Below are positions 1 through 64,000 of a stretch of 64,000 bases of DNA, one piece after another. Within the stretch, counting starts at the first letter, position 1, and every line of letters starts with the position of its first letter. The DNA comes from a candidate division NC10 bacterium CSP1-5. Its GTDB lineage: Bacteria > Methylomirabilota > Methylomirabilia > Methylomirabilales > CSP1-5. Where the stretch lies: assembly GCA_001443495.1 (NCBI GenBank), contig LDXR01000013.1, positions 1 through 64,000 on the forward strand. Reading direction: 5' to 3'. The position numbers and the translations under genes are program-made. Below the pieces are notes generated by a model that worked only from the letters and a program-made list of their open reading frames with translations, did no database searches and was not told where the DNA came from.

Positions 1-234
1 TTCTGGCTTCATCTGGCGATGGTCCCGCACTCATGACATCGAGCGGCATCGCGTGCGCGATGAACTGATTCCCTTCAGTCCAGATGTGAGCCGTGTACTC
101 GATGTTGACAGTCCCAGGCATGTTTCCTCCCGCGCCTATCCAAGATGCTGACCAGCAAGCCAGGCAGTTTGACCATCGCCCAAACCTAGCAGATCTGCTG
201 CCAAAAAGAAAGGCTTCGGACTGCCCACTGGGGG

Positions 235-291
235 TTAGATCCGATACTGGGCGCGGGTGGACCATGGGAGGGGGATCGCGCTGGGAGTACG
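235..291 (-). repeat. Degenerate copy of the sat 3' end (copy A)
   Basis: Read on the minus strand, this ends in the peptide AIPLPWSTRAQYRI followed by TAA. It aligns with the last residues of the sat product encoded at 9383-10552 ([14 protein letters not shown], stop) and with the copy near 8213. No sat-like sequence is recognisable upstream of it. Copy A also shares a 13-bp block (GGTAGGTGGCGCC, near 309-321) and a block around 380-407 containing TTGACCCCAATCCC with copy B near 2001-2145, so A and B bracket the MBL-fold gene. Non-coding remnant. Confidence 0.5.
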
Positions 292-414
292 CGGGGTTCA
301 TCGCATGGTAGGTGGCGCCCGGGAATCCGATGTCGAGAGGACGTAACGTGCGCCAAGACTAAAATGGCGCAGAAATCTCGTCAACCAGCGCCTTGACCCC
401 AATCCCCCCACCGC

Positions 415-496
415 GGCTAACGTTCGGCTTCAGCCGCGTCCGGAAGCCGCAGCGGTGCGGAGGCTTTTGGGCGTCGGCTGCAAGCCTTCGTTAGGT
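415..496 (-). other. attC-like recombination site
   Basis: An imperfect inverted repeat with integron attC architecture. GGCTAAC (415-421) and GTTAGGT (490-496) form the outer core, and GGCTTCAGCCG is mirrored by CGGCTGCAAGCC as inner arms. The two arms differ by one extra unpaired G, as in attC extrahelical bases. Read on the minus strand it lies 65 bp after the stop codon of the MBL-fold gene, where an attC would sit in a gene cassette. No integrase or second attC is visible in the window, so this is a lone or relic site. Confidence 0.5.
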
Positions 497-561
497 GCGG
501 CGCGTGCCGAGAGGCCCCTTGGCGATATCCAGCAAGGGACCCGCCATGGGGGTGCACGGAC

Positions 562-1695
562 TCAGACCCCGAAGATATAGCGGGTGCCGGTATTGGACAC
601 GATCAGCCTACCGGGCATCTCCTTCTCCACCGCCCGCGCGAAGGCGGCCCCGCTGCAATGCATGGGCATCATGTAGTCTGGGTTGATTTCCTTAAGCGCC
701 TCGACGACCTGCGCGATGTACGGCTCCGGCGCTGGGGTGAGGTGGAAGCCGCCCATCACCGCGTGGACCTTCTTCTCGCCGGACACCGCCTGCGCCTGCT
801 TGACCGTGTTCACGATACCCGCATGCCCGCAGGAGGAGAGGACCACGAGGCCGCGGTCCTTGACGTTGAAGCAGGTCGCGTGCTCGTATTGGAACTGGTC
901 GGGGACGATCTTCCCTTCCCGCTCCTCCTTCGAAAAGTGCGAGGCGTCGCAGCCGGCGCCATCCCGGATCCCGATCTCGACCTTCGGGGTCGGGAAGGCC
1001 TTCTCGAAGCTGATGCGGGGAATGGCGCCCGTCGTGAACGCCTGACCCGCGATCACGGTCGGCTTCTCCGCGGTGATGACTCGCACGTTCGCGACGGCCA
1101 GCTCGCGGCGGTCGAGGACGCCGGTGCTCTGGCGCTCGCCCCCGGGCGGTTCTGCCCAGCGGTAGCAGAAGGTGTCCTCGCCCCCCACGTACAGCCCGAT
1201 GTCTTGGCGCATCTTTCCTCGATCGCGCTTGAGCAGGGACACCAAGCCGCCGAAGTGATCGAAGTGGCCGTGACTCAAGATGAGCGTGTCGAGCGCCGCC
1301 GGGTCGATCTTGAGGAAGTCGAGGTTGTTCAGCATGGCCACCGGGGAGGCGCCGAAGTCGAGCAGGTAGTGGCGCGTCTCGCCCCCGCGCTGCGACTCGA
1401 GGTGGAAGCCGAGGCCGAACTCGCTGTGGAGCTGCTTCTGGAGGTTCGGACCGATCCCCCAGCCGACCCGCTGCACATCGACAGCGCCGACCTTCGCGCT
1501 CTTGACGAGGACGTCGTGGGCGTTGTCGACGACCACGCGGACCGCTAGGCGATCCACCGTCGGGATCGCGCTCGACTTGGCCCGTGCCAGACCGCGGCCG
1601 AAGCGTCCGGCCGTTGCCCCGACGAGGATCGTCCCTGCCACGACAGTACTGGCGCGCAAGAAGTCTCGTCGCGTCATAGATATGTTGTGCCGCAT
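562..1695 (-). CDS. Tat-exported MBL-fold metallohydrolase
   Basis: A 377-residue metallo-beta-lactamase-fold hydrolase. The N-terminus carries a twin-arginine signal (TRRDFLRAS, Arg9-Arg10) followed by a hydrophobic stretch, so it should be exported folded. The metal motif is SHGHFDHFGG near residue 141 (His142, His144, Asp146, His147). A later GHAGIVN segment is typical of the COG1237 branch, which is named for dihydropterin-ribofuranosylaminobenzene-phosphate synthase-like proteins. Substrate unknown. The start is supported by AAGGAGG at 1704-1710. The gene stands alone between two degenerate sat-tail copies, with an attC-like site just after its stop. Confidence 0.85.
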   Translation of the reverse strand: MRHNISMTRRDFLRASTVVAGTILVGATAGRFGRGLARAKSSAIPTVDRLAVRVVVDNAHDVLVKSAKVGAVDVQRVGWGIGPNLQKQLHSEFGLGFHLESQRGGETRHYLLDFGASPVAMLNNLDFLKIDPAALDTLILSHGHFDHFGGLVSLLKRDRGKMRQDIGLYVGGEDTFCYRWAEPPGGERQSTGVLDRRELAVANVRVITAEKPTVIAGQAFTTGAIPRISFEKAFPTPKVEIGIRDGAGCDASHFSKEEREGKIVPDQFQYEHATCFNVKDRGLVVLSSCGHAGIVNTVKQAQAVSGEKKVHAVMGGFHLTPAPEPYIAQVVEALKEINPDYMMPMHCSGAAFARAVEKEMPGRLIVSNTGTRYIFGV

Positions 1696-1834
1696 GGCTG
1701 TTCCCTCCTTATGTTGCCGACGAACAACGACCGGTAAGCTCGTAACACCATAGACCTCCGCAGGTTCGAGGGTTCGTGTCAGACTTGCCTGAGTTGCTTA
1801 ACTATCCGTACCTCACTTCCGCATCTCTTCAGAA

Positions 1835-1888
1835 AGCAAAAACGCCCGCCCGGGCCGTGCTCCGCCCGGGAGGGCGTCAAGATTTTCT
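1835..1888. terminator. Hairpin terminator, probably bidirectional
   Basis: A 13-base arm at 1842-1854 (ACGCCCGCCCGGG) is complementary to 1864-1876 with one mismatch around a 9-base loop. An A-run lies on the left and GATTTT on the right, so it could act on both strands. It lies in the gap upstream of the MBL-fold gene. Apart from sat-tail copy B, nothing else was recognised between 1711 and 2200. Confidence 0.55.
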
Positions 1889-2000
1889 GCTGCGCCGTCG
1901 ATTGTGCCGGAGGTGGGCCAGGAACTATGCCTACCCCGGTTCCATTCCTAACTCCTCTAAAGAGGGCCTAAGTATGTCCTACCGACTCACCGCTGTCAAG

Positions 2001-2078
2001 GTCGGGGGTGGCCCACCGGAGCAGGATCTCGGCGATCGCGCGGCGCGAGTCCTCAGTTCGTGGCGGTAGGTGGCGCCG
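2001..2078 (-). repeat. Degenerate copy of the sat 3' end (copy B)
   Basis: Minus-strand translation gives LPPRTEDSRRAIAEILLRWA followed by TPD. This matches the sat C-terminus ([19 protein letters not shown] followed by NTD) but without the QYRI ending. The nucleotide match to sat 9398-9460 is clear by eye over about 55 bases. Copy B continues into the GGTAGGTGGCGCC and TTGACCCCAATCCC blocks shared with copy A. Not a gene; a relic of duplication or of an element that targets the sat 3' end. Confidence 0.45.
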
Positions 2079-2200
2079 GAGAATTCGCACCGGGCGCACC
2101 ATGCATATAGTTCCGTCAACAGGCCATTTGACCCCAATCCCGGATCCAATCCCGCATTACGGGTCGCGCCTGCGATGTGTCGTTTGCCCCGACGGTATGA

Positions 2201-2551
2201 TCAGCGTTTAATGGTCAGCTGGATAATGATGCGGGGCACCGATCCAGGGTGCTGGCGCTCGTGCGCCTGCCAGTCGTAGTCCGCGTCCCAGGGGGCGTCG
2301 TTGTAGAGGATGAACGCACCGGGGCCGACGATCAGCCGCTCGCAGGGAACCGGGGGCGGCTGGTGGCCCGGCGGGCGACCAGGATACCAGAGCCGGCAGT
2401 GGCCGGGCGGGGGGTAATGGCCGGGCGGGACGTGGAGCGCCCGAGGGCCGACCACAGGTGGCGGGCCCTCGCCCACAACCACGGGCGCGCAGCCGACAGT
2501 GAGGAGGCTGACGAGGGAAAGCAAGACGAGGAACATGCGGACGCTGCGCAT
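2201..2551 (-). CDS. Small proline-rich lipoprotein
   Basis: A 116-residue protein with a classic lipoprotein signal: MRSVRM, a hydrophobic core, then the lipobox LTVGC, so it should be lipidated at about Cys21. The mature part has a Pro/Gly/His-rich region (VPPGHYPPPGHCRLWYPG and PPGHQPPPV). That pattern recurs in a widespread family of small uncharacterised Gram-negative lipoproteins. It ends in a charged, beta-rich tail. Function unknown. It lies 85 bp downstream of the antitoxin-like gene on the same strand. Confidence 0.75.
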   Translation of the reverse strand: MRSVRMFLVLLSLVSLLTVGCAPVVVGEGPPPVVGPRALHVPPGHYPPPGHCRLWYPGRPPGHQPPPVPCERLIVGPGAFILYNDAPWDADYDWQAHERQHPGSVPRIIIQLTIKR

Positions 2552-2636
2552 TGCGTGATGAGGATTTCCTCTTTTCGTTTCCCTGTCAAGAAAAAACCGG
2601 GCGGGAGAAGGATCGCGGACGCCAAGCCGGATCTTT

Positions 2637-2903
2637 CTACTTTTTCCTTCGCGCGCGCGGCTTCTCGCGGTTCTCTAAGGCGGCTCCCTTCCCCGAGGCG
2701 ATGCTATGCCGCGCGCGAGCGATCCGCGCCAGGAATCGGGGGTCGTTCTCTAAGCGGTACTCGAACCACTCATCCTCTGAGGCAAACCCGATGAGTACTC
2801 CCGCCGCCTTTCCATGACGAGTGATGACGATTTCCTCCTTCTCCGCCTCGTGGAGGTAGCGCGAGAGGTCGTCCTTCACCTCATTTACAGGGACCTTCTT
2901 CAT
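2637..2903 (-). CDS. Phd/YefM-type antitoxin, no toxin partner visible
   Basis: An 88-residue protein. The N-terminal half (KKVPVNEVKDDLSRYLHEAE, then EIVITRHGKAAGVLIG) is the DNA-binding and dimerisation fold of type II antitoxins of the Phd/YefM family. The tail is basic (KPRARRKK). I chose the ATG at 2903 because GGGGAG lies just before it; a start at 2930 is possible. The usual partner, a PIN or RelE-like toxin directly downstream, is absent: the next gene is a lipoprotein. It is an orphan antitoxin or a stand-alone regulator. Confidence 0.75.
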   Translation of the reverse strand: MKKVPVNEVKDDLSRYLHEAEKEEIVITRHGKAAGVLIGFASEDEWFEYRLENDPRFLARIARARHSIASGKGAALENREKPRARRKK

Positions 2904-2966
2904 CTCACTCCCCTGCCCTTCCTGGCACAAATCCGGGGACGTAATACATATTTCACAGCACTGCCG

Positions 2967-3590
2967 TTAGGCGCGAATCGCCTTCTCCTTCACCGCGTTG
3001 GCCTCACGAAGGATCTCAAAGCCGCCCCTGATTACGATGGTGGCAATCGCGGCGCCAATGACCAGGTCAGGAAAGCGGCTACCCAGGACAATGACAAGCG
3101 CGCCGGAGAAAATGACTCCTAGGTTCGCAATAACATCGTTCTTCGAGAAGATCCACGAAGCCCGCATGTGAACGCCCCCCTGCCGATGCTTTGCGATGAG
3201 CAGGAGGCACGTCACGTTCGCGATTAAAGCGACTGCACCCACGGCGATCATCAGCGCGCTGATCGGGTCGCTTCCGACCAGGAAACGACGCGCGACATCG
3301 CCCAGAACGCCGATTCCGAGGGCGATCTGAGACACGCCGCTTGCAAAGGCCGCACGTGCTTTAGCCATAAGCGGCCTGCCCACGGCATACAGACCGATCC
3401 CATAGACGGTGGCATCGGCCAGCATATCGAGGGAATCAGCTATCAACCCGGTGGATTCCCCGAGCCATCCAGCAACGGCCTCCACAACAAACATGGAGGC
3501 GTTGATGGCGAGAAGACTCCACAAAGTTCTGCGCTCTAGCGCATCGGCTTCCTCAAGCTCACAGCCACAATCTGAAATGGTTGCCTCCAC
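2967..3590 (-). CDS. Short cation diffusion facilitator (CDF) transporter
   Basis: A 207-residue multi-pass membrane protein of the CDF/ZitB type, which exports divalent metals in exchange for protons. The metal-site motif ADSLDMLADA lies in the second helix at about residues 51-60. The N-terminus has a Cys-containing metal-binding stretch (SDCGCELEE). About five to six helices are present and the large C-terminal cytoplasmic domain of full-length CDF proteins is missing, a layout seen in short family members. The start appears to be GTG (3588-3590) with a weak ribosome site. Confidence 0.8.
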   Translation of the reverse strand: MEATISDCGCELEEADALERRTLWSLLAINASMFVVEAVAGWLGESTGLIADSLDMLADATVYGIGLYAVGRPLMAKARAAFASGVSQIALGIGVLGDVARRFLVGSDPISALMIAVGAVALIANVTCLLLIAKHRQGGVHMRASWIFSKNDVIANLGVIFSGALVIVLGSRFPDLVIGAAIATIVIRGGFEILREANAVKEKAIRA

Positions 3591-3836
3591 GACCGAGAAT
3601 GCCTAGCTATCTGATGCGCCGATTCTCAGTGCTTTCGCAGACCTTGTCAAGGTCCTCCGGAGCCTGCCGGCGTCGACAAACACTGGTCGGTATAATCCCT
3701 TACGGCTGCGAGAGATTGAGCGCCAAGGTCAATGGATCCCCCCGGAATAACTTTAATGTTCTTTCGAGAGAATATAGCCTAAGCCATTTAAATAAATGAT
3801 TTGAGGAGGATCGCCGCGGCCTCTCCTATTCCTCAC

Positions 3837-4451
3837 TCAACGTTTGCCCTGACGCCCTGTTCGCAAGGATTTCGTGGTAATGGCGTGACCGCGCTCGGCA
3901 TCCCAGAGAAGGCCCGCTTCCGAGAAAGCCTGACGAGCATGACTGTACGCCACTACGCATACTGGCGGCCACCTCCACTGTTGATGCACCACACCCGTAG
4001 GCTCTGTTGAGAACCTGATGGTTTCACGCGTCCCTTCCACCTCGATGCGGTTCAAAGCATCGCGTATCTTCGTCGGTTCCGTGGTTCCTGCATCTTCGAA
4101 GGCATGGGCAAGTACAACAACGGCATCGTACCCTTCCAGGGCGACGAAGGTTGGTTCACGACCGTACCGTTTCTCGAATTCCGCCCACATCTGCTTTCCC
4201 TGGCTGGTGAGATGGCCTGGTCGCGTGTACGAGAGGAACGGGACCTGTACGGCGTCGGTGACGCCCGCCTCGGGATGGCCAGACGTGTCTTCAAATAGAA
4301 GCGCCAGTGGCCTGCCCAGCACGCCCCCCGAGTCGTTGAGCTGCTTCACAGCCAAAGCCATTCCGTCCTGGAGCTCGCGACCCGCCCAGGGGATGCCGGG
4401 TAACGACAAGGGCCCAAGGCCGCCGATACGTATCATTTTCTCCGTCTCCAT
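3837..4451 (-). pseudogene. ABC branched-chain substrate-binding protein with internal deletion
   Basis: The reading frame starts like a mature periplasmic binding protein of the Leu/Ile/Val or urea type (MIRIGGLGPLSLPG, then MALAVKQLNDSGGVLGRP and FEDTSGHPEAG). It then jumps to the C-terminal lobe (VPFLSYTRPG, FEKRYGREPTFVALEGYDAV, IRDALNRIEVEGTRETIRF). About 200 residues that should lie between are gone, joined in frame. There is no signal peptide and no ABC permease or ATPase nearby. A 204-residue product is possible from the ATG at 4451, but intact family members have nearly 400 residues. Probably a relic. Confidence 0.6.
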
Positions 4452-4497
4452 ATCGCTACCGTCATACCCTGTGCTGCGACTTATCTCGTTCAAGGCC

Positions 4498-5124
4498 TTA
4501 TAGACAGACCCGATACGAACTGACTTTCCCCCGACCGATGTGGGGCAGGAAGCGTCCAGTCCGTTCCATGTACCGCCGATAGGCGTCACCGAATCTGGCA
4601 AGCAAGAGTTCTTCTTCCTTTCGTGTTCGGATGAGGACGAGGATGAAGAGGAGCGCGCCGCTTGCAAGGATGAACCAGTTCGCCGCAACCAGAGAGTTGG
4701 CCAGGACGCACAAGGCCAGCGAGTCGTAGAACGGGTGGCGGACCCAGCGATACGGGCCGGTTGTCACCAGGGTGTGCTCCCTCCTCGTGACCACCGTGTC
4801 CGTCAGGTTCTTCCCCAGGCTGCGGAGGGTCCAGATGAGCAATGCTCCGGCAATGACGCCCACACCCACTCCCGTCCACCGGAGCGTTGCTGGCAGGGGC
4901 ACCGAGGACCACACCATCCACGACGGATTGACCATGTAGGCGACGAGTCCCAGCATGCCAACGACGCCGACAGGTCGTAACGTACACAAAATGAAGAGGC
5001 CCTCTTGGCGCCTGTCGAGTTTCTCGCCCGTCGCCTGGGACTTGAGGCGATTGTACGCGACGATCGGAAGGAGCACGCTAGAGCCGACGATGAGGATGAC
5101 TCGAAACAGGTGATCGTCGTTCAT
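4498..5124 (-). CDS. Isoprenylcysteine carboxyl methyltransferase-like membrane protein
   Basis: A 208-residue membrane protein of the ICMT/PEMT methyltransferase superfamily. About five hydrophobic helices precede the cofactor-binding signature near the C-terminus (GPYRWVRHPFY, then RKEEELLLARFGDAYRRYM). In bacteria these enzymes methylate small lipophilic substrates; the substrate here is unknown. I chose the ATG at 5124 rather than an upstream one because it directly follows the stop of the GH19 gene (5127), which suggests coupling. Confidence 0.8.
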   Translation of the reverse strand: MNDDHLFRVILIVGSSVLLPIVAYNRLKSQATGEKLDRRQEGLFILCTLRPVGVVGMLGLVAYMVNPSWMVWSSVPLPATLRWTGVGVGVIAGALLIWTLRSLGKNLTDTVVTRREHTLVTTGPYRWVRHPFYDSLALCVLANSLVAANWFILASGALLFILVLIRTRKEEELLLARFGDAYRRYMERTGRFLPHIGRGKVSSYRVCL

Positions 5125-5126
5125 CG

Positions 5127-5789
5127 CTAATTGTGTTCTGTGAGGCGCCGCCGCTGAAGCAGAACCGCCTTGGCGCGCGCCCAATACGTTTTCCGACTCT
5201 CAAGGCCAGTACGCCCACCGTTGATAGTGACCGAAATAGTTACGAAGTCCTCATCGTCGTTGTCGTCATTCCTATCGTCTGCCAGTTCATTTAGTCCACG
5301 TGATTTCCAGAATTGCGCGGCCGACAAGGCAGCAACGTCGGGTTGCTCAAGGAGCTCGGGATTATCTTCTAACGTCAATGCTAAGGCCTGCGCAGTCGCT
5401 CGATAATTGCCGCGTCCAGTGATCTGGAGAAGCCCTCGGCCGCGAAAGCGCCAGCCGTCTCCACTGGCCTCATCCCCGTTGCCGAGACGCTTTGCATACA
5501 CGTAATTGGCCAGCTTCTCAGGCTGGCGCTCATACCGTCTGGCCTTGGCCAAGCTCGTAAATCGCTTTGGCCACACCTGCATGAGCCGCCTGGCGGTATA
5601 GTTCAGGTTCTCCACAAGTCTGCGGAATTCGTCGGATTCGTGCGCGATCTGGGCAAGAAATGCTGCTATTCTGTGAGGCGTGCTCACATCGAATCGGTCC
5701 ATTGCGTCATTCAGGGCTCGAGTCCATGTTGGGATGTCCGGCGCATCGGGCAGGAACGCGGCAAATCGCGTCTCTGTCAGGATGCTCAT
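5127..5789 (-). CDS. Glycoside hydrolase family 19 (chitinase/endolysin-like)
   Basis: A 220-residue protein resembling phage-type GH19 endolysins that cut peptidoglycan or chitin. AFLAQIAHESDEF carries the catalytic Glu in the HES context, and GWRFRGRGLLQITGRGNY is the signature around the second catalytic region. ISVTINGG follows near residue 185. There is no signal peptide. I prefer the ATG at 5789, which has GAGG eight bases upstream; one four codons earlier also exists. No other phage genes are nearby. Confidence 0.8.
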   Translation of the reverse strand: MSILTETRFAAFLPDAPDIPTWTRALNDAMDRFDVSTPHRIAAFLAQIAHESDEFRRLVENLNYTARRLMQVWPKRFTSLAKARRYERQPEKLANYVYAKRLGNGDEASGDGWRFRGRGLLQITGRGNYRATAQALALTLEDNPELLEQPDVAALSAAQFWKSRGLNELADDRNDDNDDEDFVTISVTINGGRTGLESRKTYWARAKAVLLQRRRLTEHN

Positions 5790-5855
5790 AGGTTGCCTCA
5801 TACGGAACGATGCCGGGCGGATAACCCGTAACCGTTCACGGCTTCGCTGAGTCTC

Positions 5856-6905
5856 TCATTGAGTACGCCTCCAGAGCACGGCAGCTGCGCGAATCGGTTC
5901 GGCGGCCTTCGGCCCCACCCCCGCGCCCGTGCGCTCGATCGCCTGGGCGATCTCGTCCAGGTCGGCACCGGTAAGCTCGATGCTCGCCGCCCCGATCCAG
6001 CCATCCACCTGCTCGGGCGAGCGCGCGCCCACGATCGCGCCCGTGACCCCCCGCCACGCGAGAGTCCACGCGACCGCAACCGCTGCGATGATCGTCCCGT
6101 GGCGTTCGGCGATGGGTGTGAGCGCGTCCCGCAGCACCAGGTTCTTCTCCAGGTTCGGCGACTGGAAGTCGGGCGAGCGGCGGCGCCAGTCATCCGGAGC
6201 AAGGGTCTTCACCCGATCGACGGTCCACTTCTCCGTCAGGAGCCCCGACTGCATCGGGCTGTAGATGATCACGCCCGTCCCATGCTCGGCGCACCACGGG
6301 ATCTCCCCCGCCGAAGCCTGGCGGTTGATCAACGAAAAGGGAGGCTGGAGCGAGTCCACGTGGCGGATCTTCTTGCAGCGCTCGAGGAGCGGCACATCAA
6401 AGTTCGACACGCCGGCCCAGTGCACCTTCCCCTCCTCCACGAGCCGGCCCATCTCGCCCCACGAGTCTTCAACCGGCGTGCCGGTCTCGTCGGGCCAATG
6501 GAACTGGTAGAGGTCGATCCGCTCGACCCCGAGCCGGCGGAGCGACGCCTCGCATTCGCGACGAATCGATTGGGGACGCAGGGTCTGGCGGGGGTCTGCC
6601 ATCGGATCCCTCTCGTCCCAGACCAGTCCGCACTTCGTAAAGACATACGGGCGATCGCTCGCCGGCAGCTCCTTAAGCAGCCGGCCCACGAGCTTTTCCG
6701 AGTGTCCGAGCCCGTAGACCGCGGCCGTGTCTATCCAGTTGATCCCCAGCGTGATGGCGTGGCGCATCGCCTTGAGCGAGGCCGCGTCGTCCTGCGGGCC
6801 CCAGCCGTAGGACCAGCCTCCCCCGCCGATCGCCCAGGCGCCGAAGCCCACGCGGGTGATCTCCGGACCGTTCTTTCCGAGCTTGCGTGTGGGCACGGCG
6901 CCCAT
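5856..6905 (-). CDS. Aldo/keto reductase
   Basis: A 349-residue NADPH-dependent reductase of the AKR superfamily (TIM barrel). Visible landmarks are the start RKLGKNGPEITRVGFG, the catalytic segment NWIDTAAVYGLGHSE (Asp and Tyr of the tetrad), the Lys region YVFTKCGLVW, the His region LYQFHWPDE, and the cofactor-binding tail GAIVGARSPEQVDG. The substrate cannot be predicted. It stands alone, with about 60 bp to each same-strand neighbour. Confidence 0.9.
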   Translation of the reverse strand: MGAVPTRKLGKNGPEITRVGFGAWAIGGGGWSYGWGPQDDAASLKAMRHAITLGINWIDTAAVYGLGHSEKLVGRLLKELPASDRPYVFTKCGLVWDERDPMADPRQTLRPQSIRRECEASLRRLGVERIDLYQFHWPDETGTPVEDSWGEMGRLVEEGKVHWAGVSNFDVPLLERCKKIRHVDSLQPPFSLINRQASAGEIPWCAEHGTGVIIYSPMQSGLLTEKWTVDRVKTLAPDDWRRRSPDFQSPNLEKNLVLRDALTPIAERHGTIIAAVAVAWTLAWRGVTGAIVGARSPEQVDGWIGAASIELTGADLDEIAQAIERTGAGVGPKAAEPIRAAAVLWRRTQ

Positions 6906-6966
6906 GTCTCGGGACCTCCATGAAGCGCAGCGGAGTAGCGGTCAGGTGCAGCTCCTCGTTCGGTGG

Positions 6967-7758
6967 TCAATCCATAAAGAGATACGACCTGAAATTGTTC
7001 ATGGCATCATCAGCTATCAGGTCCTGAAGCTTTATGCCTTCCAGTGCTTCGTTAAAGCACTGTCCGTATATTTCCATTACCTGTATCACGCGTTGCATTT
7101 CTTCTCTTCTTCTGTTTCCATCCAGGTATGGAGCATGAGTAGAAAGATATACGATCGGCTTGCGTAGAGCCAAGTAGTCCTTGATCGTTGGCAGCAAAAC
7201 GAATTCGCCTCCTTCGATGTCGATTTTCATGAAGTCGATTCTCTCCGGCTTGAAGACGGCGGTCCACGTCTCCCACGTCATGCACAAAGCGTGTGTGGTC
7301 CTGTCTGCTTGATCGGTCTTCAGGAGGCTTGTCATGCCGTCTCCAAGCTTACCCCCAAAACTTGCCATGGGCCGAATGCCGTTGTTATCGGTCAACGCAA
7401 GATTAAAGGGTATCACGTTGTGCAACCGGTTGAGGCGGATGTTCCATAGAAGGTGTTCATATGCGAGGATATCCGGTTCAAAGCAAAACACCTGTTTACA
7501 CTTCCTCGCCGCAAAGATGGCTGTAGGGCCTATCCATGCCCCTATATCGCAGTAGACCGAATCCTGACTGAGAAATCGTGCGAGGATTCTGTATGTATGA
7601 GCTTCCCAGCGGCCCTGAGATACCGTCTTCCAGAATTTCGCATGATAAGGATCACATCTGAATTCCAAATCATGAATGGTCGTCGGGTAATAACCGAGGG
7701 CGCGATAGTACGCCTTCTCAATCGGCTTGAAGACCCTCTTCATGCGGTTCTCCAACAA
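6967..7758 (-). CDS. FkbM-family methyltransferase
   Basis: A 263-residue class I SAM-dependent methyltransferase of the FkbM type. These usually O-methylate sugars or secondary metabolites. The SAM-binding loop is VYCDIGAWIGPTAIFAA near residue 93. The family signature IDFMKIDIEGGEF lies near residue 178. Base composition is visibly more AT-rich than its neighbours, suggesting transfer. No glycan or natural-product genes adjoin it. The start is either MLENRM or the Met six codons on. Confidence 0.8.
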   Translation of the reverse strand: MLENRMKRVFKPIEKAYYRALGYYPTTIHDLEFRCDPYHAKFWKTVSQGRWEAHTYRILARFLSQDSVYCDIGAWIGPTAIFAARKCKQVFCFEPDILAYEHLLWNIRLNRLHNVIPFNLALTDNNGIRPMASFGGKLGDGMTSLLKTDQADRTTHALCMTWETWTAVFKPERIDFMKIDIEGGEFVLLPTIKDYLALRKPIVYLSTHAPYLDGNRRREEMQRVIQVMEIYGQCFNEALEGIKLQDLIADDAMNNFRSYLFMD

Positions 7759-7846
7759 ACGATCCCGGCGACCTCTTGTTTCGCCAGCACCCGGCGAATC
7801 ACCGAACCATTCGGGGGGTCTGACATGGCAGTGCAGGGAGCAAGAT

Positions 7847-8122
7847 TCACTGACGGTCGCTGTGCCCCAGCGGCTTATCAGGCGCTATGCGATCCCTCAC
7901 GAGCTGCTTCAACTCCTTAGACTCCGGAAACCGCCCCTCTTGGTTACGCGAGAAGATCAGCTCTCCATCCACCCTCACTTCAAATATTCCTCCCGTGCCG
8001 GGGACCAGAGCCAACTCCCCGAGTTCATTCTCGAACGTGGTGAGCAACTCCTGCGCCATCCACGCGGCACGCAGCAGCCATCGACACTGTGTACAGTATT
8101 GAATCTCCACCCGCGGCGTCAT
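7847..8122 (-). CDS. Rdx/SelW-like thioredoxin-fold protein (Cys form)
   Basis: A 91-residue protein of the Rdx family (SelW/SelT/SelH homologues), a small thioredoxin-like fold. It starts VEIQYCTQCRW, with the CxxC redox motif at Cys10 and Cys13, and then has GGIFEVRVDGELIFSR and FPESKELKQLVRD. Many family members have selenocysteine in place of the second-motif Cys; here both are encoded as Cys. The exact redox partner is unknown. It lies downstream of the sulfur operon on the same strand, separated by the sat-tail copy at 8213. Confidence 0.85.
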   Translation of the reverse strand: MTPRVEIQYCTQCRWLLRAAWMAQELLTTFENELGELALVPGTGGIFEVRVDGELIFSRNQEGRFPESKELKQLVRDRIAPDKPLGHSDRQ

Positions 8123-8212
8123 GGCATCATGACTCTTCAGATCCTTGCTCGCGCACCGCTCAGGTGCCTGCGGCGAGCCCTGAGCGCAATCAACGTGGGT
8201 AGAAGGCGGGGG

Positions 8213-8272
8213 TCCGGTACTGGTCGGTGTTGGCCCAGCGGAGGGGGATCTCCGCGACGTCGCGGCCCGAGG
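8213..8272 (-). repeat. Near-exact copy of the sat 3' end (copy C)
   Basis: Positions 8213-8242 are identical, base for base, to 9388-9417, the last codons of the real sat gene. The match decays over the next 25-30 bases. In the minus-strand sat frame it reads [19 protein letters not shown], without the stop. With the sat 3' end it forms a direct repeat bracketing the cobA-like gene (8299-9306), as expected from a tandem duplication or from insertion at the sat 3' end. Confidence 0.75.
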
Positions 8273-8298
8273 TCGGGTTGGATGCAGGGAAGGGACGG

Positions 8299-9306
8299 TC
8301 AGGCCTTGAGCGCCTTTGTGGGGGCGGCCTCTTGCTGCCGCCTTGCCTCCGTCGCGCGGCGCGACGCGGGAAGTTCCTTGAACCACTCGAGGTGGTTCCG
8401 AAGCCGGACGACCTCTCCCACGACGATCACGGCAGGCCGGCGCATGCCCTGCGCCCTTTCCCGGATATCCTGCAGGGTTCCCGTGACGGTTCTCTGCCGG
8501 GGCCAGGTCCCCCACTCGATGACGGCGACGGGCGTCTCCGGGGCGCGCCCCTCCTCGACCAGGCGGGCGACGATCTGTGAGAGTCGGCTGACCCCCATGA
8601 GAAAGACCACCGTTCCCATCCCCGCGACGGCCTTCCAGTCGATTCCCGAGGACTCCTTGGTGGAGTCCTCGTGCCCGGTCACGAATGCTACGCTCGATGC
8701 CATATGCCGATGGGTGAGGGGAATGCCGGCATAGCTGGGAACCGCGATCGCCGAGGTCACCCCCGGCACGATCTCGAAGGCAACGTCCGCCCCGGCCAGG
8801 GCTTCCGCCTCCTCGCCCCCCCGGCTGAAGATAAACGGGTCTCCCCCTTTGAGGCGAACCACGACCTTCCCCTCGCCGGCGTGTCGAACCAGGAGACGGT
8901 TGATCGCTTCCTGCGACAGTCGGCCTGTGGACCCCGGTTTCCCCAGGCGGACCCGTTCGGCGTCCGGCCGGCCGTGGGCGACGATGTCCTCGTTTACGAG
9001 GTAGTCATAGACGATGACGTCCGCCTCCTCCAGGCAGCGCTTGCCCTTCAGGGTGAGAAGACCGGGGTCTCCCGGTCCCGCCCCGACGATGTAGACCCGT
9101 CCGCGACGGTCCGCGGCCTCGTCTCCAGCATCTTCGACACCGAACGAGCCGTTTTCCGGCCCCGGCTTCCGGCTCCGGAGGGCGTCCTGCGGCAGCGCGT
9201 CGGCTCCCCTCTCCCTGGAAAGACCGCGTCCGTCCCCGATCCACCACGCACGCTTCACGCGCTTGAGGCCCGCGACCACCTTGGTCAAGAAGGCGAATTC
9301 AACCAT
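8299..9306 (-). CDS. cobA: Uroporphyrinogen-III C-methyltransferase (SUMT)
   Basis: It makes precorrin-2 from uroporphyrinogen III with SAM, the first step towards the siroheme needed by the sulfite reductase upstream. The family body begins at about residue 70 with RVYIVGAGPGDPGLLTLKG. RLKGGDPFIFSRGGEEAEAL and EIVPGVTSAIAVPSYAGIPL follow, and then MGVSRLSQI and AVIEWGTWPRQ. About 70 extra N-terminal residues (MVEFAFLTKVVAGLKRVK and a polar stretch) match nothing I know. The ATG at 9306 has GAGGGAG upstream. It is the last gene of the sulfur operon, bracketed by sat 3'-end repeats. Confidence 0.9.
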   Translation of the reverse strand: MVEFAFLTKVVAGLKRVKRAWWIGDGRGLSRERGADALPQDALRSRKPGPENGSFGVEDAGDEAADRRGRVYIVGAGPGDPGLLTLKGKRCLEEADVIVYDYLVNEDIVAHGRPDAERVRLGKPGSTGRLSQEAINRLLVRHAGEGKVVVRLKGGDPFIFSRGGEEAEALAGADVAFEIVPGVTSAIAVPSYAGIPLTHRHMASSVAFVTGHEDSTKESSGIDWKAVAGMGTVVFLMGVSRLSQIVARLVEEGRAPETPVAVIEWGTWPRQRTVTGTLQDIRERAQGMRRPAVIVVGEVVRLRNHLEWFKELPASRRATEARRQQEAAPTKALKA

Positions 9307-9382
9307 CAATTCTCTCCCTCAAGGTCCTCTCTCTCTGTCTCACCGATCCCACCGCGGTGTCGGCGCACGGCAGGGTCGACGG

Positions 9383-10552
9383 TCAGATCCGGTACTGGTC
9401 GGTGTTGGCCCAGCGGATGAGAATCTCGGCCACTTCGCGCCGTGAGTATTCAGGCGGCGGCAGCTCGATCCGCTGAAGCATCTCGCGCACCCGGGTGCCG
9501 GAGAGGGTCACGCGCTCTTCCGGACCGTGCGGGCAGGTCTTGGTCGTGGCCATCGACTGGCAGCGCCGGCAGTAGAAGGCATGATCAAAAAAGAGGGGGC
9601 TGATGCCGAGTTCGTCGGGCGTGAAGTGCCGAAAGATGATGTGGGCGTCGAACGTGCCGTAGTAGTTTCCCACCCCGGCGTGGTCCCGGCCAACGATGAA
9701 ATGGGTGCATCCGTAGTTCTTCCGCATGAGGGCGTGAAAGATGGCCTCGCGCGGCCCGGCGTAGCGCATGGCCGCCGGCAAAACTGAAAGGATGACCCGA
9801 TCTTTCGGGTAGTAGCCGTCCAAGAGGACCTGGTAGCATCGCAGCCGGGTCTCGGCCGGGATGTCATCCTCCTTGGTCTCACCGACGAGAGGATGAAGCA
9901 ACAGGCCATCCACGACCTCCAGGGCGCACTTCTGGATGTATTCGTGGGCCCGGTGGACCGGATTGCGTGTCTGAAAGCCGACGATCGTCCGCCATCCCCG
10001 GTCGGCAAAGGCTTGCCGTGTCTCCTGGGGCGTGAGATCGTACGGATCGTAGGCGGAATACCGGGGCCGTTCGAGGAGCCGGATCGGGCCGGCCAGCAGT
10101 ACGTCTCCTTGCGCATACAGCGCTCTGACCCCGGGGTGCGCGTCTTCCGTCGTGCGGTAGACGTGTTCAGCCTCCTGTCTCTTCTGGTACGCGTACTTCT
10201 CCTGCAGCTCGAGGAGCCCCCGCACTCCTCCCTCTTCATCCACCAGGGCAAGCTCCTCCCCCACCCGGAGCTGAGCAGCTTCGACTTCGCGCACCGCCAG
10301 CGTCACCGGAATGGACCACGGCAGGCCGCTGGCCAAGCGCATCTCGCCGACCACCCGCTCGTAATCGGCCCGTCCCATGAACCCTTCCAGGGGGCTCAGG
10401 GCCCCGATTCCGATGAGGTCAAGATCCGACACTTGCCGCCGGTTCAGGCAGACCTGTTTCAGCTCGCGCGACCGGCGCCGCGCTTCTTCACGCTCCTCCG
10501 GCGCGATCAGCCGGTTGATCAATCTCCCCCCGTGCGGCGCGATGCTGCTCAT
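9383..10552 (-). CDS. sat: Sulfate adenylyltransferase (ATP sulfurylase)
   Basis: It activates sulfate with ATP to APS, which the next upstream gene's product reduces. At 389 residues it is the single-chain Sat/MET3-like type, not CysDN. The active-site motif [14 protein letters not shown] lies near residue 205, and [12 protein letters not shown] is the second nucleotide motif. A zinc-binding Cys cluster ([16 protein letters not shown]) precedes the C-terminal SGTRVREML. This matches bacterial and archaeal Sat without a fused APS kinase. Only 17 bp separate it from cysH. Its last 30 bases recur at 8213-8242. Confidence 0.97.
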
Positions 10553-10568
10553 CGGATGTCGAGCCTCC

Positions 10569-11354
10569 TCACGACGCGAAGCGCCCCGGTTGCCCCGGCG
10601 AGACGTGTAGGCCGCATTCCTTGTGCTCCGGCTGTTCCCACCACCACCGCCCGGCCCGGATGTCCTCCCCGGCCTTGATGGCCCGGGTGCATGGGGCGCA
10701 TCCGATGCTGGGGTATCCCAGGTCGTGGAGGGCGTTGTAGGGGACGTTGTGTGCCCTGATGTAATCCCAGACCTGCGCCAGCGTCCAGTCGGCGAGCGGG
10801 TTCAGTTTGAGGATGCCTCCATGGGGCTCATCGCGCTCGACCTTTGGGACCGTGACGCGCGTCACCGCCTGCTCCCGGCGCAGGCCGGTGATCCACGCCT
10901 CGAGAGTCCCGAGCGCCCGCCCCAGGGGCTCCACCTTGCGGACCCCGCAGCAGAACTTCCGTTCCTCCACGCTCCGTCGGAAAGAGTAGAATCCTTTCTC
11001 TCGCTCCAGGGTCTCGACCGCCTCCCGGTCGGGAAAGTAGCTCTCGACGGCGACGTTGTAGCGGTCCCGAATGCGCTCCATGACCTGGTACGTCTCTTCG
11101 TGGAGGCGTCCCGTGTCAAGGGTGAACACGCGGATTGCGGGGTTGATCCTCCACGCCATGTCCAGGATCACCATATCTTCCGCTTGCAGACTCGTGGCAA
11201 GGGCGATGTGCGGGTGAAACCGATCCACGCCCCACCGGAGCACCGCTTCGGCATCCTTCCCCTCCAGTTGCGACGCCAACTCCTGGACTTCCGCCTCCTC
11301 CACCAGGCCTCTGCGCTCCACCGTCGCCCCCTTTACCCTTTTCACCGTCGTCAT
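10569..11354 (-). CDS. cysH: Adenylyl-sulfate (APS) reductase, [4Fe-4S] assimilatory type
   Basis: It reduces APS to sulfite using thioredoxin or glutathione. It starts at the ATG at 11354, overlapping the hemD stop (ATGA), which indicates translational coupling. [14 protein letters not shown] and [13 protein letters not shown] form the nucleotide pocket. The two Cys pairs [12 protein letters not shown] and CAPCTRAI mark the [4Fe-4S] APS-specific class, and ECGLH near the C-terminus carries the catalytic Cys. No APS kinase is present in the window, consistent with direct APS use. Confidence 0.93.
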
Positions 11355-12262
11355 CCCTTCCCCCCTTCGTGCATCGCTCTCTTCCATTTCCCCGGAGGGC
11401 AGGCGGCGAGGTACTCCACCGTCGCCCGCATCATGGGGCCCAGCTTGAACACTTCCGGCATGACGTCCACCTGTACCACATGCTCTTCGATGGCCCGCCG
11501 GGTCGGCGGCCCCACGGCGACGACCACGACCCGCTCGTTCAGCGACCGGCCAAGGCCCTCCTCCAGCCCGTGCGCCGCCGCGAAGGAAAAAAGGTTCCGG
11601 GCCGACGGCGGGCTGGTGAACGTGATCGCGTCAATCTTTCCCTGGCCGAGATCGTGGATCAGTTCCAGGATCCGCTGCTCCTCCGGGGGCAGGAACTTGA
11701 AACCCACCGCTGCCAGGACCGCCGCTCCCCGCTCTTCGAGCTCGAGCGAATACCGATACGTCACCGCCTCGTAAACCGTGGCCCCCTGCTGGTGCAGGGT
11801 TTCCCGGAGCCCCGCGTGCGAATTCCCGTGCCACAGAACGGCAACCTCCTTGCCCTGCACGTCGCGCTTCACCATCTCGGCCGCGATCCCCTCGGAGGTG
11901 TTGTCAGCCGGGACCAGCGATACGCGGACCCCGTACTTCTCCAGGACCTTTTGCGGCTTCTGGCTTCTCGCGATGACCTGCGTGCGGTTCAGGACCTCGA
12001 CCACCTCCTGACCGACGCCGAGGCGCTCGGCCGTCGACATCAGGCGATAGACCCCCGGCCCCGTCATGAAGATTGCGTAGCGGATCTGGCGGCCGAGGAT
12101 GTCCTGGATCAGCCCTTCCGTCTCGCGGTCCGCATCTGCGTGGACTTCGATCCCCACCGTCGGCGCCACGTAGGGGACCCCCCCGAGGTTCGTGATCAGC
12201 TGGGCGAGCTCCGACGCCCTGCGGCTCCCAGTGACCGCTACCGTAAGTCCCTCGAGCCCCAT
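11351..12262 (-). CDS. hemD: Uroporphyrinogen-III synthase
   Basis: It cyclises hydroxymethylbilane to uroporphyrinogen III, feeding siroheme (and heme). The 303-residue two-lobed HemD fold shows the start GLTVAVTGSRRASELAQLI, the middle segment YRYSLELEERG, and the C-terminal signature AITFTSPPSARNLF followed by VVAVGPPTRRAIEE. A GGGAGGGG ribosome site precedes the start. In this operon it supplies the precursor for the SUMT at the operon end; a precorrin-2 dehydrogenase/ferrochelatase gene is not visible here. Confidence 0.9.
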   Translation of the reverse strand: MGLEGLTVAVTGSRRASELAQLITNLGGVPYVAPTVGIEVHADADRETEGLIQDILGRQIRYAIFMTGPGVYRLMSTAERLGVGQEVVEVLNRTQVIARSQKPQKVLEKYGVRVSLVPADNTSEGIAAEMVKRDVQGKEVAVLWHGNSHAGLRETLHQQGATVYEAVTYRYSLELEERGAAVLAAVGFKFLPPEEQRILELIHDLGQGKIDAITFTSPPSARNLFSFAAAHGLEEGLGRSLNERVVVVAVGPPTRRAIEEHVVQVDVMPEVFKLGPMMRATVEYLAACPPGKWKRAMHEGGKG

Positions 12263-12283
12263 GGGATCACCCCTCCCGGCATC

Positions 12284-14077
12284 CTACACCGCGCACTCAC
12301 CCGCCCCGGTCTTGACCTGGAAGACCTCCTCCTCCCCCCAGTCCTGGAACCCGTCCGGCGCCTCGTCGTAGGTGGGGAGTTCCGTAAATCCGGCCAGGAG
12401 CGCCGCCACTTGATCGAATCCGAATCGATCCAGAAAGGCCTGCAGCGTCTCGCTGCTCGAGCGATGGGCCTTGTAGGTGTCGAGGATCCGGTCGATCGCC
12501 CCCGGAATGTTCTTTGATGGAACCCGCAGGGTCGGCTTTCCATGGCGGGCGCTGCCGTCCCCCCATTGCCCCCCGAGGAGCATCTGGTAGGTCGGCGCCT
12601 GGCGCCCGCCGAATTTCCTGGAACCGCCGTAAAACCCGATAGTCGCGATGTGGTGTTGGCCGCACGAATTCGGGCAGCCCGAAATCTTGATCCGCCCGCC
12701 CACCTCGTTGGCGAGGTCCGGGTGCTTCTCCTCGATCATCCGGGCGATGGCGACCGCGAGCCCCCGCGATGAGGTAATCCCCAGTTGGCACGTGTCTGCC
12801 CCAGGACAGGCTGTCACATCAATCAAACGGTCGCCGCCGCTTCGCGCCAGGTCCACACGGCCCAGGACCCGGTACAATGCCGCCAGCGCACCGTCGGGAA
12901 TCCATCGGAGGAGGAAGTTTTGCTGGTTCGTGATCCGGACCGTGCCGTCACCAAACTCGCGGGCGCAGAAGGCCAGCACGCGAAGCTGTAAGGGTGTGAA
13001 GTCGCCGAGCTCCAGGCGGACCGTCACCATCACGTAGCCCGGTTGCTTCTGGGGCCGGACATTACTCCGCCGCCACAACTGGTACGCGGGATCCAGCAGA
13101 TCTGGGGTGCGGTTCAGGGAGCGGTCCCGGGAGGGAGGACCTTCTTCCCGGACTACGATGGGCGGAATCTTTCCGCCCATCGTCACCTTGAGACTCGTCC
13201 GCTCCTTGAAGACTTGGGCCCGGAACTTCTCCAGCCCAAATTCCGCCATGACGAACTTCATCCGGGCACGGCTCCTGTTCTCCCGGTTGCCAAACCGATC
13301 AAACACCCTGACAATGGCCCCCACGGTGGCCAACAGCTCGTCCGCCGGCGTAAACTCTTCGAGCAGCTGGGCCTGGTGGGGGACCGGACCGAGCCCCCCG
13401 GCCACCATCACTTTAAACCCTCGGTGGCTGACGCCATTATCTTGGTGCAGGACCGCCCGGCCACCGATATCGTGAATGGCCGTAATGCCCTCGTCGTCCG
13501 GGCATCCTGAGAAGGCGATCTTGAACTTCCGGGGAAGGTTCTGGTTTATCGGGTTCCGCAAGAGGTATCGGGCGACGGCCTCGGCGTAGGGCGTGACGTC
13601 GAAGACCTCAGACGGGCAGACCCCGGAGCACGCCCCCGCGGTGACGTTGCGCACGGTATTCCCGCAGGCCTCGCGCGTGGTGATGCCCACCTTTTCCAGC
13701 GCCTGCATGAACTCCGGTGCCTCGGCCAGCTTCAGGAAATGAAACTGGATGTTCTGGCGGGTCGTGACATGCCCAATCTTGCGGGGGGTCCGCTGGGCGA
13801 GATCCGCCAGGACATCCAGCTGCTCGGCGGTCAACCCTCCCCAGGGGATCTTGATGCGGAACATCTGTTCCCCTTGCTGGCGTTGGCCGTAGACACCGTG
13901 CTGGAGGCGAAAGCGCTGAAACTCTTGCTCCGAAATCTGCTTTCGCCGGAACCGCTGGACGAATTCATCAAAAGTATCGATCTCCTCCTGCTGGGCAAAG
14001 GACGGACGCACGGCGAGCGGCGCTCCGTCCTGGAGTACGGTCAACTGCCTCTTCGTCTGGTGCTCTACCTGTTGCAT
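12284..14077 (-). CDS. Siroheme sulfite reductase (nitrite/sulfite reductase family)
   Basis: A 597-residue six-electron reductase with the duplicated siroheme domain architecture. The first half has RIKIPWGGLTAEQLDVLADL, THQ-type TTRQNIQFH and NTVRNVTAGACSGVCPSE. The second half carries the [4Fe-4S]-siroheme ligands as CPGADTCQLG and GCPNSCGQHH, both near residues 450-510. Neighbouring sat, cysH, hemD and SUMT argue for sulfite rather than nitrite. The electron donor is probably ferredoxin. The ATG at 14077 has AGGAGG seven bases upstream; the reading frame extends further but lacks support. Confidence 0.92.
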   Translation of the reverse strand: MQQVEHQTKRQLTVLQDGAPLAVRPSFAQQEEIDTFDEFVQRFRRKQISEQEFQRFRLQHGVYGQRQQGEQMFRIKIPWGGLTAEQLDVLADLAQRTPRKIGHVTTRQNIQFHFLKLAEAPEFMQALEKVGITTREACGNTVRNVTAGACSGVCPSEVFDVTPYAEAVARYLLRNPINQNLPRKFKIAFSGCPDDEGITAIHDIGGRAVLHQDNGVSHRGFKVMVAGGLGPVPHQAQLLEEFTPADELLATVGAIVRVFDRFGNRENRSRARMKFVMAEFGLEKFRAQVFKERTSLKVTMGGKIPPIVVREEGPPSRDRSLNRTPDLLDPAYQLWRRSNVRPQKQPGYVMVTVRLELGDFTPLQLRVLAFCAREFGDGTVRITNQQNFLLRWIPDGALAALYRVLGRVDLARSGGDRLIDVTACPGADTCQLGITSSRGLAVAIARMIEEKHPDLANEVGGRIKISGCPNSCGQHHIATIGFYGGSRKFGGRQAPTYQMLLGGQWGDGSARHGKPTLRVPSKNIPGAIDRILDTYKAHRSSSETLQAFLDRFGFDQVAALLAGFTELPTYDEAPDGFQDWGEEEVFQVKTGAGECAV

Positions 14078-14218
14078 TTCTTTTCCTCCTACCGGTCCCT
14101 TCTGGTTTCCCCGTTTCCTCTCACCAAGTGGCACGCGATCGCCCATGCCCTTGAGCCTCATCGGTAGACTTTCTTCTCCAACCGCCACCGACTTTTCGTT
14201 TTCGATCTCCAATGCTCC

Positions 14219-14998
14219 TTAAACAAAATATTTGGCGATGGTGATGGCGCCGAGAAGACTCACCACGCCACCAAGAAACATTCGTAGGCGCATCGGAGAA
14301 AGCCCGTTTGAAGTCCGGACGCCGAGCAATACCCCGCCCGCCCCGGCCAGGAGGAGGGGAAGCAAGACCTCCCACCTGAGTAGATCTAACCAAAGCAGAT
14401 ACGAAATGCTGGCGGTACTCGCCACCAGCGTTCGACACATCAGGGAGGAACCGATGACAGTGTGGGGGGGGATGCCTGTCCAGATAAGCAATGTGACTCC
14501 GATGGGACCCCAACCGGTACCGAAGGCACCCGCCGATACCCCGGCCACCGCCCCAATGCCAAAAATGGTAGGACGCCGCTCTTGCCATTTCACGTCCTTG
14601 AGATGAGTGGAGTTCTCCGGACGAATACCATTCTGCCTGATGAGGGTGAGAAGGCCCATGATGAGGGTGGTCACGCCGATCAAGAGTTTCAGGATCGGTC
14701 CTGGCAGGGTGGGGCTTACCAGGCTCCCCACGAAGGCCCCTCCCACACCTCCCAGGAGGAGTGCCGGTAGGCCAGCCACCCGAGAGGGGTCATAGCGCCG
14801 ATGGGCCATCCCTCCGAAGAGGCTGAGGAGGATGGAAGCCAGGAGGCTTGAGGTAATCGCGACTAGCGGCTCGACCCCCAGCAGGATCAGCAGCGGCACA
14901 CTCAAGGCCCCCCAACCCGCGGCAGAGGTTCCCATGACCCAGCCTGAGGCCAGCCCTACGACCGCGATTCCCAACACCGAAGCCATCATCACTTGCAT
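14219..14998 (-). CDS. TauE/SafE (TSUP) family permease
   Basis: A 259-residue membrane protein with about eight helices and two homologous halves: GTSAAGWGALSVPLLILLG, and later GTGWGPIGVTLLIW. TSUP proteins move sulfite, thiosulfate, sulfonates or related anions across the inner membrane. Its place between the sulfite reductase and rhodanese genes suggests an assimilable sulfur anion or sulfite balancing, but the direction of transport cannot be told from sequence. It lies 14 bp after the upstream rhodanese gene. Confidence 0.85.
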   Translation of the reverse strand: MQVMMASVLGIAVVGLASGWVMGTSAAGWGALSVPLLILLGVEPLVAITSSLLASILLSLFGGMAHRRYDPSRVAGLPALLLGGVGGAFVGSLVSPTLPGPILKLLIGVTTLIMGLLTLIRQNGIRPENSTHLKDVKWQERRPTIFGIGAVAGVSAGAFGTGWGPIGVTLLIWTGIPPHTVIGSSLMCRTLVASTASISYLLWLDLLRWEVLLPLLLAGAGGVLLGVRTSNGLSPMRLRMFLGGVVSLLGAITIAKYFV

Positions 14999-15013
14999 CC
15001 TGTAGGAGATCGG

Positions 15014-15685
15014 TCACTCCAGAGGGAGAAAGATGTCGGCCGGCCGCCGCCCCCTGAGCTTTTCAATGAGGACGCGCAAGGCGTCTTCGACACTTTCCCC
15101 GTAGATCGTGAGCTCCGGCCTCGCCATCTGTGTCGGGTGCTCGGGGCGGGCGACACATCGTCTCGTTGGGTCCTGGACGTCGCCCACGCTCTCCTCCACC
15201 GTGAGGTCGAGCAGACCCAATGCGCACCCCGCGGGTCGCGCAAACCGGAACCGGTGGATCCGTACCAGGCGCTCCCCCGACTGCAGGAAACCGACGGTCG
15301 GCTCGGCGGAGGGTCTTTCCGGCACCTGGGTCACGATCGGGTCATCAGGCGTCCCCGACTCGACCGGAAACCCGTCCGCCTGCCAGCGTTGTGTCCCGCC
15401 CTCGAGGTTGCAGACCTCATCGAGCCCGATGGCCGCTGCCGCTTCGCAGGCGACGGCGCTTCTGATCCCCTCCGAGCAGACGAAGACGACGGCCCCTTGC
15501 CCCAAAACCTCACGCGGTGACTTGAGGAGAGTCCCGAGGGGGACGAGGGTGGAACCCGGAATCCGGACCTCGGCGTACTCGTGCGGCTCCCGGACATCCA
15601 CCACCTGCACCCCTTTGTGGATCAAGGCCTTTGCCTCCGCCGGCGCAATCCGAAGGAAGGGTTCATCTGATCGGGCCTGTGTCAC
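15014..15685 (-). CDS. Rhodanese domain protein with unassigned C-terminal domain
   Basis: Residues 1-110 are a single rhodanese domain (VQVVDVREPHEYAEVRIPGS, active-site loop VFVCSEGIRSA, GGTQRWQADGFPV) with the catalytic Cys present, so it should carry a persulfide. Residues 120-223 form a second region (RLVRIHRFRFARPAGCALG, RPELTIYGESVEDALRVLI) that I do not recognise. There is no signal peptide, so it is cytoplasmic. Its start is 11 bp from the two-domain sulfurtransferase upstream. Confidence 0.85.
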   Translation of the reverse strand: MTQARSDEPFLRIAPAEAKALIHKGVQVVDVREPHEYAEVRIPGSTLVPLGTLLKSPREVLGQGAVVFVCSEGIRSAVACEAAAAIGLDEVCNLEGGTQRWQADGFPVESGTPDDPIVTQVPERPSAEPTVGFLQSGERLVRIHRFRFARPAGCALGLLDLTVEESVGDVQDPTRRCVARPEHPTQMARPELTIYGESVEDALRVLIEKLRGRRPADIFLPLE

Positions 15686-15696
15686 GCGAGACTCCC

Positions 15697-16539
15697 CTAC
15701 TTCTCAATCGGCACATTCACCATGCTGCCGTACTCGGTCCACGAGCCGTCGTAATTCCGGACCTTCTGATAGCCCAGGAGATACTTCAGCACGAACCAGG
15801 TGTGGGAGGAGCGCTCGCCGATCCGGCAGTAGGCGATGACGTCCTTGTCGGGTGTGATCCCCTTGCCCTGATAGAGCTGCTTGAGATCGTCTGGGCTCTT
15901 GAAGGTCCCGTCCTCCTTCACCGCCTGGCTCCACGGGATATTCGCCGCGCCAGGGATGTGTCCTCCGCGCTGGGCCCCTTCCTGGGGCAGGTTCTCCGGG
16001 GCGAGAATCTCTCCCGAGAACTCTTTGGGGGAGCGGACATCCACGAGGGCGATCCCCGGCTTCTTCAGCGCCGCGATGACCTCCTCCCGGACGATCCTGA
16101 CGCTCTTGTCGGGATCCTTCGCCTTGTAGGTCGTCGGAGGGTATTTCGGCACCTCCTTGGTCATGGGCCGTTTCTCAGCGATCCACTTGGCGCGTCCCCC
16201 GTTCATCACGCGGGCGTCGGCATGGCCGTAATACTTGAGCAGCCAGAAGGCATAGGTGGCGAACCAGTTGTTGTTGTCGCCGTACAAGATGACCGTCGTG
16301 TCGTTGGCGATCCCCGATCGACTCAAGAGCTTCTCGAGCGTCGCCTTCGTCACAATGTCGCGCACGACGATTTCTTCGAGGTCGGTCTTCCAGTTCCAGC
16401 CGACCGCGCCCGGGACGTGCCCCTCGCCATAGGCAGCCGTGTCGACGTCCACCTCTACCAGCCGAACTTTCGGGTCCTTCAGGTGGTCTGCCACCCAGGC
16501 GGTCTCCACCAGGACCTCAGGATGCGCATATTTCGCCAT
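15697..16539 (-). CDS. Two-domain sulfurtransferase (thiosulfate/3-mercaptopyruvate type), cytoplasmic
   Basis: A 280-residue tandem rhodanese of the SseA/TST type. The N-terminal inactive domain includes [11 protein letters not shown] and [13 protein letters not shown]. The C-terminal domain has the active loop CRIGERSSH near residue 238, where Cys accepts a sulfane sulfur. No signal peptide is seen, in contrast to the homologue at 19735. Likely role: taking sulfur from imported thiosulfate onto acceptor proteins of this operon. Confidence 0.9.
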
Positions 16540-16636
16540 GACTCCCCCCCCCTTCTGAACTTGTCGAACGTGCCCGCTCTAGACTGAAGACTATAAACTC
16601 GATTGGTTTACTCAAGATTAAGGCATCCAAAAACCT

Positions 16637-17032
16637 TTAACTAATCACCACCTCTTCCTCCGCAATCTGCCCATCGGTGATCCGAAAGGCCCGAATGACC
16701 GGCGCGTGCCGGTCATGCAGCGAGACGATGAAGTAGAGCGCTTCGGGATAAAAGGCGAGCTCCACGTCGGTCTTGGACGGAAAGGCCTCGGTGTGGGTGT
16801 GGGAGTGGTATATGCCGACCAGCTCCCATCCCTTCCGATCCATCTCCCGCATAACACGGATCTGGTCCTTTGGGTCGAGGTAGTATCGGTACGGACTCTT
16901 CTCGGTACTGTCGCACCGAAAGACCTCCAGGACGCTGCCGTTTTTCCCGGCGAGGAGCCCACAACACTCATTCGGGACCTCGGCGCGTGCGTGCTTGACA
17001 ATCTCATCGGCAAACCGCTTCGGCAACAGCAT
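16637..17032 (-). CDS. JAMM/MPN+ metallopeptidase (Mec-like)
   Basis: A 131-residue stand-alone JAB1/MPN/Mov34 zinc peptidase. The full JAMM motif is visible: Glu22, then HSHTHTEAFPSKTD with His76, His78, Ser86 and Asp89. In Mycobacterium the homologue Mec hydrolyses the CysO-cysteine adduct to release cysteine and regenerate CysO. Here it lies 36 bp downstream of a gene in which CysO and CysM are fused, so it is a good candidate both for releasing cysteine and for cutting after the internal Gly-Gly. Confidence 0.9.
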   Translation of the reverse strand: MLLPKRFADEIVKHARAEVPNECCGLLAGKNGSVLEVFRCDSTEKSPYRYYLDPKDQIRVMREMDRKGWELVGIYHSHTHTEAFPSKTDVELAFYPEALYFIVSLHDRHAPVIRAFRITDGQIAEEEVVIS

Positions 17033-17068
17033 CTCGGCCCTCAGTCCTCAGCGCTCGTCCCTCGCCTG

Positions 17069-18331
17069 CTACCACCAGATGTGACTGTAGACGTCCTCCC
17101 CCAGGTCGGGGAGCTCTTTGGCCCACACCCCTAAGCTCACATACTTCCACCCCCCGTCGGCGAGGAGGCAGACGATATTCCCTTTGTTCATCTTGTGGGC
17201 CATTCGGATGGCAGCGTGAAGAACCGCTCCCGACGAGACGCCGGCAAAGATTCCTTCCTTGCGTGTCAGATCCCTGGTGAGAGCAAAGGCGCAGCGGGAA
17301 TCGACCAAGAACTTCCCGTCCAGCAGGCTCAGATCCAGGATCGGAGGGATGAACCCTTCGTCCAAGCTGCGGAGTCCCTGAACAAGATCACCCGGGTGGG
17401 GCTCTACGGCGATCACCTGGGTCTTGGGATTGACCTCCTTGAGCCGCCGCCCCACGCCCATCAAGGTCCCGCCGGTCCCCAGCCCCGCCACGAAAGCATC
17501 CACGTGGGGCAGCGCTGCAAGGATCTCGGCGCCCGTGGTCTCGTAATGCGCGCGGACGTTCTCCGCATTGCCGTACTGATACGGCATATACCAGTCCCGG
17601 TTCAGGGTGGCCATCTTCTTGGCCACCTCGATTGCTCCGTTCGTCCCCCGGCGGGCGTCGGAGTAAATGATCTCCGCGCCGTACAGCTCCAGGAGCTGCC
17701 GCCGCTCCACCGTGATGTTCTCCGGCACGACCACTTTGACCTTGTACCCCTTGCGCCGACCGATCATGGCCAGGGAGATTCCGGTATTGCCGCTGGTCGG
17801 CTCGATAATCGTCTGACCCGGTGTGAGCAGTCGGCGTCGCTCGGCCTCTTCGACCATGTACTTGGCAATGCGGTCCTTCAGGCTGCCCGTCGGGTTGTAG
17901 AACTCGAGCTTGCAGAAGATCCGGACCGACGACTTGGGGCTGATGCGTTGCACCTCTACCAAGGGCGTGTTGCCGATGGCATCCACGGTATCGGCGGCCG
18001 GTCGCGGGCCACCCGCCGTCTTTCGGCCACCGATTGCCTTCTTTCTCGTCGGCACCCTTACCCCCCCTGCGACGGCAGGAAGGATCGAGATGACGTCCCC
18101 TTCCTGTACTTCCGTGTCGAGAAACTTGAGGAATCGGATATCCTCATCGTTCCGGTAGATGTTCACGAACCGGTGAAGCTCCTTGCCATCCAGCAACCGG
18201 TCCCGAAGGCCCGGATGGGCTTTGTCCAGGTTCTCGAGGATATCCCGGACCGTCATCCCCTCAACAACGACCGTCTTGGCTCCCCCGGTGTGCCTGCGGA
18301 AGATCTGAGGAACCCGAACCTGAACGCTCAT
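17069..18331 (-). CDS. CysO-CysM fusion: ubiquitin-like sulfur carrier joined to cysteine synthase
   Basis: A 420-residue fusion. Residues 1-90 are a ThiS/MoaD/CysO beta-grasp carrier (SVQVRVPQIF, then GDVISILPAVAGG), ending in Gly89-Gly90 like free CysO. A basic linker (VRVPTRKKAIGGRKTAGG, residues 91-108) leads into a PLP cysteine synthase of the CysM type with NPTGSLKDRIAKYM (Lys152) and EPTSGNTGISLAM. In Mycobacterium CysM adds O-phosphoserine-derived aminoacrylate to CysO thiocarboxylate. The carrier tail must be free to be charged, so cleavage after Gly90 seems required. Start ATG at 18331 with GGGAG upstream. Confidence 0.9.
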   Translation of the reverse strand: MSVQVRVPQIFRRHTGGAKTVVVEGMTVRDILENLDKAHPGLRDRLLDGKELHRFVNIYRNDEDIRFLKFLDTEVQEGDVISILPAVAGGVRVPTRKKAIGGRKTAGGPRPAADTVDAIGNTPLVEVQRISPKSSVRIFCKLEFYNPTGSLKDRIAKYMVEEAERRRLLTPGQTIIEPTSGNTGISLAMIGRRKGYKVKVVVPENITVERRQLLELYGAEIIYSDARRGTNGAIEVAKKMATLNRDWYMPYQYGNAENVRAHYETTGAEILAALPHVDAFVAGLGTGGTLMGVGRRLKEVNPKTQVIAVEPHPGDLVQGLRSLDEGFIPPILDLSLLDGKFLVDSRCAFALTRDLTRKEGIFAGVSSGAVLHAAIRMAHKMNKGNIVCLLADGGWKYVSLGVWAKELPDLGEDVYSHIWW

Positions 18332-18418
18332 TGTTCTCCCTGCATCTCGGGACGTTCCGCCTCGGCTGAACAATGGCCCCTTCTACGAAATTCCATCCCA
18401 CAAATCAACGAACGCGCA

Positions 18419-19417
18419 TTACGGCCTGACGGCGATCCCGTGGGGATCTCCGCCCAGCGAGATCTTGGTCACCACCTTGCGACCCGGGACATCGATGACC
18501 GAGACCCCGGGCTCCTTCCCCGTCGTCATGGCGGGGTCCCCCGTGACCGCCTCCCCCCGAAGGGTGACGAACGCCCGCTTGCCGTCCGGCGAGAGATCGA
18601 TGATGTCGGTCTTATCCCCAACATTGGCAATGGTGTCCACAATCTTGCCCGTTGCCATGTCCACGATTGAGACATCGCCCGACTGGCGGTTCGGAACCAG
18701 GGCGAACTTGGCATCCGGCGTCAGGACGGCCCCATGTGCCTCCTTCCCCGACACCACATCGATAAGAATCTTTCCGGTGGCGATCTCCACCAGCGTGTAC
18801 TTGTTCTCGCCACCGCCCGTGACCAGCACCTTGCCTCCGTCGGGACTCATCACGAGCCCCATGGCTCCCTTCCCGATGTTGGGGATGCTGCCCACGACCT
18901 TCCGATTCTTGACATCGATGACAGAGAGGGTGGCATCGCCCCCATTGCTCACGTAGGCCGTCTGCCCATCCTTGGAGAAGACGGCCATGGCCGGGTTCTT
19001 GCCGACCTCGATGGTGGCGAGGCGCTCTAGGCTCTTCGCGTCGTAGAGCATAACGGTATGCTCACCCGGGTTGCTCGCCAGAAGCAATTTGCCGTCAGGT
19101 GACACGGCCACGTGGTGGCACGTCTTCCCGCCCGGGACTGCCTTCACTACCTTCTTCGTGACGGCGTCGATCACGGTAAAGTCGTTCGAGCCGACGCTGG
19201 CGATATATGCGAGCTTGAAATCGGGACTGAAGGTGACATTGTGCGGCTTACTGGCTACCGGGATCTCGGCGATGATTTTGAGGGACTGCCCGTCGAGGAT
19301 CTGAACTTTGTTCTCACTTTGGTTCGTGACCCACACTTCGTAGGCACCTGCGTGAGACGACAGAGCTAAAAGCAGAACAAGCACCGCACCCCCGAAGACC
19401 CATCGGCCGCTTGCCAC
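18419..19417 (-). CDS. Exported YVTN beta-propeller protein
   Basis: A 332-residue protein with a signal peptide (VASGRWVFGG, hydrophobic core, SSHAGA-YE) followed by repeated YVTN/NHL-type blades such as YEVWVTNQSENKVQILD, VTFSPDFKLAYIASVG, VAVSPDGKLLLASN and VVDGG-like loops, making a seven-bladed propeller. No heme or metal motif is visible. The start is GTG at 19417, preceded by AAGGAGG; an upstream extension lacks support. Role unknown; in this operon it may scaffold or bind periplasmic sulfur proteins. Confidence 0.85.
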   Translation of the reverse strand: MASGRWVFGGAVLVLLLALSSHAGAYEVWVTNQSENKVQILDGQSLKIIAEIPVASKPHNVTFSPDFKLAYIASVGSNDFTVIDAVTKKVVKAVPGGKTCHHVAVSPDGKLLLASNPGEHTVMLYDAKSLERLATIEVGKNPAMAVFSKDGQTAYVSNGGDATLSVIDVKNRKVVGSIPNIGKGAMGLVMSPDGGKVLVTGGGENKYTLVEIATGKILIDVVSGKEAHGAVLTPDAKFALVPNRQSGDVSIVDMATGKIVDTIANVGDKTDIIDLSPDGKRAFVTLRGEAVTGDPAMTTGKEPGVSVIDVPGRKVVTKISLGGDPHGIAVRP

Positions 19418-19461
19418 CCCAGTGCCTCCTTTCTCCTGTCCGGACGCCAATGAACGTTTGC

Positions 19462-19725
19462 TCAACTCACGCCCCCCTTTTCGATCTCGATCTCCCACAG
19501 GGCGTCGCCCACCTTCTCCACCCGAACGACCCTGTGGCCGTGTTCGGCAGCCCACCGTGGGATGTTCTCCGCCGCCAGGGGGTAGTCGGAAATCACGATC
19601 AGGACGTCCCCCGGCTGAAGCTTCTTCACCTCCCGTTGCGCCATTACCAAGGGGTAGGGGCAGATCTCCCCTTGCGTGTCGAGGCGGTGCACCCTCCGTT
19701 CTTGGGTTTGCTTTGGCGATCCCAA
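19462..19725 (-). CDS. tusA: TusA-family sulfur carrier
   Basis: An 87-residue SirA/TusA-like protein with the family motif LDTQGEICPYPLVMAQREVK, Cys22 being the sulfur-carrying residue, and the typical VLIVISDYPLAAENIPRWA middle. It relays persulfide sulfur from rhodaneses to acceptors. YeeE and TusA genes commonly travel together in thiosulfate-uptake loci. It lies 9 bp after the exported rhodanese gene, so the two are co-transcribed. Confidence 0.93.
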   Translation of the reverse strand: MGSPKQTQERRVHRLDTQGEICPYPLVMAQREVKKLQPGDVLIVISDYPLAAENIPRWAAEHGHRVVRVEKVGDALWEIEIEKGGVS

Positions 19726-19734
19726 TGTCTCTCT

Positions 19735-20697
19735 CTATCGCTCCAGGGGAAGGTCCGGCCGATTGCCCCAGTCGATCCAGGAGCCGTCGTAGTTGCGGAC
19801 CTTCTCATATCCGAGGAGTCGCGCCACGAAGTAGTCATGGGCCGCCCGCGCCCCGGTCCGACAGTAGGTCACGATCTCCCGGTCCTTCCTCGCACCGGCT
19901 TGCTCGAACATCTTTCCGAGTTCCTCGGCGCTCTTGAAGGTCTTATCCTCGGGGTTGATAGTACTCGTCCAGTCAATCGACACAGCCCCGGGGATTCTCC
20001 CCCCTCGCTTGATGTCAGGATCCTCCGCCTTCCCCGGATGCGTCCGCTTCCCCTCGTATTCGAGTCGCGACCGCGCATCGACGAGGCAGACACCCGGGTT
20101 CTTGACGTTGTCCCTGACCCACTCGGCGGTGGCGATCAGATTGGGATTGGGCCGGGCGATGAATTTCTTGGGCGTGATCTTCGGTTCCTCGGTACTTAGG
20201 GGTCGGCCCTCCTGGGTCCACTTCGTCAGGCCCCCGTTCAGAACCGCGACATTCTTGTGTCCAAAGAATTCAAGAACGAAGAAGAGGCGTGCGGACCAGA
20301 GCCCGCCGCTGTCGTCATAGGCAACCACCCGCGTGTTCTCATCGATCCCTATCTTACTGAAGAGGGCCTCCGCCTTGGCCTGGTCTACGGGGAGACCCTT
20401 CTGGTTACTCGTCACATCGTCGATCTCCTGCCAGTTCAGGTAGACCGCTCCCGGGATATGCCCCTTCGCATACTCCTGGTACCCCTCGGCCCCTTTGTTC
20501 CGCAGGTCCACCAGACGCATGCTGGCATCCTCCAGATGAGCGGCCACCTCCTGGGTGTCAACCAGCAGGCGAGCATTGGGATATCCCGACTTTTTCGCCT
20601 GCTGCCCCCAGCACTGTGCCCAGACCACCGTCGCCCCCATGAGCACTACTAGCAGTCCCCCGAGCACCCTGCCGCCTATCCTCAGTGTCTTGTGCAT
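19735..20697 (-). CDS. Exported two-domain sulfurtransferase
   Basis: A 320-residue tandem rhodanese with a cleavable signal (MHKTLRIGGRVLGG, hydrophobic core, TVVWAQC), so periplasmic or envelope-bound. The active site is CRTGARAAHDYF near residue 280, and DYDGSWIDWGN-like residues close the domain. I chose the ATG at 20697, nine bases after CGGAGG, over two earlier Met codons. It could process thiosulfate or sulfane sulfur outside the membrane before YeeE import. Confidence 0.9.
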   Translation of the reverse strand: MHKTLRIGGRVLGGLLVVLMGATVVWAQCWGQQAKKSGYPNARLLVDTQEVAAHLEDASMRLVDLRNKGAEGYQEYAKGHIPGAVYLNWQEIDDVTSNQKGLPVDQAKAEALFSKIGIDENTRVVAYDDSGGLWSARLFFVLEFFGHKNVAVLNGGLTKWTQEGRPLSTEEPKITPKKFIARPNPNLIATAEWVRDNVKNPGVCLVDARSRLEYEGKRTHPGKAEDPDIKRGGRIPGAVSIDWTSTINPEDKTFKSAEELGKMFEQAGARKDREIVTYCRTGARAAHDYFVARLLGYEKVRNYDGSWIDWGNRPDLPLER

Positions 20698-20727
20698 GAC
20701 GGTCATCCTCCGTATGGCCGCAGCCAC

Positions 20728-21723
20728 CTAGCTGCGAAAGAGCACCGCTGCCGCGGACCAGACGCCCGCAACGATCCCGACGGAAGCGGTGATGCTGGTG
20801 AGCGACAGGGTCGAAACCCCGGTCAGGCTGTGCCCCACATTACACCCACCGGCGATCGCCGCGCCAATGCCCATCACCACCCCGCCCCCGAGGGCTTGCA
20901 GCGTCCGCTGGGGACCGGGGGCGCGCCACTTGAACTCCCCGTGGGCTCGGGCAGCAACGTACGCCCCCAGCGGGATGCCGAGCCCCATGAAACTCGCCCA
21001 GTTCAGGGCGCTCATCTGTCCCAGGGCGAGGAACCGCACGTAGGTATAGGCCGGCTCCGTAACGGAGAGGCCAAAGGAGCGCCCCGTCAGCGCCGAGAGG
21101 GGCCACGCGACGACGCCGATGATGCCAATCGCTACCCCCGTGACGAGCCAGCCCCATCCCCCCTGATAGGTCTTCCGATGCCCACGCCACAGCCACAATC
21201 CCCCGACGGCGATAAGGACGGCGATGACGACCCATGGACTGACCCCGACGAGGTTTGCCACCGTGGGCAACTCGCCGGCCGGCTCGATCGTGACATTCCG
21301 CAGGCGCTCCTGGACGGGGGCGACGATGCCGAAATTGGTCATCAGTATCCCGAACCCGAATCCGACAAAGCTGATCCATGATCCGACCATCCCCTCACCG
21401 GACCGGTAAGAGATCCCGGTCGTTCACCCCCCGGAGAGCGCCATTCCCCATCCGAAGATAAAGCCCCCCGCCAGCGCGGCCTGCCACCAGAAAGGAGCGA
21501 TGGCGGGGGAAAGCCATCCCTGCTGTACAAGGAGGTGCACACCCACCATCTGGATCAGCACCGCCAACACGTACGCCCGGAGCAACGTCTGGTCCCGGAT
21601 CAAAAAGATGTCCCGGAAGGCGGTGTTCATGCAGAAACGGCCGCGCTGCAGGGCGTAGCCGAAAGCGAAACCGACCGGAACACCTAAGAGGGCTGCCTTC
21701 ACCATCCACGGGACTCCTGTCAC
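20728..21723 (-). CDS. YeeE/YedE (TsuA-like) thiosulfate transporter, predicted selenoprotein
   Basis: One 331-codon gene read through an in-frame TGA at 21424-21426 (codon 100). Without readthrough it looks like two genes of 99 and 220 residues. The joined frame gives MALSGG-U-TTGISYRSGEG, and TGA falls exactly on the Cys of the conserved SGGC...YRxGEG motif. The other two functional Cys positions of TsuA-like transporters are present (GRFCMNT, Cys31; AGGCNVGH, Cys294). About nine helices are predicted. TsuA/YeeE imports thiosulfate by passing it between these thiols. A SECIS-like hairpin follows the UGA, and selD is in this window. Confidence 0.85.
21384..21422 (-). promoter_or_regulatory. 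SECIS-like hairpin after the UGA of yeeE
   Basis: It starts 2 nt after the UGA. CGACC pairs with GGUCG as a lower stem, and CUUACC pairs with GGUGAG as an upper stem closed by the loop GGUCC. The loop GU, recognised by SelB in bacterial SECIS elements, lies about 21-22 nt after the UGA. This is close to the E. coli fdhF arrangement, which also has a GGUC apical loop. Reading was by eye; no folding energy was computed. Confidence 0.7.
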
Positions 21724-21804
21724 GGTTCATGGTGATGGTTCATGGTTGGTTTTGGGCTTCATTCACGTCTCCATGAACGCTGAACCATGAACTATGCACG
21801 ATCA
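21724..21804. repeat. Heptanucleotide repeats, inverted arrangement
   Basis: Tandem and near-tandem units of GGTTCAT/GGTTGGT on the left and ATGAAC-type units (the reverse complement) on the right fill the gap between the yeeE and CysO-MoeB genes. The two halves could pair as a hairpin. The same 7-mers recur at 27076-27192, 28487-28521 and 28615-28642. Confidence 0.6.
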
Positions 21805-22896
21805 TCAGTTCACCGCCTGCGCGGGGGGCACCCCGCAGAACTCTTGGTAGTCGATGAGATCTGTAATCGTCGGATGATCGCCGCAGACCGGACACTCCGG
21901 ATCTCGCCGGATCTTCACCTGACGGAATTCGAGCGTCAGGGCATCGAAGAAGACCAGGCGGTTGATCAGCGGTTCCCCTGTGCCCAGGATCAGCTTGATC
22001 GCCTCGAGCGCCTGCAGGCTCCCGATGATTCCGCACAGCACGCCGAGGACTCCCGCCTCCGCGCAACTCGGCACGAGCCCCGGCGGGGGCGGGGCGGGAT
22101 ACAGGCAACGGTAACACCCCTTCCCGGGGAAAAAGACCGTCACCTGCCCCTCGAAACGGAAGATGCTGCCATCCACCATCGGCTTCTTGAGGAAGTAGCA
22201 CGCATCGTTCAGCAAATACCGGGTCGGAAAGTTGTCGCAGCCATTGACGATGACGTCGTAGCCGCCGATGATCTCTTTCACGTTCTCTGAGGAGAGCTGG
22301 GCCTCATAGGGCTCCACCTTCACACCCGGATTGATGTCCGCGATCGTGTCTACTGCCGATAACACCTTGGGCCGCCCCACGTCATGGGTGTGGTGCAGGA
22401 TCTGCCGCTGCAGGTTGCTGAGGTCCACCCGGTCGAAATCGACGATCCCGAGCCTGCCCACGCCGGCGGCGGCCAGGTAGAGGGCGGCAGGACAGCCCAG
22501 CCCCCCCGCGCCAACGAGAAGGGCGCTGCTGTTGAGGAGCCTGCGTTGCCCCTTACCGCCGACCTCGGGGAGGATGATGTGACGGCTGTACCGCTTGATC
22601 TGCTCCTCGGTAAAGGGAATCGCCCCGCCCGCGATGGCCGGGATCAGGGCGACCTCATCCCCGTCCGCCAGCACGGTCTCCTTGCCCTCGAGGTCCTCAA
22701 CGGCGATGTCGTTCACATAGATGTTAATATGCCGATGGATCTCTCCCTGCTCATCGAGGACTCGCTCGCGGATCCCCGGATACGCACTCTCGAGGGCCTC
22801 GACGAGACGAACGACGGTCTTGCCCTCTGCCTCCACGGTGGCCTGGTTTCGGGTCAGGGACCGAAAGGGCGTCGGGATATACACCTTGACCCCCAT
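21805..22896 (-). CDS. CysO/MoaD-MoeB fusion: carrier joined to its E1-like activating enzyme
   Basis: A 363-residue fusion. Residues 1-91 are a ThiS/MoaD/CysO beta-grasp domain (GVKVYIPTPFRSLT, then GDEVALIPAIAGG, Gly90-Gly91). Directly after, residues 94-363 form a ThiF/MoeB-type adenylating enzyme: FTEEQIKRYSRHIILPEVGG, ATP loop GAGGLGCPAALYLA, DLSNLQRQILH, a Zn-binding pair CYRCLYP/CPVCGD, and CAEAGVLG. It lacks the C-terminal rhodanese domain of MoeZ, but rhodaneses lie in the same operon. It probably adenylates the CysO tail for thiocarboxylation. The ATG at 22896 has AAAGGAG upstream. Confidence 0.92.
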   Translation of the reverse strand: MGVKVYIPTPFRSLTRNQATVEAEGKTVVRLVEALESAYPGIRERVLDEQGEIHRHINIYVNDIAVEDLEGKETVLADGDEVALIPAIAGGAIPFTEEQIKRYSRHIILPEVGGKGQRRLLNSSALLVGAGGLGCPAALYLAAAGVGRLGIVDFDRVDLSNLQRQILHHTHDVGRPKVLSAVDTIADINPGVKVEPYEAQLSSENVKEIIGGYDVIVNGCDNFPTRYLLNDACYFLKKPMVDGSIFRFEGQVTVFFPGKGCYRCLYPAPPPPGLVPSCAEAGVLGVLCGIIGSLQALEAIKLILGTGEPLINRLVFFDALTLEFRQVKIRRDPECPVCGDHPTITDLIDYQEFCGVPPAQAVN

Positions 22897-22918
22897 GAAC
22901 GGACTCCTTTCCTCCCTC

Positions 22919-23845
22919 CTAGTACGGTACACTGAGATACCGCTCGCCCGTATCGGGCAGGATCGTCACGACGACCTTCCCCTTCTCAAGGTCGCGGGCC
23001 ACTTTCACCGCGGCAAAGACGTTGGCCCCGGCCGAGACGCCGACCAGGAGCCCCTCCTCCCGGTTCAGACGAGCGGTCATTTTGAGCGCGTCCTCGTCGC
23101 TCACGGCGATGATCTGATCGAGAACCTCCATGTTGAGGACCGTCGGGATGAAGCTGGCGCCGATCCCCTGAATGGCGTGGGGCCGGGCCTTCCCTCCCTG
23201 GAGGACGGGCGACTTGGCCGGTTCAACGGCGATCACCTTGATCCCCGGAATCTTCGCCTTGAGAACCTCCCCGACCCCGGTGATGGTTCCACCGGTCCCT
23301 ACCCCAGCGACAAAGGCGTCGATCGCTGTTCCCATCACATCCAGGATCTCCTGGGCGGTTGTCTGCCGATGGATCTCTGGATTGGCAGGATTGTTGAACT
23401 GCTGGGGCATGAAATAATCAGGATTCTCACCGCAGAGCTCCTCGGCGGCGAAGACCGCCCCCGTCATGCCCTCGATCGCAGGCGTCAAGATCACCTCCGC
23501 GCCGAACCGCTGCAGCAGCGTTCTCCGCTCGAGGCTCATATCGTCCGGCATCGTCAGGATCAGCCGGTACCCCTTCACCGCCGCCACCATGGCCAGCCCG
23601 ATCCCGGTATTTCCGGAGGTCGGTTCCACGATGGTCGCCCCGGGTTTGAGCCTTCCCCGCTGCTCCGCCTCCTCAACCATGGACCAGGCAATGCGGTCCT
23701 TGACGCTTCCGGCCGGATTCAAAGACTCCATCTTTGCCACGATGGTCGCCCCGTTTCGCGGGGAGATCTTGGGAAGTTCCACCATGGGAGTGTTCCCGAT
23801 GAGCTCTATTGCATTTTTTGCCAGGCGAGGAATTCGTGATCCCAT
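22919..23845 (-). CDS. cysK: Cysteine synthase A (O-acetylserine sulfhydrylase)
   Basis: A 308-residue PLP enzyme that makes cysteine from O-acetylserine and sulfide produced by the reductase of this operon. Motifs: NAIELIGNTPMVEL, the PLP lysine in SLNPAGSVKDRIAW, EPTSGNTGIGLAMVAA, the PLP phosphate loop GTGGTITGVGE, and the tail TILPDTGERYLS. It is distinct from the CysM-type enzyme at 17069, so two cysteine routes are encoded. The start is the ATG at 23845; the longer frame upstream overlaps a repeat and the Rrf2 gene. Confidence 0.95.
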   Translation of the reverse strand: MGSRIPRLAKNAIELIGNTPMVELPKISPRNGATIVAKMESLNPAGSVKDRIAWSMVEEAEQRGRLKPGATIVEPTSGNTGIGLAMVAAVKGYRLILTMPDDMSLERRTLLQRFGAEVILTPAIEGMTGAVFAAEELCGENPDYFMPQQFNNPANPEIHRQTTAQEILDVMGTAIDAFVAGVGTGGTITGVGEVLKAKIPGIKVIAVEPAKSPVLQGGKARPHAIQGIGASFIPTVLNMEVLDQIIAVSDEDALKMTARLNREEGLLVGVSAGANVFAAVKVARDLEKGKVVVTILPDTGERYLSVPY

Positions 23846-23857
23846 CTTCCGCTCACC

Positions 23858-23939
23858 GTTTACCGACGACCGATGACCGTAAGAAACGGAGTCGCGACTG
23901 TGGTCCCGGGCGGTCGTCGGTGGTCGGTCATCGGTCATC
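23858..23939. repeat. Heptanucleotide repeats between Rrf2 and cysK genes
   Basis: GTTTACC-GACGACC-GATGACC at 23858-23878 is mirrored by GGTCGTC-GGTGGTC-GGTCATC-GGTCATC at 23912-23939. The arms are complementary and could form a hairpin in the operon leader between its first two genes. The same GGTCATC/GGTCGTC units appear at 27165-27192 and around the kelch gene start (34274-34287). Confidence 0.65.
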
Positions 23940-23943
23940 CAGA

Positions 23944-24393
23944 CTAGATGTGATAGCTCGTACTCCTGGGCGCAATCTTGAGCCGCGCGCGGCGGCAGAT
24001 CTCTTCGAAGGTGACGCTGTCCAGGATGTGGGCAACGGCATCCCTCACTTCGACCAAGACGCCTTGAAAGCCGCACCTTTTTTCCGCGGGGCACTTTTCG
24101 CGGCTGGAGGGATCGACACAGAAGATTGGGGCCTGGGTGCCCTCCATCAGCCGGATGATCTCTCCCAACGTGATCTGATGAGGGGGTTTAGCGAGGGAGT
24201 ACCCCCCTTTAACGCCTCGCTTGCTCTCGAGATACCCAGCACGCTTCAGAATCAGCAGCAGCTGTTCCAGGTACCGCACGGGGATCTCCTGGCGCTCTGC
24301 GATCGCGTCAATCTGCAGAGGGCCCCTATCATAATGCATGGAGAGCTCTTGGAGGGCCCTTGCCGCGTAATCGCCTTTCGTCGAAATCCTCAT
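23944..24393 (-). CDS. Rrf2-family transcriptional regulator
   Basis: A 149-residue winged-helix regulator of the Rrf2/IscR/CymR family. The start is MRISTKGDYAARALQELS, the recognition helix region is IPVRYLEQLLLILKRAGYL, and the wing is KRGVKGGYSLAKPP. Three cysteines (FCVDPSS..., EKCPAEKRCGF) near residues 92-107 are spaced as in IscR-like Fe-S sensors. Sitting first before cysK, it probably controls the sulfur operon and itself in response to Fe-S or cysteine status, like IscR or CymR. The ATG at 24393 fits the family; the ORF extends upstream. Confidence 0.9.
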   Translation of the reverse strand: MRISTKGDYAARALQELSMHYDRGPLQIDAIAERQEIPVRYLEQLLLILKRAGYLESKRGVKGGYSLAKPPHQITLGEIIRLMEGTQAPIFCVDPSSREKCPAEKRCGFQGVLVEVRDAVAHILDSVTFEEICRRARLKIAPRSTSYHI

Positions 24394-24414
24394 CGATACC
24401 GTCCGGTGTGGTAT

Positions 24415-24433
24415 CTCGATAAAGTCAATCGAG
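24415..24433. promoter_or_regulatory. Palindromic operator candidate before the Rrf2 gene
   Basis: CTCGATAAAGTCAATCGAG has perfect 6-base arms (CTCGAT/ATCGAG) around a 7-base spacer. It lies between the predicted -10 and the start codon of the Rrf2 gene, where an autoregulator would block transcription. Confidence 0.5.
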
Positions 24434-24440
24434 TTACTCG

Positions 24441-24469
24441 TGTTTATCAAATCCCGTACCCCTTGTCAA
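24441..24469 (-). promoter_or_regulatory. Sigma-70-like promoter for the sulfur operon
   Basis: On the minus strand TTGACA (24464-24469) is followed after 17 bases by TAAACA (24441-24446), about 48 bp before the Rrf2 start codon. The -35 is perfect and the -10 is weak, as expected for a regulated promoter. Confidence 0.5.
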
Positions 24470-24752
24470 GAACTTTTGCTCTTTCCTTCCAGCCCTATGC
24501 CCCGGAAATCTCTCTCCCCAAAAAGACATCCGGCTATTGCTCTAGGGCTCTCCCCACTTCAGCGCTCCGACCACTTTGAATCGAGTACTCTAATATCCTT
24601 GTTTACCAGTAATATACAAGTGTATGTCTAATAATACACATTACAGATTGCTCCTGCCAAAATCCCCCCGTGCTCGGAGATCGCAAGGTGTCCGGTAAAA
24701 TTCCTTGCCTGCGCAAGACCTGCTCTGTTAGATTCAGGCGGGGGGAGACAGC
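24470..24752. other. Divergent intergenic region, AT-rich near 24600-24650
   Basis: No gene was recognised. The stretch 24590-24650 is strikingly AT-rich for this genome. It holds TAATAAT (24629-24635) and a short palindrome ATACAAGTGTAT (24615-24626), likely promoter elements for purN. The rest shows nothing I can assign. Confidence 0.4.
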
Positions 24753-25421
24753 ATGGCACGATCTGGACGGCTGCGGGTAGGTGTGCTGGCCTCGGGGAGG
24801 GGCTCGAACCTGCAGGCGATCATCGATGCCAGCGAGGCGGGCAAGCTCGAGGCCGTCATCGTCGTCGTCCTCAGCGACAAGCCAGATGTCTACGCCCTCG
24901 AGCGGGCCCGCCGACACGCCATCCCAGGGCTCTTCGTGGACCCCAAGAGCCACGCGACCCGGGAGGCCTTTGATACAGCGCTGATTGCCGCCCTCACGGA
25001 GCACCAGGTCGAGCTCGTCTGCCTGGCCGGATACATGCGCGTCTTGACGGCCGCCTTTATCAACCACTTTCGCCACCGGGTCATGAACATCCATCCTGCC
25101 CTGCTTCCCTCTTTCCCGGGGCTTCACGCCCAACGCCAGGCCTTGAGACACGGTGTGAAGTTTTCCGGCTGCACCGTCCACTTCGCCGATGAAGGGGTAG
25201 ACACCGGCCCCATCATCATCCAGGCCGTCGTCCCGGTCTTTGACGACGATTCCGAGGAGACCCTGGCCGCCAGGATCCTTACGTACGAACATCAGATCTA
25301 TCCGCGGGCGATCCAGCTCTACGCCGAGGGTCGGCTTCGGGTCAGGGGAAGACATGTCACCTGTCGGGGAAGTGAGGCGGATCGGGCCCCGAGAGAGGGT
25401 TGGGGATATATGCACCCGTAG
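24753..25421 (+). CDS. purN: Phosphoribosylglycinamide formyltransferase
   Basis: The third step of de novo purine synthesis: it formylates GAR with 10-formyl-THF. The 222-residue GART fold shows LRVGVLASGRGSNLQAIID at the N-terminus, LAGYMRVLTAAFINHF, the catalytic MNIHPALLPSFPGLHAQRQAL, and CTVHFADEGVDTGPII with the catalytic Asp. The last 20 or so residues (RGSEADRAPREGWGYMHP) extend beyond the usual end. First of four plus-strand purine genes. Confidence 0.95.
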   Translation: MARSGRLRVGVLASGRGSNLQAIIDASEAGKLEAVIVVVLSDKPDVYALERARRHAIPGLFVDPKSHATREAFDTALIAALTEHQVELVCLAGYMRVLTAAFINHFRHRVMNIHPALLPSFPGLHAQRQALRHGVKFSGCTVHFADEGVDTGPIIIQAVVPVFDDDSEETLAARILTYEHQIYPRAIQLYAEGRLRVRGRHVTCRGSEADRAPREGWGYMHP

Positions 25422-25483
25422 CGGTGTGAGGGGCGTGAGCCGGCAGACGAGGCTCCAGAGGACCGGTGGACGAAGGGCAGAGG

Positions 25484-27073
25484 ATGGAAAAGGAACTCAT
25501 CCGCATCCGGCGGGCTCTCTTGACTGTCTCGGACAAGACGGGACTTGCCGAGTTGGCCAGGGGACTCCGCGAACACGGTGCCGAGCTGATCTCGACCGGG
25601 AAGACGGCCGAGCATCTCCGTAACGCAGGACTGACTGTCACCGACGTCGCCGAGGTGACCGGCCTCCCAGAGATGCTCGATGGCCGGGTGAAGACCCTGC
25701 ATCCGGCCATCCACGGAGCCATCCTGGCACGCCGCTCTGATCCGGAACACGAACGGCAACTCACAGAGCACCGCATCTCCCCCATCGATCTGGTCGCCGT
25801 CAATCTCTACCCGTTTGAGACGACCATCGCGGAACAGCCCCTCGATTTCTCCCGGGCCCTCGAGCACATCGACATCGGCGGGCCCGCCCTGATACGCTCG
25901 GCGGCCAAGAACTTCGAGCACGTGGCGATCCTCACCGACCCGCGGCAGTACCCCGAGGTCCTCCACGAGATTCGCCAACGGGCGGGGGTCTCTCTGAAGA
26001 CCCGCCTTGGCCTGGCCCAGAAGGCGCTGCGGCTCACCAGCCACTACGAGGGAGTCATTGCGAGCTACCTGAGCGCGGTGGCCTCCACCGAAGCATCGCT
26101 GAAGACCGATTGGCCCCAACCCTTCCCGCCGTTTCTCGTTCTGGAACTCGAGAGAATCGATCTGCTCCGGTATGGGGAGAACCCGCATCAGCAGGGGGCC
26201 CTGTACCGGGAGCACAGGAGCACGGGGCTCTCCCTGGCTAGCGCACGACAGCTCCAGGGGAAGGCCCTTTCCTACACGAACCTGCTCGATCTCGATGCGG
26301 CCCTGCAGCTCGTCCTGGAGTTCACACCCCCCGCGGCCTGCATCGTCAAGCACAACAACCCCTGCGGGGCCGCCATTGGGGAATTGGTGGTCGATGCCTA
26401 TGGGCGGGCCTATCGTACGGATCCGCTCTCGGCGTACGGGGGGGTCGTGGGACTGAACCGCCCTGTGGATGAGGCAGCCGCGACAGAGATCGCCTCCACC
26501 TTTGTAGAGGCGGTCATCGCCCCGGATTACACCGAGGCGGCCAGGGAGATCTTGCGACCCCGAAAGAACCTCCGCCTCATGCAGATTCCACCGAAGGAGT
26601 GGCAGAGCCCACCGGATCCCTGGGATATGCGGCGAATCTCCGGCGGCCTTCTTCTCCAGGAAAGGGATCGGGCCCATCCGGATAAGGACACGCTCAGACT
26701 GGTGACCAGGCGGGAGCCAACGCCTGCGGAGTGGGAAGCACTTGCCTTTGCCGCTAAGGTGGTGAAGCATGTCAAGTCAAACGCCATTGTCTTCACGACG
26801 GCTACCGCCACCGTGGGGATCGGCGCCGGGCAGATGAGCCGGGTGGATGCCTGCCGGTTGGCTGTGATGAAGGCACAATCGTCCCTCAAGGATACGGTGG
26901 TGGCCTCTGATGCCTTCTTCCCCTTCCGGGACGGGATCGATGTGGTGGCCGAGGCGGGTGCCACGGCCATTATCCAGCCGGGAGGCTCACTGCGCGATGC
27001 GGAGATCATCCAGGCGGCTGATGAGCACGGCCTAGCGATGGTCTTTACCGGGATTCGCCACTTCCGCCACTAG
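25484..27073 (+). CDS. purH: AICAR transformylase / IMP cyclohydrolase
   Basis: A bifunctional enzyme for the last two steps to IMP. The N-terminal IMP cyclohydrolase (MGS-like) domain covers residues 1-195: RRALLTVSDKTGLAELARGL, GLPEMLDGRVKTLHPAIHG. The AICAR transformylase domain follows: LRYGENPHQQGALYR, CIVKHNNPCGAA, the catalytic KHVKSNAIVF, and SDAFFPFRDGID. About 530 residues, normal length. I chose the ATG at 25484 (AAGGG upstream); an in-frame GTG at 25466 is an alternative. It starts 62 bp after purN. Confidence 0.96.
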   Translation: MEKELIRIRRALLTVSDKTGLAELARGLREHGAELISTGKTAEHLRNAGLTVTDVAEVTGLPEMLDGRVKTLHPAIHGAILARRSDPEHERQLTEHRISPIDLVAVNLYPFETTIAEQPLDFSRALEHIDIGGPALIRSAAKNFEHVAILTDPRQYPEVLHEIRQRAGVSLKTRLGLAQKALRLTSHYEGVIASYLSAVASTEASLKTDWPQPFPPFLVLELERIDLLRYGENPHQQGALYREHRSTGLSLASARQLQGKALSYTNLLDLDAALQLVLEFTPPAACIVKHNNPCGAAIGELVVDAYGRAYRTDPLSAYGGVVGLNRPVDEAAATEIASTFVEAVIAPDYTEAAREILRPRKNLRLMQIPPKEWQSPPDPWDMRRISGGLLLQERDRAHPDKDTLRLVTRREPTPAEWEALAFAAKVVKHVKSNAIVFTTATATVGIGAGQMSRVDACRLAVMKAQSSLKDTVVASDAFFPFRDGIDVVAEAGATAIIQPGGSLRDAEIIQAADEHGLAMVFTGIRHFRH

Positions 27074-27075
27074 AC

Positions 27076-27192
27076 AGTTCAGGGTTAATAGTTCAGGGGT
27101 CAGAGTCACCGCACAGGTACACAAGATGCGGTCCCGGTCTTGCCATGAACCATGAACTCGCAACGGTCATCGGTCGTCTGTCATCGGTTAAC
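27076..27192. repeat. Heptanucleotide repeats between purH and purD
   Basis: It contains AGTTCAG-GGTTAAT-AGTTCAG-GGGTCAG (27076-27103), ATGAACC-ATGAACT units (near 27145-27158), and GGTCATC-GGTCGTC-TGTCATC-GGTTAAC (27165-27192). All are 7-bp units of the two families seen elsewhere in the window. The purD ribosome site and ATG follow directly. Confidence 0.6.
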
Positions 27193-27207
27193 GAAGGAGG
27201 GTTTCCC

Positions 27208-28488
27208 ATGAAGATCCTGATGGTCGGACCGGGAGGACGGGAACATTCCCTTCTCTGGAAGCTCGCCCAGAGTCCTCGAAAGCCCCTCCTCTATGCTGCC
27301 CCGGGCAACGCGGGCATGGCCCATATTGCGACCTGCATTAATATTGGAGTCACCGAGATCAGCAGCCTGGTGGACTTTGCGACGGAGGAGAAGATCGACC
27401 TCACCCTGGTGGGCCCCGAGGTCCCCCTGACCCTTGGGATCGTGAATGAATTCGAGGCGCGGGGCCTCAAGATCTTTGGTGCCAACCGGGAAGCGGCCAT
27501 CATCGAAGGGAGCAAGCGCTTCGCCAAGGACCTGATGCGCAAGTACAAGATCCCCACCGCTGAGTACGAGGTCTTCGACAGCCCGCCCCAGGCCAGGACG
27601 TACCTGGAGAAGGTCGGGGCGCCCATCGTGGTGAAGGCCGATGGCCTGGCCGCCGGCAAGGGAGTCATGGTGTGTTCCACCCTTGATGCGGCCCATGATG
27701 CGGTCACCCGCATCATGGAGGAGCGGGTCTTTGGCGAGGCGGGAGCGCGCGTGGTCATCGAGGAGTGTCTCACCGGTGAGGAGGCTTCCTTTCTCGCCTT
27801 TACTGACGGCAAGACGGTCCTGCCCATGGCCTCGTCCCAGGATCACAAGCCGATCTACGACAACGACCAGGGGCCCAATACCGGAGGGATGGGGGCGTAC
27901 TCTCCGGCCCCGGTCGTCACCGAAGCGGTTCACCGAAAGATCATGGAGCGGGTCATGTTCCCCGCCGTGCGGGGAATGGCGGCGGAGGGCCGCCCGTACA
28001 AAGGCGTGCTCTATGCCGGATTGATGATCAAGGGCGGGGAACCCAAGGTCCTGGAGTTCAACGCCCGTTTCGGTGATCCGGAGGCTCAGCCCCTCGTGGT
28101 CCGCATGGCGTCAGACCTCATCCCGATCCTCGAGGCGGTCATTGCCGAGCGCCTCCATCAGATCGAGATTCAGTGGAGGCCCGAGCCGACGGTCTGCGTC
28201 GTCATGGCTTCGGGGGGCTACCCCGGCCCCTACGAGAAGGGGAAGGTGATCTCGGGACTGGACGAGGCGGCCAATGTCCCCGGCGTGGTGGTCTTCCACG
28301 CCGGCACCGCCTTGAAAAACGGCAAGGTGGTTACCGACGGAGGCCGGGTCGTGAACGTTACCGGAATCGGCAAGGACGTCCGAGAGGCGATCGCCGTCGC
28401 GTACCAGGGCGTGAAGAAGATCTATTGGGAAGGGGTCCATTATCGGACCGACATCGGCAAGAAGGCTCTTGATCGACTGGCCGGCTAG
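27208..28488 (+). CDS. purD: Phosphoribosylamine-glycine ligase
   Basis: Ligates phosphoribosylamine with glycine using ATP (GAR synthetase). The 426-residue ATP-grasp enzyme shows MKILMVGPGGREHSLLWKLA, the ATP-grasp core APIVVKADGLAAGKGVMVC, the signature QDHKPIYDNDQGPNTGGMGA, and FNARFGDPEAQPLV with metal ligands. The start at 27208 is set by GAAGGAGG seven bases upstream; the frame is open further back, into repeats. Confidence 0.97.
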   Translation: MKILMVGPGGREHSLLWKLAQSPRKPLLYAAPGNAGMAHIATCINIGVTEISSLVDFATEEKIDLTLVGPEVPLTLGIVNEFEARGLKIFGANREAAIIEGSKRFAKDLMRKYKIPTAEYEVFDSPPQARTYLEKVGAPIVVKADGLAAGKGVMVCSTLDAAHDAVTRIMEERVFGEAGARVVIEECLTGEEASFLAFTDGKTVLPMASSQDHKPIYDNDQGPNTGGMGAYSPAPVVTEAVHRKIMERVMFPAVRGMAAEGRPYKGVLYAGLMIKGGEPKVLEFNARFGDPEAQPLVVRMASDLIPILEAVIAERLHQIEIQWRPEPTVCVVMASGGYPGPYEKGKVISGLDEAANVPGVVVFHAGTALKNGKVVTDGGRVVNVTGIGKDVREAIAVAYQGVKKIYWEGVHYRTDIGKKALDRLAG

Positions 28489-28521
28489 TTCACGGTTCAC
28501 AGTTCATGGTTCATAGTTCAC
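28487..28521 (+). repeat. Five tandem heptanucleotide repeats
   Basis: AGTTCAC-GGTTCAC-AGTTCAT-GGTTCAT-AGTTCAC: five exact-register 7-bp units of consensus RGTTCAY, beginning within the purD stop codon (TAG). The cleanest example of the window's heptamer family. The gap to purE (28522-28614) shows nothing else. Confidence 0.85.
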
Positions 28522-28614
28522 AGAAGGCCCGTCCCGTTGTATTATCGTGTCCGTGAGACAAGATGGGGGATTAGCATGTCGATAATGCGTGAATGGTCCC
28601 TTCAACCCTTAGCC

Positions 28615-28642
28615 ATGAACCCTGAACCATGAACCCGAAACC
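28615..28642 (+). repeat. Heptanucleotide repeats carrying the purE start codon
   Basis: ATGAACC-CTGAACC-ATGAACC-CGAAACC, the complementary orientation of the family at 28487. The third unit supplies the apparent ATG of purE (28629) and the first has an out-of-frame ATG, so the purE start lies inside repeat sequence. No clear Shine-Dalgarno is visible. Confidence 0.7.
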
Positions 28643-29150
28643 CAAGAAACCTGTGGTCGGCATCGTGATGGGAAGCGACTCGGACTTTCCCATCATGGAG
28701 GAGACCGTAAAGGCACTCAAGTCCTTTGATATTCCCCATGAGGTGCGGGTGATCTCGGCCCATCGGGCCCCAGCCCAGGTGATGGAGTATGCACGGACCG
28801 CACAGAAGCGGGGGCTCAAGGTGATCATTGCGGGGGCGGGCGGGGCTGCTCATCTGGCCGGGATCATCGCCGCCGAGACGACGTTGCCCGTCATCGGGGT
28901 CCCGATCGAATCGAGCCCGCTCCATGGGATCGACGCGCTCCTCTCCACCGCCCAGATGCCTGGAGGGGTCCCGGTAGCCACCATGGCGGTCGGCAAAGCT
29001 GGCGCCAAGAACGCTGCAATATTTTCTGCACAAATATTAAGTATTTATGATGGACGAATTCATGAGAAACTTAAGATATTCAAAGCGTCGTTGGAAGAGG
29101 AGGTCACCGCCAAGGATCGCGCCATCGCCGAGAGATTGAAAGCGAAATAG
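28629..29150 (+). CDS. purE: N5-carboxyaminoimidazole ribonucleotide mutase
   Basis: A class I PurE of 173 residues that moves the carboxyl of N5-CAIR to give CAIR. Signatures: VVGIVMGSDSDFPIMEETVK, the active site ISAHRAPAQVMEYA with catalytic His, GAGGAAHLAGIIA, and LLSTAQMPGGVPVATMAVG. The 3' third (29020-29090) is unusually AT-rich. No purK is adjacent, and a class I PurE normally needs it; it may lie elsewhere. Confidence 0.95.
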   Translation: MNPKPKKPVVGIVMGSDSDFPIMEETVKALKSFDIPHEVRVISAHRAPAQVMEYARTAQKRGLKVIIAGAGGAAHLAGIIAAETTLPVIGVPIESSPLHGIDALLSTAQMPGGVPVATMAVGKAGAKNAAIFSAQILSIYDGRIHEKLKIFKASLEEEVTAKDRAIAERLKAK

Positions 29151-29169
29151 GCCCAGGCGGAGGAGCACA

Positions 29170-30222
29170 ATGGCAGAACCCGAGGAGACGATCCGGCTTA
29201 CGGCCCTTTCTCATGGGGCCGGTTGAGCCTGTAAGATCAGTCCCGTGGACCTGGCTCAGGTGCTGAGTCAGCTACCAACCTTCACCGATCCCCGCATCCT
29301 CGTGGGGCCGGAGACCTGTGATGATGCCGCGGTCTACCAGCTGACCGAGGATCTGGCCGTCGTCCAGTCGGTGGATTACATCACCCCCGTCGTGGACGAT
29401 CCCTATACCTGCGGTGCGGTGGCCGCCGCCAACTCCTTGAGCGACATCTACGCCATGGGAGCACGGCCGATCTTTGCGCTGAACCTCGTCGGCTTTCCGG
29501 TCGGCAAGCTTCCGCTGAAGGTTCTCAGTCTCATTCTTCAGGGGGGGGCCGACAAGGTGAGAGAGGCCGGCGCATCCATCGTCGGGGGGCACAGCATCGA
29601 TGATCCAGAGCCGAAGTACGGGCTCGTCGTCACCGGCCTCGTGCATCCGAAGAAGATTGTCACGAATGCCCGCGCCCGGGTCGGGGATGACCTCATCCTC
29701 ACCAAGCCGCTCGGGATCGGCATCATCACCACCGGAATCAAGCGAGAGCAGGTGGGTCGAGAGACGGTAGATCAGGTCGTCCAGGTCATGACGACGTTGA
29801 ACAGGGCGGCCGCCGAGGCGATGGTAGAGGTGGGGGCGAACGCGTGCACGGATGTCACCGGCTTTGGTCTCCTCGGGCACCTGCATGAAATGACCTCTGG
29901 CAGCGGTGTCGGCGCCCGCATCTCGCTCAAGGCCGTCCCGGTCCTCCCCGAGGCGTGGAGACTCGTCAAGGAGGGGATCTGCCCCGGCGGGACCAAGCGG
30001 AACCGGCAGGCGCTCGAGGGGCAGGTCAGGTGGGCGCCGGAGATCAGCGAAGACGCCCAGCTGGTCCTCTGCGACGCCCAGACCTCCGGCGGGCTTTTGA
30101 TCGCGGTGCCCAAAGACAAGAGTGCGCGCCTCGTCAAGCATCTGCAAGCCGGCAAGACACCCGCCGCCGCCCGGGTCGGCGAGATCGTTGCGGATGGCGG
30201 TCACATCGACGTGATTCCATAG
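29170..30222 (+). CDS. selD: Selenide, water dikinase (selenophosphate synthetase), selenocysteine form
   Basis: Makes selenophosphate, the selenium donor for Sec-tRNA. Naive gene calling starts at GTG 29245, but the true frame begins at ATG 29170 (AGGAG upstream). It reads IRLTALSHGAG-U-ACKISP through TGA at 29224-29226, codon 19. This is the conserved catalytic Cys/Sec site (E. coli Cys17, in HGAGCGCK). Downstream motifs: ETCDDAAVYQL, TPVVDDPYTCGAVAAANSL, DIYAMGARPIFALN. About 350 residues. It shows that this organism uses UGA as Sec. Confidence 0.93.
29226..29256 (+). promoter_or_regulatory. SECIS-like hairpin after the UGA of selD
   Basis: GUCC (14-17 nt after the UGA) pairs with GGAC around the loop CGU, so a GU sits in the apical loop at about 19-20 nt. 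An outer AGCC/GGCU pairing starts at the UGA itself. Position and loop agree with the hairpin predicted in the yeeE gene. Confidence 0.55.
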
Positions 30223-30335
30223 CGCTCTCCCGGTCCTCCCCCATCGTCACCGCTCCGACCACCCTCGTTGACAATCCTCTGTCCATCAGTAGACTATGGG
30301 GCATTCCTGGGACTCGACCCGCGCCGGAGTCCTCG

Positions 30336-31454
30336 ATGATCGTCCAAAAACAGATCTTTGAGTTGGACCGCCTGGACCTCTTCTGCGGGGCAACGCTGAG
30401 ACAGGTCCGGATTGGCTACGAGACCTATGGAACCCTTTCGCCGAGCAAGGACAATGCCATCCTGATCTGTCATTACTTCTCCGGAACGTCGCACGCCGCG
30501 GGACGCTACAGCGAGACCGAGGAGATCCCTGGATACTGGGATGCCGTGATCGGTCCCGGCAAATCCTTTGACACCCATCGGTATTTCGTGGTGAGCTCGG
30601 ACATCCTGTGCAACATCAACGTCAAGGACCCGAGGGTGGTGACGACCGGGCCCGCCTCGATCAATCCCCAGACGGGAAGGCCCTACGGTACTTCCTTTCC
30701 GATCCTAACCGTTAGGGATTTTATCAATGTGCAGCATGCCTTGGTCTCTTCTCTCGGCATTCGACGGCTTCACGCGGTGGCCGGCCCCTCACTGGGGGGA
30801 TTCCAGGCCCTGGAATGGGCCATCGCCTACCCCGAGATGGTCGCGCGGGCCATTGTCGTGATCGGTGCCGGCGAACTGCACCCCTGGGTCATCATGATGC
30901 CGGGACGCGTGGCCGAGATGGCGATCCGGCTGGATCCCAACTGGCAGAACGGTGAGTACTACGGCAAGGCAGAGCCGTTCGAGGGCCTCGCGTTGGCCTT
31001 TGTCGTGCTCACGATGATCGCCAAGAGCCAACTCTGGGCCGATCGCACGCTGGGTCGAGCCCTTGCCGATCCCGGGAAGAGCCCTTTTGAGGGGCTGGAG
31101 AACCGCTTTCTGATCGAGACGGAGATCGAGAAGACCGCCAGGGAGCGGGCGAAACTGGTCGATGCCAACTCCTACATCTATCTGGCGAAGATCGGTGCCC
31201 TGTATCGCGCTGGCATCGGATTCGAATCTCTGGACGAGGCGCTTGAGCGAATTCGGGCGAGGGTCTTGCTGATCCCCTGCTCTTCAGATCTGTTCCTCCC
31301 CCCCTATCAGTCCCAGCAGTTGCTCGGCGCTTTGCGGAGGGCAGGCGTGAACGCCAGTTCGTTCGAACTGGAGAGTGATGATGGGCACCTTGCGGGGATC
31401 CTGGAGATTCACAAGGCCTCCCAGGTTCTCCGCAACTTCCTGGACGGCGCTTGA
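30336..31454 (+). CDS. MetX-like homoserine O-acyltransferase family protein
   Basis: A 372-residue alpha/beta hydrolase-fold acyltransferase related to homoserine O-acetyltransferase (methionine pathway). Early family motifs are VRIGYETYGTLSPSKDNAIL and CHYFSGTSHAAGRY. The nucleophile elbow is GPSLGGFQALEWA, with Ser; classic MetX usually has G-[GQ]-S-M-G-G. The Asp is in CSSDLFLPP and the His in SDDGHLAGI. It could be MetX itself or a close relative with another acceptor; the cys/met context of the window makes MetX reasonable. Confidence 0.75.
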   Translation: MIVQKQIFELDRLDLFCGATLRQVRIGYETYGTLSPSKDNAILICHYFSGTSHAAGRYSETEEIPGYWDAVIGPGKSFDTHRYFVVSSDILCNINVKDPRVVTTGPASINPQTGRPYGTSFPILTVRDFINVQHALVSSLGIRRLHAVAGPSLGGFQALEWAIAYPEMVARAIVVIGAGELHPWVIMMPGRVAEMAIRLDPNWQNGEYYGKAEPFEGLALAFVVLTMIAKSQLWADRTLGRALADPGKSPFEGLENRFLIETEIEKTARERAKLVDANSYIYLAKIGALYRAGIGFESLDEALERIRARVLLIPCSSDLFLPPYQSQQLLGALRRAGVNASSFELESDDGHLAGILEIHKASQVLRNFLDGA

Positions 31455-31734
31455 GAGGGACCGAAAAGCATTGTGGAGGATTGCTCCTCGGGGGATCCAA
31501 AGCTCGTGGATAATGCGGTGCGGCTGGCAAAGCGGCTCTCCCTCGCCTTCCAGGTGGAAGGCCTCCCGGTGGGGGCGGTAGAGCTCTGGCAGAATCGCTT
31601 CGGGGGTACGACCGGATGTAGGCGCCCGACAAGCAAGTTTTTCTTCTTGGGAACAATTTTCTATGGTATACGGTCAACGCTATATAGGCGGACCCTTAGA
31701 CTCGATACCTGAGAACGAGAGGAGGTGAATCCAG

Positions 31735-32001
31735 ATGCGCAAGACCCTCTTTGCAGTGGTCCTGGCCGTCCTCAGCCTAGGGCTCGTGGTCAGCCCGGTG
31801 TGGGCCGGGACCTGCCCCAAGAAGATCCAGGAGGTTAAGGACGCGATGACCAAGGGGAAGTACGACAAGGCCAAGAGCGACCAGGCAACGGCGACCCTTG
31901 GGGAAGCTCAGAAGCTTCACGAGGCAGGGCAGCACGATCAGGCCCTGAAGAAGGTTCATGAGGCCCGAGACGTCCTCGGCCTGCCGAAGGCTACGTTCTA
32001 A
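31735..32001 (+). CDS. Small secreted helical protein
   Basis: An 88-residue protein with a clear signal peptide (MRKTLFAVVLAVLSLGLVV, cleavage after VWA-G), leaving about 63 residues rich in Lys, Glu and Ala (KKIQEVKDAMTKGKYDKAKS, EAQKLHEAGQHDQALKKVHE) that should be alpha-helical. It has one cysteine after the signal. A strong ribosome site (GAGGAGGTGA) and a perfect terminator suggest good expression from its own unit. The family is unknown to me; abundant small periplasmic proteins of this build are common in Gram-negatives. Confidence 0.75.
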   Translation: MRKTLFAVVLAVLSLGLVVSPVWAGTCPKKIQEVKDAMTKGKYDKAKSDQATATLGEAQKLHEAGQHDQALKKVHEARDVLGLPKATF

Positions 32002-32010
32002 CTATTCCAA

Positions 32011-32047
32011 ATACAAGGGGAGGGGGTCGATCCCCCTCCCCTTGTAT
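32011..32047 (+). terminator. Strong intrinsic terminator
   Basis: A long perfect inverted repeat: ATACAAGGGGAGGGGG at 32011-32026 pairs with the complementary arm at 32032-32047, with a 5-base loop, followed by CTTTTCC. It ends the small secreted protein gene 10 bp after its stop. Confidence 0.85.
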
Positions 32048-32153
32048 CTTTTCCAATCCCGTCCGCGCCCAGACTAACCCTTGCTTCCTCGCCCAGGCAG
32101 TAGCCTCGCACTCCCTCGGTCCCGCTCCCGACGCCTCTCCGTGAGGAGTACGC

Positions 32154-32183
32154 TTGACAGCGTGATCAGGGGAGGGCTACCAT
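32154..32183 (+). promoter_or_regulatory. Sigma-70-like promoter for the quinone reductase gene
   Basis: TTGACA (32154-32159), 18-base spacer, TACCAT (32178-32183), about 65 bp before the ATG at 32249. The preceding 100 bp after the terminator show no gene. Confidence 0.5.
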
Positions 32184-32248
32184 CGCGGGCGACTCCGACA
32201 GTGGCAGGTGGCGCCTGGACGAAGCACGTCCCCGAGAGACGTCATGTC

Positions 32249-33223
32249 ATGAAGGCGATACGGGTGCATGCGTATGGGGGGCCGGAGGCCCTCACGCTCG
32301 AAGAGCTGCCGATCCCGCAGCCGGGGCCGGGCCAGGCGCTCGTGAAGATCGAGGCCGCAGGCGTGAATTACATCGACGTCTATCACCGGATCGGTCTCTA
32401 CCCCGCTCCCCTGCCTCGTCTCATGGGCGTCGAGGGGGCCGGCGTGGTCGAGGCCGTCGGAGCGGACGTCACCGAGGTCAAGGTCGGGGATCGCGTCGCG
32501 TATGCCCACACCGGATCACCCGGCGCATACGCGGAATACGCCCTCGTCGCCTCGAAGCACCTCGTCACCCTCTCGGCCGGTGCGGACACGCGGGCGGCCG
32601 CGGCCGCGATGCTGCAAGGCATGACCGCGCACTACCTTACGCGGTCCACGTACCCCCTCAAGCACGGAGATCGTTGCCTGGTCCATGCGGCGGCAGGGGG
32701 AGTCGGACTCCTTCTCTGTCAGATGGCCAGGCACGCCGGGGCGCGGGTGTTCGGGACCGTATCGACCGAAGAGAAAGCTCGTCTCGCGCTCGAAGCGGGT
32801 GCCGAGGTGGCGATCCGCTACACCGATCAGGATTTCCAGGGAGAGGTAAAGCGGCTCACGAACGGCGAGGGGGTGCATGTAGTCTACGACTCGGTCGGCC
32901 AGACAACGTTCGAAAAGAGCTTGAACTGTCTGATGCCCCGGGGGACACTGGTCCTGTTCGGACAGTCGAGCGGGCCGGTCCCTCCCGTTGACGTGAACGT
33001 GCTGGGCCAGAAAGGGTCCCTCTTCCTGACCCGCCCGACCCTCACCCACTACACCCGGGCGCGCGAGGAGCTCCTCTCGCGTGCCCGTGACGTCCTCCAG
33101 GGAGTTTCCGCCGGCACCCTGAAGCTCCGCATCGGGGCGACCTTTCGCCTGAAGGAGGCGGGCGAAGCCCACCGCCAGCTCGAAGGACGAAAGACCACGG
33201 GCAAAGTGCTCCTCATCCCCTAG
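32249..33223 (+). CDS. NADPH:quinone oxidoreductase (zeta-crystallin type)
   Basis: A 324-residue zinc-independent MDR family reductase. MKAIRVHAYGGPEALTLEEL starts the catalytic domain, AGVNYIDVYHRIGLYP is the quinone-reductase signature, and the Rossmann loop is VHAAAGGVGLLLCQMA. The C-terminus ends RQLEGRKTTGKVLLIP. The ligand cysteines of zinc alcohol dehydrogenases are absent. It reduces quinones or enones with NADPH. It has its own promoter. Confidence 0.92.
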   Translation: MKAIRVHAYGGPEALTLEELPIPQPGPGQALVKIEAAGVNYIDVYHRIGLYPAPLPRLMGVEGAGVVEAVGADVTEVKVGDRVAYAHTGSPGAYAEYALVASKHLVTLSAGADTRAAAAAMLQGMTAHYLTRSTYPLKHGDRCLVHAAAGGVGLLLCQMARHAGARVFGTVSTEEKARLALEAGAEVAIRYTDQDFQGEVKRLTNGEGVHVVYDSVGQTTFEKSLNCLMPRGTLVLFGQSSGPVPPVDVNVLGQKGSLFLTRPTLTHYTRAREELLSRARDVLQGVSAGTLKLRIGATFRLKEAGEAHRQLEGRKTTGKVLLIP

Positions 33224-33253
33224 TCCCGCACGCAAGCGCCGTGTCGGCACACC

Positions 33254-34279
33254 TTACGGCTTCTCCCGTGATGGAGTAAAGACCTCGTTGACATTGGTGC
33301 CCTGCGGACGGCCGGCTTTCGGGCCGCCGGCAATGACGTGGATCCGTCCATCAATCACCACGGCCCCCAGCCCATGACGGCCGGTCGGCATAGGCGTGTG
33401 CTCCGTCCACCGGTCGGTTCGAGGGTCGTAGGCCTCGTTGGCACGGAAGGGTTCGAGTTCCATTCTGTATTCCCCTCCAAAGACGTAAATACGCCGACCA
33501 AGGACCGCTGCGGCGATCCCGCTTCTCTTCGTCGGGAGGGGGGCTTTTGTGGTCCAGCGCTTTACCCCTGGATCGTACACCTCATTGACCACGACCGGGC
33601 TGCTCATAAACCTTTGGCGGCCAGCAATCGCGTACAGGCGCCCATCGAGCACAGCCACAGCGAGATGATCCCTCGGGGTGGGCATCGGAGGCAGTCTCTG
33701 CCAGGTGTCGGTGACAGGGTCGTACATTTCGAGGGCGTTCACGGCCTTACCTCCAGCCTCGCCACCCACAGCATAGATCTTCTCGTCAATCACCCCCACC
33801 GCGAGGGCCCCCCTGGCCGTGGGCATAGGGGCCCGCGCCCGCCAACGGTCTCGATCCGGGTCGTATTCCCAGACCTCTTTCATGGGCCGCCTGAGCGTTG
33901 GGATGTCGACAAGCAGGCCCGGGGCGTACCCACCCACGACGTATAATTTGCCGTTCGCCGCGGTCGCAGCGGCATGGTGCAGCGGTCCAGGCAGGGACGT
34001 CTTTGTTTCCCACCGGTCGGTCCGCGGGTCGTACGCCTCGACGGCCCCCGAGGTCCATCCGATGAGGTACTTCAACCCGCCGATGACATAGATCTTCCCA
34101 TCAAGCTTCGCGACGGCTACCTCACTCCGCTTGCTGGGCATGGGTGCCCGCATCTCCCAGTGTCCACCAGAAGCCGCTGAACCCACCATGGCGACGCACA
34201 CGAACATCAAGACGCCGGCCAGGCAGGATCCGTACGTTCTCACTCTCACTCTGTGGTGCACGAAGGCACAGGCGGTCAT
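33254..34279 (-). CDS. Exported kelch-repeat beta-propeller protein
   Basis: A 341-residue protein with a signal peptide (hydrophobic LAGVLMFVCVAMVGSAASG at about residues 19-37). Six kelch blades follow, each with a double Gly, as in DGKIYVIGGLKYL, NGKLYVVGGYAP, DEKIYAVGGEAG, DGRLYAIAGRQ, GRRIYVFGGEY and DGRIHVIAGGP. Function unknown; probably a periplasmic binding or sugar-related protein. The ATG at 34279 has GGAGG upstream and lies inside the heptamer repeat GACGACC-GATGACC. Confidence 0.85.
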   Translation of the reverse strand: MTACAFVHHRVRVRTYGSCLAGVLMFVCVAMVGSAASGGHWEMRAPMPSKRSEVAVAKLDGKIYVIGGLKYLIGWTSGAVEAYDPRTDRWETKTSLPGPLHHAAATAANGKLYVVGGYAPGLLVDIPTLRRPMKEVWEYDPDRDRWRARAPMPTARGALAVGVIDEKIYAVGGEAGGKAVNALEMYDPVTDTWQRLPPMPTPRDHLAVAVLDGRLYAIAGRQRFMSSPVVVNEVYDPGVKRWTTKAPLPTKRSGIAAAVLGRRIYVFGGEYRMELEPFRANEAYDPRTDRWTEHTPMPTGRHGLGAVVIDGRIHVIAGGPKAGRPQGTNVNEVFTPSREKP

Positions 34280-34287
34280 CGGTCGTC
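34274..34287. repeat. Heptanucleotide repeat pair at the kelch gene start
   Basis: GGTCATC-GGTCGTC, identical to units at 27165-27178 and 23912-23939. On the minus strand the unit GATGACC provides the start codon of the kelch gene. Confidence 0.5.
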
Positions 34288-34293
34288 CTCCTG

Positions 34294-34482
34294 TTACGCC
34301 TCCTCTACGTGCTCGTAGATGACGGTTCCGCACGTGGCGCAGCGGTCGGAAAAGCGGATCAAGACTTCGGGATCGTACTTGGCATGGGCCGAGTAGTAGC
34401 CTCGGGTCACCTCGGTTCGCTCCACTTCGGTTCCACCGCATGTCGGACACCGGGTCAGGTCGCGCACGGGCCGCTCTTCCAT
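34294..34482 (-). CDS. Small two-zinc-ribbon protein
   Basis: A 62-residue protein with two CxxC pairs (TRCPTCGGTEV at Cys12/Cys15; SDRCATCGTVIYE at about Cys48/Cys51) forming a treble-clef or rubredoxin-like zinc site. Its ATG overlaps the stop of the RsmF-tail gene (TGATG), so the two are translationally coupled. It may assist RNA or protein binding; function unknown. Confidence 0.7.
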   Translation of the reverse strand: MEERPVRDLTRCPTCGGTEVERTEVTRGYYSAHAKYDPEVLIRFSDRCATCGTVIYEHVEEA

Positions 34483-34967
34483 CACTCATCCTCCCCCCTC
34501 TGGGGGCGGCCACTCATGAGGGCGTCCACCCACGCCCGAGGAAGCTGTGATCTCAGCCCCGCCTCCCCGTGGAGGGCGCAGCCCAGTATCTTTCCCTCAT
34601 AGCGCACCGCCACGTACCCCCTGTCCGTCAGGAAGGGCCCCGGCAGGACTTGCCCATGCAAAAAGGGGTCAAGTCGCGCCGGACTGAGCTCGACGACGTT
34701 TTTGACAATGGCGTCTTCAAGGAGGAGTAAGGCGGCGGTCGTGGGTTTCCAGTGGCCTCCCCGCTTCCGAAGCAGCGGCAACCCCGCGGCCTCGACCTTG
34801 AACGCGGTGAGGGTCTCTTGAACACCGGCGACGTCCGCTATCGCCCACACGGTCTTTCCGCGGGTGAGAAACCGTAGGCCTTCCAGCATGGTGCCGGGCA
34901 CGCCGAACCGCCTGCTCCAGTATTCGAGGATCTCCTGTGCTTCACCCGGGCTTACGGAGACGAGCAA
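34482..34967 (-). CDS. RsmF C-terminal (PUA-like) RNA-binding domain as a separate protein
   Basis: About 160 residues matching the C-terminal part of RsmF/Nop2-type RNA m5C methyltransferases: TRGKTVWAIADVAG, AAGLPLLRKRGGHWKPTTAAL, and GKILGCALHGEAGLRSQLPR with the AWVDAL end. Usually it is fused to the methyltransferase. Here the methyltransferase stops at 34942 and this frame overlaps it by about 26 bp. The start is uncertain: a TTG at 34967 with GGGGG upstream is my best guess. Programmed or assembly frameshifting is an alternative. Confidence 0.7.
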   Translation of the reverse strand: MLVSVSPGEAQEILEYWSRRFGVPGTMLEGLRFLTRGKTVWAIADVAGVQETLTAFKVEAAGLPLLRKRGGHWKPTTAALLLLEDAIVKNVVELSPARLDPFLHGQVLPGPFLTDRGYVAVRYEGKILGCALHGEAGLRSQLPRAWVDALMSGRPQRGEDE

Positions 34968-35844
34968 TGAAGAACCCCCACGAGTTGACGAGGTGTGGAT
35001 AGAACCGAGTCGCCAGTTTGAGAGAGGGGTGAAACTGGTGTCCGTTCCACGACTCGAGGCCGGGCGCATGAGGCAAGGGGGTCTCGATCGGAATAAGCTC
35101 GGCCCGTCCCTCCTCCACGACCGGATGGAGCACCGCTTCGTTTTCCTCTGGGGCGTAGGTGCAGGTCGAGTAGACGAGCGTCCCACCCGGCCGGAGCAAC
35201 TTGAGGCCGTGAGTCACCAGCATCTGCTGCAGCCGCTGTAGCCGGCGACTGACCTCCGGATCCTCGGTCAGCGGCGTCCGGGCCCCGACCCGATACGTCC
35301 CCTCCGCCGAGCACGGGGGATCGAGAAGAATCCGGGCAAAGCGCATCCGCATCGGAAAGCTCTGCCCCCGATACCGTGTCACGATAATGCTGGTGATCCC
35401 GAGGCGATCGCTGTGCGACCGGAGAATACCGATCCGCCGGTGGCTGACATCGTTGGCCACGATGAGGGCCTGGTTCCGCGTGAGCTGAGCCAGGTACGTG
35501 GCTTTCCCCCCTGGCGCGGCGCACAGATCGAGGAGGTGCTCCCCCGCCTGCGCATCCAGGATGAGCGCTGGAAGCATCGATGTCAGTCCCTGGACCTGGT
35601 ACCATCCCCGGAAATACTCGAGGGTGCTCCCGGGGTTCTCGACGCTCTCCCACCGGAATGCCTCCGGAATCTCCGTAACTGGTGCGAGAGGATAGCCTTG
35701 CTCTGCCATCGCCTGTCGGAATTTGTCCGACTCGACGCGCAATGTATTGGCCCGAATGTGGGTCGGCGGCCGAATCTCCACGGCCTTGAGAAACGATGAA
35801 AAGTCGGGAATGATGTCGCGGTACCGCTCGAAGGCCGGAACCAT
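34942..35844 (-). CDS. Nop2/Sun (RsmB/RsmF) family RNA m5C methyltransferase
   Basis: A 300-residue SAM-dependent RNA cytosine-5 methyltransferase. Motifs: the N-terminal HIRANTLRVESDKFRQAM, SAM loop LDLCAAPGGKATYLAQL, motif IV LLDPPCSAEGTYR (Cys), and motif VI VYSTCTYAPEENEAVL (catalytic Cys). The C-terminal RNA-binding domain is encoded by the next, overlapping gene. The ATG at 35844 directly follows the ribokinase stop. The target is probably rRNA or tRNA. Confidence 0.9.
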   Translation of the reverse strand: MVPAFERYRDIIPDFSSFLKAVEIRPPTHIRANTLRVESDKFRQAMAEQGYPLAPVTEIPEAFRWESVENPGSTLEYFRGWYQVQGLTSMLPALILDAQAGEHLLDLCAAPGGKATYLAQLTRNQALIVANDVSHRRIGILRSHSDRLGITSIIVTRYRGQSFPMRMRFARILLDPPCSAEGTYRVGARTPLTEDPEVSRRLQRLQQMLVTHGLKLLRPGGTLVYSTCTYAPEENEAVLHPVVEEGRAELIPIETPLPHAPGLESWNGHQFHPSLKLATRFYPHLVNSWGFFIARLRKPG

Positions 35845-35845
35845 G

Positions 35846-36763
35846 TCACTGCCCTGAGGAGAGGAGCGCATCAATGGCGGTGCGGTCGGGAAGCGACTCC
35901 TGGGCTCCCCGACGCGTCGTCGCCAGCGCGCCCGCAGCGTTTGCAAAGGGAATGGCCTTTTCGAGCGTCCTGCCCTCGGCCAATGCTGCAGCGAGTGCTC
36001 CGTTAAAGGCGTCACCCGCGCCGGTGGAATCGACCGGGCGGACGGAGAAGGCCGGGAAGTGCCGTGCCCCGCCCTTGCCTACCCACAGAGCGCCGCGGAC
36101 TCCGAGGGTCATGATGACATCCCCGCAGCCCATCTCCAGGAGCCGGTCGCCCGCTTTCTTCGCTCCGTTGAGATCCTTCACCGGCACGCCGGTCAGGGCG
36201 GAGGCCTCCGTTTCATTGGGCGTCAAAAGATCCACCAGGGAGAAATCCTCACGACGAAGAGGGGTGGCCGGCGCGGGATTCAGGATGGTCCGCATCCTCT
36301 TCTCTTTCGCTCGTCGAAGGACCCAGTGGACCGTTTCGCGCGGGGTTTCCAACTGTACGAGCAGGATCGCCCCCCCGAGGAGCTGATCCCGGCTCTCAAG
36401 CTCCTCCGGAGTCAGACGGTAGTTGCACCCCGGAACAACCACAATCTGATTTCCCCCTGATGGATCAACGAGGATAAAAGCCACACCCGTGCCACAGGCG
36501 GCATCTGAGATCAACCCAGCCCCATCGATCCCTACCGTTTCGAGATTCTTGCGGATCTCCTCGCCATGCCGGTCTTGTCCTACCTTGCCGATGAACATAA
36601 CGTCCGCCCCGGCGCGTCGAGCGGCCACAGCCTGGTTTGCCCCTTTGCCCCCGAAGGAGACTAGTAGATCCCGACCGAAGATCGTCTCGCCCTGCTCGGG
36701 TGCTCGATCCACCTGGACGGTGAAGTCGATGTTGGCCGATCCAACGACTACGACCGCCGACAT
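35846..36763 (-). CDS. rbsK: Ribokinase (PfkB family)
   Basis: Phosphorylates ribose to ribose-5-phosphate. The 305-residue PfkB fold shows VVVVGSANIDFTVQVDRAP, the first signature FGGKGANQAVAARRAGAD, ILNPAPATPL, and the catalytic DSTGAGDAFNGALAAALAEG with the base Asp. Its start overlaps the end of the nucleoside hydrolase gene by 16 bp. The pair forms a nucleoside salvage unit: hydrolase frees ribose, ribokinase recycles it. Confidence 0.93.
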   Translation of the reverse strand: MSAVVVVGSANIDFTVQVDRAPEQGETIFGRDLLVSFGGKGANQAVAARRAGADVMFIGKVGQDRHGEEIRKNLETVGIDGAGLISDAACGTGVAFILVDPSGGNQIVVVPGCNYRLTPEELESRDQLLGGAILLVQLETPRETVHWVLRRAKEKRMRTILNPAPATPLRREDFSLVDLLTPNETEASALTGVPVKDLNGAKKAGDRLLEMGCGDVIMTLGVRGALWVGKGGARHFPAFSVRPVDSTGAGDAFNGALAAALAEGRTLEKAIPFANAAGALATTRRGAQESLPDRTAIDALLSSGQ

Positions 36764-37719
36764 AGACGTTCCACAAAGAGGCTAAGGAAACGGTCCGCGT
36801 CCACGTCCAGCGCAACCTCAACGTTGGGCTGCCCTTCGGCCCGAAAGGGACGGCGGTCCGCTACTGTCATCCCCGTAGTGATCTCACCACGCGTCTCTAC
36901 TTGGACAAAGAGTGGCCGAGTCTTCACCAGATTCGGGTCGATGGCGACGCCTACCGTGAGCGGGTCGTGCAGGGTGATCCCGGCAAAGCCTTCCCATTTC
37001 TCGGAGAAGGCGATGAGATGAGCGGTACAGTCCAGCAGGAACTGAGCAGGGAGATCGGCAAGAGGCTCTACCCAGGTTCGCAGCGCATCCCCCGAAAGTC
37101 GGACCCGCTCCGTCACATCGAGAGGGATGAGCGTGAGTGGCAACCCCGAGCCCAACACAATGCGGGCCGCCTCGGGATCCGTGGCAATGTTGAACTCTGC
37201 CGTCGCCGAGGTGTTCCCCGGGACGAGGACGGCCCCCCCCATACTGATGATCCGGGAAATCTTCTCCATCGTCTTGCGGTCCCGGCGGAGCGCTTGAGCA
37301 ATATTGGTGAGGGGTCCTAGCGTGATCAGCGTGATCTCACCGGGATACCGACGAACGAGTTCGAGGATCAGATCTGCCGCTTCCATCGCCGCCGGGCTCT
37401 GTCGCGGTCGGGGATATCGGGGGAGGCCATCCGGATTCCGATGACGGAGGAGTCCTCCAAGCCCGTCCTCTCCGTGGACATCCAGGGCTGGCCGGAGTTC
37501 GCACTCGAGGGGGCGGGCCGCGCCCCGCGCGACGACAGGGCGCGGCTCCGGCGCGAGGAGGTCCAGGATCAGGAAGACATTCCTGGTGCAGTCCTCGACC
37601 CGCGTGTTGCCGGCCACCGTGGTGATCGCCTCAACCGCGAGTTCCGGTGACTGCAAAGCCAGGAAGAGGGCCAGGGCATCGTCAATCCCCGGATCCGTAT
37701 CGATGATGACTCGCTTCAT
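36748..37719 (-). CDS. Inosine-uridine-preferring nucleoside hydrolase
   Basis: A 323-residue IUNH-family N-ribohydrolase that splits nucleosides to base and ribose. The metal-binding start KRVIIDTDPGIDDALALFLA carries the DTDxGxDD motif. LITLGPLTNIAQAL, then ATAEFNIATDPEAARIVL (with the conserved N...D) and LHDPLTVGVAIDP follow. The ATG at 37719 fits the family N-terminus; the frame is open further upstream without support. Confidence 0.93.
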   Translation of the reverse strand: MKRVIIDTDPGIDDALALFLALQSPELAVEAITTVAGNTRVEDCTRNVFLILDLLAPEPRPVVARGAARPLECELRPALDVHGEDGLGGLLRHRNPDGLPRYPRPRQSPAAMEAADLILELVRRYPGEITLITLGPLTNIAQALRRDRKTMEKISRIISMGGAVLVPGNTSATAEFNIATDPEAARIVLGSGLPLTLIPLDVTERVRLSGDALRTWVEPLADLPAQFLLDCTAHLIAFSEKWEGFAGITLHDPLTVGVAIDPNLVKTRPLFVQVETRGEITTGMTVADRRPFRAEGQPNVEVALDVDADRFLSLFVERLCRRS

Positions 37720-37915
37720 CTTGCTGTCCGAAGTCCAACGTCCGATTTCCGAAGTCCGAAGTCGCCATGAGCGAGGGCTGGAGGACGGCAAGAAATTCGG
37801 GAAGCGGTCGGGTACTCGAGCCAATCGTATAGATGGTTCCGGACTCTCCTTGTAGGCCTCTCGCTTTCTGCTCGGTTCGCGGCAAGGAGGCAGGAAGGGG
37901 CAAACGAAGTGAGGC

Positions 37916-38866
37916 TTAAGGAGTCGACCGCGCGTCGTGAATGCGTTGAGATCGATAGCGGACCGCGACGTAGTATAGGAAGAGCATCATCGCGACCCAG
38001 CCGAAAAGGGCTGGCCCCACGCCGTCCGCCCCGAAGAGCCACCCTCTCAGCCCCCCTTTGCTCATGAAGAGGTCATCGCCCTTGTCCATAAAGTTCCAGG
38101 CGGCGTGCAGACCGATGGGAAAATAGAGGCTCCCGGTCCTGATGAAGGTGTAGTTGAGAACCACGCCTATCACGAAAAAGCTTAGAAAATAGACCACGTA
38201 GGTCTCGCCGGGGTTGACGAGCGTCCAGAGGTGCTCCTGAAGCCCGCGCAACCCGAGCCCCCACTCGATGGCCCCAAGCTTCACCGGGACGCGAGCCTTG
38301 AACAGGAAGTGGTAGAAACTGAAGAGGCTGCTGGTCACCACCACGGACCCCACCGTCCCTATCCACCGCTCAACGACCTGGAAGATCATTCCGCGAAACA
38401 TGATCTCCTTGAGCAGACCCACGGCGCTTCCGACAACGAGCAGCTCACCAATATCTCTAAGCAGGGGCCACCCGGACTTATGCAGCTCGATGTATCGTGC
38501 CCCTACTAGGACGGAAGCCCCGATAATGATCATATAGCCGATAATCGCCCAGAAGAATCCTTGCCAGAGGAGGAGCCTCCAGCCGGGCTGAAAGCGCAGC
38601 CCGAGGGAACTGAGCGAGGTGAAACCCAGCCGCCGCACATTGAAAACGAGAAAGCCCATCGTCACGAACTGGAGGATGTTGTACCAGACCTTCGCGTAAT
38701 CGTACCCGTCCGGATAGAGGTGGGTACCAAGGAGCCGGGGCAGGCCGGGGACGATGGGCAGCAAGAACTCGACAATCGGCATGACCAAAGGGGCAAGGAT
38801 GATCGTGACCACAATGATCCCGGCCACGTTCATGAGAAAGATCAAAGCGCCTCGGCCCTTGTTCAT
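37916..38866 (-). CDS. CPBP-family intramembrane protease-like protein
   Basis: A 316-residue membrane protein with about eight helices. The ABI/CPBP signature is LLKEIMFRGMIFQVVERW (normally EExxxR; here the first Glu is Lys), then FSFYHFLFK (the FxxxH motif) and IGLHAAWNF (HxxxN). The replaced Glu may affect catalysis, so it could be a non-proteolytic relative. The start ATG at 38866 has GAGGGGG upstream. Role unknown. Confidence 0.8.
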   Translation of the reverse strand: MNKGRGALIFLMNVAGIIVVTIILAPLVMPIVEFLLPIVPGLPRLLGTHLYPDGYDYAKVWYNILQFVTMGFLVFNVRRLGFTSLSSLGLRFQPGWRLLLWQGFFWAIIGYMIIIGASVLVGARYIELHKSGWPLLRDIGELLVVGSAVGLLKEIMFRGMIFQVVERWIGTVGSVVVTSSLFSFYHFLFKARVPVKLGAIEWGLGLRGLQEHLWTLVNPGETYVVYFLSFFVIGVVLNYTFIRTGSLYFPIGLHAAWNFMDKGDDLFMSKGGLRGWLFGADGVGPALFGWVAMMLFLYYVAVRYRSQRIHDARSTP

Positions 38867-38921
38867 CCTGTCCCCCTCGATGAAAAAAACCGCCTCAGCT
38901 TGAAGCGTCCGACGCACCTTG

Positions 38922-39020
38922 TCAAGGGAAAACAATGATCGCGAATTCCACGAGCCGCACGATGATCTCTTTGCCATCCATCCCGACCACGTCGGTCTTG
39001 AGCAGCTCGCTCACCCACAC
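38922..39020 (-). pseudogene. Cupin protein N-terminal remnant
   Basis: A GTG after GGAGGAGG opens a 32-codon frame VSELLKTDVVGMDGKEIIV ... VEFA, which resembles the opening strands of small single-domain cupins. It then runs into IIVFP and a stop. The metal-binding part of the fold is missing. The good ribosome site suggests recent decay. Confidence 0.4.
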
Positions 39021-39091
39021 AGGCCCCTCCTCCCTCCGCTGAGGGGTTGCTCGATTCACCGGGAGACCCGAAGAGGCTATGACGGGGCAAT

Positions 39092-39853
39092 TCAAGGAGT
39101 TAAATTGTTCATAAATTGCTTTAACTTTTTAAAGTAATCTTCCCCTCCGGCAAGATATGTATCGTTGTGGGTGGCCCCGCGGATCAGGTAGAACTCTTTG
39201 GGCGGAGAGGCCGTCTCGTACAGACGTTTCCCCATCCACAGCGGGATAATCTCGTCATGCTCGCCGTGGATCACCAGCTTGGGGACCGCCACCTTCCCGA
39301 TCAGCGCGAGGGAGTCGTATTTGACCGTGCCCGGCGGCAACGCGGGGAGGAAACGAAAATAGAGACGCATCACATCGTCGGTCGAGGTAAAGGCCGACTC
39401 CAGAATGATCCCAAGACACGGGCGCTCGACCGCAACGGCAGTCGCCAGGGCGCTTCCCAGCGACCGTCCAAAGAGGACGACGCGGCTCGGGTCAACGTCG
39501 GCGCGGGAGCACAGATATCCGAAGGCCGCAAAGGCATCCCGAAACGTGCCGGCCTTCGAGATCTCCCCTTCGCTCTTGCCGTACTCCCGATAATCGAAGA
39601 TAAAGATGTTCACCCGCGCGTGCGCATGCAGGAGGGCGATGTTCTCGAGGCGGTGGCTGATGTTCCCGGCATTGCCGTGAAACCAGAGGAGTGTGATGGA
39701 ACTCTTCTGAAAAGGGACGTACCATCCGTGAAGGCGAATGCCATCGTCGGTCGTAAAGAACACCTCCTCATAGGCGAGCCCCAGGTCGGCGGGGGTTCCG
39801 ATCAGGGTGGGATCGGGAAAAAAGACCGTGCCCTTCTCGGGGAAAAATGTCAT
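39092..39853 (-). CDS. Alpha/beta hydrolase (BEM46/YfhR-like)
   Basis: A 253-residue serine hydrolase with the oxyanion segment LLWFHGNAGNISHRLENI, nucleophile LFGRSLGSALA, Asp in HGEHDEIIPLW and His in GATHNDTYLAGG. The membrane anchor of classic BEM46 members is not obvious. It lies 3 bp after the M48 protease gene, so the two are likely co-transcribed. Substrate unknown. Confidence 0.85.
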   Translation of the reverse strand: MTFFPEKGTVFFPDPTLIGTPADLGLAYEEVFFTTDDGIRLHGWYVPFQKSSITLLWFHGNAGNISHRLENIALLHAHARVNIFIFDYREYGKSEGEISKAGTFRDAFAAFGYLCSRADVDPSRVVLFGRSLGSALATAVAVERPCLGIILESAFTSTDDVMRLYFRFLPALPPGTVKYDSLALIGKVAVPKLVIHGEHDEIIPLWMGKRLYETASPPKEFYLIRGATHNDTYLAGGEDYFKKLKQFMNNLTP

Positions 39854-39856
39854 GGG

Positions 39857-40675
39857 CTATCTGATACTGAGTCCGGGGAGGAGACGCGTACTCTCTGCGA
39901 TCTGGTCTGGAGACGGACGATAGTAGGTCAGGGCGTTGGGCATCAAGCCCTGCAGATCTTGGATGCGAGTCCGGGGGCTCGGGTGGGTCGAGAGAAATTC
40001 AGGGGGCGCCTGGCGGTCTTGCTCCCCCATCCGCTGCCACAGTTGCACCGCCTCTCTGGGATCGTAGCCGGCCTGGGCCATCAGGACCAGCCCGATCCGG
40101 TCTGCCTCCGACTCCTGAAGGCGACCGTAGGGAAGGAGAACACCGACGTTCGCTCCCAGGCCATAGGCGGTCATGACCCCCTGCACCACCCCGGGGTCCC
40201 TTCCCGCCATCCCGGCCTGGACGGCCACTGCCCCCATCTGGGCCAGCAGCCCATGGCTGAGCCGCTCCCCTCCATGTCGCGCCAGCACATGCGCCACCTC
40301 GTGGGCCATCACGGCCGCCAATCCCCCCTCGGTCTTTGCCACGGGGAACATGCCGGTATAGACCGCCACTTTCCCCCCGGGAAGGGCAAACGCGTTCGCC
40401 GTCTTGGGATTGTCGACGACCACGAATTGCCACTGAAAATCGGGGCGCCTGGCCGCGTTCGCAACGCGCGACCCGATTCGGTCCACCACCGCCTGGAGGA
40501 CGGGATCGTGTGATACCTTCTCCTTGGAAAGGATCTGCTGAAAGGCTTGCGCGCCCAGCTGATTCTCTTCTCCTAGTGAGATGAGCATGAGCTGAGAGCG
40601 CTGCGTGTATGGCGCGGTGGTGCAGGCCGTCAATAGGAGCACCGGCACTAGGATTATTCCCGGGATCCTTTTCAT
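39857..40675 (-). CDS. M48-family metalloprotease lipoprotein
   Basis: A 272-residue outer-envelope peptidase of the LoiP/BepA-like group. Lipobox LLTAC in the N-terminal signal, zinc site AVMAHEVAHVLARHGGE (HExxH), a downstream ESEADRIGLVLMAQAGYDP with the third ligand Glu, and LSTHPSPRTRIQDL. Family members degrade misfolded or unassembled outer-membrane proteins. The start at 40675 places the signal peptide correctly. Confidence 0.92.
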   Translation of the reverse strand: MKRIPGIILVPVLLLTACTTAPYTQRSQLMLISLGEENQLGAQAFQQILSKEKVSHDPVLQAVVDRIGSRVANAARRPDFQWQFVVVDNPKTANAFALPGGKVAVYTGMFPVAKTEGGLAAVMAHEVAHVLARHGGERLSHGLLAQMGAVAVQAGMAGRDPGVVQGVMTAYGLGANVGVLLPYGRLQESEADRIGLVLMAQAGYDPREAVQLWQRMGEQDRQAPPEFLSTHPSPRTRIQDLQGLMPNALTYYRPSPDQIAESTRLLPGLSIR

Positions 40676-40834
40676 GCTCGAGATCACGGTCTTCCCCGTC
40701 CCCATGGGTGCTGCGGATCCGAGTGGCGACGGCACACTACCATATTCGGCACCTGTGATCAAGCGCCGCTCGGCCGCCCATCTCTCAATATCTTTGACGG
40801 GGCGAGGCCCATCCTATCCGCCGTTGAGACGGCG

Positions 40835-41128
40835 TCAGGTCTTTTGAAACCACCTTCGGAAGAGTTGTTTCAGGTAGGAATACCCCTCATTTCCCGCAAG
40901 AAGCGACCCGATGAAGAACAGGAGCCAGCTGACCGCCCACCCGGTGACCGCGATACCCGCCTTCGTTTCCGATGACACCGGTAAGAATGGGATGATCAAA
41001 AAGAGCGCGAAGATGCCAAAACTTGTGGCCATCAGCCCTATCCCCACCCGAAACCCTCTTTCCCTTGGACGCAAAGGAGCCGGCCCAGCCTCTGGGTGAC
41101 GTCCATGCGGGATTGGTCTGCTCACCAC
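40835..41128 (-). CDS. Small two-helix membrane protein
   Basis: A 97-residue protein with a polar Pro-rich N-terminus, two hydrophobic segments (IGLMATSFGIFALFLIIPFL; AVSWLLFFIGSLLAG) and a basic tail. The start appears to be GTG with AAGGGGA upstream. No recognisable family. Confidence 0.55.
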   Translation of the reverse strand: MVSRPIPHGRHPEAGPAPLRPRERGFRVGIGLMATSFGIFALFLIIPFLPVSSETKAGIAVTGWAVSWLLFFIGSLLAGNEGYSYLKQLFRRWFQKT

Positions 41129-41175
41129 GATTCCCCTTCAGGTACGGTAGCCCGCGTCAGCGGTTGATGTGGTAT

Positions 41176-41709
41176 TCACTCTCCGCCCCACGTCCCGATC
41201 AATGCCCGTATCGCTGCCTCGGGGGTCCTGACCTCCTGCAGGCTGGCTGTGTGGCTCCCCGTTTCACGCTGCGCAGTGGCGACTACCGGGCGCCACTGTC
41301 GGGCCATCAACAGCACCGGTTTCGGCGGCATCAACCGCTTGTGCATGTATTCCAGCACGAGTGCGAGTTCAAGAAGCGTGCCAGACCCTCCCGGCAGAAT
41401 CACGTACGCGTCACCCAGTTCCAACAATCGGCCGAGGCGCGCGAAGAGATCCACGGCCTCTTCATGGTGCGTAATAAAGGGATTCGGGGGCGCGCCATAC
41501 AAGGCGCAGGTGACGCCGATCGTTGCGCCGCCGCCCTGCCGCGCACCCTGTGCTGATGCGGCCATCGTCCCCCCGTAGCCGCCATTACAGACCACCCACC
41601 CGCGCTCTGCGATGGCCAGGCCGAGGCGCTCAGCCCGAACGTAGGCGGGGTCGCCGCGACTGGGACGCGAGCTGCCAAAGATCGTAACGACACGACGCCC
41701 CTCCCACAT
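41176..41709 (-). CDS. LOG-family protein (TIGR00725/Rossmann, lysine decarboxylase-like)
   Basis: A 177-residue Rossmann protein with VTIFGSSRPSRGDPAY, VCNGGYGGTMAASAQGA and the nucleotide motif ILPGGSGTLLELALVLEY (PGGxGTxxE). Related proteins are cytokinin-activating phosphoribohydrolases or molybdenum-cofactor-carrier-like proteins; which applies is unclear. AGGAGGGGAG precedes the start. Confidence 0.85.
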   Translation of the reverse strand: MWEGRRVVTIFGSSRPSRGDPAYVRAERLGLAIAERGWVVCNGGYGGTMAASAQGARQGGGATIGVTCALYGAPPNPFITHHEEAVDLFARLGRLLELGDAYVILPGGSGTLLELALVLEYMHKRLMPPKPVLLMARQWRPVVATAQRETGSHTASLQEVRTPEAAIRALIGTWGGE

Positions 41710-41758
41710 GGCTCCCCTCCTGTCCCGATCTATTTCCTCCCCTGGTATTCCTCGAGTT

Positions 41759-41983
41759 CTATGAGCAAGGTGAGCCCTCGTACCGCGTGGACTCTGACCC
41801 GGGGTATAGGGCGAGATCCTTGATCACCCACACGAGGAAGAGGCCGACCGTCGCCCACAGCGAGAGATCAATCCATTGCCGAAGAAGCCAGAGACCCATC
41901 CCCGCCAGCACCCACCCCGGTATCTGAAGCAAGAGATACTTGATCACAGGTCGGAGCTCTCTTGTGGCCTTGCGGGGTTGCAT
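41759..41983 (-). CDS. Small two-helix membrane protein
   Basis: A 74-residue protein with two transmembrane segments (LLLQIPGWVLAGMGLWLL; WATVGLFLVWVIKDLALY). A small uncharacterised family of this shape exists in several bacteria. No strong ribosome site. The C-terminus (PGSESTRYEGSPCS) looks frayed. Confidence 0.5.
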   Translation of the reverse strand: MQPRKATRELRPVIKYLLLQIPGWVLAGMGLWLLRQWIDLSLWATVGLFLVWVIKDLALYPGSESTRYEGSPCS

Positions 41984-42043
41984 GCGCTCGCGGTCGGTCG
42001 GCCGCGGCGAGGAGAAGTGATCACCCGGCAGCCAGGGTGGGTC

Positions 42044-42757
42044 TCATCGCGGGGATGCGGTTTGGCCCTTCCGCTGCTGGTGGAACTCTTCCAGCGTGCG
42101 GTTCGCCGCAACGATGGCCTCGAGCTTTTCCAGAACAGCGTTGAGCTGCGTGCCCGGGATCGCGACATAGAGCTCATTATCGGCGAGCCCCGTGTAGACG
42201 CGGTTGCCGATGCACCCCAAGCTCAGACTGACCCGCCCCGCCTCGGTCGCCGTGGGCACGATGGCACAGGTCGGTCGAAGCTGGGCCGCGGGGGCGTAGT
42301 CCAATCCTGCGGCATGCACCGCTTCGGCCAGCAGCATCACCTGCTTGGGATTGCCCTGCACGATGACCACATCCGGGTCGACCGGCGTAGCCGTCAACGG
42401 CGCATAGATCGCAACGCCGAACGACATGCCCAGCCGCGGAATCGTCGGCACTTCGTCCATGCGAATGTACTGGATGCGGGCCATCGTCTCAAGCAACCCG
42501 CCGAGCTCCCGCGCCGCATTGGCAGGCAGGGTAACGCCGTGGGTGTGGGCGCCAATCGGGCAGTTGTGGTGATCCGTCGCCCGTGTGAAGAAGACCTGCC
42601 CTTCCGCGGCTAGGCGCCAGTACACGCAGCCAGCCGGTGCGGCAGTACCAACGTGCGGGACGTTGGGTGGCGACTCGGCCCTGAAAGCCACCGCCACAGG
42701 CTCGACTTGCAGGCCGAGCAATTTCCGCAACTGGAGTCCGTCTGTCTTGCAGTCCAT
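42044..42757 (-). CDS. DUF169 family protein
   Basis: A 237-residue protein of the DUF169 family, often found near redox or C1 enzymes; function unknown. Features: LGLQVEPVAVAF near the start, a Cys-rich middle (AGCVYWRLAAEG, HHNCPIGAHTHG), TCAIVPTA, SLGCIGNRVYTGL and ELYVAIPG. The conserved cysteines suggest a metal or cofactor site. GGGAGG precedes the start. Confidence 0.85.
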   Translation of the reverse strand: MDCKTDGLQLRKLLGLQVEPVAVAFRAESPPNVPHVGTAAPAGCVYWRLAAEGQVFFTRATDHHNCPIGAHTHGVTLPANAARELGGLLETMARIQYIRMDEVPTIPRLGMSFGVAIYAPLTATPVDPDVVIVQGNPKQVMLLAEAVHAAGLDYAPAAQLRPTCAIVPTATEAGRVSLSLGCIGNRVYTGLADNELYVAIPGTQLNAVLEKLEAIVAANRTLEEFHQQRKGQTASPR

Positions 42758-42884
42758 GTAAGTCCTCCCTCTGTTAAGTCCGGCAGCAGGTCAGCGCCGG
42801 AAATAGGCCAACCAGGTGCCATGCTACCCCAATAGCCCGTGGGGCTCAACAGGCACCCGTGAGCCGGCACACCGGTGGGCCGTC

Positions 42885-43805
42885 TCAGGCGAGGTCGGGA
42901 ACCTCCATTGTCCCCTCGCTGACGAGCACCGAGGTGCCGCCCACCCGAACCGCGATAATGGCGCCGTCTCGCTTGTCGGCCTCGACATACAAGATGCTGG
43001 GGCGGCCCATTTCGAATCCCTGCTCGATGCTCCATCGGAGCGTCGCATCGGACCGTCCATCTCGCACCCCAAGGTACCCCGCCAGTGCCGTCGCCGCGGC
43101 GCCCGTGGCAGGGTCCTCTTCAATTCCCAAGGCGGGGGCGAACATGCGAGCCCGGAGACTGGAGCCGCTCAACTCTGCGTCATAGGCGAAGACGTACAGA
43201 TGCGGAGCCCAGTACGAGGAGAAAGATCGCTCCCACTCTTCCCGATTCACTCGGACCCGTCGGATGGCTTCCCGGTCGCGGACCGGGACGAACAGAAACG
43301 GCACCCCACAGGACACCGCTTGGGGTCCGGCCTCAGCCCGGAGCAGGTCAGAGGGGTGGAGCGACAGAGTCGCCGCGATCGTCTCCAGGGAAGGGGGCGG
43401 CGGGCCAAACTCCGGCAGTCTCGCCGCCGCCAGTTGAGCGAAGACCGGCCGCCCATCCTGGGCGCGGATCATCACCGCGACCGGACCCACGCCTTCCTCG
43501 AACACGATACTGGTCATTTCCCGTTCCATGGCGATCTCCCCTATCGATGCCAGGACGTGGGCAGTCCCGATCGTTGGATGGCCCGCAAATGGGAGTTCGG
43601 CGCTCGGGGTGAAGATACGCAACCGCCGCGTGTGCCCTGGCAGTTCCGCAGGAAACACGAAAACTGTTTCCGACAGGTTAAGCTCTCGTGCGATCCGCCG
43701 CATCTGCTCGCTACTCAAACCCCGCCCGTCTGGGAAGACCGCGACTGGATTGCCACCAAAGGCGCGATCTGTGAAGACATCGGCAGTATAGAAACGATAC
43801 CGCAT
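42885..43805 (-). CDS. PhzF-family isomerase/epimerase
   Basis: A 306-residue protein of the PhzF fold (two diaminopimelate-epimerase-like halves). The first half starts [20 protein letters not shown], with the catalytic Glu in [10 protein letters not shown] and [18 protein letters not shown]. The second half has [17 protein letters not shown]. Substrate unknown. The Met at 43820 is an alternative start. Confidence 0.9.
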
Positions 43806-43945
43806 GGCCTCCGCTACCATCGCCTGGCCGTGCGGGACGTGGGCTCAACCACGGCCTGAAGCGCCCGATGTGATTGATCTCGCTCCGCTCGTTATCGCGT
43901 GGAACACTTGATGAACTGGCGACTTCAGAACGTCTTTGTGCGGGA

Positions 43946-44770
43946 TCATTGGTGGTTAGGTTTTTGCAGCACGAAGCTTGAGTATATCACCTCTCCAGTC
44001 CGGAAACCTTCATACATCATAGAGCCTCTGACCCCGGCGAATTCCTGGAATGGTCCTAACAGCATCTTGTGCACTGCTTCCTGTATCAGCGCCAGTTTGC
44101 GTTCGTTGTCCAAATTCAGGGCTTCGATAACATTCGTTGTTATATTCGTCTCTTTGATCAGAGTCATCCCGGAATGACGTAACTCTCTACGAAGATTGTC
44201 GATTTCGTCTTTGTCACGAAAGTCTGCGTACAGAAAGTAACCACCCTGCCGGAGGACCCTCTTGACTTGCATAAGAAAGGCATTTATTGAACCATAACAG
44301 TGGGAGGATTCCACATTAACAACCGCGTCAAAGCTATCATCCCTAAAAGGCAGACATTCAGCATCGCCAACTACGAATGAAAGTCCTTCTACGAAAGAAT
44401 AGCGTTTCTTGCAGAATGCCACTGCTCTTTTTGAAAAATCAACACCGACCACTCTTTTTGGCCTTAAAAAACATTTGATATAATATGCGCCCCCTCCCCG
44501 ACCGCTGCCTACTTCCAGCACCTTTAAATCTTTAAGGTCAACAACATTGGCAACATGGTGATAGAGTTGGATGCAATAGCGATCTGGCTCGTCAGCATCG
44601 TCCAATTGGAGTTTCTCTGTCTGGGGGTCTAATGAAGCGTAGCCATAGTTTATGAATGACCACTCTTCTCTCTTGTAGGATCGTGCCAGGAACTGGTACC
44701 AGTGTCTCCAGATTAACTTTCTCAAATGAGGAGAAAGTCGACAAATGGCCATGAAGAGTTTAGCGATCAT
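43946..44770 (-). CDS. SAM-dependent methyltransferase (phthiotriol methyltransferase-like)
   Basis: A 274-residue class I methyltransferase similar in layout to mycobacterial phenolphthiotriol O-methyltransferase. RKLIWRHWYQFLARSYKREE, INLYHH-like CIQLYHHVANVVDL, SAM loop KVLEVGSGRGGGAYYI, GDAECLPFRDDSFDAVVNVE, and VLRQGGYFLYADFRD. It is clearly more AT-rich than its surroundings, a sign of transfer. I set the start at 44770, where GAGGGG is placed correctly; the frame continues upstream into an unrelated SDR fragment. It is divergent from the fatty-acid cluster. Confidence 0.85.
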   Translation of the reverse strand: MIAKLFMAICRLSPHLRKLIWRHWYQFLARSYKREEWSFINYGYASLDPQTEKLQLDDADEPDRYCIQLYHHVANVVDLKDLKVLEVGSGRGGGAYYIKCFLRPKRVVGVDFSKRAVAFCKKRYSFVEGLSFVVGDAECLPFRDDSFDAVVNVESSHCYGSINAFLMQVKRVLRQGGYFLYADFRDKDEIDNLRRELRHSGMTLIKETNITTNVIEALNLDNERKLALIQEAVHKMLLGPFQEFAGVRGSMMYEGFRTGEVIYSSFVLQKPNHQ

Positions 44771-45001
44771 GAAGGACCCCTCATGATCATCGGGCCCAAT
44801 CAATAGACCAGGATTCACAACAACGACGTCGCGATCTCGTGCGGCTGCAGCGAGTGCCAGTTCCTCGGCTGTGCGCTTTGCTTGCACGTACTCTACCTGA
44901 AGCCCTCGCAGGTTCCAAGTGTCATCTTCCGTCAGGGGCCGTCCGTGCGATGCGCCGACCGTAACGACGCTGGAGGTGTGCAGGAGGCGCGCCTGATTCA
45001 T
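44771..45001 (-). pseudogene. NAD-dependent epimerase (extended SDR) fragment
   Basis: In frame with, and just upstream of, the methyltransferase: LLHTSSVVTVGASHGRPL, LQVEYVQAKRTAEELALAAA (YxxxK) and VVVVNPGLLIGPDDHEG. This is the middle of a dihydroflavonol-reductase/epimerase-type protein. Both the N-terminal NAD-binding Gly motif and the C-terminal half are gone. GC-rich, unlike the methyltransferase that interrupts it. Confidence 0.65.
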
Positions 45002-45015
45002 CAATGACCTGGACC

Positions 45016-45044
45016 TTGACACCCCCCCTCCGCCTTGTAATAAT
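45016..45044 (+). promoter_or_regulatory. Strong sigma-70-like promoter of the fatty-acid cluster
   Basis: A perfect TTGACA (45016-45021), 17-base spacer, then AATAAT (45039-45044, five of six consensus bases). It lies about 50 bp upstream of the first gene of the plus-strand cluster. Confidence 0.65.
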
Positions 45045-45096
45045 GAACAGGTTTACCACAGGACCAGAATCAGAGTCCGAATGAGCAGGGACAGCG

Positions 45097-45852
45097 ATGT
45101 CGTACCCACTCAACGGGAAGGTTGCCCTGGTGACCGGCGCCTCCCGGGGCATCGGCCGCGCGATCGCGCGGAAGCTAGCCTCGGCCGGATGTCACTTGGC
45201 GGCGACGTATTACAACAGCCACGACGAGGCGGAGTCTCTGTGTGCGGAGGTCCGGGCAATGGGGCGGCGCGCCTGCGCGCTCCAGGGCAACGTCGCCAGC
45301 CCCGAAAGTGTCGGTGAGGTCATGGAGGCCTTTGGGAAGGAATTTGACCGCCTCGACATCCTGATCAACAATGCCGCTACCGGCGTGCTCAAGCCCGCTC
45401 TCGAGATGACCCTCAAGCAGTGGCGGTGGTGCTTGGAGACCAATGCGTTGGCTGTGAACCTCTTCGCTCAGCGCGCAGTCCCGCTCATGCCGCGGGGGGG
45501 CCGCATCATTGCCATATCCAGTCTCGGTGCGAGCCATGCGATTCCCGGGTACGGTTTCATCGGAGCTTCGAAAGCCGCCCTGGAGTCGCTCGTACGGACT
45601 TTGGCACAGGAGCTGGGGCCGCTCGGCATTTGCGTCAACGCGGTCAGTGCGGGACCCGTAGACACCGATGCCTTGAAGTTTTTCCCAAACCGCGAAGAGC
45701 TGCTCTCCTCATTCACGCAGCGGGCGCCGTCGGGGCGTGCCCTGACGCCCGATGATGTCGCGGGCGCGGTCTACCTCCTCTGCCTTCCGGAGGCCGACAT
45801 GGTCACGGGTCACACGCTGGTCGTGGACGGCGGATTTTCCATTGCGAGCTGA
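45097..45852 (+). CDS. FabL-like enoyl-ACP reductase
   Basis: A 251-residue SDR. VALVTGASRGIGRAIARKLA binds NADPH. The catalytic pair is spaced Tyr-x6-Lys (GYGFIGASKAALESLVRTLA), the enoyl-reductase spacing rather than the FabG YxxxK. The tail DTDALKFFPNREELLSSF with LCLPEADMVTGHTLVVDGG strongly resembles Bacillus FabL. It would complete each elongation cycle for the carrier protein of this cluster. First gene after the promoter; 9 bp to fabG. Confidence 0.85.
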   Translation: MSYPLNGKVALVTGASRGIGRAIARKLASAGCHLAATYYNSHDEAESLCAEVRAMGRRACALQGNVASPESVGEVMEAFGKEFDRLDILINNAATGVLKPALEMTLKQWRWCLETNALAVNLFAQRAVPLMPRGGRIIAISSLGASHAIPGYGFIGASKAALESLVRTLAQELGPLGICVNAVSAGPVDTDALKFFPNREELLSSFTQRAPSGRALTPDDVAGAVYLLCLPEADMVTGHTLVVDGGFSIAS

Positions 45853-45861
45853 GGGACCAGG

Positions 45862-46620
45862 ATGTTCCAGGCCTCCGGTTTGGCGGACAAAGCAGTCATC
45901 ATTACGGGCGGGACCCGCGGCATCGGGCGGGCAAGCGTGGAGCTCTTTGCAGCCGAGGGGGCTGATGTCACCTTTTTCTTTCGGCAAAGCCAGGCCCTTG
46001 CTAATGAGCTCGTCGCCGCCGGTCGTGCCGTAAAGCAGCGGATCACGGCGGACCAGGTCGATGTCCGAGACGGCAAAGCATGTGAAGCGGCCGTCGAGCG
46101 GATGGTGAGTCGCTGCGGCCGGATCGATGTGCTTGTCAACAACAGCGGGGTGATCCGCGATAACCTGCTCGGGCTCCTCGAGGACGACGACGTGAAGACT
46201 GTCCTCGACACCAATGTCGTCGGGATCTTTAACGTCACGCGTGCGGTGGTCACGCACATGATCTCCCGCCGCGCAGGTAAGATTATCAACGTGAGTTCGG
46301 TCGCGGGCGAAAAGGGGGGCCGAGGTCAGACAAACTACGCGGCAAGCAAGGGGGCAATCAACGCCTTCACCAGGGCGCTCGCCGTCGAGTTGGCCCCCCG
46401 CGGAATCACCGTGAATGCCGTGGCTCCCGGCGTCATCGAAACTGATATGTCACGCGATCTCCTCGAACAGGCACCTGACGAAGTAAAGTCGCGCATTCTC
46501 CTCCGGAGGGTCGGCATGCCGAGGGAGGTGGCCTACGCGATCATGTTCCTCGCTTCGAAGTATGCGGACTACATCACTGGGCAGATCCTCCACGTTGATG
46601 GCGGATTCAAGATGGAGTGA
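45862..46620 (+). CDS. fabG: 3-oxoacyl-ACP reductase (FabG-like)
   Basis: A 252-residue SDR with VIITGGTRGIGRASVELFAA, NNSGVIRDN, catalytic Ser in INVSSVAGEKGG, and NYAASKGAINAFTRALAVEL (YxxxK). The C-terminal GQILHVDGGF is typical. It reduces 3-oxoacyl-ACP in the elongation cycle of this cluster. Only 4 bp separate it from the carrier gene. Confidence 0.92.
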   Translation: MFQASGLADKAVIITGGTRGIGRASVELFAAEGADVTFFFRQSQALANELVAAGRAVKQRITADQVDVRDGKACEAAVERMVSRCGRIDVLVNNSGVIRDNLLGLLEDDDVKTVLDTNVVGIFNVTRAVVTHMISRRAGKIINVSSVAGEKGGRGQTNYAASKGAINAFTRALAVELAPRGITVNAVAPGVIETDMSRDLLEQAPDEVKSRILLRRVGMPREVAYAIMFLASKYADYITGQILHVDGGFKME

Positions 46621-46624
46621 ACGG

Positions 46625-47065
46625 ATGCAGAGCTCATACGACACAATATCGAAGGATGAGGTCATGGAGGTTTATCCGAAGGTGGCGGAGACCATTGCGG
46701 AGGCTCTGGGTCGCGATCTCGACGACGTAAAACTGACGGCCCCGCTCATGGAAGGCCTCGACGCAGAATCGATTGACTTCCTTGACATCGTCTTCCGTCT
46801 CGAACGACAATTCAAGGTCAAGATCCCACGGGGAAAGATCGCGGAGGACGCGCGTGGAACCCTGTCGGAGGAGGAGTTTGAGCAGAAGGGTTACCTCACG
46901 CAAGCGGGCCTGAAGCGGTTGCAGGAGCACCTCAGCGAGGTTTCTCCAGAGCGCTTCAGATCTCCGATTAAGGCCCGCGACATTCCACGCCTCTTTACCG
47001 TGGAGACCTTTTGCAAACTGGTGGTGCGAGCCCAGAAGCAAGCCACAAAGTCCCCGGATGGCTAG
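46625..47065 (+). CDS. AcpXL-like acyl carrier protein with C-terminal extension
   Basis: A 146-residue carrier. The phosphopantetheine site is MEGLDAESIDFLDIVFRLER (Ser in the usual DSL position), followed by QFKVKIPRG. SIDFLDIVF and KIP closely resemble rhizobial AcpXL, the carrier for very-long-chain hydroxy fatty acids of lipid A. After residue 85 it has about 60 extra residues (LTQAGLKRLQEHLSE, TVETFCKLVVRAQ) beyond normal ACP length. The ATG at 46625 follows the fabG stop with GGAG upstream. Confidence 0.85.
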   Translation: MQSSYDTISKDEVMEVYPKVAETIAEALGRDLDDVKLTAPLMEGLDAESIDFLDIVFRLERQFKVKIPRGKIAEDARGTLSEEEFEQKGYLTQAGLKRLQEHLSEVSPERFRSPIKARDIPRLFTVETFCKLVVRAQKQATKSPDG

Positions 47066-47216
47066 AAGACCTTCAGTCCACCCGGATCACAGAGCACCGC
47101 ATGCAAAGGCGTCAGGTCGGGAGAACCCGGCGTGCGGTTGATGAGTTGCGCGCGGTACGGCACATGCCGGTTCAGAACCTCGGTATGGGGCCCCTTTCCA
47201 AGAACGGTGGCCAGGA

Positions 47217-48050
47217 ATGGCATTCTTATTTGTCGATCGAATCACAGAGATCGTGCCCGGCAGGCGGGCCCGCGGCACCTTCTCCATCCCAAAAGATCTC
47301 CGAAGTCTGTCACCATGCCTTGTCGGTGAAGCGCTTGGACAGCTCGCAGCGTGGGTCGCGATGGCACAGGTAGCGTTTCGCAGTCGACCGGTTGCGGGAA
47401 TAACCGGTGAGTTCAGAATAAAGCGAGATGCTTCTCCGGGGGCAATTCTCGACCTGGAAGTGGAGCTCGACACCTGTGAGAGTGATGCAATCCTGTATGG
47501 CGGATCGGCGCGTGTCGAGGACCGTCCGATCGTGGAACTCAGCCGGTGCGTCGGTCCCATGCTTCCGATGGAGGACTTCGACGATCCCGAGGTCGTGCGC
47601 GACCGCTTCGAGTTGCTCTGCGGCGCAGGGGCACCTCCCCAAAGCTTCTCCGGTGACGTCGCGCCAAGCCCCCGCATTGTGGTTATTGATCACAATCCCG
47701 GCAAGCGGCTTCGTGCGGAAATGCAAGTTCCCAGTTCGGCCCCGTTTTTCGCAGATCACTTCCCGCGGAGGCCGGTGTTTCCCGGAACGCTCCTCATCGA
47801 TGCAAACGTGCATCTTGCAGTTCGCCTAGCCAGAGAGGTAGTTGACCCGAGCGTCCGTATGCTGCTCAGGACGACGCGCATCTCGAACGTGAAAATGCGC
47901 TCGTTCCTGCCCCCCGGTCAGTCACTGGAGATTGATGCGGAGATCGTAACGGCGAGCCGGAGTTCTGCCGAGATTACGCTCATCTCGGAAGCCGAAGGCC
48001 AACGGGTGTCGACCGCCCGTGTGGAGACAGGCCTGTGGGTGGCATCGTGA
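47217..48050 (+). CDS. Double-hotdog 3-hydroxyacyl-ACP dehydratase (FabZ/FabA-like)
   Basis: A 277-residue protein with two hotdog folds. The N-terminal one starts MAFLFVDRITEIVPGRRARG. The C-terminal one has FFADHFPRRPVFPGTLLIDA, the FabZ-like H-x-P...PG signature with the active-site region. Single-domain FabZ has about 150 residues, so this is a duplicated or dimer-in-one form. It fills the dehydratase slot (like fabZXL). The start is uncertain: 150 bp after the ACP gene lack an obvious alternative. Confidence 0.8.
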   Translation: MAFLFVDRITEIVPGRRARGTFSIPKDLRSLSPCLVGEALGQLAAWVAMAQVAFRSRPVAGITGEFRIKRDASPGAILDLEVELDTCESDAILYGGSARVEDRPIVELSRCVGPMLPMEDFDDPEVVRDRFELLCGAGAPPQSFSGDVAPSPRIVVIDHNPGKRLRAEMQVPSSAPFFADHFPRRPVFPGTLLIDANVHLAVRLAREVVDPSVRMLLRTTRISNVKMRSFLPPGQSLEIDAEIVTASRSSAEITLISEAEGQRVSTARVETGLWVAS

Positions 48051-49348
48051 CGCGCGCACGAGTTCGGGTAGCGATCACCGGACTGGGCCTCGTGACTCCC
48101 CTCGGCAACGACACCAGGACCACGTGGGAGGCCCTCCTCACTGGTCGCACGGGAATCGCTCCTATCATGACCTTTGACGCCAGCGGCTTTCCGGTCCGAA
48201 TCGGTGCCGAGGTAAAGGGATTTGACCCAAGAACCGCCATCGAGGACCGCAAGCTCCTCAAGTTTTCCAATCGGTATCACGGCTTCGCCCTCGGCGCAGC
48301 CGAAGAGGCGATTCGGGACGCCGGCATCCGCCCTGAGAACGCTAGCGCAGCCCGCTGGGGTTGCGTCGTCGGAAGCGGGATGATGGGGATCGAGTTCGGT
48401 GAACTCGTTGAGGCGCATCGCCGATTTGCTGTGGATGGCCATATCGCTCCGGAGCGATTCGGCATCGACGGAATCGCTGGTGCGGACCCGCTCGTGTTCT
48501 GCCGAAGTCAGGCGAACAACGGACTTTCGCTCTTGCTCCAACATTTCGGGATCCGCGGCTATGCCACAGCCGTTCACACCGCGTGCGCCTCGGGAGGGCA
48601 GGCAGTCGGAACGGCGGTGAAGTTGATTCGACGCGGGACCGCTGACTTTGTCCTCACCGGCGGCTTCGACTCGATGCTGAACCCGGTTGGGCTCGCGGCG
48701 TTCTGTCTCCTTGGCGCCCTTTCACCGGACAATGATGAGCCCGAACGGGCGAGCCGTCCGTTCGACCGCACGCGCAACGGTTTCATCCTCGGAGAGGGGG
48801 CCGGGTTTCTCGTTCTCGAGGAGTGGAATGCGGCCTGCCGGCGCGGGGCGCGGATTTATGCTGAACTCGCCGGTGACGGGAACTCCCTCAGCAGTTACAG
48901 AATCACCGATTCCCATCCATCAGGCGATGGGCCGATCCAGGCGATGGCTCAGGCCCTCGCCGATGCCCGCGCACGCCCTGAAGATGTCGACTACCTCAAC
49001 GCCCACGGGACGTCGACTCCCATGAACGACCGGAGCGAGTGTGCAGCGGTCCGCGCCGTGTTCGGCGCCCATGCGGACCGGATCGCGGTCAGCTCGACAA
49101 AGAGTCTCATGGGGCACCTCATCGCGGGGGCCGGGGCGGTCGAGGCCGCGATCTGCGCCCTGGCGATCCACCATGGGCTCCTTCCGCTCAACGCAAATCT
49201 CCACGAGCCCGACCCTGAATGCGACCTGGATTTCGTCCGCGACCTCCCGCACCCCCGAAGAGTAGGCGTTGCCATATCGAACTCCTTCGGCTTCGGCGGG
49301 TCGAACAATTGCGTCATCCTTCGAAACCCTGAGGACGTTCACATATGA
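48047..49348 (+). CDS. Ketosynthase (FabF-like, catalytically complete)
   Basis: A 433-residue beta-ketoacyl-ACP synthase. ITGLGLVTPLGNDTRTTWEA at the start, active-site Cys in VHTACASGGQAVG, His in YLNAHGTSTPMND and STKSLMGHLIAGAGAVEA, and NSFGFGGSNNCVIL at the end. A GTG start at 48047 overlaps the dehydratase stop (GTGA), showing coupling. It corresponds to the active FabF of acpXL-type clusters. Confidence 0.92.
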   Translation: MTRARVRVAITGLGLVTPLGNDTRTTWEALLTGRTGIAPIMTFDASGFPVRIGAEVKGFDPRTAIEDRKLLKFSNRYHGFALGAAEEAIRDAGIRPENASAARWGCVVGSGMMGIEFGELVEAHRRFAVDGHIAPERFGIDGIAGADPLVFCRSQANNGLSLLLQHFGIRGYATAVHTACASGGQAVGTAVKLIRRGTADFVLTGGFDSMLNPVGLAAFCLLGALSPDNDEPERASRPFDRTRNGFILGEGAGFLVLEEWNAACRRGARIYAELAGDGNSLSSYRITDSHPSGDGPIQAMAQALADARARPEDVDYLNAHGTSTPMNDRSECAAVRAVFGAHADRIAVSSTKSLMGHLIAGAGAVEAAICALAIHHGLLPLNANLHEPDPECDLDFVRDLPHPRRVGVAISNSFGFGGSNNCVILRNPEDVHI

Positions 49349-50622
49349 GCAAGAAGGTGATGATAACCGGCGAGGGCGCCATCTGCGCCGCGGGGAAGGA
49401 CCCGGATGAGATCTGGAAAGCGGCGAGGGCTGGGCGATCCGCGATCGACGCAATCCAGCAGTGGGACTCCTCAAATTGGCCATCCAGACTAGCGGGAGAG
49501 ATTGCCGACCTCAACCCGCGAGCATTAGTGGAGGATCGAAAGCTCCACAAGCTCGTCCGGCGCACCGATCTTCTCGGGTTGTACGCCGCATCGAAGGCGA
49601 TAGAAGATGCCGGGCTCATCCCGCATCGTGACGCCCTTGATCCCGCCCAAGCCGACCTGTTCAATGATCGCACGGGGGTCTATGTCGGGGGGGGCGGCGG
49701 TGCCTACCAAGACCAGTACGATTACTTCCCCCTGCTCACCGCTGCGAGGGGGGACCTGGGGATCTTCGGTCGCCAACTCGCCACGACCGTAAACCCGATG
49801 TGGCTTCTCCGGACCCTGCCCAACAACGTCCTCTGCCATATCGGAATCCGATACGCCTTCAAGGGGCCGAATGCGTGCATAACAAACCACACCGCCAGCG
49901 GGATGCTCGCCGTCGCCGAGGCGGCCGCTGCCCTTCGCGCAGGCGAGGCAGACCGTGCAGTCGCCGTCGGGCACGACTCCCCCATCGAACCGGAGACAAT
50001 CCTCTATTTCCATGCGCTTGGCCTCCTCGCTGCGGATACGATTCGGCCCTTTGACAGCGCCCGGAGCGGGACTCTTTTAGGGGAGGGTGCCGCGGCGCTC
50101 GTCCTCGAAACGGCAGCGGCAGCCCGGGCACGCGGCGCGAAGGTTCGCGGCGAGTTTCTCGGCAGCGCCTGTGTCGCCGAGGGGGAAGGGCTCCTCTCGA
50201 TCCGCACGGACGGGGATGGGCTCGTACGCGCTATTGTCCTGGCGCTCGAGGACGCGGAGATCGGCCCGGCAGACGTCGGGATGATCGTGGCCCACGGAAA
50301 CGGCACACCACCGTCGGACGCGTCGGAGGCATCGGCAATTCGCCATATCTTTGGGACGAAGCCGCCACCGACCACGGCCTTCAAGTGGGCCTTCGGGCAT
50401 CTCTTGGCCGCCTCAGGGATCCTCGACACCGTATTGGCCCTCGACTCGCTCCGGCATGGGGATGTTCCCGGGATCGCAACCCTCCGCGAGCTGGACCCGG
50501 CCTGCGCAACCCTGGCAGTATCTACAACGGCGCAACCGCCGCGCAGCGGCGTCGCACTCGTTCTCGGCCGTGGCTTTGCAGGAACAAACGCCGCACTGCT
50601 CTTGCGAGCCTCGGCTGACTAA
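49345..50622 (+). CDS. Ketosynthase homologue lacking the active-site Cys
   Basis: A 425-residue FabF-fold protein. Where the partner has TACASGG, this has TNHTASGMLAVAEAA, so the catalytic Cys is Thr; the later His motifs remain partly recognisable (IVAHGNGTPPSDASE, FKWAFGHLLAASG). This mirrors ketosynthase-beta/chain-length-factor subunits, which pair with an active KS and set chain length. The ATG overlaps the previous stop by 4 bp (ATGA), favouring 1:1 co-translation of a heterodimer. Confidence 0.85.
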   Translation: MSKKVMITGEGAICAAGKDPDEIWKAARAGRSAIDAIQQWDSSNWPSRLAGEIADLNPRALVEDRKLHKLVRRTDLLGLYAASKAIEDAGLIPHRDALDPAQADLFNDRTGVYVGGGGGAYQDQYDYFPLLTAARGDLGIFGRQLATTVNPMWLLRTLPNNVLCHIGIRYAFKGPNACITNHTASGMLAVAEAAAALRAGEADRAVAVGHDSPIEPETILYFHALGLLAADTIRPFDSARSGTLLGEGAAALVLETAAAARARGAKVRGEFLGSACVAEGEGLLSIRTDGDGLVRAIVLALEDAEIGPADVGMIVAHGNGTPPSDASEASAIRHIFGTKPPPTTAFKWAFGHLLAASGILDTVLALDSLRHGDVPGIATLRELDPACATLAVSTTAQPPRSGVALVLGRGFAGTNAALLLRASAD

Positions 50623-50631
50623 GGGAGACGG

Positions 50632-51876
50632 ATGGTGGACGACTCTGGTCCCCGGACGCGCTGCGGCATTGACTCCGTCCAGATCGCGCGCATAGAACGT
50701 CTGCTTCGCGAGACACCCCAGGAGGACCTCCTCCGGATCTTCTCCGCGGAGGAACTCCAGGACGCCGGGGATGGAGTCGGTCGACTGGCCAGCCTCGCGG
50801 CACGGTTTGCTGCCAAAGAAGCGTGCCTGAAACTCTTTCCCCGTGAGACCGCACTCGGACAGATCGGTCCAGGGGACTTTGCGGTGGCACGCGACGGTTA
50901 CGGCGCGCCCAGCGTCGTCTATAGTCCGAAGATTCAGGAACTCCTCGATCGTTATCGGCTCAAAACGATCGCGCTCTCTCTCACGCACGACGGAGCTACC
51001 GCTTCCGCCGTCGCGGTGACCGAGCCTGCGGAGACGCGGGTGCCCCTCGCCGGCAGGCTTATCTACCATCTCCTTCCCATACGCCGTCGGGTAGTCCTCT
51101 CGAATCTCCGTCGCGTCTTCGGGGGAAAGGTCCCGGAGGAGGAGATCGTGCGGCTGGCGCAAGCCTTCTACGGGCACCTGGCCCGTTTCGTCGTCGAGTT
51201 CCTCCGCTTCCCGCTCATCCCTGCGCAGCGCCGCGCCGCCCTCGTGCGTGTAGAGAATGTCGAGGCAATTCTTCGTGCGCATGCGCTGGGGAAAGGGGTT
51301 CTCGTTCTCACCGGCCACTTCGGGAACTGGGAGTTGGCAACCGCCGCGGGGATCGCACAATTTCCCGAATACCGGGGCCGGTTCCACATCACGCGGAAAC
51401 CCCTTCGCCCCCTCTGGCTCGACAGCTTCGTCTACGGACGATCCCGTCGCGAGGGTTTCGGCGTCCTTCTTAAGAAGGGGGCGCTTGAGGCCATCCTAGA
51501 TCGGCTGGCTGCTCAGGATATCGTCGTATTCATCCTCGACCAGCACGCCGGTGGCAGGGACGGTGTGGTGGTGCAGTTCTTCGGTCATCCAGCCGGGACG
51601 TTTCGAAGCCTTGCGACCATTGCGCTTGCGACCGGGGCACCAGTGGTTCCGGCAGCGACGTGGCGTGAGGCGGATGGCCACCACGTGCTCCGGTTCGACG
51701 AGGCTCTCCCTTTGGTGGAGTGTAACGACGTTGATGAGGCGATCCGCGCGAACACACGTATGTACAATGCCGTCCTCGAGCGGTTCGTTCTCCGGCATCC
51801 CGAGCAGTGGTTCTGGATGCACCGTCGCTGGAAAGGACCTCGTTTGTCCACCAGCCATTCTTCCCCAGGCTCCTGA
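50632..51876 (+). CDS. Fusion of AcpS-type phosphopantetheinyl transferase and LpxL-type acyltransferase
   Basis: A 414-residue two-domain protein. Residues 1-125 are AcpS-like: CGIDSVQIARIERLL (metal Asp), ARFAAKEACLKLF (the F-x-KEA motif) and SLTHDGATASAVAV. Residues 135-400 are a lysophospholipid/lipid-A acyltransferase: LVLTGHFGNWELATAAG (HX4E), FILDQHAGGRDGVVVQFFG and PEQWFWMHRRWK. It would prime the cluster's carrier and transfer the finished acyl chain, like LpxXL. I know of no such fusion in characterised systems. A stop-convergent alcohol dehydrogenase follows. Confidence 0.88.
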   Translation: MVDDSGPRTRCGIDSVQIARIERLLRETPQEDLLRIFSAEELQDAGDGVGRLASLAARFAAKEACLKLFPRETALGQIGPGDFAVARDGYGAPSVVYSPKIQELLDRYRLKTIALSLTHDGATASAVAVTEPAETRVPLAGRLIYHLLPIRRRVVLSNLRRVFGGKVPEEEIVRLAQAFYGHLARFVVEFLRFPLIPAQRRAALVRVENVEAILRAHALGKGVLVLTGHFGNWELATAAGIAQFPEYRGRFHITRKPLRPLWLDSFVYGRSRREGFGVLLKKGALEAILDRLAAQDIVVFILDQHAGGRDGVVVQFFGHPAGTFRSLATIALATGAPVVPAATWREADGHHVLRFDEALPLVECNDVDEAIRANTRMYNAVLERFVLRHPEQWFWMHRRWKGPRLSTSHSSPGS

Positions 51877-51918
51877 CCGCCCTGTCCGCACGCGTTCCGG
51901 TATACACATCCTGCGATC

Positions 51919-52968
51919 CTAACGACCATGCGGGTCCGACATCGTCAGGACAGCCGCACCCCGGAGCTCTCCTCGCCGGAGACACCCCAAGGCGTCATTC
52001 ACCCGCCGAAGCCCAAAAATTCGTACCTCCGTTCTGACCGGGACTTGCGGCGCGATGGCCAGGAATTCTTCGCCATCCCTCCGCGTCAGATTGGCCACCG
52101 AGCGCACTACGCGTTCTCCCCACAACAGGCGATAGGCGAACGATGGAATATCACTCATGTGAATGCCGGCGCAGACGACGATTGCGCCTTTGGTGCTTGC
52201 GTTCAGTGCCGCCGGAAGTAGCGAACCGACCGGCGCAAAGATTATTACGCCATCTAGTTTCTCGGGTGGCAGCTCCGTCGAGTCGCCCGCCCAACTGGCC
52301 CCCAGTTGACGGGCAAACTCTTGGGCCTCGGTGTCACCCGGTTTTGTGAAGGCATAGACACGCTTCCCCTCGTACACGGCCACCTGGGCGATCACGTGGG
52401 CGGCGGCGCCAAATCCGTAAATTCCCAGTCGTTCGATATCTTTCCCGACCATCCGATACGATCGGTACCCAATGAACCCCGCGCACAACAAGGGAGCTGC
52501 CTCAGTGTCACCGTAGACTGCGGGGAGACGAAAGCAATAGCGCTGATGCGCGGCCGTGTATTCCGCATACCCCCCGTCGAGCGTATAACCGGTGAACCGC
52601 GCCTCGTTACACAGGTTTTCTTGCTCCTTCCGGCAGTAAGGGCACCGGCCGCACGTCGCACCGAGCCAGGGCACGCCAATCCGGTCACCCACGCAAAACT
52701 CTTGGACGTGCTCCCCTTTGTGAACAATGGTGCCGACGATTTCGTGTCCCGGGATCAAAGGGAGCTTTGGGTCCGGGAGTTCACCGTCCACGATATGCAG
52801 ATCCGTCCGGCAGACGCCGCAGGCCTGAACCCGAATCAGAACCTGGTCTGGACCTGGCCGAGGAACAGGTACCTCCGTCGCTCGGAGCGGCTGCCCCGGA
52901 GCCTCGAGTACCATCGCACGCATATGTGTCGGGAGCTCCATGCTTTGCGCCGCCGCGATGTCGCCCAT
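51919..52968 (-). CDS. Zinc-dependent alcohol dehydrogenase (MDR family)
   Basis: A 349-residue NAD(P)-dependent alcohol dehydrogenase. Catalytic zinc: QACGVCRTDLHIVDG and IPGHEIVGTIV; structural zinc: ATCGRCPYCRKEQENLC; cofactor loop GIYGFGAAAHVIAQVA. It resembles AdhA-type enzymes. Rhizobial acpXL clusters include an adh gene (adh2XL), but this one is convergent to the cluster, so a role there is only suggestive. The start at 52968 has AGGTGAG upstream; an ATG 11 codons earlier is possible. Confidence 0.9.
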   Translation of the reverse strand: MGDIAAAQSMELPTHMRAMVLEAPGQPLRATEVPVPRPGPDQVLIRVQACGVCRTDLHIVDGELPDPKLPLIPGHEIVGTIVHKGEHVQEFCVGDRIGVPWLGATCGRCPYCRKEQENLCNEARFTGYTLDGGYAEYTAAHQRYCFRLPAVYGDTEAAPLLCAGFIGYRSYRMVGKDIERLGIYGFGAAAHVIAQVAVYEGKRVYAFTKPGDTEAQEFARQLGASWAGDSTELPPEKLDGVIIFAPVGSLLPAALNASTKGAIVVCAGIHMSDIPSFAYRLLWGERVVRSVANLTRRDGEEFLAIAPQVPVRTEVRIFGLRRVNDALGCLRRGELRGAAVLTMSDPHGR

Positions 52969-52997
52969 AGGCTCACCTGCAGAACAGCACGATTCTC

Positions 52998-53585
52998 TCA
53001 TGACGGCCGGCGCTCCGGATGGAGCGCGCGAATCTCGGCATGCCGAAAGCAGGAAACCAGGTGGTCATTGACCATGCCGGCGGCCTGCATGAACGCATAG
53101 CAGACCGTCGAGCCGGCGAACGCAAAGCCCTGCTCCCTCAAGGCTTCACTCATCCTGTCCGACTCCCTCGTTTTGGCCGGAACTCGACGGATCGTCTTCC
53201 AGGAGTTGTGTCGCGGGCTACCGCCCACGAATTGCCACACGAAGGCATCAAACGATCCGAACCTGTCCTGGATTCGGAGAAATGCCCGGGCGTTCGTGAC
53301 CGCGGCCTCGACCTTTTGCTTGTTCCGGACGATCCCGGGATCTGCCAGCAGCCGCTCGATGTCCCGTCTCGTGTAACGGGCGATCTTCTCCGGGTCGAAG
53401 TTGGCGAACGCCTTGCGGAAATTCTTCCTCTTGTGGAGGATGATCGCCCAACTGAGACCGGCCTGAAAGGCATCCAGTACCAGGTGCTCGAATAGCTTGC
53501 GGTCGTTGTGAACGGGCACCCCCCACTCGTGATCGTGGTAGGCAATCATCAACTCACTTAGCTCGGCCCAGCAGCATCGCTTCAT
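52998..53585 (-). CDS. tag: DNA-3-methyladenine glycosylase I
   Basis: Removes 3-methyladenine from DNA. The 195-residue Tag shows the start KRCCWAELSELMIAYHDHEW, EHLVLDAFQAGLSWAIILHK, ADPGIVRNKQKVEAAVTNAR and AGMVNDHLVSCFRH with the zinc-binding Cys/His ends. The ATG at 53585 has AGGAG upstream. It lies next to an alkyltransferase-like gene: an alkylation-damage pair. Confidence 0.95.
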   Translation of the reverse strand: MKRCCWAELSELMIAYHDHEWGVPVHNDRKLFEHLVLDAFQAGLSWAIILHKRKNFRKAFANFDPEKIARYTRRDIERLLADPGIVRNKQKVEAAVTNARAFLRIQDRFGSFDAFVWQFVGGSPRHNSWKTIRRVPAKTRESDRMSEALREQGFAFAGSTVCYAFMQAAGMVNDHLVSCFRHAEIRALHPERRPS

Positions 53586-53614
53586 TGAAGCTCCTGCCAC
53601 CCGGTCCGTAGCCA

Positions 53615-53944
53615 CTATTCCGGACCTGCCCAACCGACCACGCTCAAATCCACACGCCCCTGTTGGTCAAAGCGAATGTCTTCTCCCTCGAGCAGCTGGC
53701 GTTGTCTCGCGCTCCCCTCCCCGCAACGTCGGGGACTGATCTTGCCCTGGGAATTGATGACCCGATGCCAGGGCACATCCGTATCACAGGGAAGAGCAGC
53801 CATGGCATACCCGACGGCCCGGGCCGTACACCTTCCCACGATCCTTGCAATCTGAGCATAGGTAGCTACCTGGCCGGCCGGAACGTGATGAACCGTGCTA
53901 TATATCCGATCGTAGAGGCCGTTCACGTACGCAAATCTACTCAT
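53615..53944 (-). CDS. Alkyltransferase-like protein (ATL)
   Basis: A 109-residue protein of the MGMT C-terminal fold: VPAGQVATYAQIARIVG (helix-turn-helix), ARAVGYAMAALP, then DVPWHRVINSQGKIS. In true O6-alkylguanine transferases the motif is PCHRV; here the acceptor Cys is Trp, as in ATL proteins. ATLs bind O6-alkylguanine and flag it for nucleotide excision repair without transferring the group. The ATG at 53944 follows AAAGAG. Confidence 0.92.
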   Translation of the reverse strand: MSRFAYVNGLYDRIYSTVHHVPAGQVATYAQIARIVGRCTARAVGYAMAALPCDTDVPWHRVINSQGKISPRRCGEGSARQRQLLEGEDIRFDQQGRVDLSVVGWAGPE

Positions 53945-53949
53945 TCTCT

Positions 53950-54324
53950 TTACCGCCGGATTATGAGAATCTCGAATCCACCCCTTGGACCAATGTACCA
54001 CGAGGCAAACCAACCGGTGGCGCTCACGACAAGTGATCCGGCGATTGCTGAAAAGAACCCGCTCAGCATGAAACCATCCAGGAGCCATGCAACCAGGCCC
54101 AACATCGCCGCGTTGATGACTAGAAGGAATAACCCCAGGGTCACGATGGTAATAGGGAATGTCAAAATAACAATGAGTGGACGGACGACAGCGTTGACGA
54201 TACCTAAGAGGAATGCGGCTGCCACCAGCGTCCCCATCCCAGTGATCTCCATGCCTGGAACGAGTTCCGACGCGATCCAAAGCCCCATGGCGCTGATGAA
54301 CATGCGTATGAGAAGTCCAGGCAT
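53950..54324 (-). CDS. Phage-holin family 4 / YvlD-like membrane protein
   Basis: A 124-residue protein with four hydrophobic helices and the family core LLGIVNAVVRPLIVILTFPI followed by TIVTLGLFLLVINAAML. Despite the name, these are usually chromosomal envelope proteins. It has a C-terminal PRGGFEILIIRR tail. The ATG at 54324 has AGGG upstream. It is followed after 5 bp by the ATL gene. Confidence 0.85.
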   Translation of the reverse strand: MPGLLIRMFISAMGLWIASELVPGMEITGMGTLVAAAFLLGIVNAVVRPLIVILTFPITIVTLGLFLLVINAAMLGLVAWLLDGFMLSGFFSAIAGSLVVSATGWFASWYIGPRGGFEILIIRR

Positions 54325-54417
54325 CTTAGCCTGCCCTCCACTTTCTGCAGAAGCTCGGAAGTTTACTTGACGTCCGACCGGCTGGCGAAAAGCCGTGCCG
54401 GGAAGCAAAGAGGAAGA

Positions 54418-54888
54418 TCAGCAGGTCATACCATGCTTTTCGAAGTACTGCTGGTGGTACTCCTCTGCCATGTAGAACTCCGAGGCGGGAATGATCGCGG
54501 TCGCGATCGGCTTCCTGTATCGCCCGCTCTTTTCGAGATGCGCCTTCGCAGCCTTGGCCGCAGCCTCTTGCTCGGCAGTGTAGAAGAATATCGCGGATCT
54601 GTATTGGGTACCCACGTCCGGCCCCTGTCGATTTATTTGCGTCGGATCATGGACGCCCCAGAACACGTTCAAGAGTTCCTCGTAAGAGGTCTTCGAAGGG
54701 TCGTACTCCACCTGTACGACTTCCGCATGGCCGGTCCTCCCCGAGCATACGTCTCTATACGTCGGATTCTTGGAGGAACCACCGGAGTAGCCCACCGTCG
54801 TTGATACAACCCCTTCGATTTTGCGAAACGCTGCCTCTACCCCCCAAAAACACCCTGCCCCAAACGTCGCCTTCTCAGTCATCTCCAC
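54418..54888 (-). CDS. msrA: Peptide-methionine (S)-S-oxide reductase
   Basis: Repairs oxidised methionine. A 156-residue MsrA with the catalytic motif [19 protein letters not shown] (Cys, not Sec), [29 protein letters not shown] and [17 protein letters not shown]. The C-terminal Cys (HGMTC) may resolve the sulfenic acid. Standard length. No MsrB is adjacent. Confidence 0.96.
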
Positions 54889-55026
54889 ACTCCAGTGTGT
54901 TCGTCAGCGAGCGGTATATTTTTCCCTGGCCAGAATAATTATTGCAGAGCGAGCAGGATATGTCCACCGAGTCCAGCCGTTGGCTGCCGTATGGACTCGC
55001 ATGGTCACGTCAGGAGCGAATGGATC

Positions 55027-55365
55027 CTACGGGCGTTCGTCGCGATACCGTTGCTCCTGAAAAATAGTCGAGAGTTGCCAGAATCGGTTCAGGAGGCCTT
55101 CGGGGAAGATGTCCATCTCACCCTTCTTCGCGGCGCCGTTTACTTCATACATCACCCCCTTGATCTCCGCCATAGCCCGAAGAATCTCCGAATGGTCGGT
55201 CCGCTTGTCAATCAGCGACCGCAGGTCCTCGACGAGCGGAACCAACCGACGCTGGAGATGCTCGGTGTACTCCCTCTGCACCGGCGAACCTCGAAACGCA
55301 CCGAGGCTGGCGGCGACAGACTGTAACGTCTCGAGCAGCCTCTGTGCATCTTCCCAGAGCCCCAT
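55027..55365 (-). CDS. Helical protein of unknown function
   Basis: A 112-residue, mostly alpha-helical soluble protein: AQRLLETLQSVAASLGAF, YTEHLQRRLVPLVEDLRSLI, ILRAMAEIKGVMYEVNG. Its C-terminus is FPEGLLNRFWQLSTIFQEQR. No known domain recognised. It lies 23 bp downstream of the phosphodiesterase gene with a GAGG ribosome site. Confidence 0.55.
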   Translation of the reverse strand: MGLWEDAQRLLETLQSVAASLGAFRGSPVQREYTEHLQRRLVPLVEDLRSLIDKRTDHSEILRAMAEIKGVMYEVNGAAKKGEMDIFPEGLLNRFWQLSTIFQEQRYRDERP

Positions 55366-55388
55366 CGTGTCGTTTCCTCTGACAGCGG

Positions 55389-55883
55389 CTAGTCGTTCAG
55401 TTGGACGATTTCCACTTCGAGCTTGCTATCCCGGACATGTATGCGGGCCACAGATACCGGGAGGGTGAAGCGTCGGGGGCCGGCACTTCCCGGGTTCAGA
55501 AACAGGACCCCGTTTCGGTGCTCGATGCGGGGCTGGTGGGAGTGGCCACTGATCACGGCGTGGAATCCGGCGGCCCTCGGATCGAGGTCGAGGTCGCTCA
55601 CGTCATGGAGAACGTACAGATCCATTGCGGCCACCCGGACGGACTCGGCGGTGGGAAGCGTCTTTGCCCAAGGGCCTCGATCGGCATTCCCCCGCACCGC
55701 GACCACGCTCGCGATCTTGCGCAACCGGTCCAGAATCTCCGGTCCTCCGATGTCCCCCGCATGGATGATCAGGTCGCTCCCCGTAAGTTCCATGATGACC
55801 TCAGGTCGCAACAGCCCGTGCGTGTCAGAGATGACCCCCACGACGCGAGTCGCTGCCTGTTGCCCTCGATTCATCCCGGACAT
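55389..55883 (-). CDS. YfcE/MJ0936-type metallophosphodiesterase
   Basis: A 164-residue calcineurin-like phosphoesterase. VVGVISDTHGLLRPEV (DxH), LIIHAGDIGGPEILD (GD), VAVRGNADRGPWA (GNxD) and VISGHSHQPRIEHRNG (GHSH) give the complete two-metal site. Small YfcE-like enzymes hydrolyse phosphodiesters; the natural substrate is unknown. Confidence 0.92.
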   Translation of the reverse strand: MSGMNRGQQAATRVVGVISDTHGLLRPEVIMELTGSDLIIHAGDIGGPEILDRLRKIASVVAVRGNADRGPWAKTLPTAESVRVAAMDLYVLHDVSDLDLDPRAAGFHAVISGHSHQPRIEHRNGVLFLNPGSAGPRRFTLPVSVARIHVRDSKLEVEIVQLND

Positions 55884-56062
55884 TTGGCCAAACCCGAATC
55901 ACGTGGTCAGTTGAAAATACAGGTGTATCCTCGGGACCCACAGCACGCTAACCATAGCCACATCCTAGCTCATCCATCTTCGGCGCAACTGACCCTTAAG
56001 TAAAGCACCATTCCCTGATATCCTTTGTCATGCTCCTCATTCTACCAGGTAGAGGACGGGCG

Positions 56063-56305
56063 TCAGCAGTAAGAGAAGAGGCCCACTCGTATCGGGACGA
56101 TCATGGTCTTTGACCGAAAGTACATGTACCCTTCGTAGAGCGCGCAGAGAGCCCAGAGAGCCGCGGCAACCAGCGCAGCGTGCGCCGGTTTGCGGCGTCG
56201 CGAGGCGCGATAAGCGAGCCTAACGATGAGCGCTGGAACCAACGCCAGGTACGGACGTTTAATCAGGAGGACCACGGGACTGTAGAAGACCGTTAGGAAA
56301 TCCAT
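56063..56305 (-). CDS. Small membrane protein
   Basis: An 80-residue protein with hydrophobic stretches (VFYSPVVLLI, YLALVPALIVRLAYR, ALVAAALWALCALYEGYMYF) separated by a basic loop (RASRRRKPAH). It could have two or three helices. Family unknown. The gap 55884-56062 upstream shows no gene. Confidence 0.5.
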   Translation of the reverse strand: MDFLTVFYSPVVLLIKRPYLALVPALIVRLAYRASRRRKPAHAALVAAALWALCALYEGYMYFRSKTMIVPIRVGLFSYC

Positions 56306-56346
56306 CCGCGGCAGGCAGGAGCTCCGCCGCTACGTGCGCTGAGGTC

Positions 56347-56748
56347 TCATGGCACGAGAAACTTCGTTACGGCCGTTTCGGAATGCACCCAAATCACCGC
56401 ACTGAGGTCTCTGGCTCCGTAAATCCGTACTTCCCACACCCGATCGCCCTTCCGCGAAAAACCTTTGATCTCAACATCCAACTTGTGAATGGAAACCACC
56501 TTCGCCGTTTGAATTGCCCGCTTGCCACCCATCTTCTTGAAGTATGCGTCAGTCGCTAGCTTCTCGGCGTGATCCTCGGTTGACACCTTCGCTCCTGCAA
56601 TCCTCAGCGGCGCGTCGGCCGACGCCTTGACCTGTCGCAGATGACTAGTGCTCTCCGCGACCCCAGGCAGGTACACAACCATGACTACGGCAAGGACGGA
56701 GAAAATCCGCAGCAGCTTCTTCCTCCAAGGAGCCCGTGGCTCCACCAC
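56347..56748 (-). CDS. Exported protein of unknown function
   Basis: A 133-residue protein with a signal (WRKKLLRIFSVLAVVMVVYL, likely cleaved near GVAES). The mature part has KVSTEDHAEKLATDAYFKKM and a beta-rich end DRVWEVRIYGARDLSAVIWV. I set the start at the GTG at 56748, after GGGAG; the longer frame overlaps the DinB gene. Function unknown. Confidence 0.55.
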   Translation of the reverse strand: MVEPRAPWRKKLLRIFSVLAVVMVVYLPGVAESTSHLRQVKASADAPLRIAGAKVSTEDHAEKLATDAYFKKMGGKRAIQTAKVVSIHKLDVEIKGFSRKGDRVWEVRIYGARDLSAVIWVHSETAVTKFLVP

Positions 56749-56762
56749 GCGCTCCCGGCCTC

Positions 56763-57161
56763 TTATCCTGGCAGGCGTTTGCAAAGCCAGCGGATCTGGC
56801 CCCGGTGATTGATCTCGTCTTCGAATACGTGGAACCATTTGAAGTAATTGTTTGCCGGTTGACCGCCCCAAAATGGGGTCTTCTCGTACAGCCAGTCGTC
56901 ATCCCGCTTGGCAAACTCGCCCAGCGTTTTCTGCCGGACGTCCTTGAGCAGATGCAAGTAATAGGCCACTGGGCGGCCGCGAATCTCCCTTCTCGCCCTC
57001 TCGCCGAGATCAAGAAGTGCGCCCCACTCTTGTCTCTCCCTGGGAGTCAGACCTCGCCCCTCGAACGTATCAACCTGGTATGCCACCTCTACGGCAGCGA
57101 TGTGGCCCAGCAGCGCCCCGATCGTATTGCTCTCGGGGTCGTGCAGGTAGTCCGGAGACAT
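56763..57161 (-). CDS. DinB-family protein, N-terminally shortened
   Basis: A 132-residue remnant of the DinB/DUF664 four-helix fold, which binds a metal through three His: NTIGALLGHIAAVEVAY, PVAYYLHLLKDVRQKTLGEF, and FHVFEDEINHRGQIRWL (the C-terminal DxxxHRGQ signature). About 35 residues of the first helix are missing compared with relatives; the frame starts just after the thioesterase stop. Members act as metal-dependent thiol transferases. It may be non-functional. Confidence 0.7.
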   Translation of the reverse strand: MSPDYLHDPESNTIGALLGHIAAVEVAYQVDTFEGRGLTPRERQEWGALLDLGERARREIRGRPVAYYLHLLKDVRQKTLGEFAKRDDDWLYEKTPFWGGQPANNYFKWFHVFEDEINHRGQIRWLCKRLPG

Positions 57162-57172
57162 AACCCCAGGGC

Positions 57173-57643
57173 CTACGGAGCTTGGCGCCAGGTCGCGGGA
57201 ACACGCACCGCCACCACCTCTCCCCGCGCGCACTCCTCTCCCCTGGCAAAGAGCGAGCAGGTCACGATCGTCTTCTTTCCCGTCGATTCCTTGACCGACG
57301 CTCGCAAACTCACAGGGCCGTCGATCGGTGTCGGTTTGAGGTAGGCAACCTGGAGAGAGGCCGTCACGTACCAGATGCTCGGCTCCGTATCCATGGACCG
57401 CCCCTCTGCGCGGTAGGCGGCGGCAATCGCCGTGCAGATGCAATGACAATCTATAATGGTTGCGATGACTCCACCATTCAGAATGTGTTTGGGACCCGCC
57501 GCATGATACGGCCTGGGCTGCCAGGTGCAGACTGCCTGATCGCCTGACCAGTAGCTCCGTATTTGCAAGCCATGTTCGTTCAGGACCCCACAACCCCAGC
57601 AGTACCTCTCCGCGATACACTCCTGGAATGCCTGTTGAGCCAT
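57173..57643 (-). CDS. Hotdog-fold thioesterase (PaaI-like)
   Basis: A 156-residue acyl-CoA thioesterase-like protein. CIAERYCWGCGVLNEHGLQI at the start (a Cys pair typical of this subgroup), LNGGVIATIIDCHCICTAIA (the active-site helix), and VTASLQVAYLKPTPIDGPV. The ATG at 57643 has GGAGAG upstream. Substrate unknown. Confidence 0.85.
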   Translation of the reverse strand: MAQQAFQECIAERYCWGCGVLNEHGLQIRSYWSGDQAVCTWQPRPYHAAGPKHILNGGVIATIIDCHCICTAIAAAYRAEGRSMDTEPSIWYVTASLQVAYLKPTPIDGPVSLRASVKESTGKKTIVTCSLFARGEECARGEVVAVRVPATWRQAP

Positions 57644-57768
57644 CACTTTCTCTCCCGAAGAGACAGGCTCAAGGCGCCTCTCCTCATCTGTGTACTGAAT
57701 GGCGAAAGACTTTCCGCCGACCCGGGAGGCAGGCCGCCCCGTTCCTTGTTCCCACGGCGCCCGGGTCG

Positions 57769-59034
57769 TCACGCCAACAGTCGGAGGCCGGTCGCGTTCT
57801 TTTCGTAGCTGAGCGATTCGAAGTGGAGTTCGAGGTCTTTCGCGTAGCGAAAGGCCTGTTCGATTTCCTTAGAGGTGGGTCCGCGCGAGATCTCCTCGTA
57901 TTTCTTGTCGTACTTCACGCCGGAGGGATTGCAGAAGTTGTCCGGGTGGTACTGGTCCATGACATTGACCGGTACGTCCGGCATGGTCTGGGCGATCCAT
58001 TCCAGAACAGGCCGGGTGCAGCACTCCACGTGATTCGGCATGACCAGATGGCGGATGGTAAACTCCTCGCCCCAGCCGTGGATCAACTGCATATTACCCG
58101 TCACGGTCTCCCAGTACCAGGGGGTCCGCGAGAGGTTGATCGCGCATCTGCCGGGCCCGAACTTGAGATCCGGAAGCCAGACGTCCATCAGGAGCCTCAG
58201 GATCTTCATCGCCTCGGACGACATGAAGAAGTTGCTGTTCCACAGCATCGGCGCGTTGAAGGCGCCCTGGTACGTGGCGCCCTCCGGATTCCGGCGGTAG
58301 CTGGTGTAGTAGTCGCTCTTCACCCCGAGCGCCTCCCGAAGGTCCTCATTATTGGGACGCAGGTCTTCGAGCAGCGAGATCGCCTCGACGATGCTGTGCA
58401 GATGGATGGTCACCTCACCCCCGACCCAGTTCACGTTGTGGCAACCCTCCATCCGCAGAACCCAGGCCATCGTGGCGAGCGTGCGGGCAGAGACCACCTC
58501 GCCGTTGTCCTTGTCGGTGCTGATGTCGCCATTCTGGCAGAACGCGCACCGCATGTTGCAGGAGGTAAAGAAGATCGTCCCCGAGCCGAGCCGCCCCCGG
58601 TAGATCAACTCTTCGCCCGGATGGTGAAAATAGCTTGAGACGCGGGAGTCCTCGGCCAGCTTGCAGGTGCCGAATTTCGTGCCCTTTTGCCGGTCCACCC
58701 GGCAGTTCCAGCGGCAAAAGTTGCAGTGCGCGAGCATTCGGATGCTCAGCTCGCGGCAGAGGTCGACCAGATTGGGCCGTGGTCTGGGAGAGGCTGGCAG
58801 GTCATCGATGCCACGTCGGATCCGATCCCAGAGGTCCAGAAAGACGGGCGTTTTTGCCTCCAGCTCTTCCCAGAGGGCCTCTTCCGAGGCCTCACCCAAA
58901 GAAACCTCTACAGGGATGTGCCCGGCAATCCGGAATTTCGCAGGCATCCGGTTGGCGGATACCTGACGATACCACATGAGCTTTCTCCGGAGATCATCCT
59001 CGGCCCACACCCACAGGCCGTCCAACCCACCCAT
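57769..59034 (-). CDS. PflA/PflX-like radical SAM protein
   Basis: A 421-residue radical SAM enzyme of the COG1313 (PflX, AmmeMemoRadiSam-related) type. The cluster motif is FFTSCNMRCAFCQNGDIST (CxxxCxxC) near residue 160. It is preceded by a Cys-rich segment HCNFCRWNCRVDRQKGTKFG, which may bind a second metal site. LPDLKFGPG and VMDQYHPDN follow. It probably activates a partner or modifies a small substrate; the partner is not evident nearby. Confidence 0.88.
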   Translation of the reverse strand: MGGLDGLWVWAEDDLRRKLMWYRQVSANRMPAKFRIAGHIPVEVSLGEASEEALWEELEAKTPVFLDLWDRIRRGIDDLPASPRPRPNLVDLCRELSIRMLAHCNFCRWNCRVDRQKGTKFGTCKLAEDSRVSSYFHHPGEELIYRGRLGSGTIFFTSCNMRCAFCQNGDISTDKDNGEVVSARTLATMAWVLRMEGCHNVNWVGGEVTIHLHSIVEAISLLEDLRPNNEDLREALGVKSDYYTSYRRNPEGATYQGAFNAPMLWNSNFFMSSEAMKILRLLMDVWLPDLKFGPGRCAINLSRTPWYWETVTGNMQLIHGWGEEFTIRHLVMPNHVECCTRPVLEWIAQTMPDVPVNVMDQYHPDNFCNPSGVKYDKKYEEISRGPTSKEIEQAFRYAKDLELHFESLSYEKNATGLRLLA

Positions 59035-59202
59035 CGCTCTTGTGCTCCTCTTTCTCTCCGCAACCCAGGGAGGCCGCCCGGTCTTCCCCTAGCCCCTAGG
59101 AGCACGGCCTCCTGCACTTTCCTATCATAATCGGAGGTGTCCTCCCCTGCTAGAAAAAACCACGGCTCGGATCCGCCGCCGCCCCCTACCGGTGATGCAG
59201 GT

Positions 59203-60042
59203 CTAGGGCCTCCGTGCAATCGCCAGCACTGCCGGCATCGGAAGCTCGACGCCATCGCCCTTCTGATAGGGCATCGCCGCCTGGCGAACCGCTTTCCGAA
59301 TGGCACGAATCGCATCAGCAGACTGAGCTCGCAGCAAGCCTGCTGTTCGTACCGTGCCTTCGAACATGTGTTCGAACAACGCGTCAGGCGAGTCAAGCCG
59401 CCATGTCAGAGGGATGGTTTTCACGGTGGGAGCAACGAAACCGGCGCACGATAAAGACCGATGGCATTCCTGCGGATCGCTAAACCGGAAGAAGTGGGGA
59501 CCTTGCGGAAGTTGTATATCCAACTTTCCGTAGATCTCGACCGCCCGCAGCACCACTTGGAATCCGATTGCCTCCTCCGGCCTCGCCCACACCGTAAACC
59601 CGAACCTTCCTTCTGGGCGGAGCACACGGTGCGCCTCCGCAAGCGCCCGTTCAGGTCTGGCCAAATGGAGGAGTCCAAAATTCATGGTCACCGCGTCAAA
59701 AGAGGCCTCGGGGAATGGGAGGTCCTCGGCGTCACCTTCCCGAAAGTCGACCGCGGGATGGCGCCGCCGCGCTTCAGCAACCATCGCGGGAGCAAAGTCG
59801 ACACCAACGACCTTGGCTCCCCGTTTGGCTGCCGCCGCCGCCGCGTACCCGGGGCCGGCCGCAACATCGAGCAACTGCACCCCGCTTCTCACACCGACAG
59901 CATCGAGAAGCGGCGTGGTCATTTGACTGGTCAAGGAGGCAAAGGCATTGTGGTATCGCTCCGGGATCCTCTCCCAACCCTCGTGTTCAAACGCGCGAAA
60001 CGCCTCGGGGTCAATGGGCGGATTGGGCATCTTTTTCCCCAT
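59203..60042 (-). CDS. SAM-dependent methyltransferase (UbiE/type 11)
   Basis: A 279-residue class I methyltransferase: VQLLDVAAGPGYAAAAAAKR (SAM loop), KVVGVDFAPAMVAEARRRHP, GDAEDLPFPEASFDAVTMNF and AHRVLRPEGRFGFTVWA. Methyltransf_11 type with a helical C-terminal cap. The ATG at 60042 has GGAGG upstream. Substrate unknown. Confidence 0.9.
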   Translation of the reverse strand: MGKKMPNPPIDPEAFRAFEHEGWERIPERYHNAFASLTSQMTTPLLDAVGVRSGVQLLDVAAGPGYAAAAAAKRGAKVVGVDFAPAMVAEARRRHPAVDFREGDAEDLPFPEASFDAVTMNFGLLHLARPERALAEAHRVLRPEGRFGFTVWARPEEAIGFQVVLRAVEIYGKLDIQLPQGPHFFRFSDPQECHRSLSCAGFVAPTVKTIPLTWRLDSPDALFEHMFEGTVRTAGLLRAQSADAIRAIRKAVRQAAMPYQKGDGVELPMPAVLAIARRP

Positions 60043-60102
60043 GGGCCTCCGTCTTCTCCTGCCCGCCGCCTTCAACCGGGGGCGAATACTGAGAAGGCCT
60101 GC

Positions 60103-60879
60103 TCACATTGCAGCCTGCGGCCGGTAGAACGCCACGGCATTCTCGTAGAGGATCTTTCTCGCGCTCTCCTCGTCGAACGCGTCCAGGATCACGTTCACAT
60201 CCTCATCCCGAAACGGCCGGTCGGCTCGTGTGGAGGGCAGGTCGGTGCCGAACATCAGGGCATCGGGATTGATGGAAACAATCGCCTTCATGGCCGGCAC
60301 GACGTCAAAGTCGACCCGGCCGAATCCGGTGGCCTTCACGTGCATCCCATGTTCGACCAACTTGAGGAGGGTGTCGAAACCGGTTCGGGAGAGGCCGAGA
60401 TGGTCAATCGAGACGGACGGCAACGCCACGAGAATGCAATACAATTCGGTCAGGTGGCGGGAATCGATATAGAGCTCGACATGCCAGCCGGCGATTTCGT
60501 GCACGCGCCGGGCGAGATCGTCCAGCCGCTCGACGCCTTCCGAGCCGCCTCGCTTGAGATTGAAGCGCACGGCCCGGACCCCGGCGGCGTCCAGTCTCAT
60601 GATCTCTTCATCCGAAACGGAGGCCGGGAGCTGCGTTACCCCGACAAAGGTCGGGCCGAGGTCCTCGATCGCTGCCACGAGGTAGCTCTGATCAAATGCC
60701 TGAAAGGAGCCGGAGACAATCGCCCCCCCGGCGATCTTGAGCTTTCTGGCCCGCTCGAGATAATCGGCGCATGTGAAATTGTTAGGAAGATACCCCTGGT
60801 TCGCCACGAGGGGGAACCGGTCGTCAATAATGTGAAAATGGCTATCGAAGATCATGATCTCGTTTTTCAGCATACGCAT
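60103..60879 (-). CDS. Amidohydrolase (PDC hydrolase-like TIM barrel)
   Basis: A 258-residue metal-dependent hydrolase of the amidohydrolase-2 group. MIFDSHFHIIDDRFPLV carries the HxH-type metal site, ELYIDSRHLTEL and VSIDHLGLSR supply further ligands, and MFGTDLPSTRADRPF the Asp. Related to 2-pyrone-4,6-dicarboxylate hydrolase-like enzymes; substrate unknown. Confidence 0.85.
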   Translation of the reverse strand: MRMLKNEIMIFDSHFHIIDDRFPLVANQGYLPNNFTCADYLERARKLKIAGGAIVSGSFQAFDQSYLVAAIEDLGPTFVGVTQLPASVSDEEIMRLDAAGVRAVRFNLKRGGSEGVERLDDLARRVHEIAGWHVELYIDSRHLTELYCILVALPSVSIDHLGLSRTGFDTLLKLVEHGMHVKATGFGRVDFDVVPAMKAIVSINPDALMFGTDLPSTRADRPFRDEDVNVILDAFDEESARKILYENAVAFYRPQAAM

Positions 60880-60915
60880 GGTATTGCTGACAAGGCGCGG
60901 GGCGGGGAGCCTGTG

Positions 60916-62073
60916 TTACTGATCGCGTCCCTCGAGCAGCTCTAGGACTACAGATGCGAGGGCGAAGGTCTTCAGGTCAATGTCGGGATCGAGATAGTAA
61001 TGGTCGAGTCCTATGTCGGTAATGACAATGCCCCCTTCGACCAACTCATCCGCCAACAGGGTCAGCCCGTCATTCGGCCCGAGACTCTTGAGATCATCAT
61101 ACCGCCCTTTCACATACTCGGCAATCTGCCCCGAAAGCGGCGCGCCCACATATTGCAGCGTCAGTATATCCCCCGGAAATTCGAGTTGTGCAAATACCTC
61201 CCTCCTCTTCTTGGTGCTCAAGTCTTCAATCACCTCGCCCCGAAGACCTGTGAAGAAAAAGGCCGTTCTGACCAACCAGCTCTTGGGCCATTGTAGCGCC
61301 TGGTCTGCCGAGGGGGTTCCTCTCAGCAGGCCACCAATGCTAATCCATGCTTTTACGCCTTGGAGTCGTTCCGGAGGCAATAGTTTTCCGATGGCGAGCG
61401 CGACCTCGGTCCCGCCTTTGCTGGTGCTGACCAGAATGATTCTGTCGTGCTCTTCCTTCAGCCGCAGTATCTCACTTGCGATGATTGTCGCATTCTTCTC
61501 GATCGTGGCGAGCTCATCGGTCTCGATCAGTACGTTCTTGAACCCCGCGTGATTCATCAGACGTCGCTGCCGGGCGAAGTCAGCACCGGTGGTCGGGTCC
61601 CTCTTATACGCGTAACCCGGAACAAAGGCGATAAGGTACGGCGCAAATCTTTTGGCGATTCGAGATATCTCTTTTGCTGCCTTCGCTCTGAGAGTTGCAA
61701 CATGGGCATGGAATGCATCCTGCGCCTTTTGACTTATTGGATCCTGATACACGCGAGAGACGAAATACAATGTTGCAAAGTCCGGGGAGAGCTCCTGCGT
61801 CAGGTCTCTCAAGCTATCGCTATCCAGCGGTCGTCTGTCCCATACGGCGAGTGCCCGATCGATCTCCTGGTCGTACGCAGGATTGATCCGATCATTGCTC
61901 AGGTAATGCACGAGGTAATACTTCGATAGCTCCGAGTCGATGGTGGTCGCTACGGCCTGACCGGCCAAAGTGCCCTGCACTGGATATCTCGGAACGGTGG
62001 CACAACCGAAGGAAAGGAGAAAGAGAAGAGCGGATAACAGAAAACACAGTATTTCAAATCTTTTGCGGTTCAT
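60916..62073 (-). CDS. Lipoprotein alpha/beta hydrolase-like protein
   Basis: A 385-residue outer-envelope protein. The signal ends in lipobox LLSFGCATVP. The hydrolase-like core includes IAFVPGYAYKRDPTTGADFA, the nucleophile-like IILVSTSKGGTEVALAIGK, and SIGGLLRGTPSADQALQW. The His is perhaps in DIGLDHYYLD. Resembles PGAP1-like or lipase folds; substrate unknown. Confidence 0.75.
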   Translation of the reverse strand: MNRKRFEILCFLLSALLFLLSFGCATVPRYPVQGTLAGQAVATTIDSELSKYYLVHYLSNDRINPAYDQEIDRALAVWDRRPLDSDSLRDLTQELSPDFATLYFVSRVYQDPISQKAQDAFHAHVATLRAKAAKEISRIAKRFAPYLIAFVPGYAYKRDPTTGADFARQRRLMNHAGFKNVLIETDELATIEKNATIIASEILRLKEEHDRIILVSTSKGGTEVALAIGKLLPPERLQGVKAWISIGGLLRGTPSADQALQWPKSWLVRTAFFFTGLRGEVIEDLSTKKRREVFAQLEFPGDILTLQYVGAPLSGQIAEYVKGRYDDLKSLGPNDGLTLLADELVEGGIVITDIGLDHYYLDPDIDLKTFALASVVLELLEGRDQ

Positions 62074-62238
62074 TCATAAAGCTCAAGAGGCATCGAGCCA
62101 GGATCGGAGCCGGCGGGCGGCCAGCCGACCGGGCCAAGGAGTGTCTCGGCCGCCCGCACGAGCAGCTCGACGTACCTCTTTGTATCATAGCGCTCGCCCC
62201 GTGTCAGCAGGACCGCGGGCCGCGCCCGTGCCACCATC
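62070..62238 (-). pseudogene. Family B DNA polymerase C-terminal remnant
   Basis: An open stretch without a start reads VLLTRGERYDTKRYVELLV, then RAAETLLGPVGW and a stop. This looks like the last 30-40 residues of a bacterial or archaeal PolB (RGERYD...Y.ELL.RAAE). It overlaps the 3' end of the lipase-like gene and the start of the lipoprotein gene. Only the tail remains. Confidence 0.45.
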
Positions 62239-63457
62239 GCCGCACGGACCAGATAAGGACCACCACGAGCAAACTAAGTAAGATCCACAGTAAGATCCAA
62301 CACCATAGGTATGGTATCCGGGGAATCTGACCAATCTTCTCACATGCGAATGTATTTAGGTTGCTGGGTATCCGATGATATGCAACCGCATACAGCGCGA
62401 GGCAAATCACCTCCGGCGTGTGAATAGTGTTTATATGAACCTCGGTGGGGTTTTGCCCGGGGATCGCGCTCACCTCAATATTCTCCGCGTCCGGGGCGAG
62501 GTTTCGTGCCAAGACCCGTCCTTGGCAGTCATTGGACGGGTAATGCCCCCCGACGAAATCCCGAGCCACGTTGTTCACATCACTGTTGGCGTAGAGCGCC
62601 ACGTACAAAGTTCCAGCTGAGGATGTGCTACTGTTGCTTCGGCTTCCCCGTGCCTCTGTGGGGTACGTACCTGGAGACCAGTTGAGACCTGCCGAGGGCG
62701 GCGGCTTGCTGTCCTCGATGGCGTGGCCGTTGAGGTTCTCGATAAAATCCTGGCTCGCCGCCTGATCCAGGATGTAGGGCGAACAGTCATCTCTGTAGCC
62801 GTTATTAAGCTGCTTGAGCGCCAGGCTGAAAGCGGTGACTATGCCCGCCCTCAGGCCGTGATTGGGGGGCGCTATCGCGATGAACTCCGTAACGGGATTA
62901 AATCCCGGTCGGGGAGCTGGAAGATCGTACTGCTGCTCGTGCAGGCTCTTGAGGTAGAGTCGGGAGCTAATCGTACCTTTACTGTAGCCGATGATAGCGA
63001 CCTTGACGTTCATCGAGGGGTTTGAGGTGAACGGGACGTGGTTCGGGTCGTGGCGATGCAGGATGTGCTCCACCGCCCAGCCGATCTCGCGGGCGTCCTC
63101 CACAATCGATCGATCTTGATCCTGAAAACGAATGTAGTAGGGCTCGATATCGAGCCAGGCGTTTTCGGGCAGCTCCAAGGCCTGCCTGAACGACGGCAAC
63201 CCGTCGTGCGAGTCCTGCCAGTTCTTGCGAAAGCTGAAGTCAGCGTCGTCCGGACTAATCAGGTTGTGCCCGTGAACGAAAAGCACCGGGATCTTTCCCT
63301 GCAGCGCTGGTGTCGCTGCGTTCAGGGTAGTTTCTTCCTTGACGCCGTCGCCGTCGAGATCGACGTACAAATATACCTCGGCCTGCGCCCAAACCGTACT
63401 GACCCGGAACGCGACCCAAAACGCGACCAGGAAAATGCCGAGGATTTTCGGGTTCAA
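62204..63457 (-). CDS. Exported lipase-like alpha/beta hydrolase with C-terminal membrane anchor
   Basis: A 417-residue protein. Signal peptide (LGIFLVAFWVAFRVSTVWA), a short DLDGDGVKEETT segment, then a lipase core: IPVLFVHGHNLISPDD, nucleophile KVAIIGYSKGTISSRLYL and IAPPNHGLRAG. A C-terminal helix (LWCWILLWILLSLLVVVLIW) with basic tail anchors it. Possibly an envelope esterase; substrate unknown. The 3' end runs into polymerase-remnant sequence. Confidence 0.75.
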   Translation of the reverse strand: MNPKILGIFLVAFWVAFRVSTVWAQAEVYLYVDLDGDGVKEETTLNAATPALQGKIPVLFVHGHNLISPDDADFSFRKNWQDSHDGLPSFRQALELPENAWLDIEPYYIRFQDQDRSIVEDAREIGWAVEHILHRHDPNHVPFTSNPSMNVKVAIIGYSKGTISSRLYLKSLHEQQYDLPAPRPGFNPVTEFIAIAPPNHGLRAGIVTAFSLALKQLNNGYRDDCSPYILDQAASQDFIENLNGHAIEDSKPPPSAGLNWSPGTYPTEARGSRSNSSTSSAGTLYVALYANSDVNNVARDFVGGHYPSNDCQGRVLARNLAPDAENIEVSAIPGQNPTEVHINTIHTPEVICLALYAVAYHRIPSNLNTFACEKIGQIPRIPYLWCWILLWILLSLLVVVLIWSVRRWWHGRGPRSC

Positions 63458-63475
63458 AAGAGCACCGGGCGTGTG

Positions 63476-64000
63476 TCAATTCTCCTTATTCCGTAATCCT
63501 CTGAGACAATCCGATCTCCTGACGAACGACGGTAACTCAGATTCCATCTTTGCGGGGTTGGCGGCTGCGAATGTCACAGCGTCGCCGTGAAGAAACATCT
63601 GGATCCATACCCCCCGCGAGTCGTACCAGAGCTCTCGATTGTGACCATCTTGATCCTGTACAAGATACCGTTCCGTCTTTTCGGATTTGTTTCCGATCGA
63701 TAAATGTTCCACTCCCTTATTGGCGATGATCATGGATTTAAGTTCTCCTGTAATTGGGCTGATGACCTGGACGATATGGTCCGACCTTCGAAGGGCAGGG
63801 TTCAAGAAGTTCGTTGGGACGGCCTCTGCGGAAATTTGCTGACTCTTCTCTGAGCCAAATGTTTTGAAGAGCGCCTTGTCTTTCCGAACAACCGAGACCG
63901 TGATCGGATCGCCGAATTCATCCCATGGACACACACTCGGTCGTGCCATTCGTACAAAAATGGAACACGAGCCCGCGGTGGAAGAATCGAAGGCTGTCAG
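63476..64000 (-). CDS. DUF6134-like protein, 5' end beyond the window
   Basis: The frame stays open from 63476 to the window edge, so the gene probably starts outside. At least 157 residues are visible (from an internal Met at 63949). The C-terminal half IGNKSEKTERYLVQDQDGHN, then RELWYDSRGVWIQMFLHGDA resembles DUF6134/DUF3108-type proteins with the WYD...W motif. The family has no known function; members are usually exported. Confidence 0.5.
   Translation of the reverse strand: MTAFDSSTAGSCSIFVRMARPSVCPWDEFGDPITVSVVRKDKALFKTFGSEKSQQISAEAVPTNFLNPALRRSDHIVQVISPITGELKSMIIANKGVEHLSIGNKSEKTERYLVQDQDGHNRELWYDSRGVWIQMFLHGDAVTFAAANPAKMESELPSFVRRSDCLRGLRNKEN

Follow-up and report, generated by a model that had tools for sequence, protein, structure and literature searches.

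A predicted selenocysteine at the middle relay position in a TsuA-like transporter from Methylomirabilota

Sulfur importers and selenoproteins of the YeeE/YedE family

The closest described system to the transporter considered here is TsuA/YeeE of Spirochaeta thermophila, in which a TusA-like partner receives the thiosulfate (PMC11073785); one of its structures, 6LEP, is labelled by its depositors "inactive mutant C91A". In the sulfur importer SoxT1B each of three Cys-to-Ser changes is inactivating, and the choice between hydrogen bonding and direct sulfur transfer in the relay is treated as unsettled (PMC11582611). YeeE/YedE (PF04143) also appears in the accessible parts of two inventories of predicted selenoproteins, with the motif GUxSG and one selenocysteine (Sec) in WP_012471001.1 (PMC9312934, PMC13188914). 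A first-pass annotation of the present locus had not placed this transporter among the established selenoprotein families, yet as a predicted family it was already listed there, and the gene described below is a new, well-supported member of that already predicted kind. The accessible main text of the two original papers cited by the inventories does not name YeeE/YedE, nor does the deep-Sep paper (PMC12013277) mention it.

An in-frame UGA at the position of TsuA Cys91

The gene lies on the reverse strand of the window, which here means the whole 64,000-nt stretch analysed, and is the only PF04143 gene found in a 2.77-Mb, 99.7% complete genome (Table 1). All sequences used were genome assemblies, mostly metagenome-derived. 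Read with TGA as Sec, the frame has 331 sense codons and a single TGA, codon 100. As the first-pass annotation had it, this TGA joins a 99-codon and a 220-codon frame with no change of frame, and the PF04143 match runs continuously across it (residues 27-322; 266 bits against a gathering score of 27). The true start is probably the ATG at 21705-21703 (codon 7), six codons downstream of the listed GTG: residue 7 is where the alignments of nearly all relatives begin, and an AGGAG precedes that ATG by 8 nt. Sec would then be residue 94.

Table 1. Features of the window bearing on the predicted selenoprotein transporter
Feature	Position	Strand	Evidence
Sulfite/nitrite reductase	12284..14212	-	PF01077, PF03460
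TauE/SafE sulfite exporter	14219..14998	-	PF01925
JAMM/JAB peptidase (Mec+-like)	16637..17032	-	PF14464
ThiS-CysK/CysM-like fusion	17069..18373	-	PF02597 + PF00291
TusA/TsuB-like sulfur carrier, CPYP motif, likely acceptor	19462..19725	-	PF01206; nearest NCBIfam model TsuB/YeeD, below cut-off
Two-domain rhodanese, signal-like N-terminus (by eye)	19735..20727	-	PF00581
TsuA/YeeE-like transporter gene with predicted Sec	20728..21723	-	PF04143 5.4e-79; 6LEO sequence match 3.3e-52; fold TM 0.85
Cys294 codon (TsuA Cys293), putative outer relay residue	20842..20844	-	Alignment to 6LEO
SECIS-like hairpin, GGUC apical loop; apical stem 21394-21410	21384..21422	-	Folding and comparison of loci
UGA codon predicted to be read as Sec, residue 100 of listed frame (TsuA Cys91)	21424..21426	-	Alignment
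Cys31 codon (TsuA Cys22), putative inner relay residue	21631..21633	-	Alignment to 6LEO
ThiS-MoeB fusion	21805..22932	-	PF02597 + PF00899
Cysteine synthase CysK	22919..24094	-	TIGR01139 over cut-off
Rrf2-type regulator, operon head	23944..24450	-	PF02082
selD, UGA at 29224-29226, motif GAGUACK	29170..30222	+	TIGR00476 410.7 bits

Alignment to 6LEO sets Cys31, Sec100 and Cys294 on TsuA Cys22, Cys91 and Cys293, so that the relay given in the annotation, and its choice of the other two cysteines, proved correct (PMC11073785). The AF2 model (mean pLDDT 78.6, pTM 0.81), which is weak at residues 101-104 and 296-304, beside two of the relay residues, superimposes on 6LEO as tabulated and also matches 6LEP, the structure mutated at the site that Sec occupies here.

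Across 29 aligned loci, the codon in the Sec column is TGA in 13 (the window gene and 12 others) and TGC or TGT in 16, with TAA or TAG in none; the replaced residue is indeed the Cys of SGGCxxG...YRxGEG, as proposed from the letters. Because TGA in those 12 further loci, TGC/TGT in 16 and the lack of TAA/TAG all fall on one column, the in-frame TGA at this Cys is far beyond chance. The only other in-frame stop in the aligned loci is a TGA at the first Cys of L032, which belongs to a different subfamily. Within the genus, dN/dS is 0.14-0.18 before the TGA versus 0.13-0.14 after it, and the gene is under equal purifying selection on either side of it. Were the TGA instead a genuine stop, a sequencing error or a sign of decay, the outcome would be products of 99 and 220 residues, akin to PmpB/PmpA halves, or a dead gene. 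An ATG 11 codons past the TGA opens the 220-codon frame, and split YeeE genes do exist (PMC11582611), but in orthologues with Cys, which occupy the same operon, the frame is unbroken, the 12 other loci never show TAA or TAG, the stretch between the TGA and the downstream ATG is conserved, and selection persists downstream at the dN/dS given above; we reject this explanation as highly improbable.

The genome encodes tRNA-Sec (74 bits), SelB (379 bits) and SelA (600 bits), and selD within the window carries its own in-frame UGA, as had been noted. The doubts that the annotation raised against itself (absent machinery, decay of downstream halves in relatives, a misread base) were not borne out: selA, selB and tRNA-Sec are all present, the downstream halves in relatives are intact, and the TGA is repeated across independent genomes. 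An open frame alone could also reflect genome-wide reassignment of TGA to an amino acid. TGA is, however, the ordinary stop of genes in the same region (15014, 19462, 21805), is confined to the Cys column, and coexists with a complete Sec machinery, and we dismiss reassignment as having virtually no chance of being right. A survey of the phylum found selB in 83 of 95 genomes and tRNA-Sec in 79 of 95; therefore, Cys forms also occur in Sec-competent species. As a separate observation, longer and lower-scoring tRNA-Sec matches (54-58 bits, 98 nt) occur in one genus, mostly beside the regular tRNA-Sec gene (G020:C49:3626-3723, G022:C18:9326-9423, G024:C3:50105-50202 and G034:C9:2638-2735).

The SECIS-like hairpin with a GGUC loop described in the annotation was recovered 19 nt past the UGA, and the 50-nt stretch has a z of -2.8 against shuffles; Rfam scans returned no SECIS match. 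All six pairs of the apical stem, CUUACC/GGUGAG, are present in 10 of 12 Sec loci versus none of 15 Cys loci (Fisher 8e-6, uncorrected for kinship among loci). Among close relatives this difference lies mostly in synonymous third bases, and the encoded YRxGEG is nearly identical in Sec and Cys loci despite it. Over the 14 codons past the UGA, synonymous divergence is below that of the rest of the gene in the compared Sec pairs, and not in the Cys pair. Taken as comparisons of sequence, these data are strong support for a TsuA-like transporter with selenocysteine as its central relay residue.

A cysteine-synthesis operon and the candidate sulfur relay

The genes around the transporter follow the order Rrf2, CysK, ThiS-MoeB, YeeE, (rhodanese), TusA, (beta-propeller), (TusA), ThiS-CysK and JAMM, with sulfite reductase further on. 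This order is common to the Sec and Cys versions, the distant homologue L110 lying outside the operon, and TusA genes adjoin the transporter in relatives. In actinobacteria, CysO, MoeZ, CysM and Mec+ constitute a thiocarboxylate route to cysteine, which the genes of this operon resemble. We infer that the transporter supplies such a route with sulfur from thiosulfate or sulfane sulfur. As the surrounding cysteine-synthesis operon keeps one gene order with either version, Sec or Cys, an importer of one of these two sulfur sources that feeds TusA and thiocarboxylate carriers is the most likely assignment. A single operon of the window (16637-22932, reverse strand) also brings together two fusions, ThiS-MoeB and ThiS-CysK, and a JAMM peptidase; the fused ThiS carrier domains hold an internal GG that the peptidase might expose, possibly constituting a fused form of the thiocarboxylate cysteine route.

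We consider it very probable that the gene encodes a full-length TsuA/YeeE-like sulfur importer in which a Sec inserted by SelB and a SECIS element serves as the middle relay residue, feeding a TusA-type carrier and cysteine synthesis. The Sec coding, its position, the insertion machinery and the conserved operon are computational findings; the substrate and the direction of transport we infer. Under this proposal, SelB and the hairpin would insert Sec at codon 100 (94 from the likely ATG) of an inner-membrane protein with three relay residues in line. Thiosulfate, or sulfane sulfur delivered outside the cell, would pass from Cys294 (outer) through Sec100 (middle) to Cys31 (inner), as homology suggests, and homology together with gene context points to hand-over of the sulfur from Cys31 to the CPxP protein of TusA/TsuB type whose gene lies downstream. 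The next acceptors would most likely be ThiS-type thiocarboxylate carriers charged by MoeB and, judging from context, the CysK/CysM-like enzymes together with the JAMM peptidase would bring the sulfur into cysteine, while sulfite might be reduced or exported. A low-pKa, nucleophilic selenolate may speed the sulfur hand-over, a suggestion to which we give somewhat less than even weight.

The cargo could alternatively be zero-valent or sulfane sulfur rather than thiosulfate, supplied to the selenoprotein by the neighbouring exported rhodanese. The rhodanese gene, with its signal-like N-terminus, directly follows that of the transporter in most Sec operons, and SoxT1A cannot use thiosulfate (PMC11582611); against this, no rhodanese is present in several of the Sec operons (L100-L102) or in any of the six Cys operons examined, and the nearest solved relative imports thiosulfate. 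We regard exclusive use of such sulfur as rather unlikely. A selenium compound as cargo, which would make the selenoprotein a relative of the YedE selenium transporter, is suggested by selD, which the window carries at a distance of about 7.5 kb and two relatives also have near the gene, and by the role in Se transport proposed for YedE (PMC5322559). The operon, however, makes cysteine, selD stands on the opposite strand behind purine genes, and it was not found in the examined flanks of the operons of genus g6. The model scores also oppose this cargo, the window protein reaching 49 bits on TIGR04112 against a cut-off of 200. On the TsuA equivalog models NF052577 and NF041049 it reaches 240 against 400 and 214 against 645, so that by these scores it is TsuA-like and much nearer TsuA than selenium YedE, yet is not classed as TsuA. 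Selenium cargo is, in our judgement, improbable, and we reject it as first choice; selenosulfate in particular, raised as a substrate in the annotation, found no support in the analysis.

Sec at relay sites across the family and comparison with known systems

Sec occurs at the Cys91 site in five PF04143 lineages, namely the window type, a KGUATS type (L083, L085), a GGGUxSG type and the split LGFUPGT and GGYUPG types, and within our sample Cys forms are also found in three of the five. A 27-row tree holds at least four changes between Sec and Cys, with L019 (Cys) and L022 (Sec) as near neighbours; 84 PF04143 N-terminal halves (40 Sec and 44 Cys rows) give nine changes, five of them forced by well-supported branches. 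An exact-pattern scan of GTDB genomes, limited to that pattern, found no window type outside Methylomirabilota; those of its 54 matches that lacked PF04143 were discarded as chance. Hosts of the GGGUxSG type comprise Rokubacteria, Acidobacteria and several Bacilli. PF04143 proteins of a GMQLGGGUASG type with UGA were seen in halophilic or alkaliphilic Bacilli (Salsuginibacillus, Evansella, Halalkalibacterium) and in Acidobacteria (L122, L126, L133, L148, L149; L113, L117, L130, L134, L139, L142, L152). Another family of the class has a window-type Sec transporter (L086/L161, G094:C216) with its C-terminal half in another frame, through assembly error or frameshift.

UGA codons were also found at the other relay positions. 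A split transporter encoded by two neighbouring genes has UGA in both halves in two genomes, at L089 (G025:C163) and L090 (G008:C150); the Cys91 site lies in the motif LGFUPGT and the Cys293 site in ADGUTSGHG. The ADGUTSGHG half is likewise present in L087 (G007:C1), where the other half is lost at the contig end, and L091 (G046:C90) has one half with Sec and the other with Cys. At the Cys293 site of the split transporter, five genomes divide into three with TGA and two with Cys, and in all three of the former the UGA is followed by a hairpin of the type CGGGCUC-AGUGG-(G/A)GCCUG, which is broken in both Cys forms; the neighbours of the split pair share no clear context. In L084 (3238-4173, forward strand, PF04143), UGA takes the place of the Cys22 codon, the Cys91 site has Cys and the Cys293 site holds Asp. 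Sec at the Cys22 position is tentative: besides the Asp, this one example has a weak hairpin, and its genome shows 7% contamination. In the accessible literature we found no mention of five PF04143 lineages that share Sec at the Cys91 site, no split transporter with Sec in both halves or Sec at the Cys293 site, and no account of Sec coinciding with an essential relay residue, of stem loss in Cys forms or of the operon.

We tentatively suggest that Sec has replaced the relay cysteines of YeeE/YedE repeatedly and at more than one position: Cys91 in several subfamilies, Cys293 together with Cys91 in the split pair, and perhaps Cys22 once, in L084. Such natural substitution might argue for nucleophilic or covalent (Se-S) hand-over rather than S-H...S hydrogen bonds, since selenols are mostly deprotonated at neutral pH and donate hydrogen bonds poorly. 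On this chemical argument, a working selenolate at the Cys91 site would lower the likelihood of a pure hydrogen-bond relay. Probably few transporters carry selenocysteine along the route of their substrate. In this protein it would occupy the very site at which a change of Cys to alanine inactivates the solved homologue and at which close same-operon orthologues have Cys, and the Sec and Cys orthologues form natural matched pairs for the question of whether thiosulfate passes YeeE by hydrogen bonds or by covalent sulfur exchange. The locus would also tie selenium supply to sulfur assimilation in Methylomirabilota.

Compared with the published YeeE/YedE selenoprotein, the window protein shares the Pfam family, a single Sec and a near-identical motif (GUTTG, with GUASG/GUGSG in same-operon orthologues), a likeness of motif and not of alignment; the accessible parts of the inventories list that protein without function, SECIS or context. 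The SoxT sulfur importers (PMC11582611) belong to the same family and have three essential cysteines, but they serve sulfur oxidation or signalling, whereas the window gene lies in a cysteine-synthesis operon. The putative selenium transporter YedE (TIGR04112; PMC5322559) is a distant PF04143 relative linked to selenium genes, for which the proposed link to selenium is the cargo, while for the window protein it is the residue. PmpA and PmpB are split halves of the family with one relay residue each, and split relatives with Sec in both halves occur elsewhere in the phylum, unlike the window gene, which is full length. The protein is most similar to TsuA/YeeE of S. thermophila (6LEO, 6LEP, 8K1R) in its fold, its three relay residues and its TusA-like partner gene, which here is encoded alongside as a TsuB-like partner; at 34-35% identity, TsuA has Cys91 where the window protein is predicted to have Sec.
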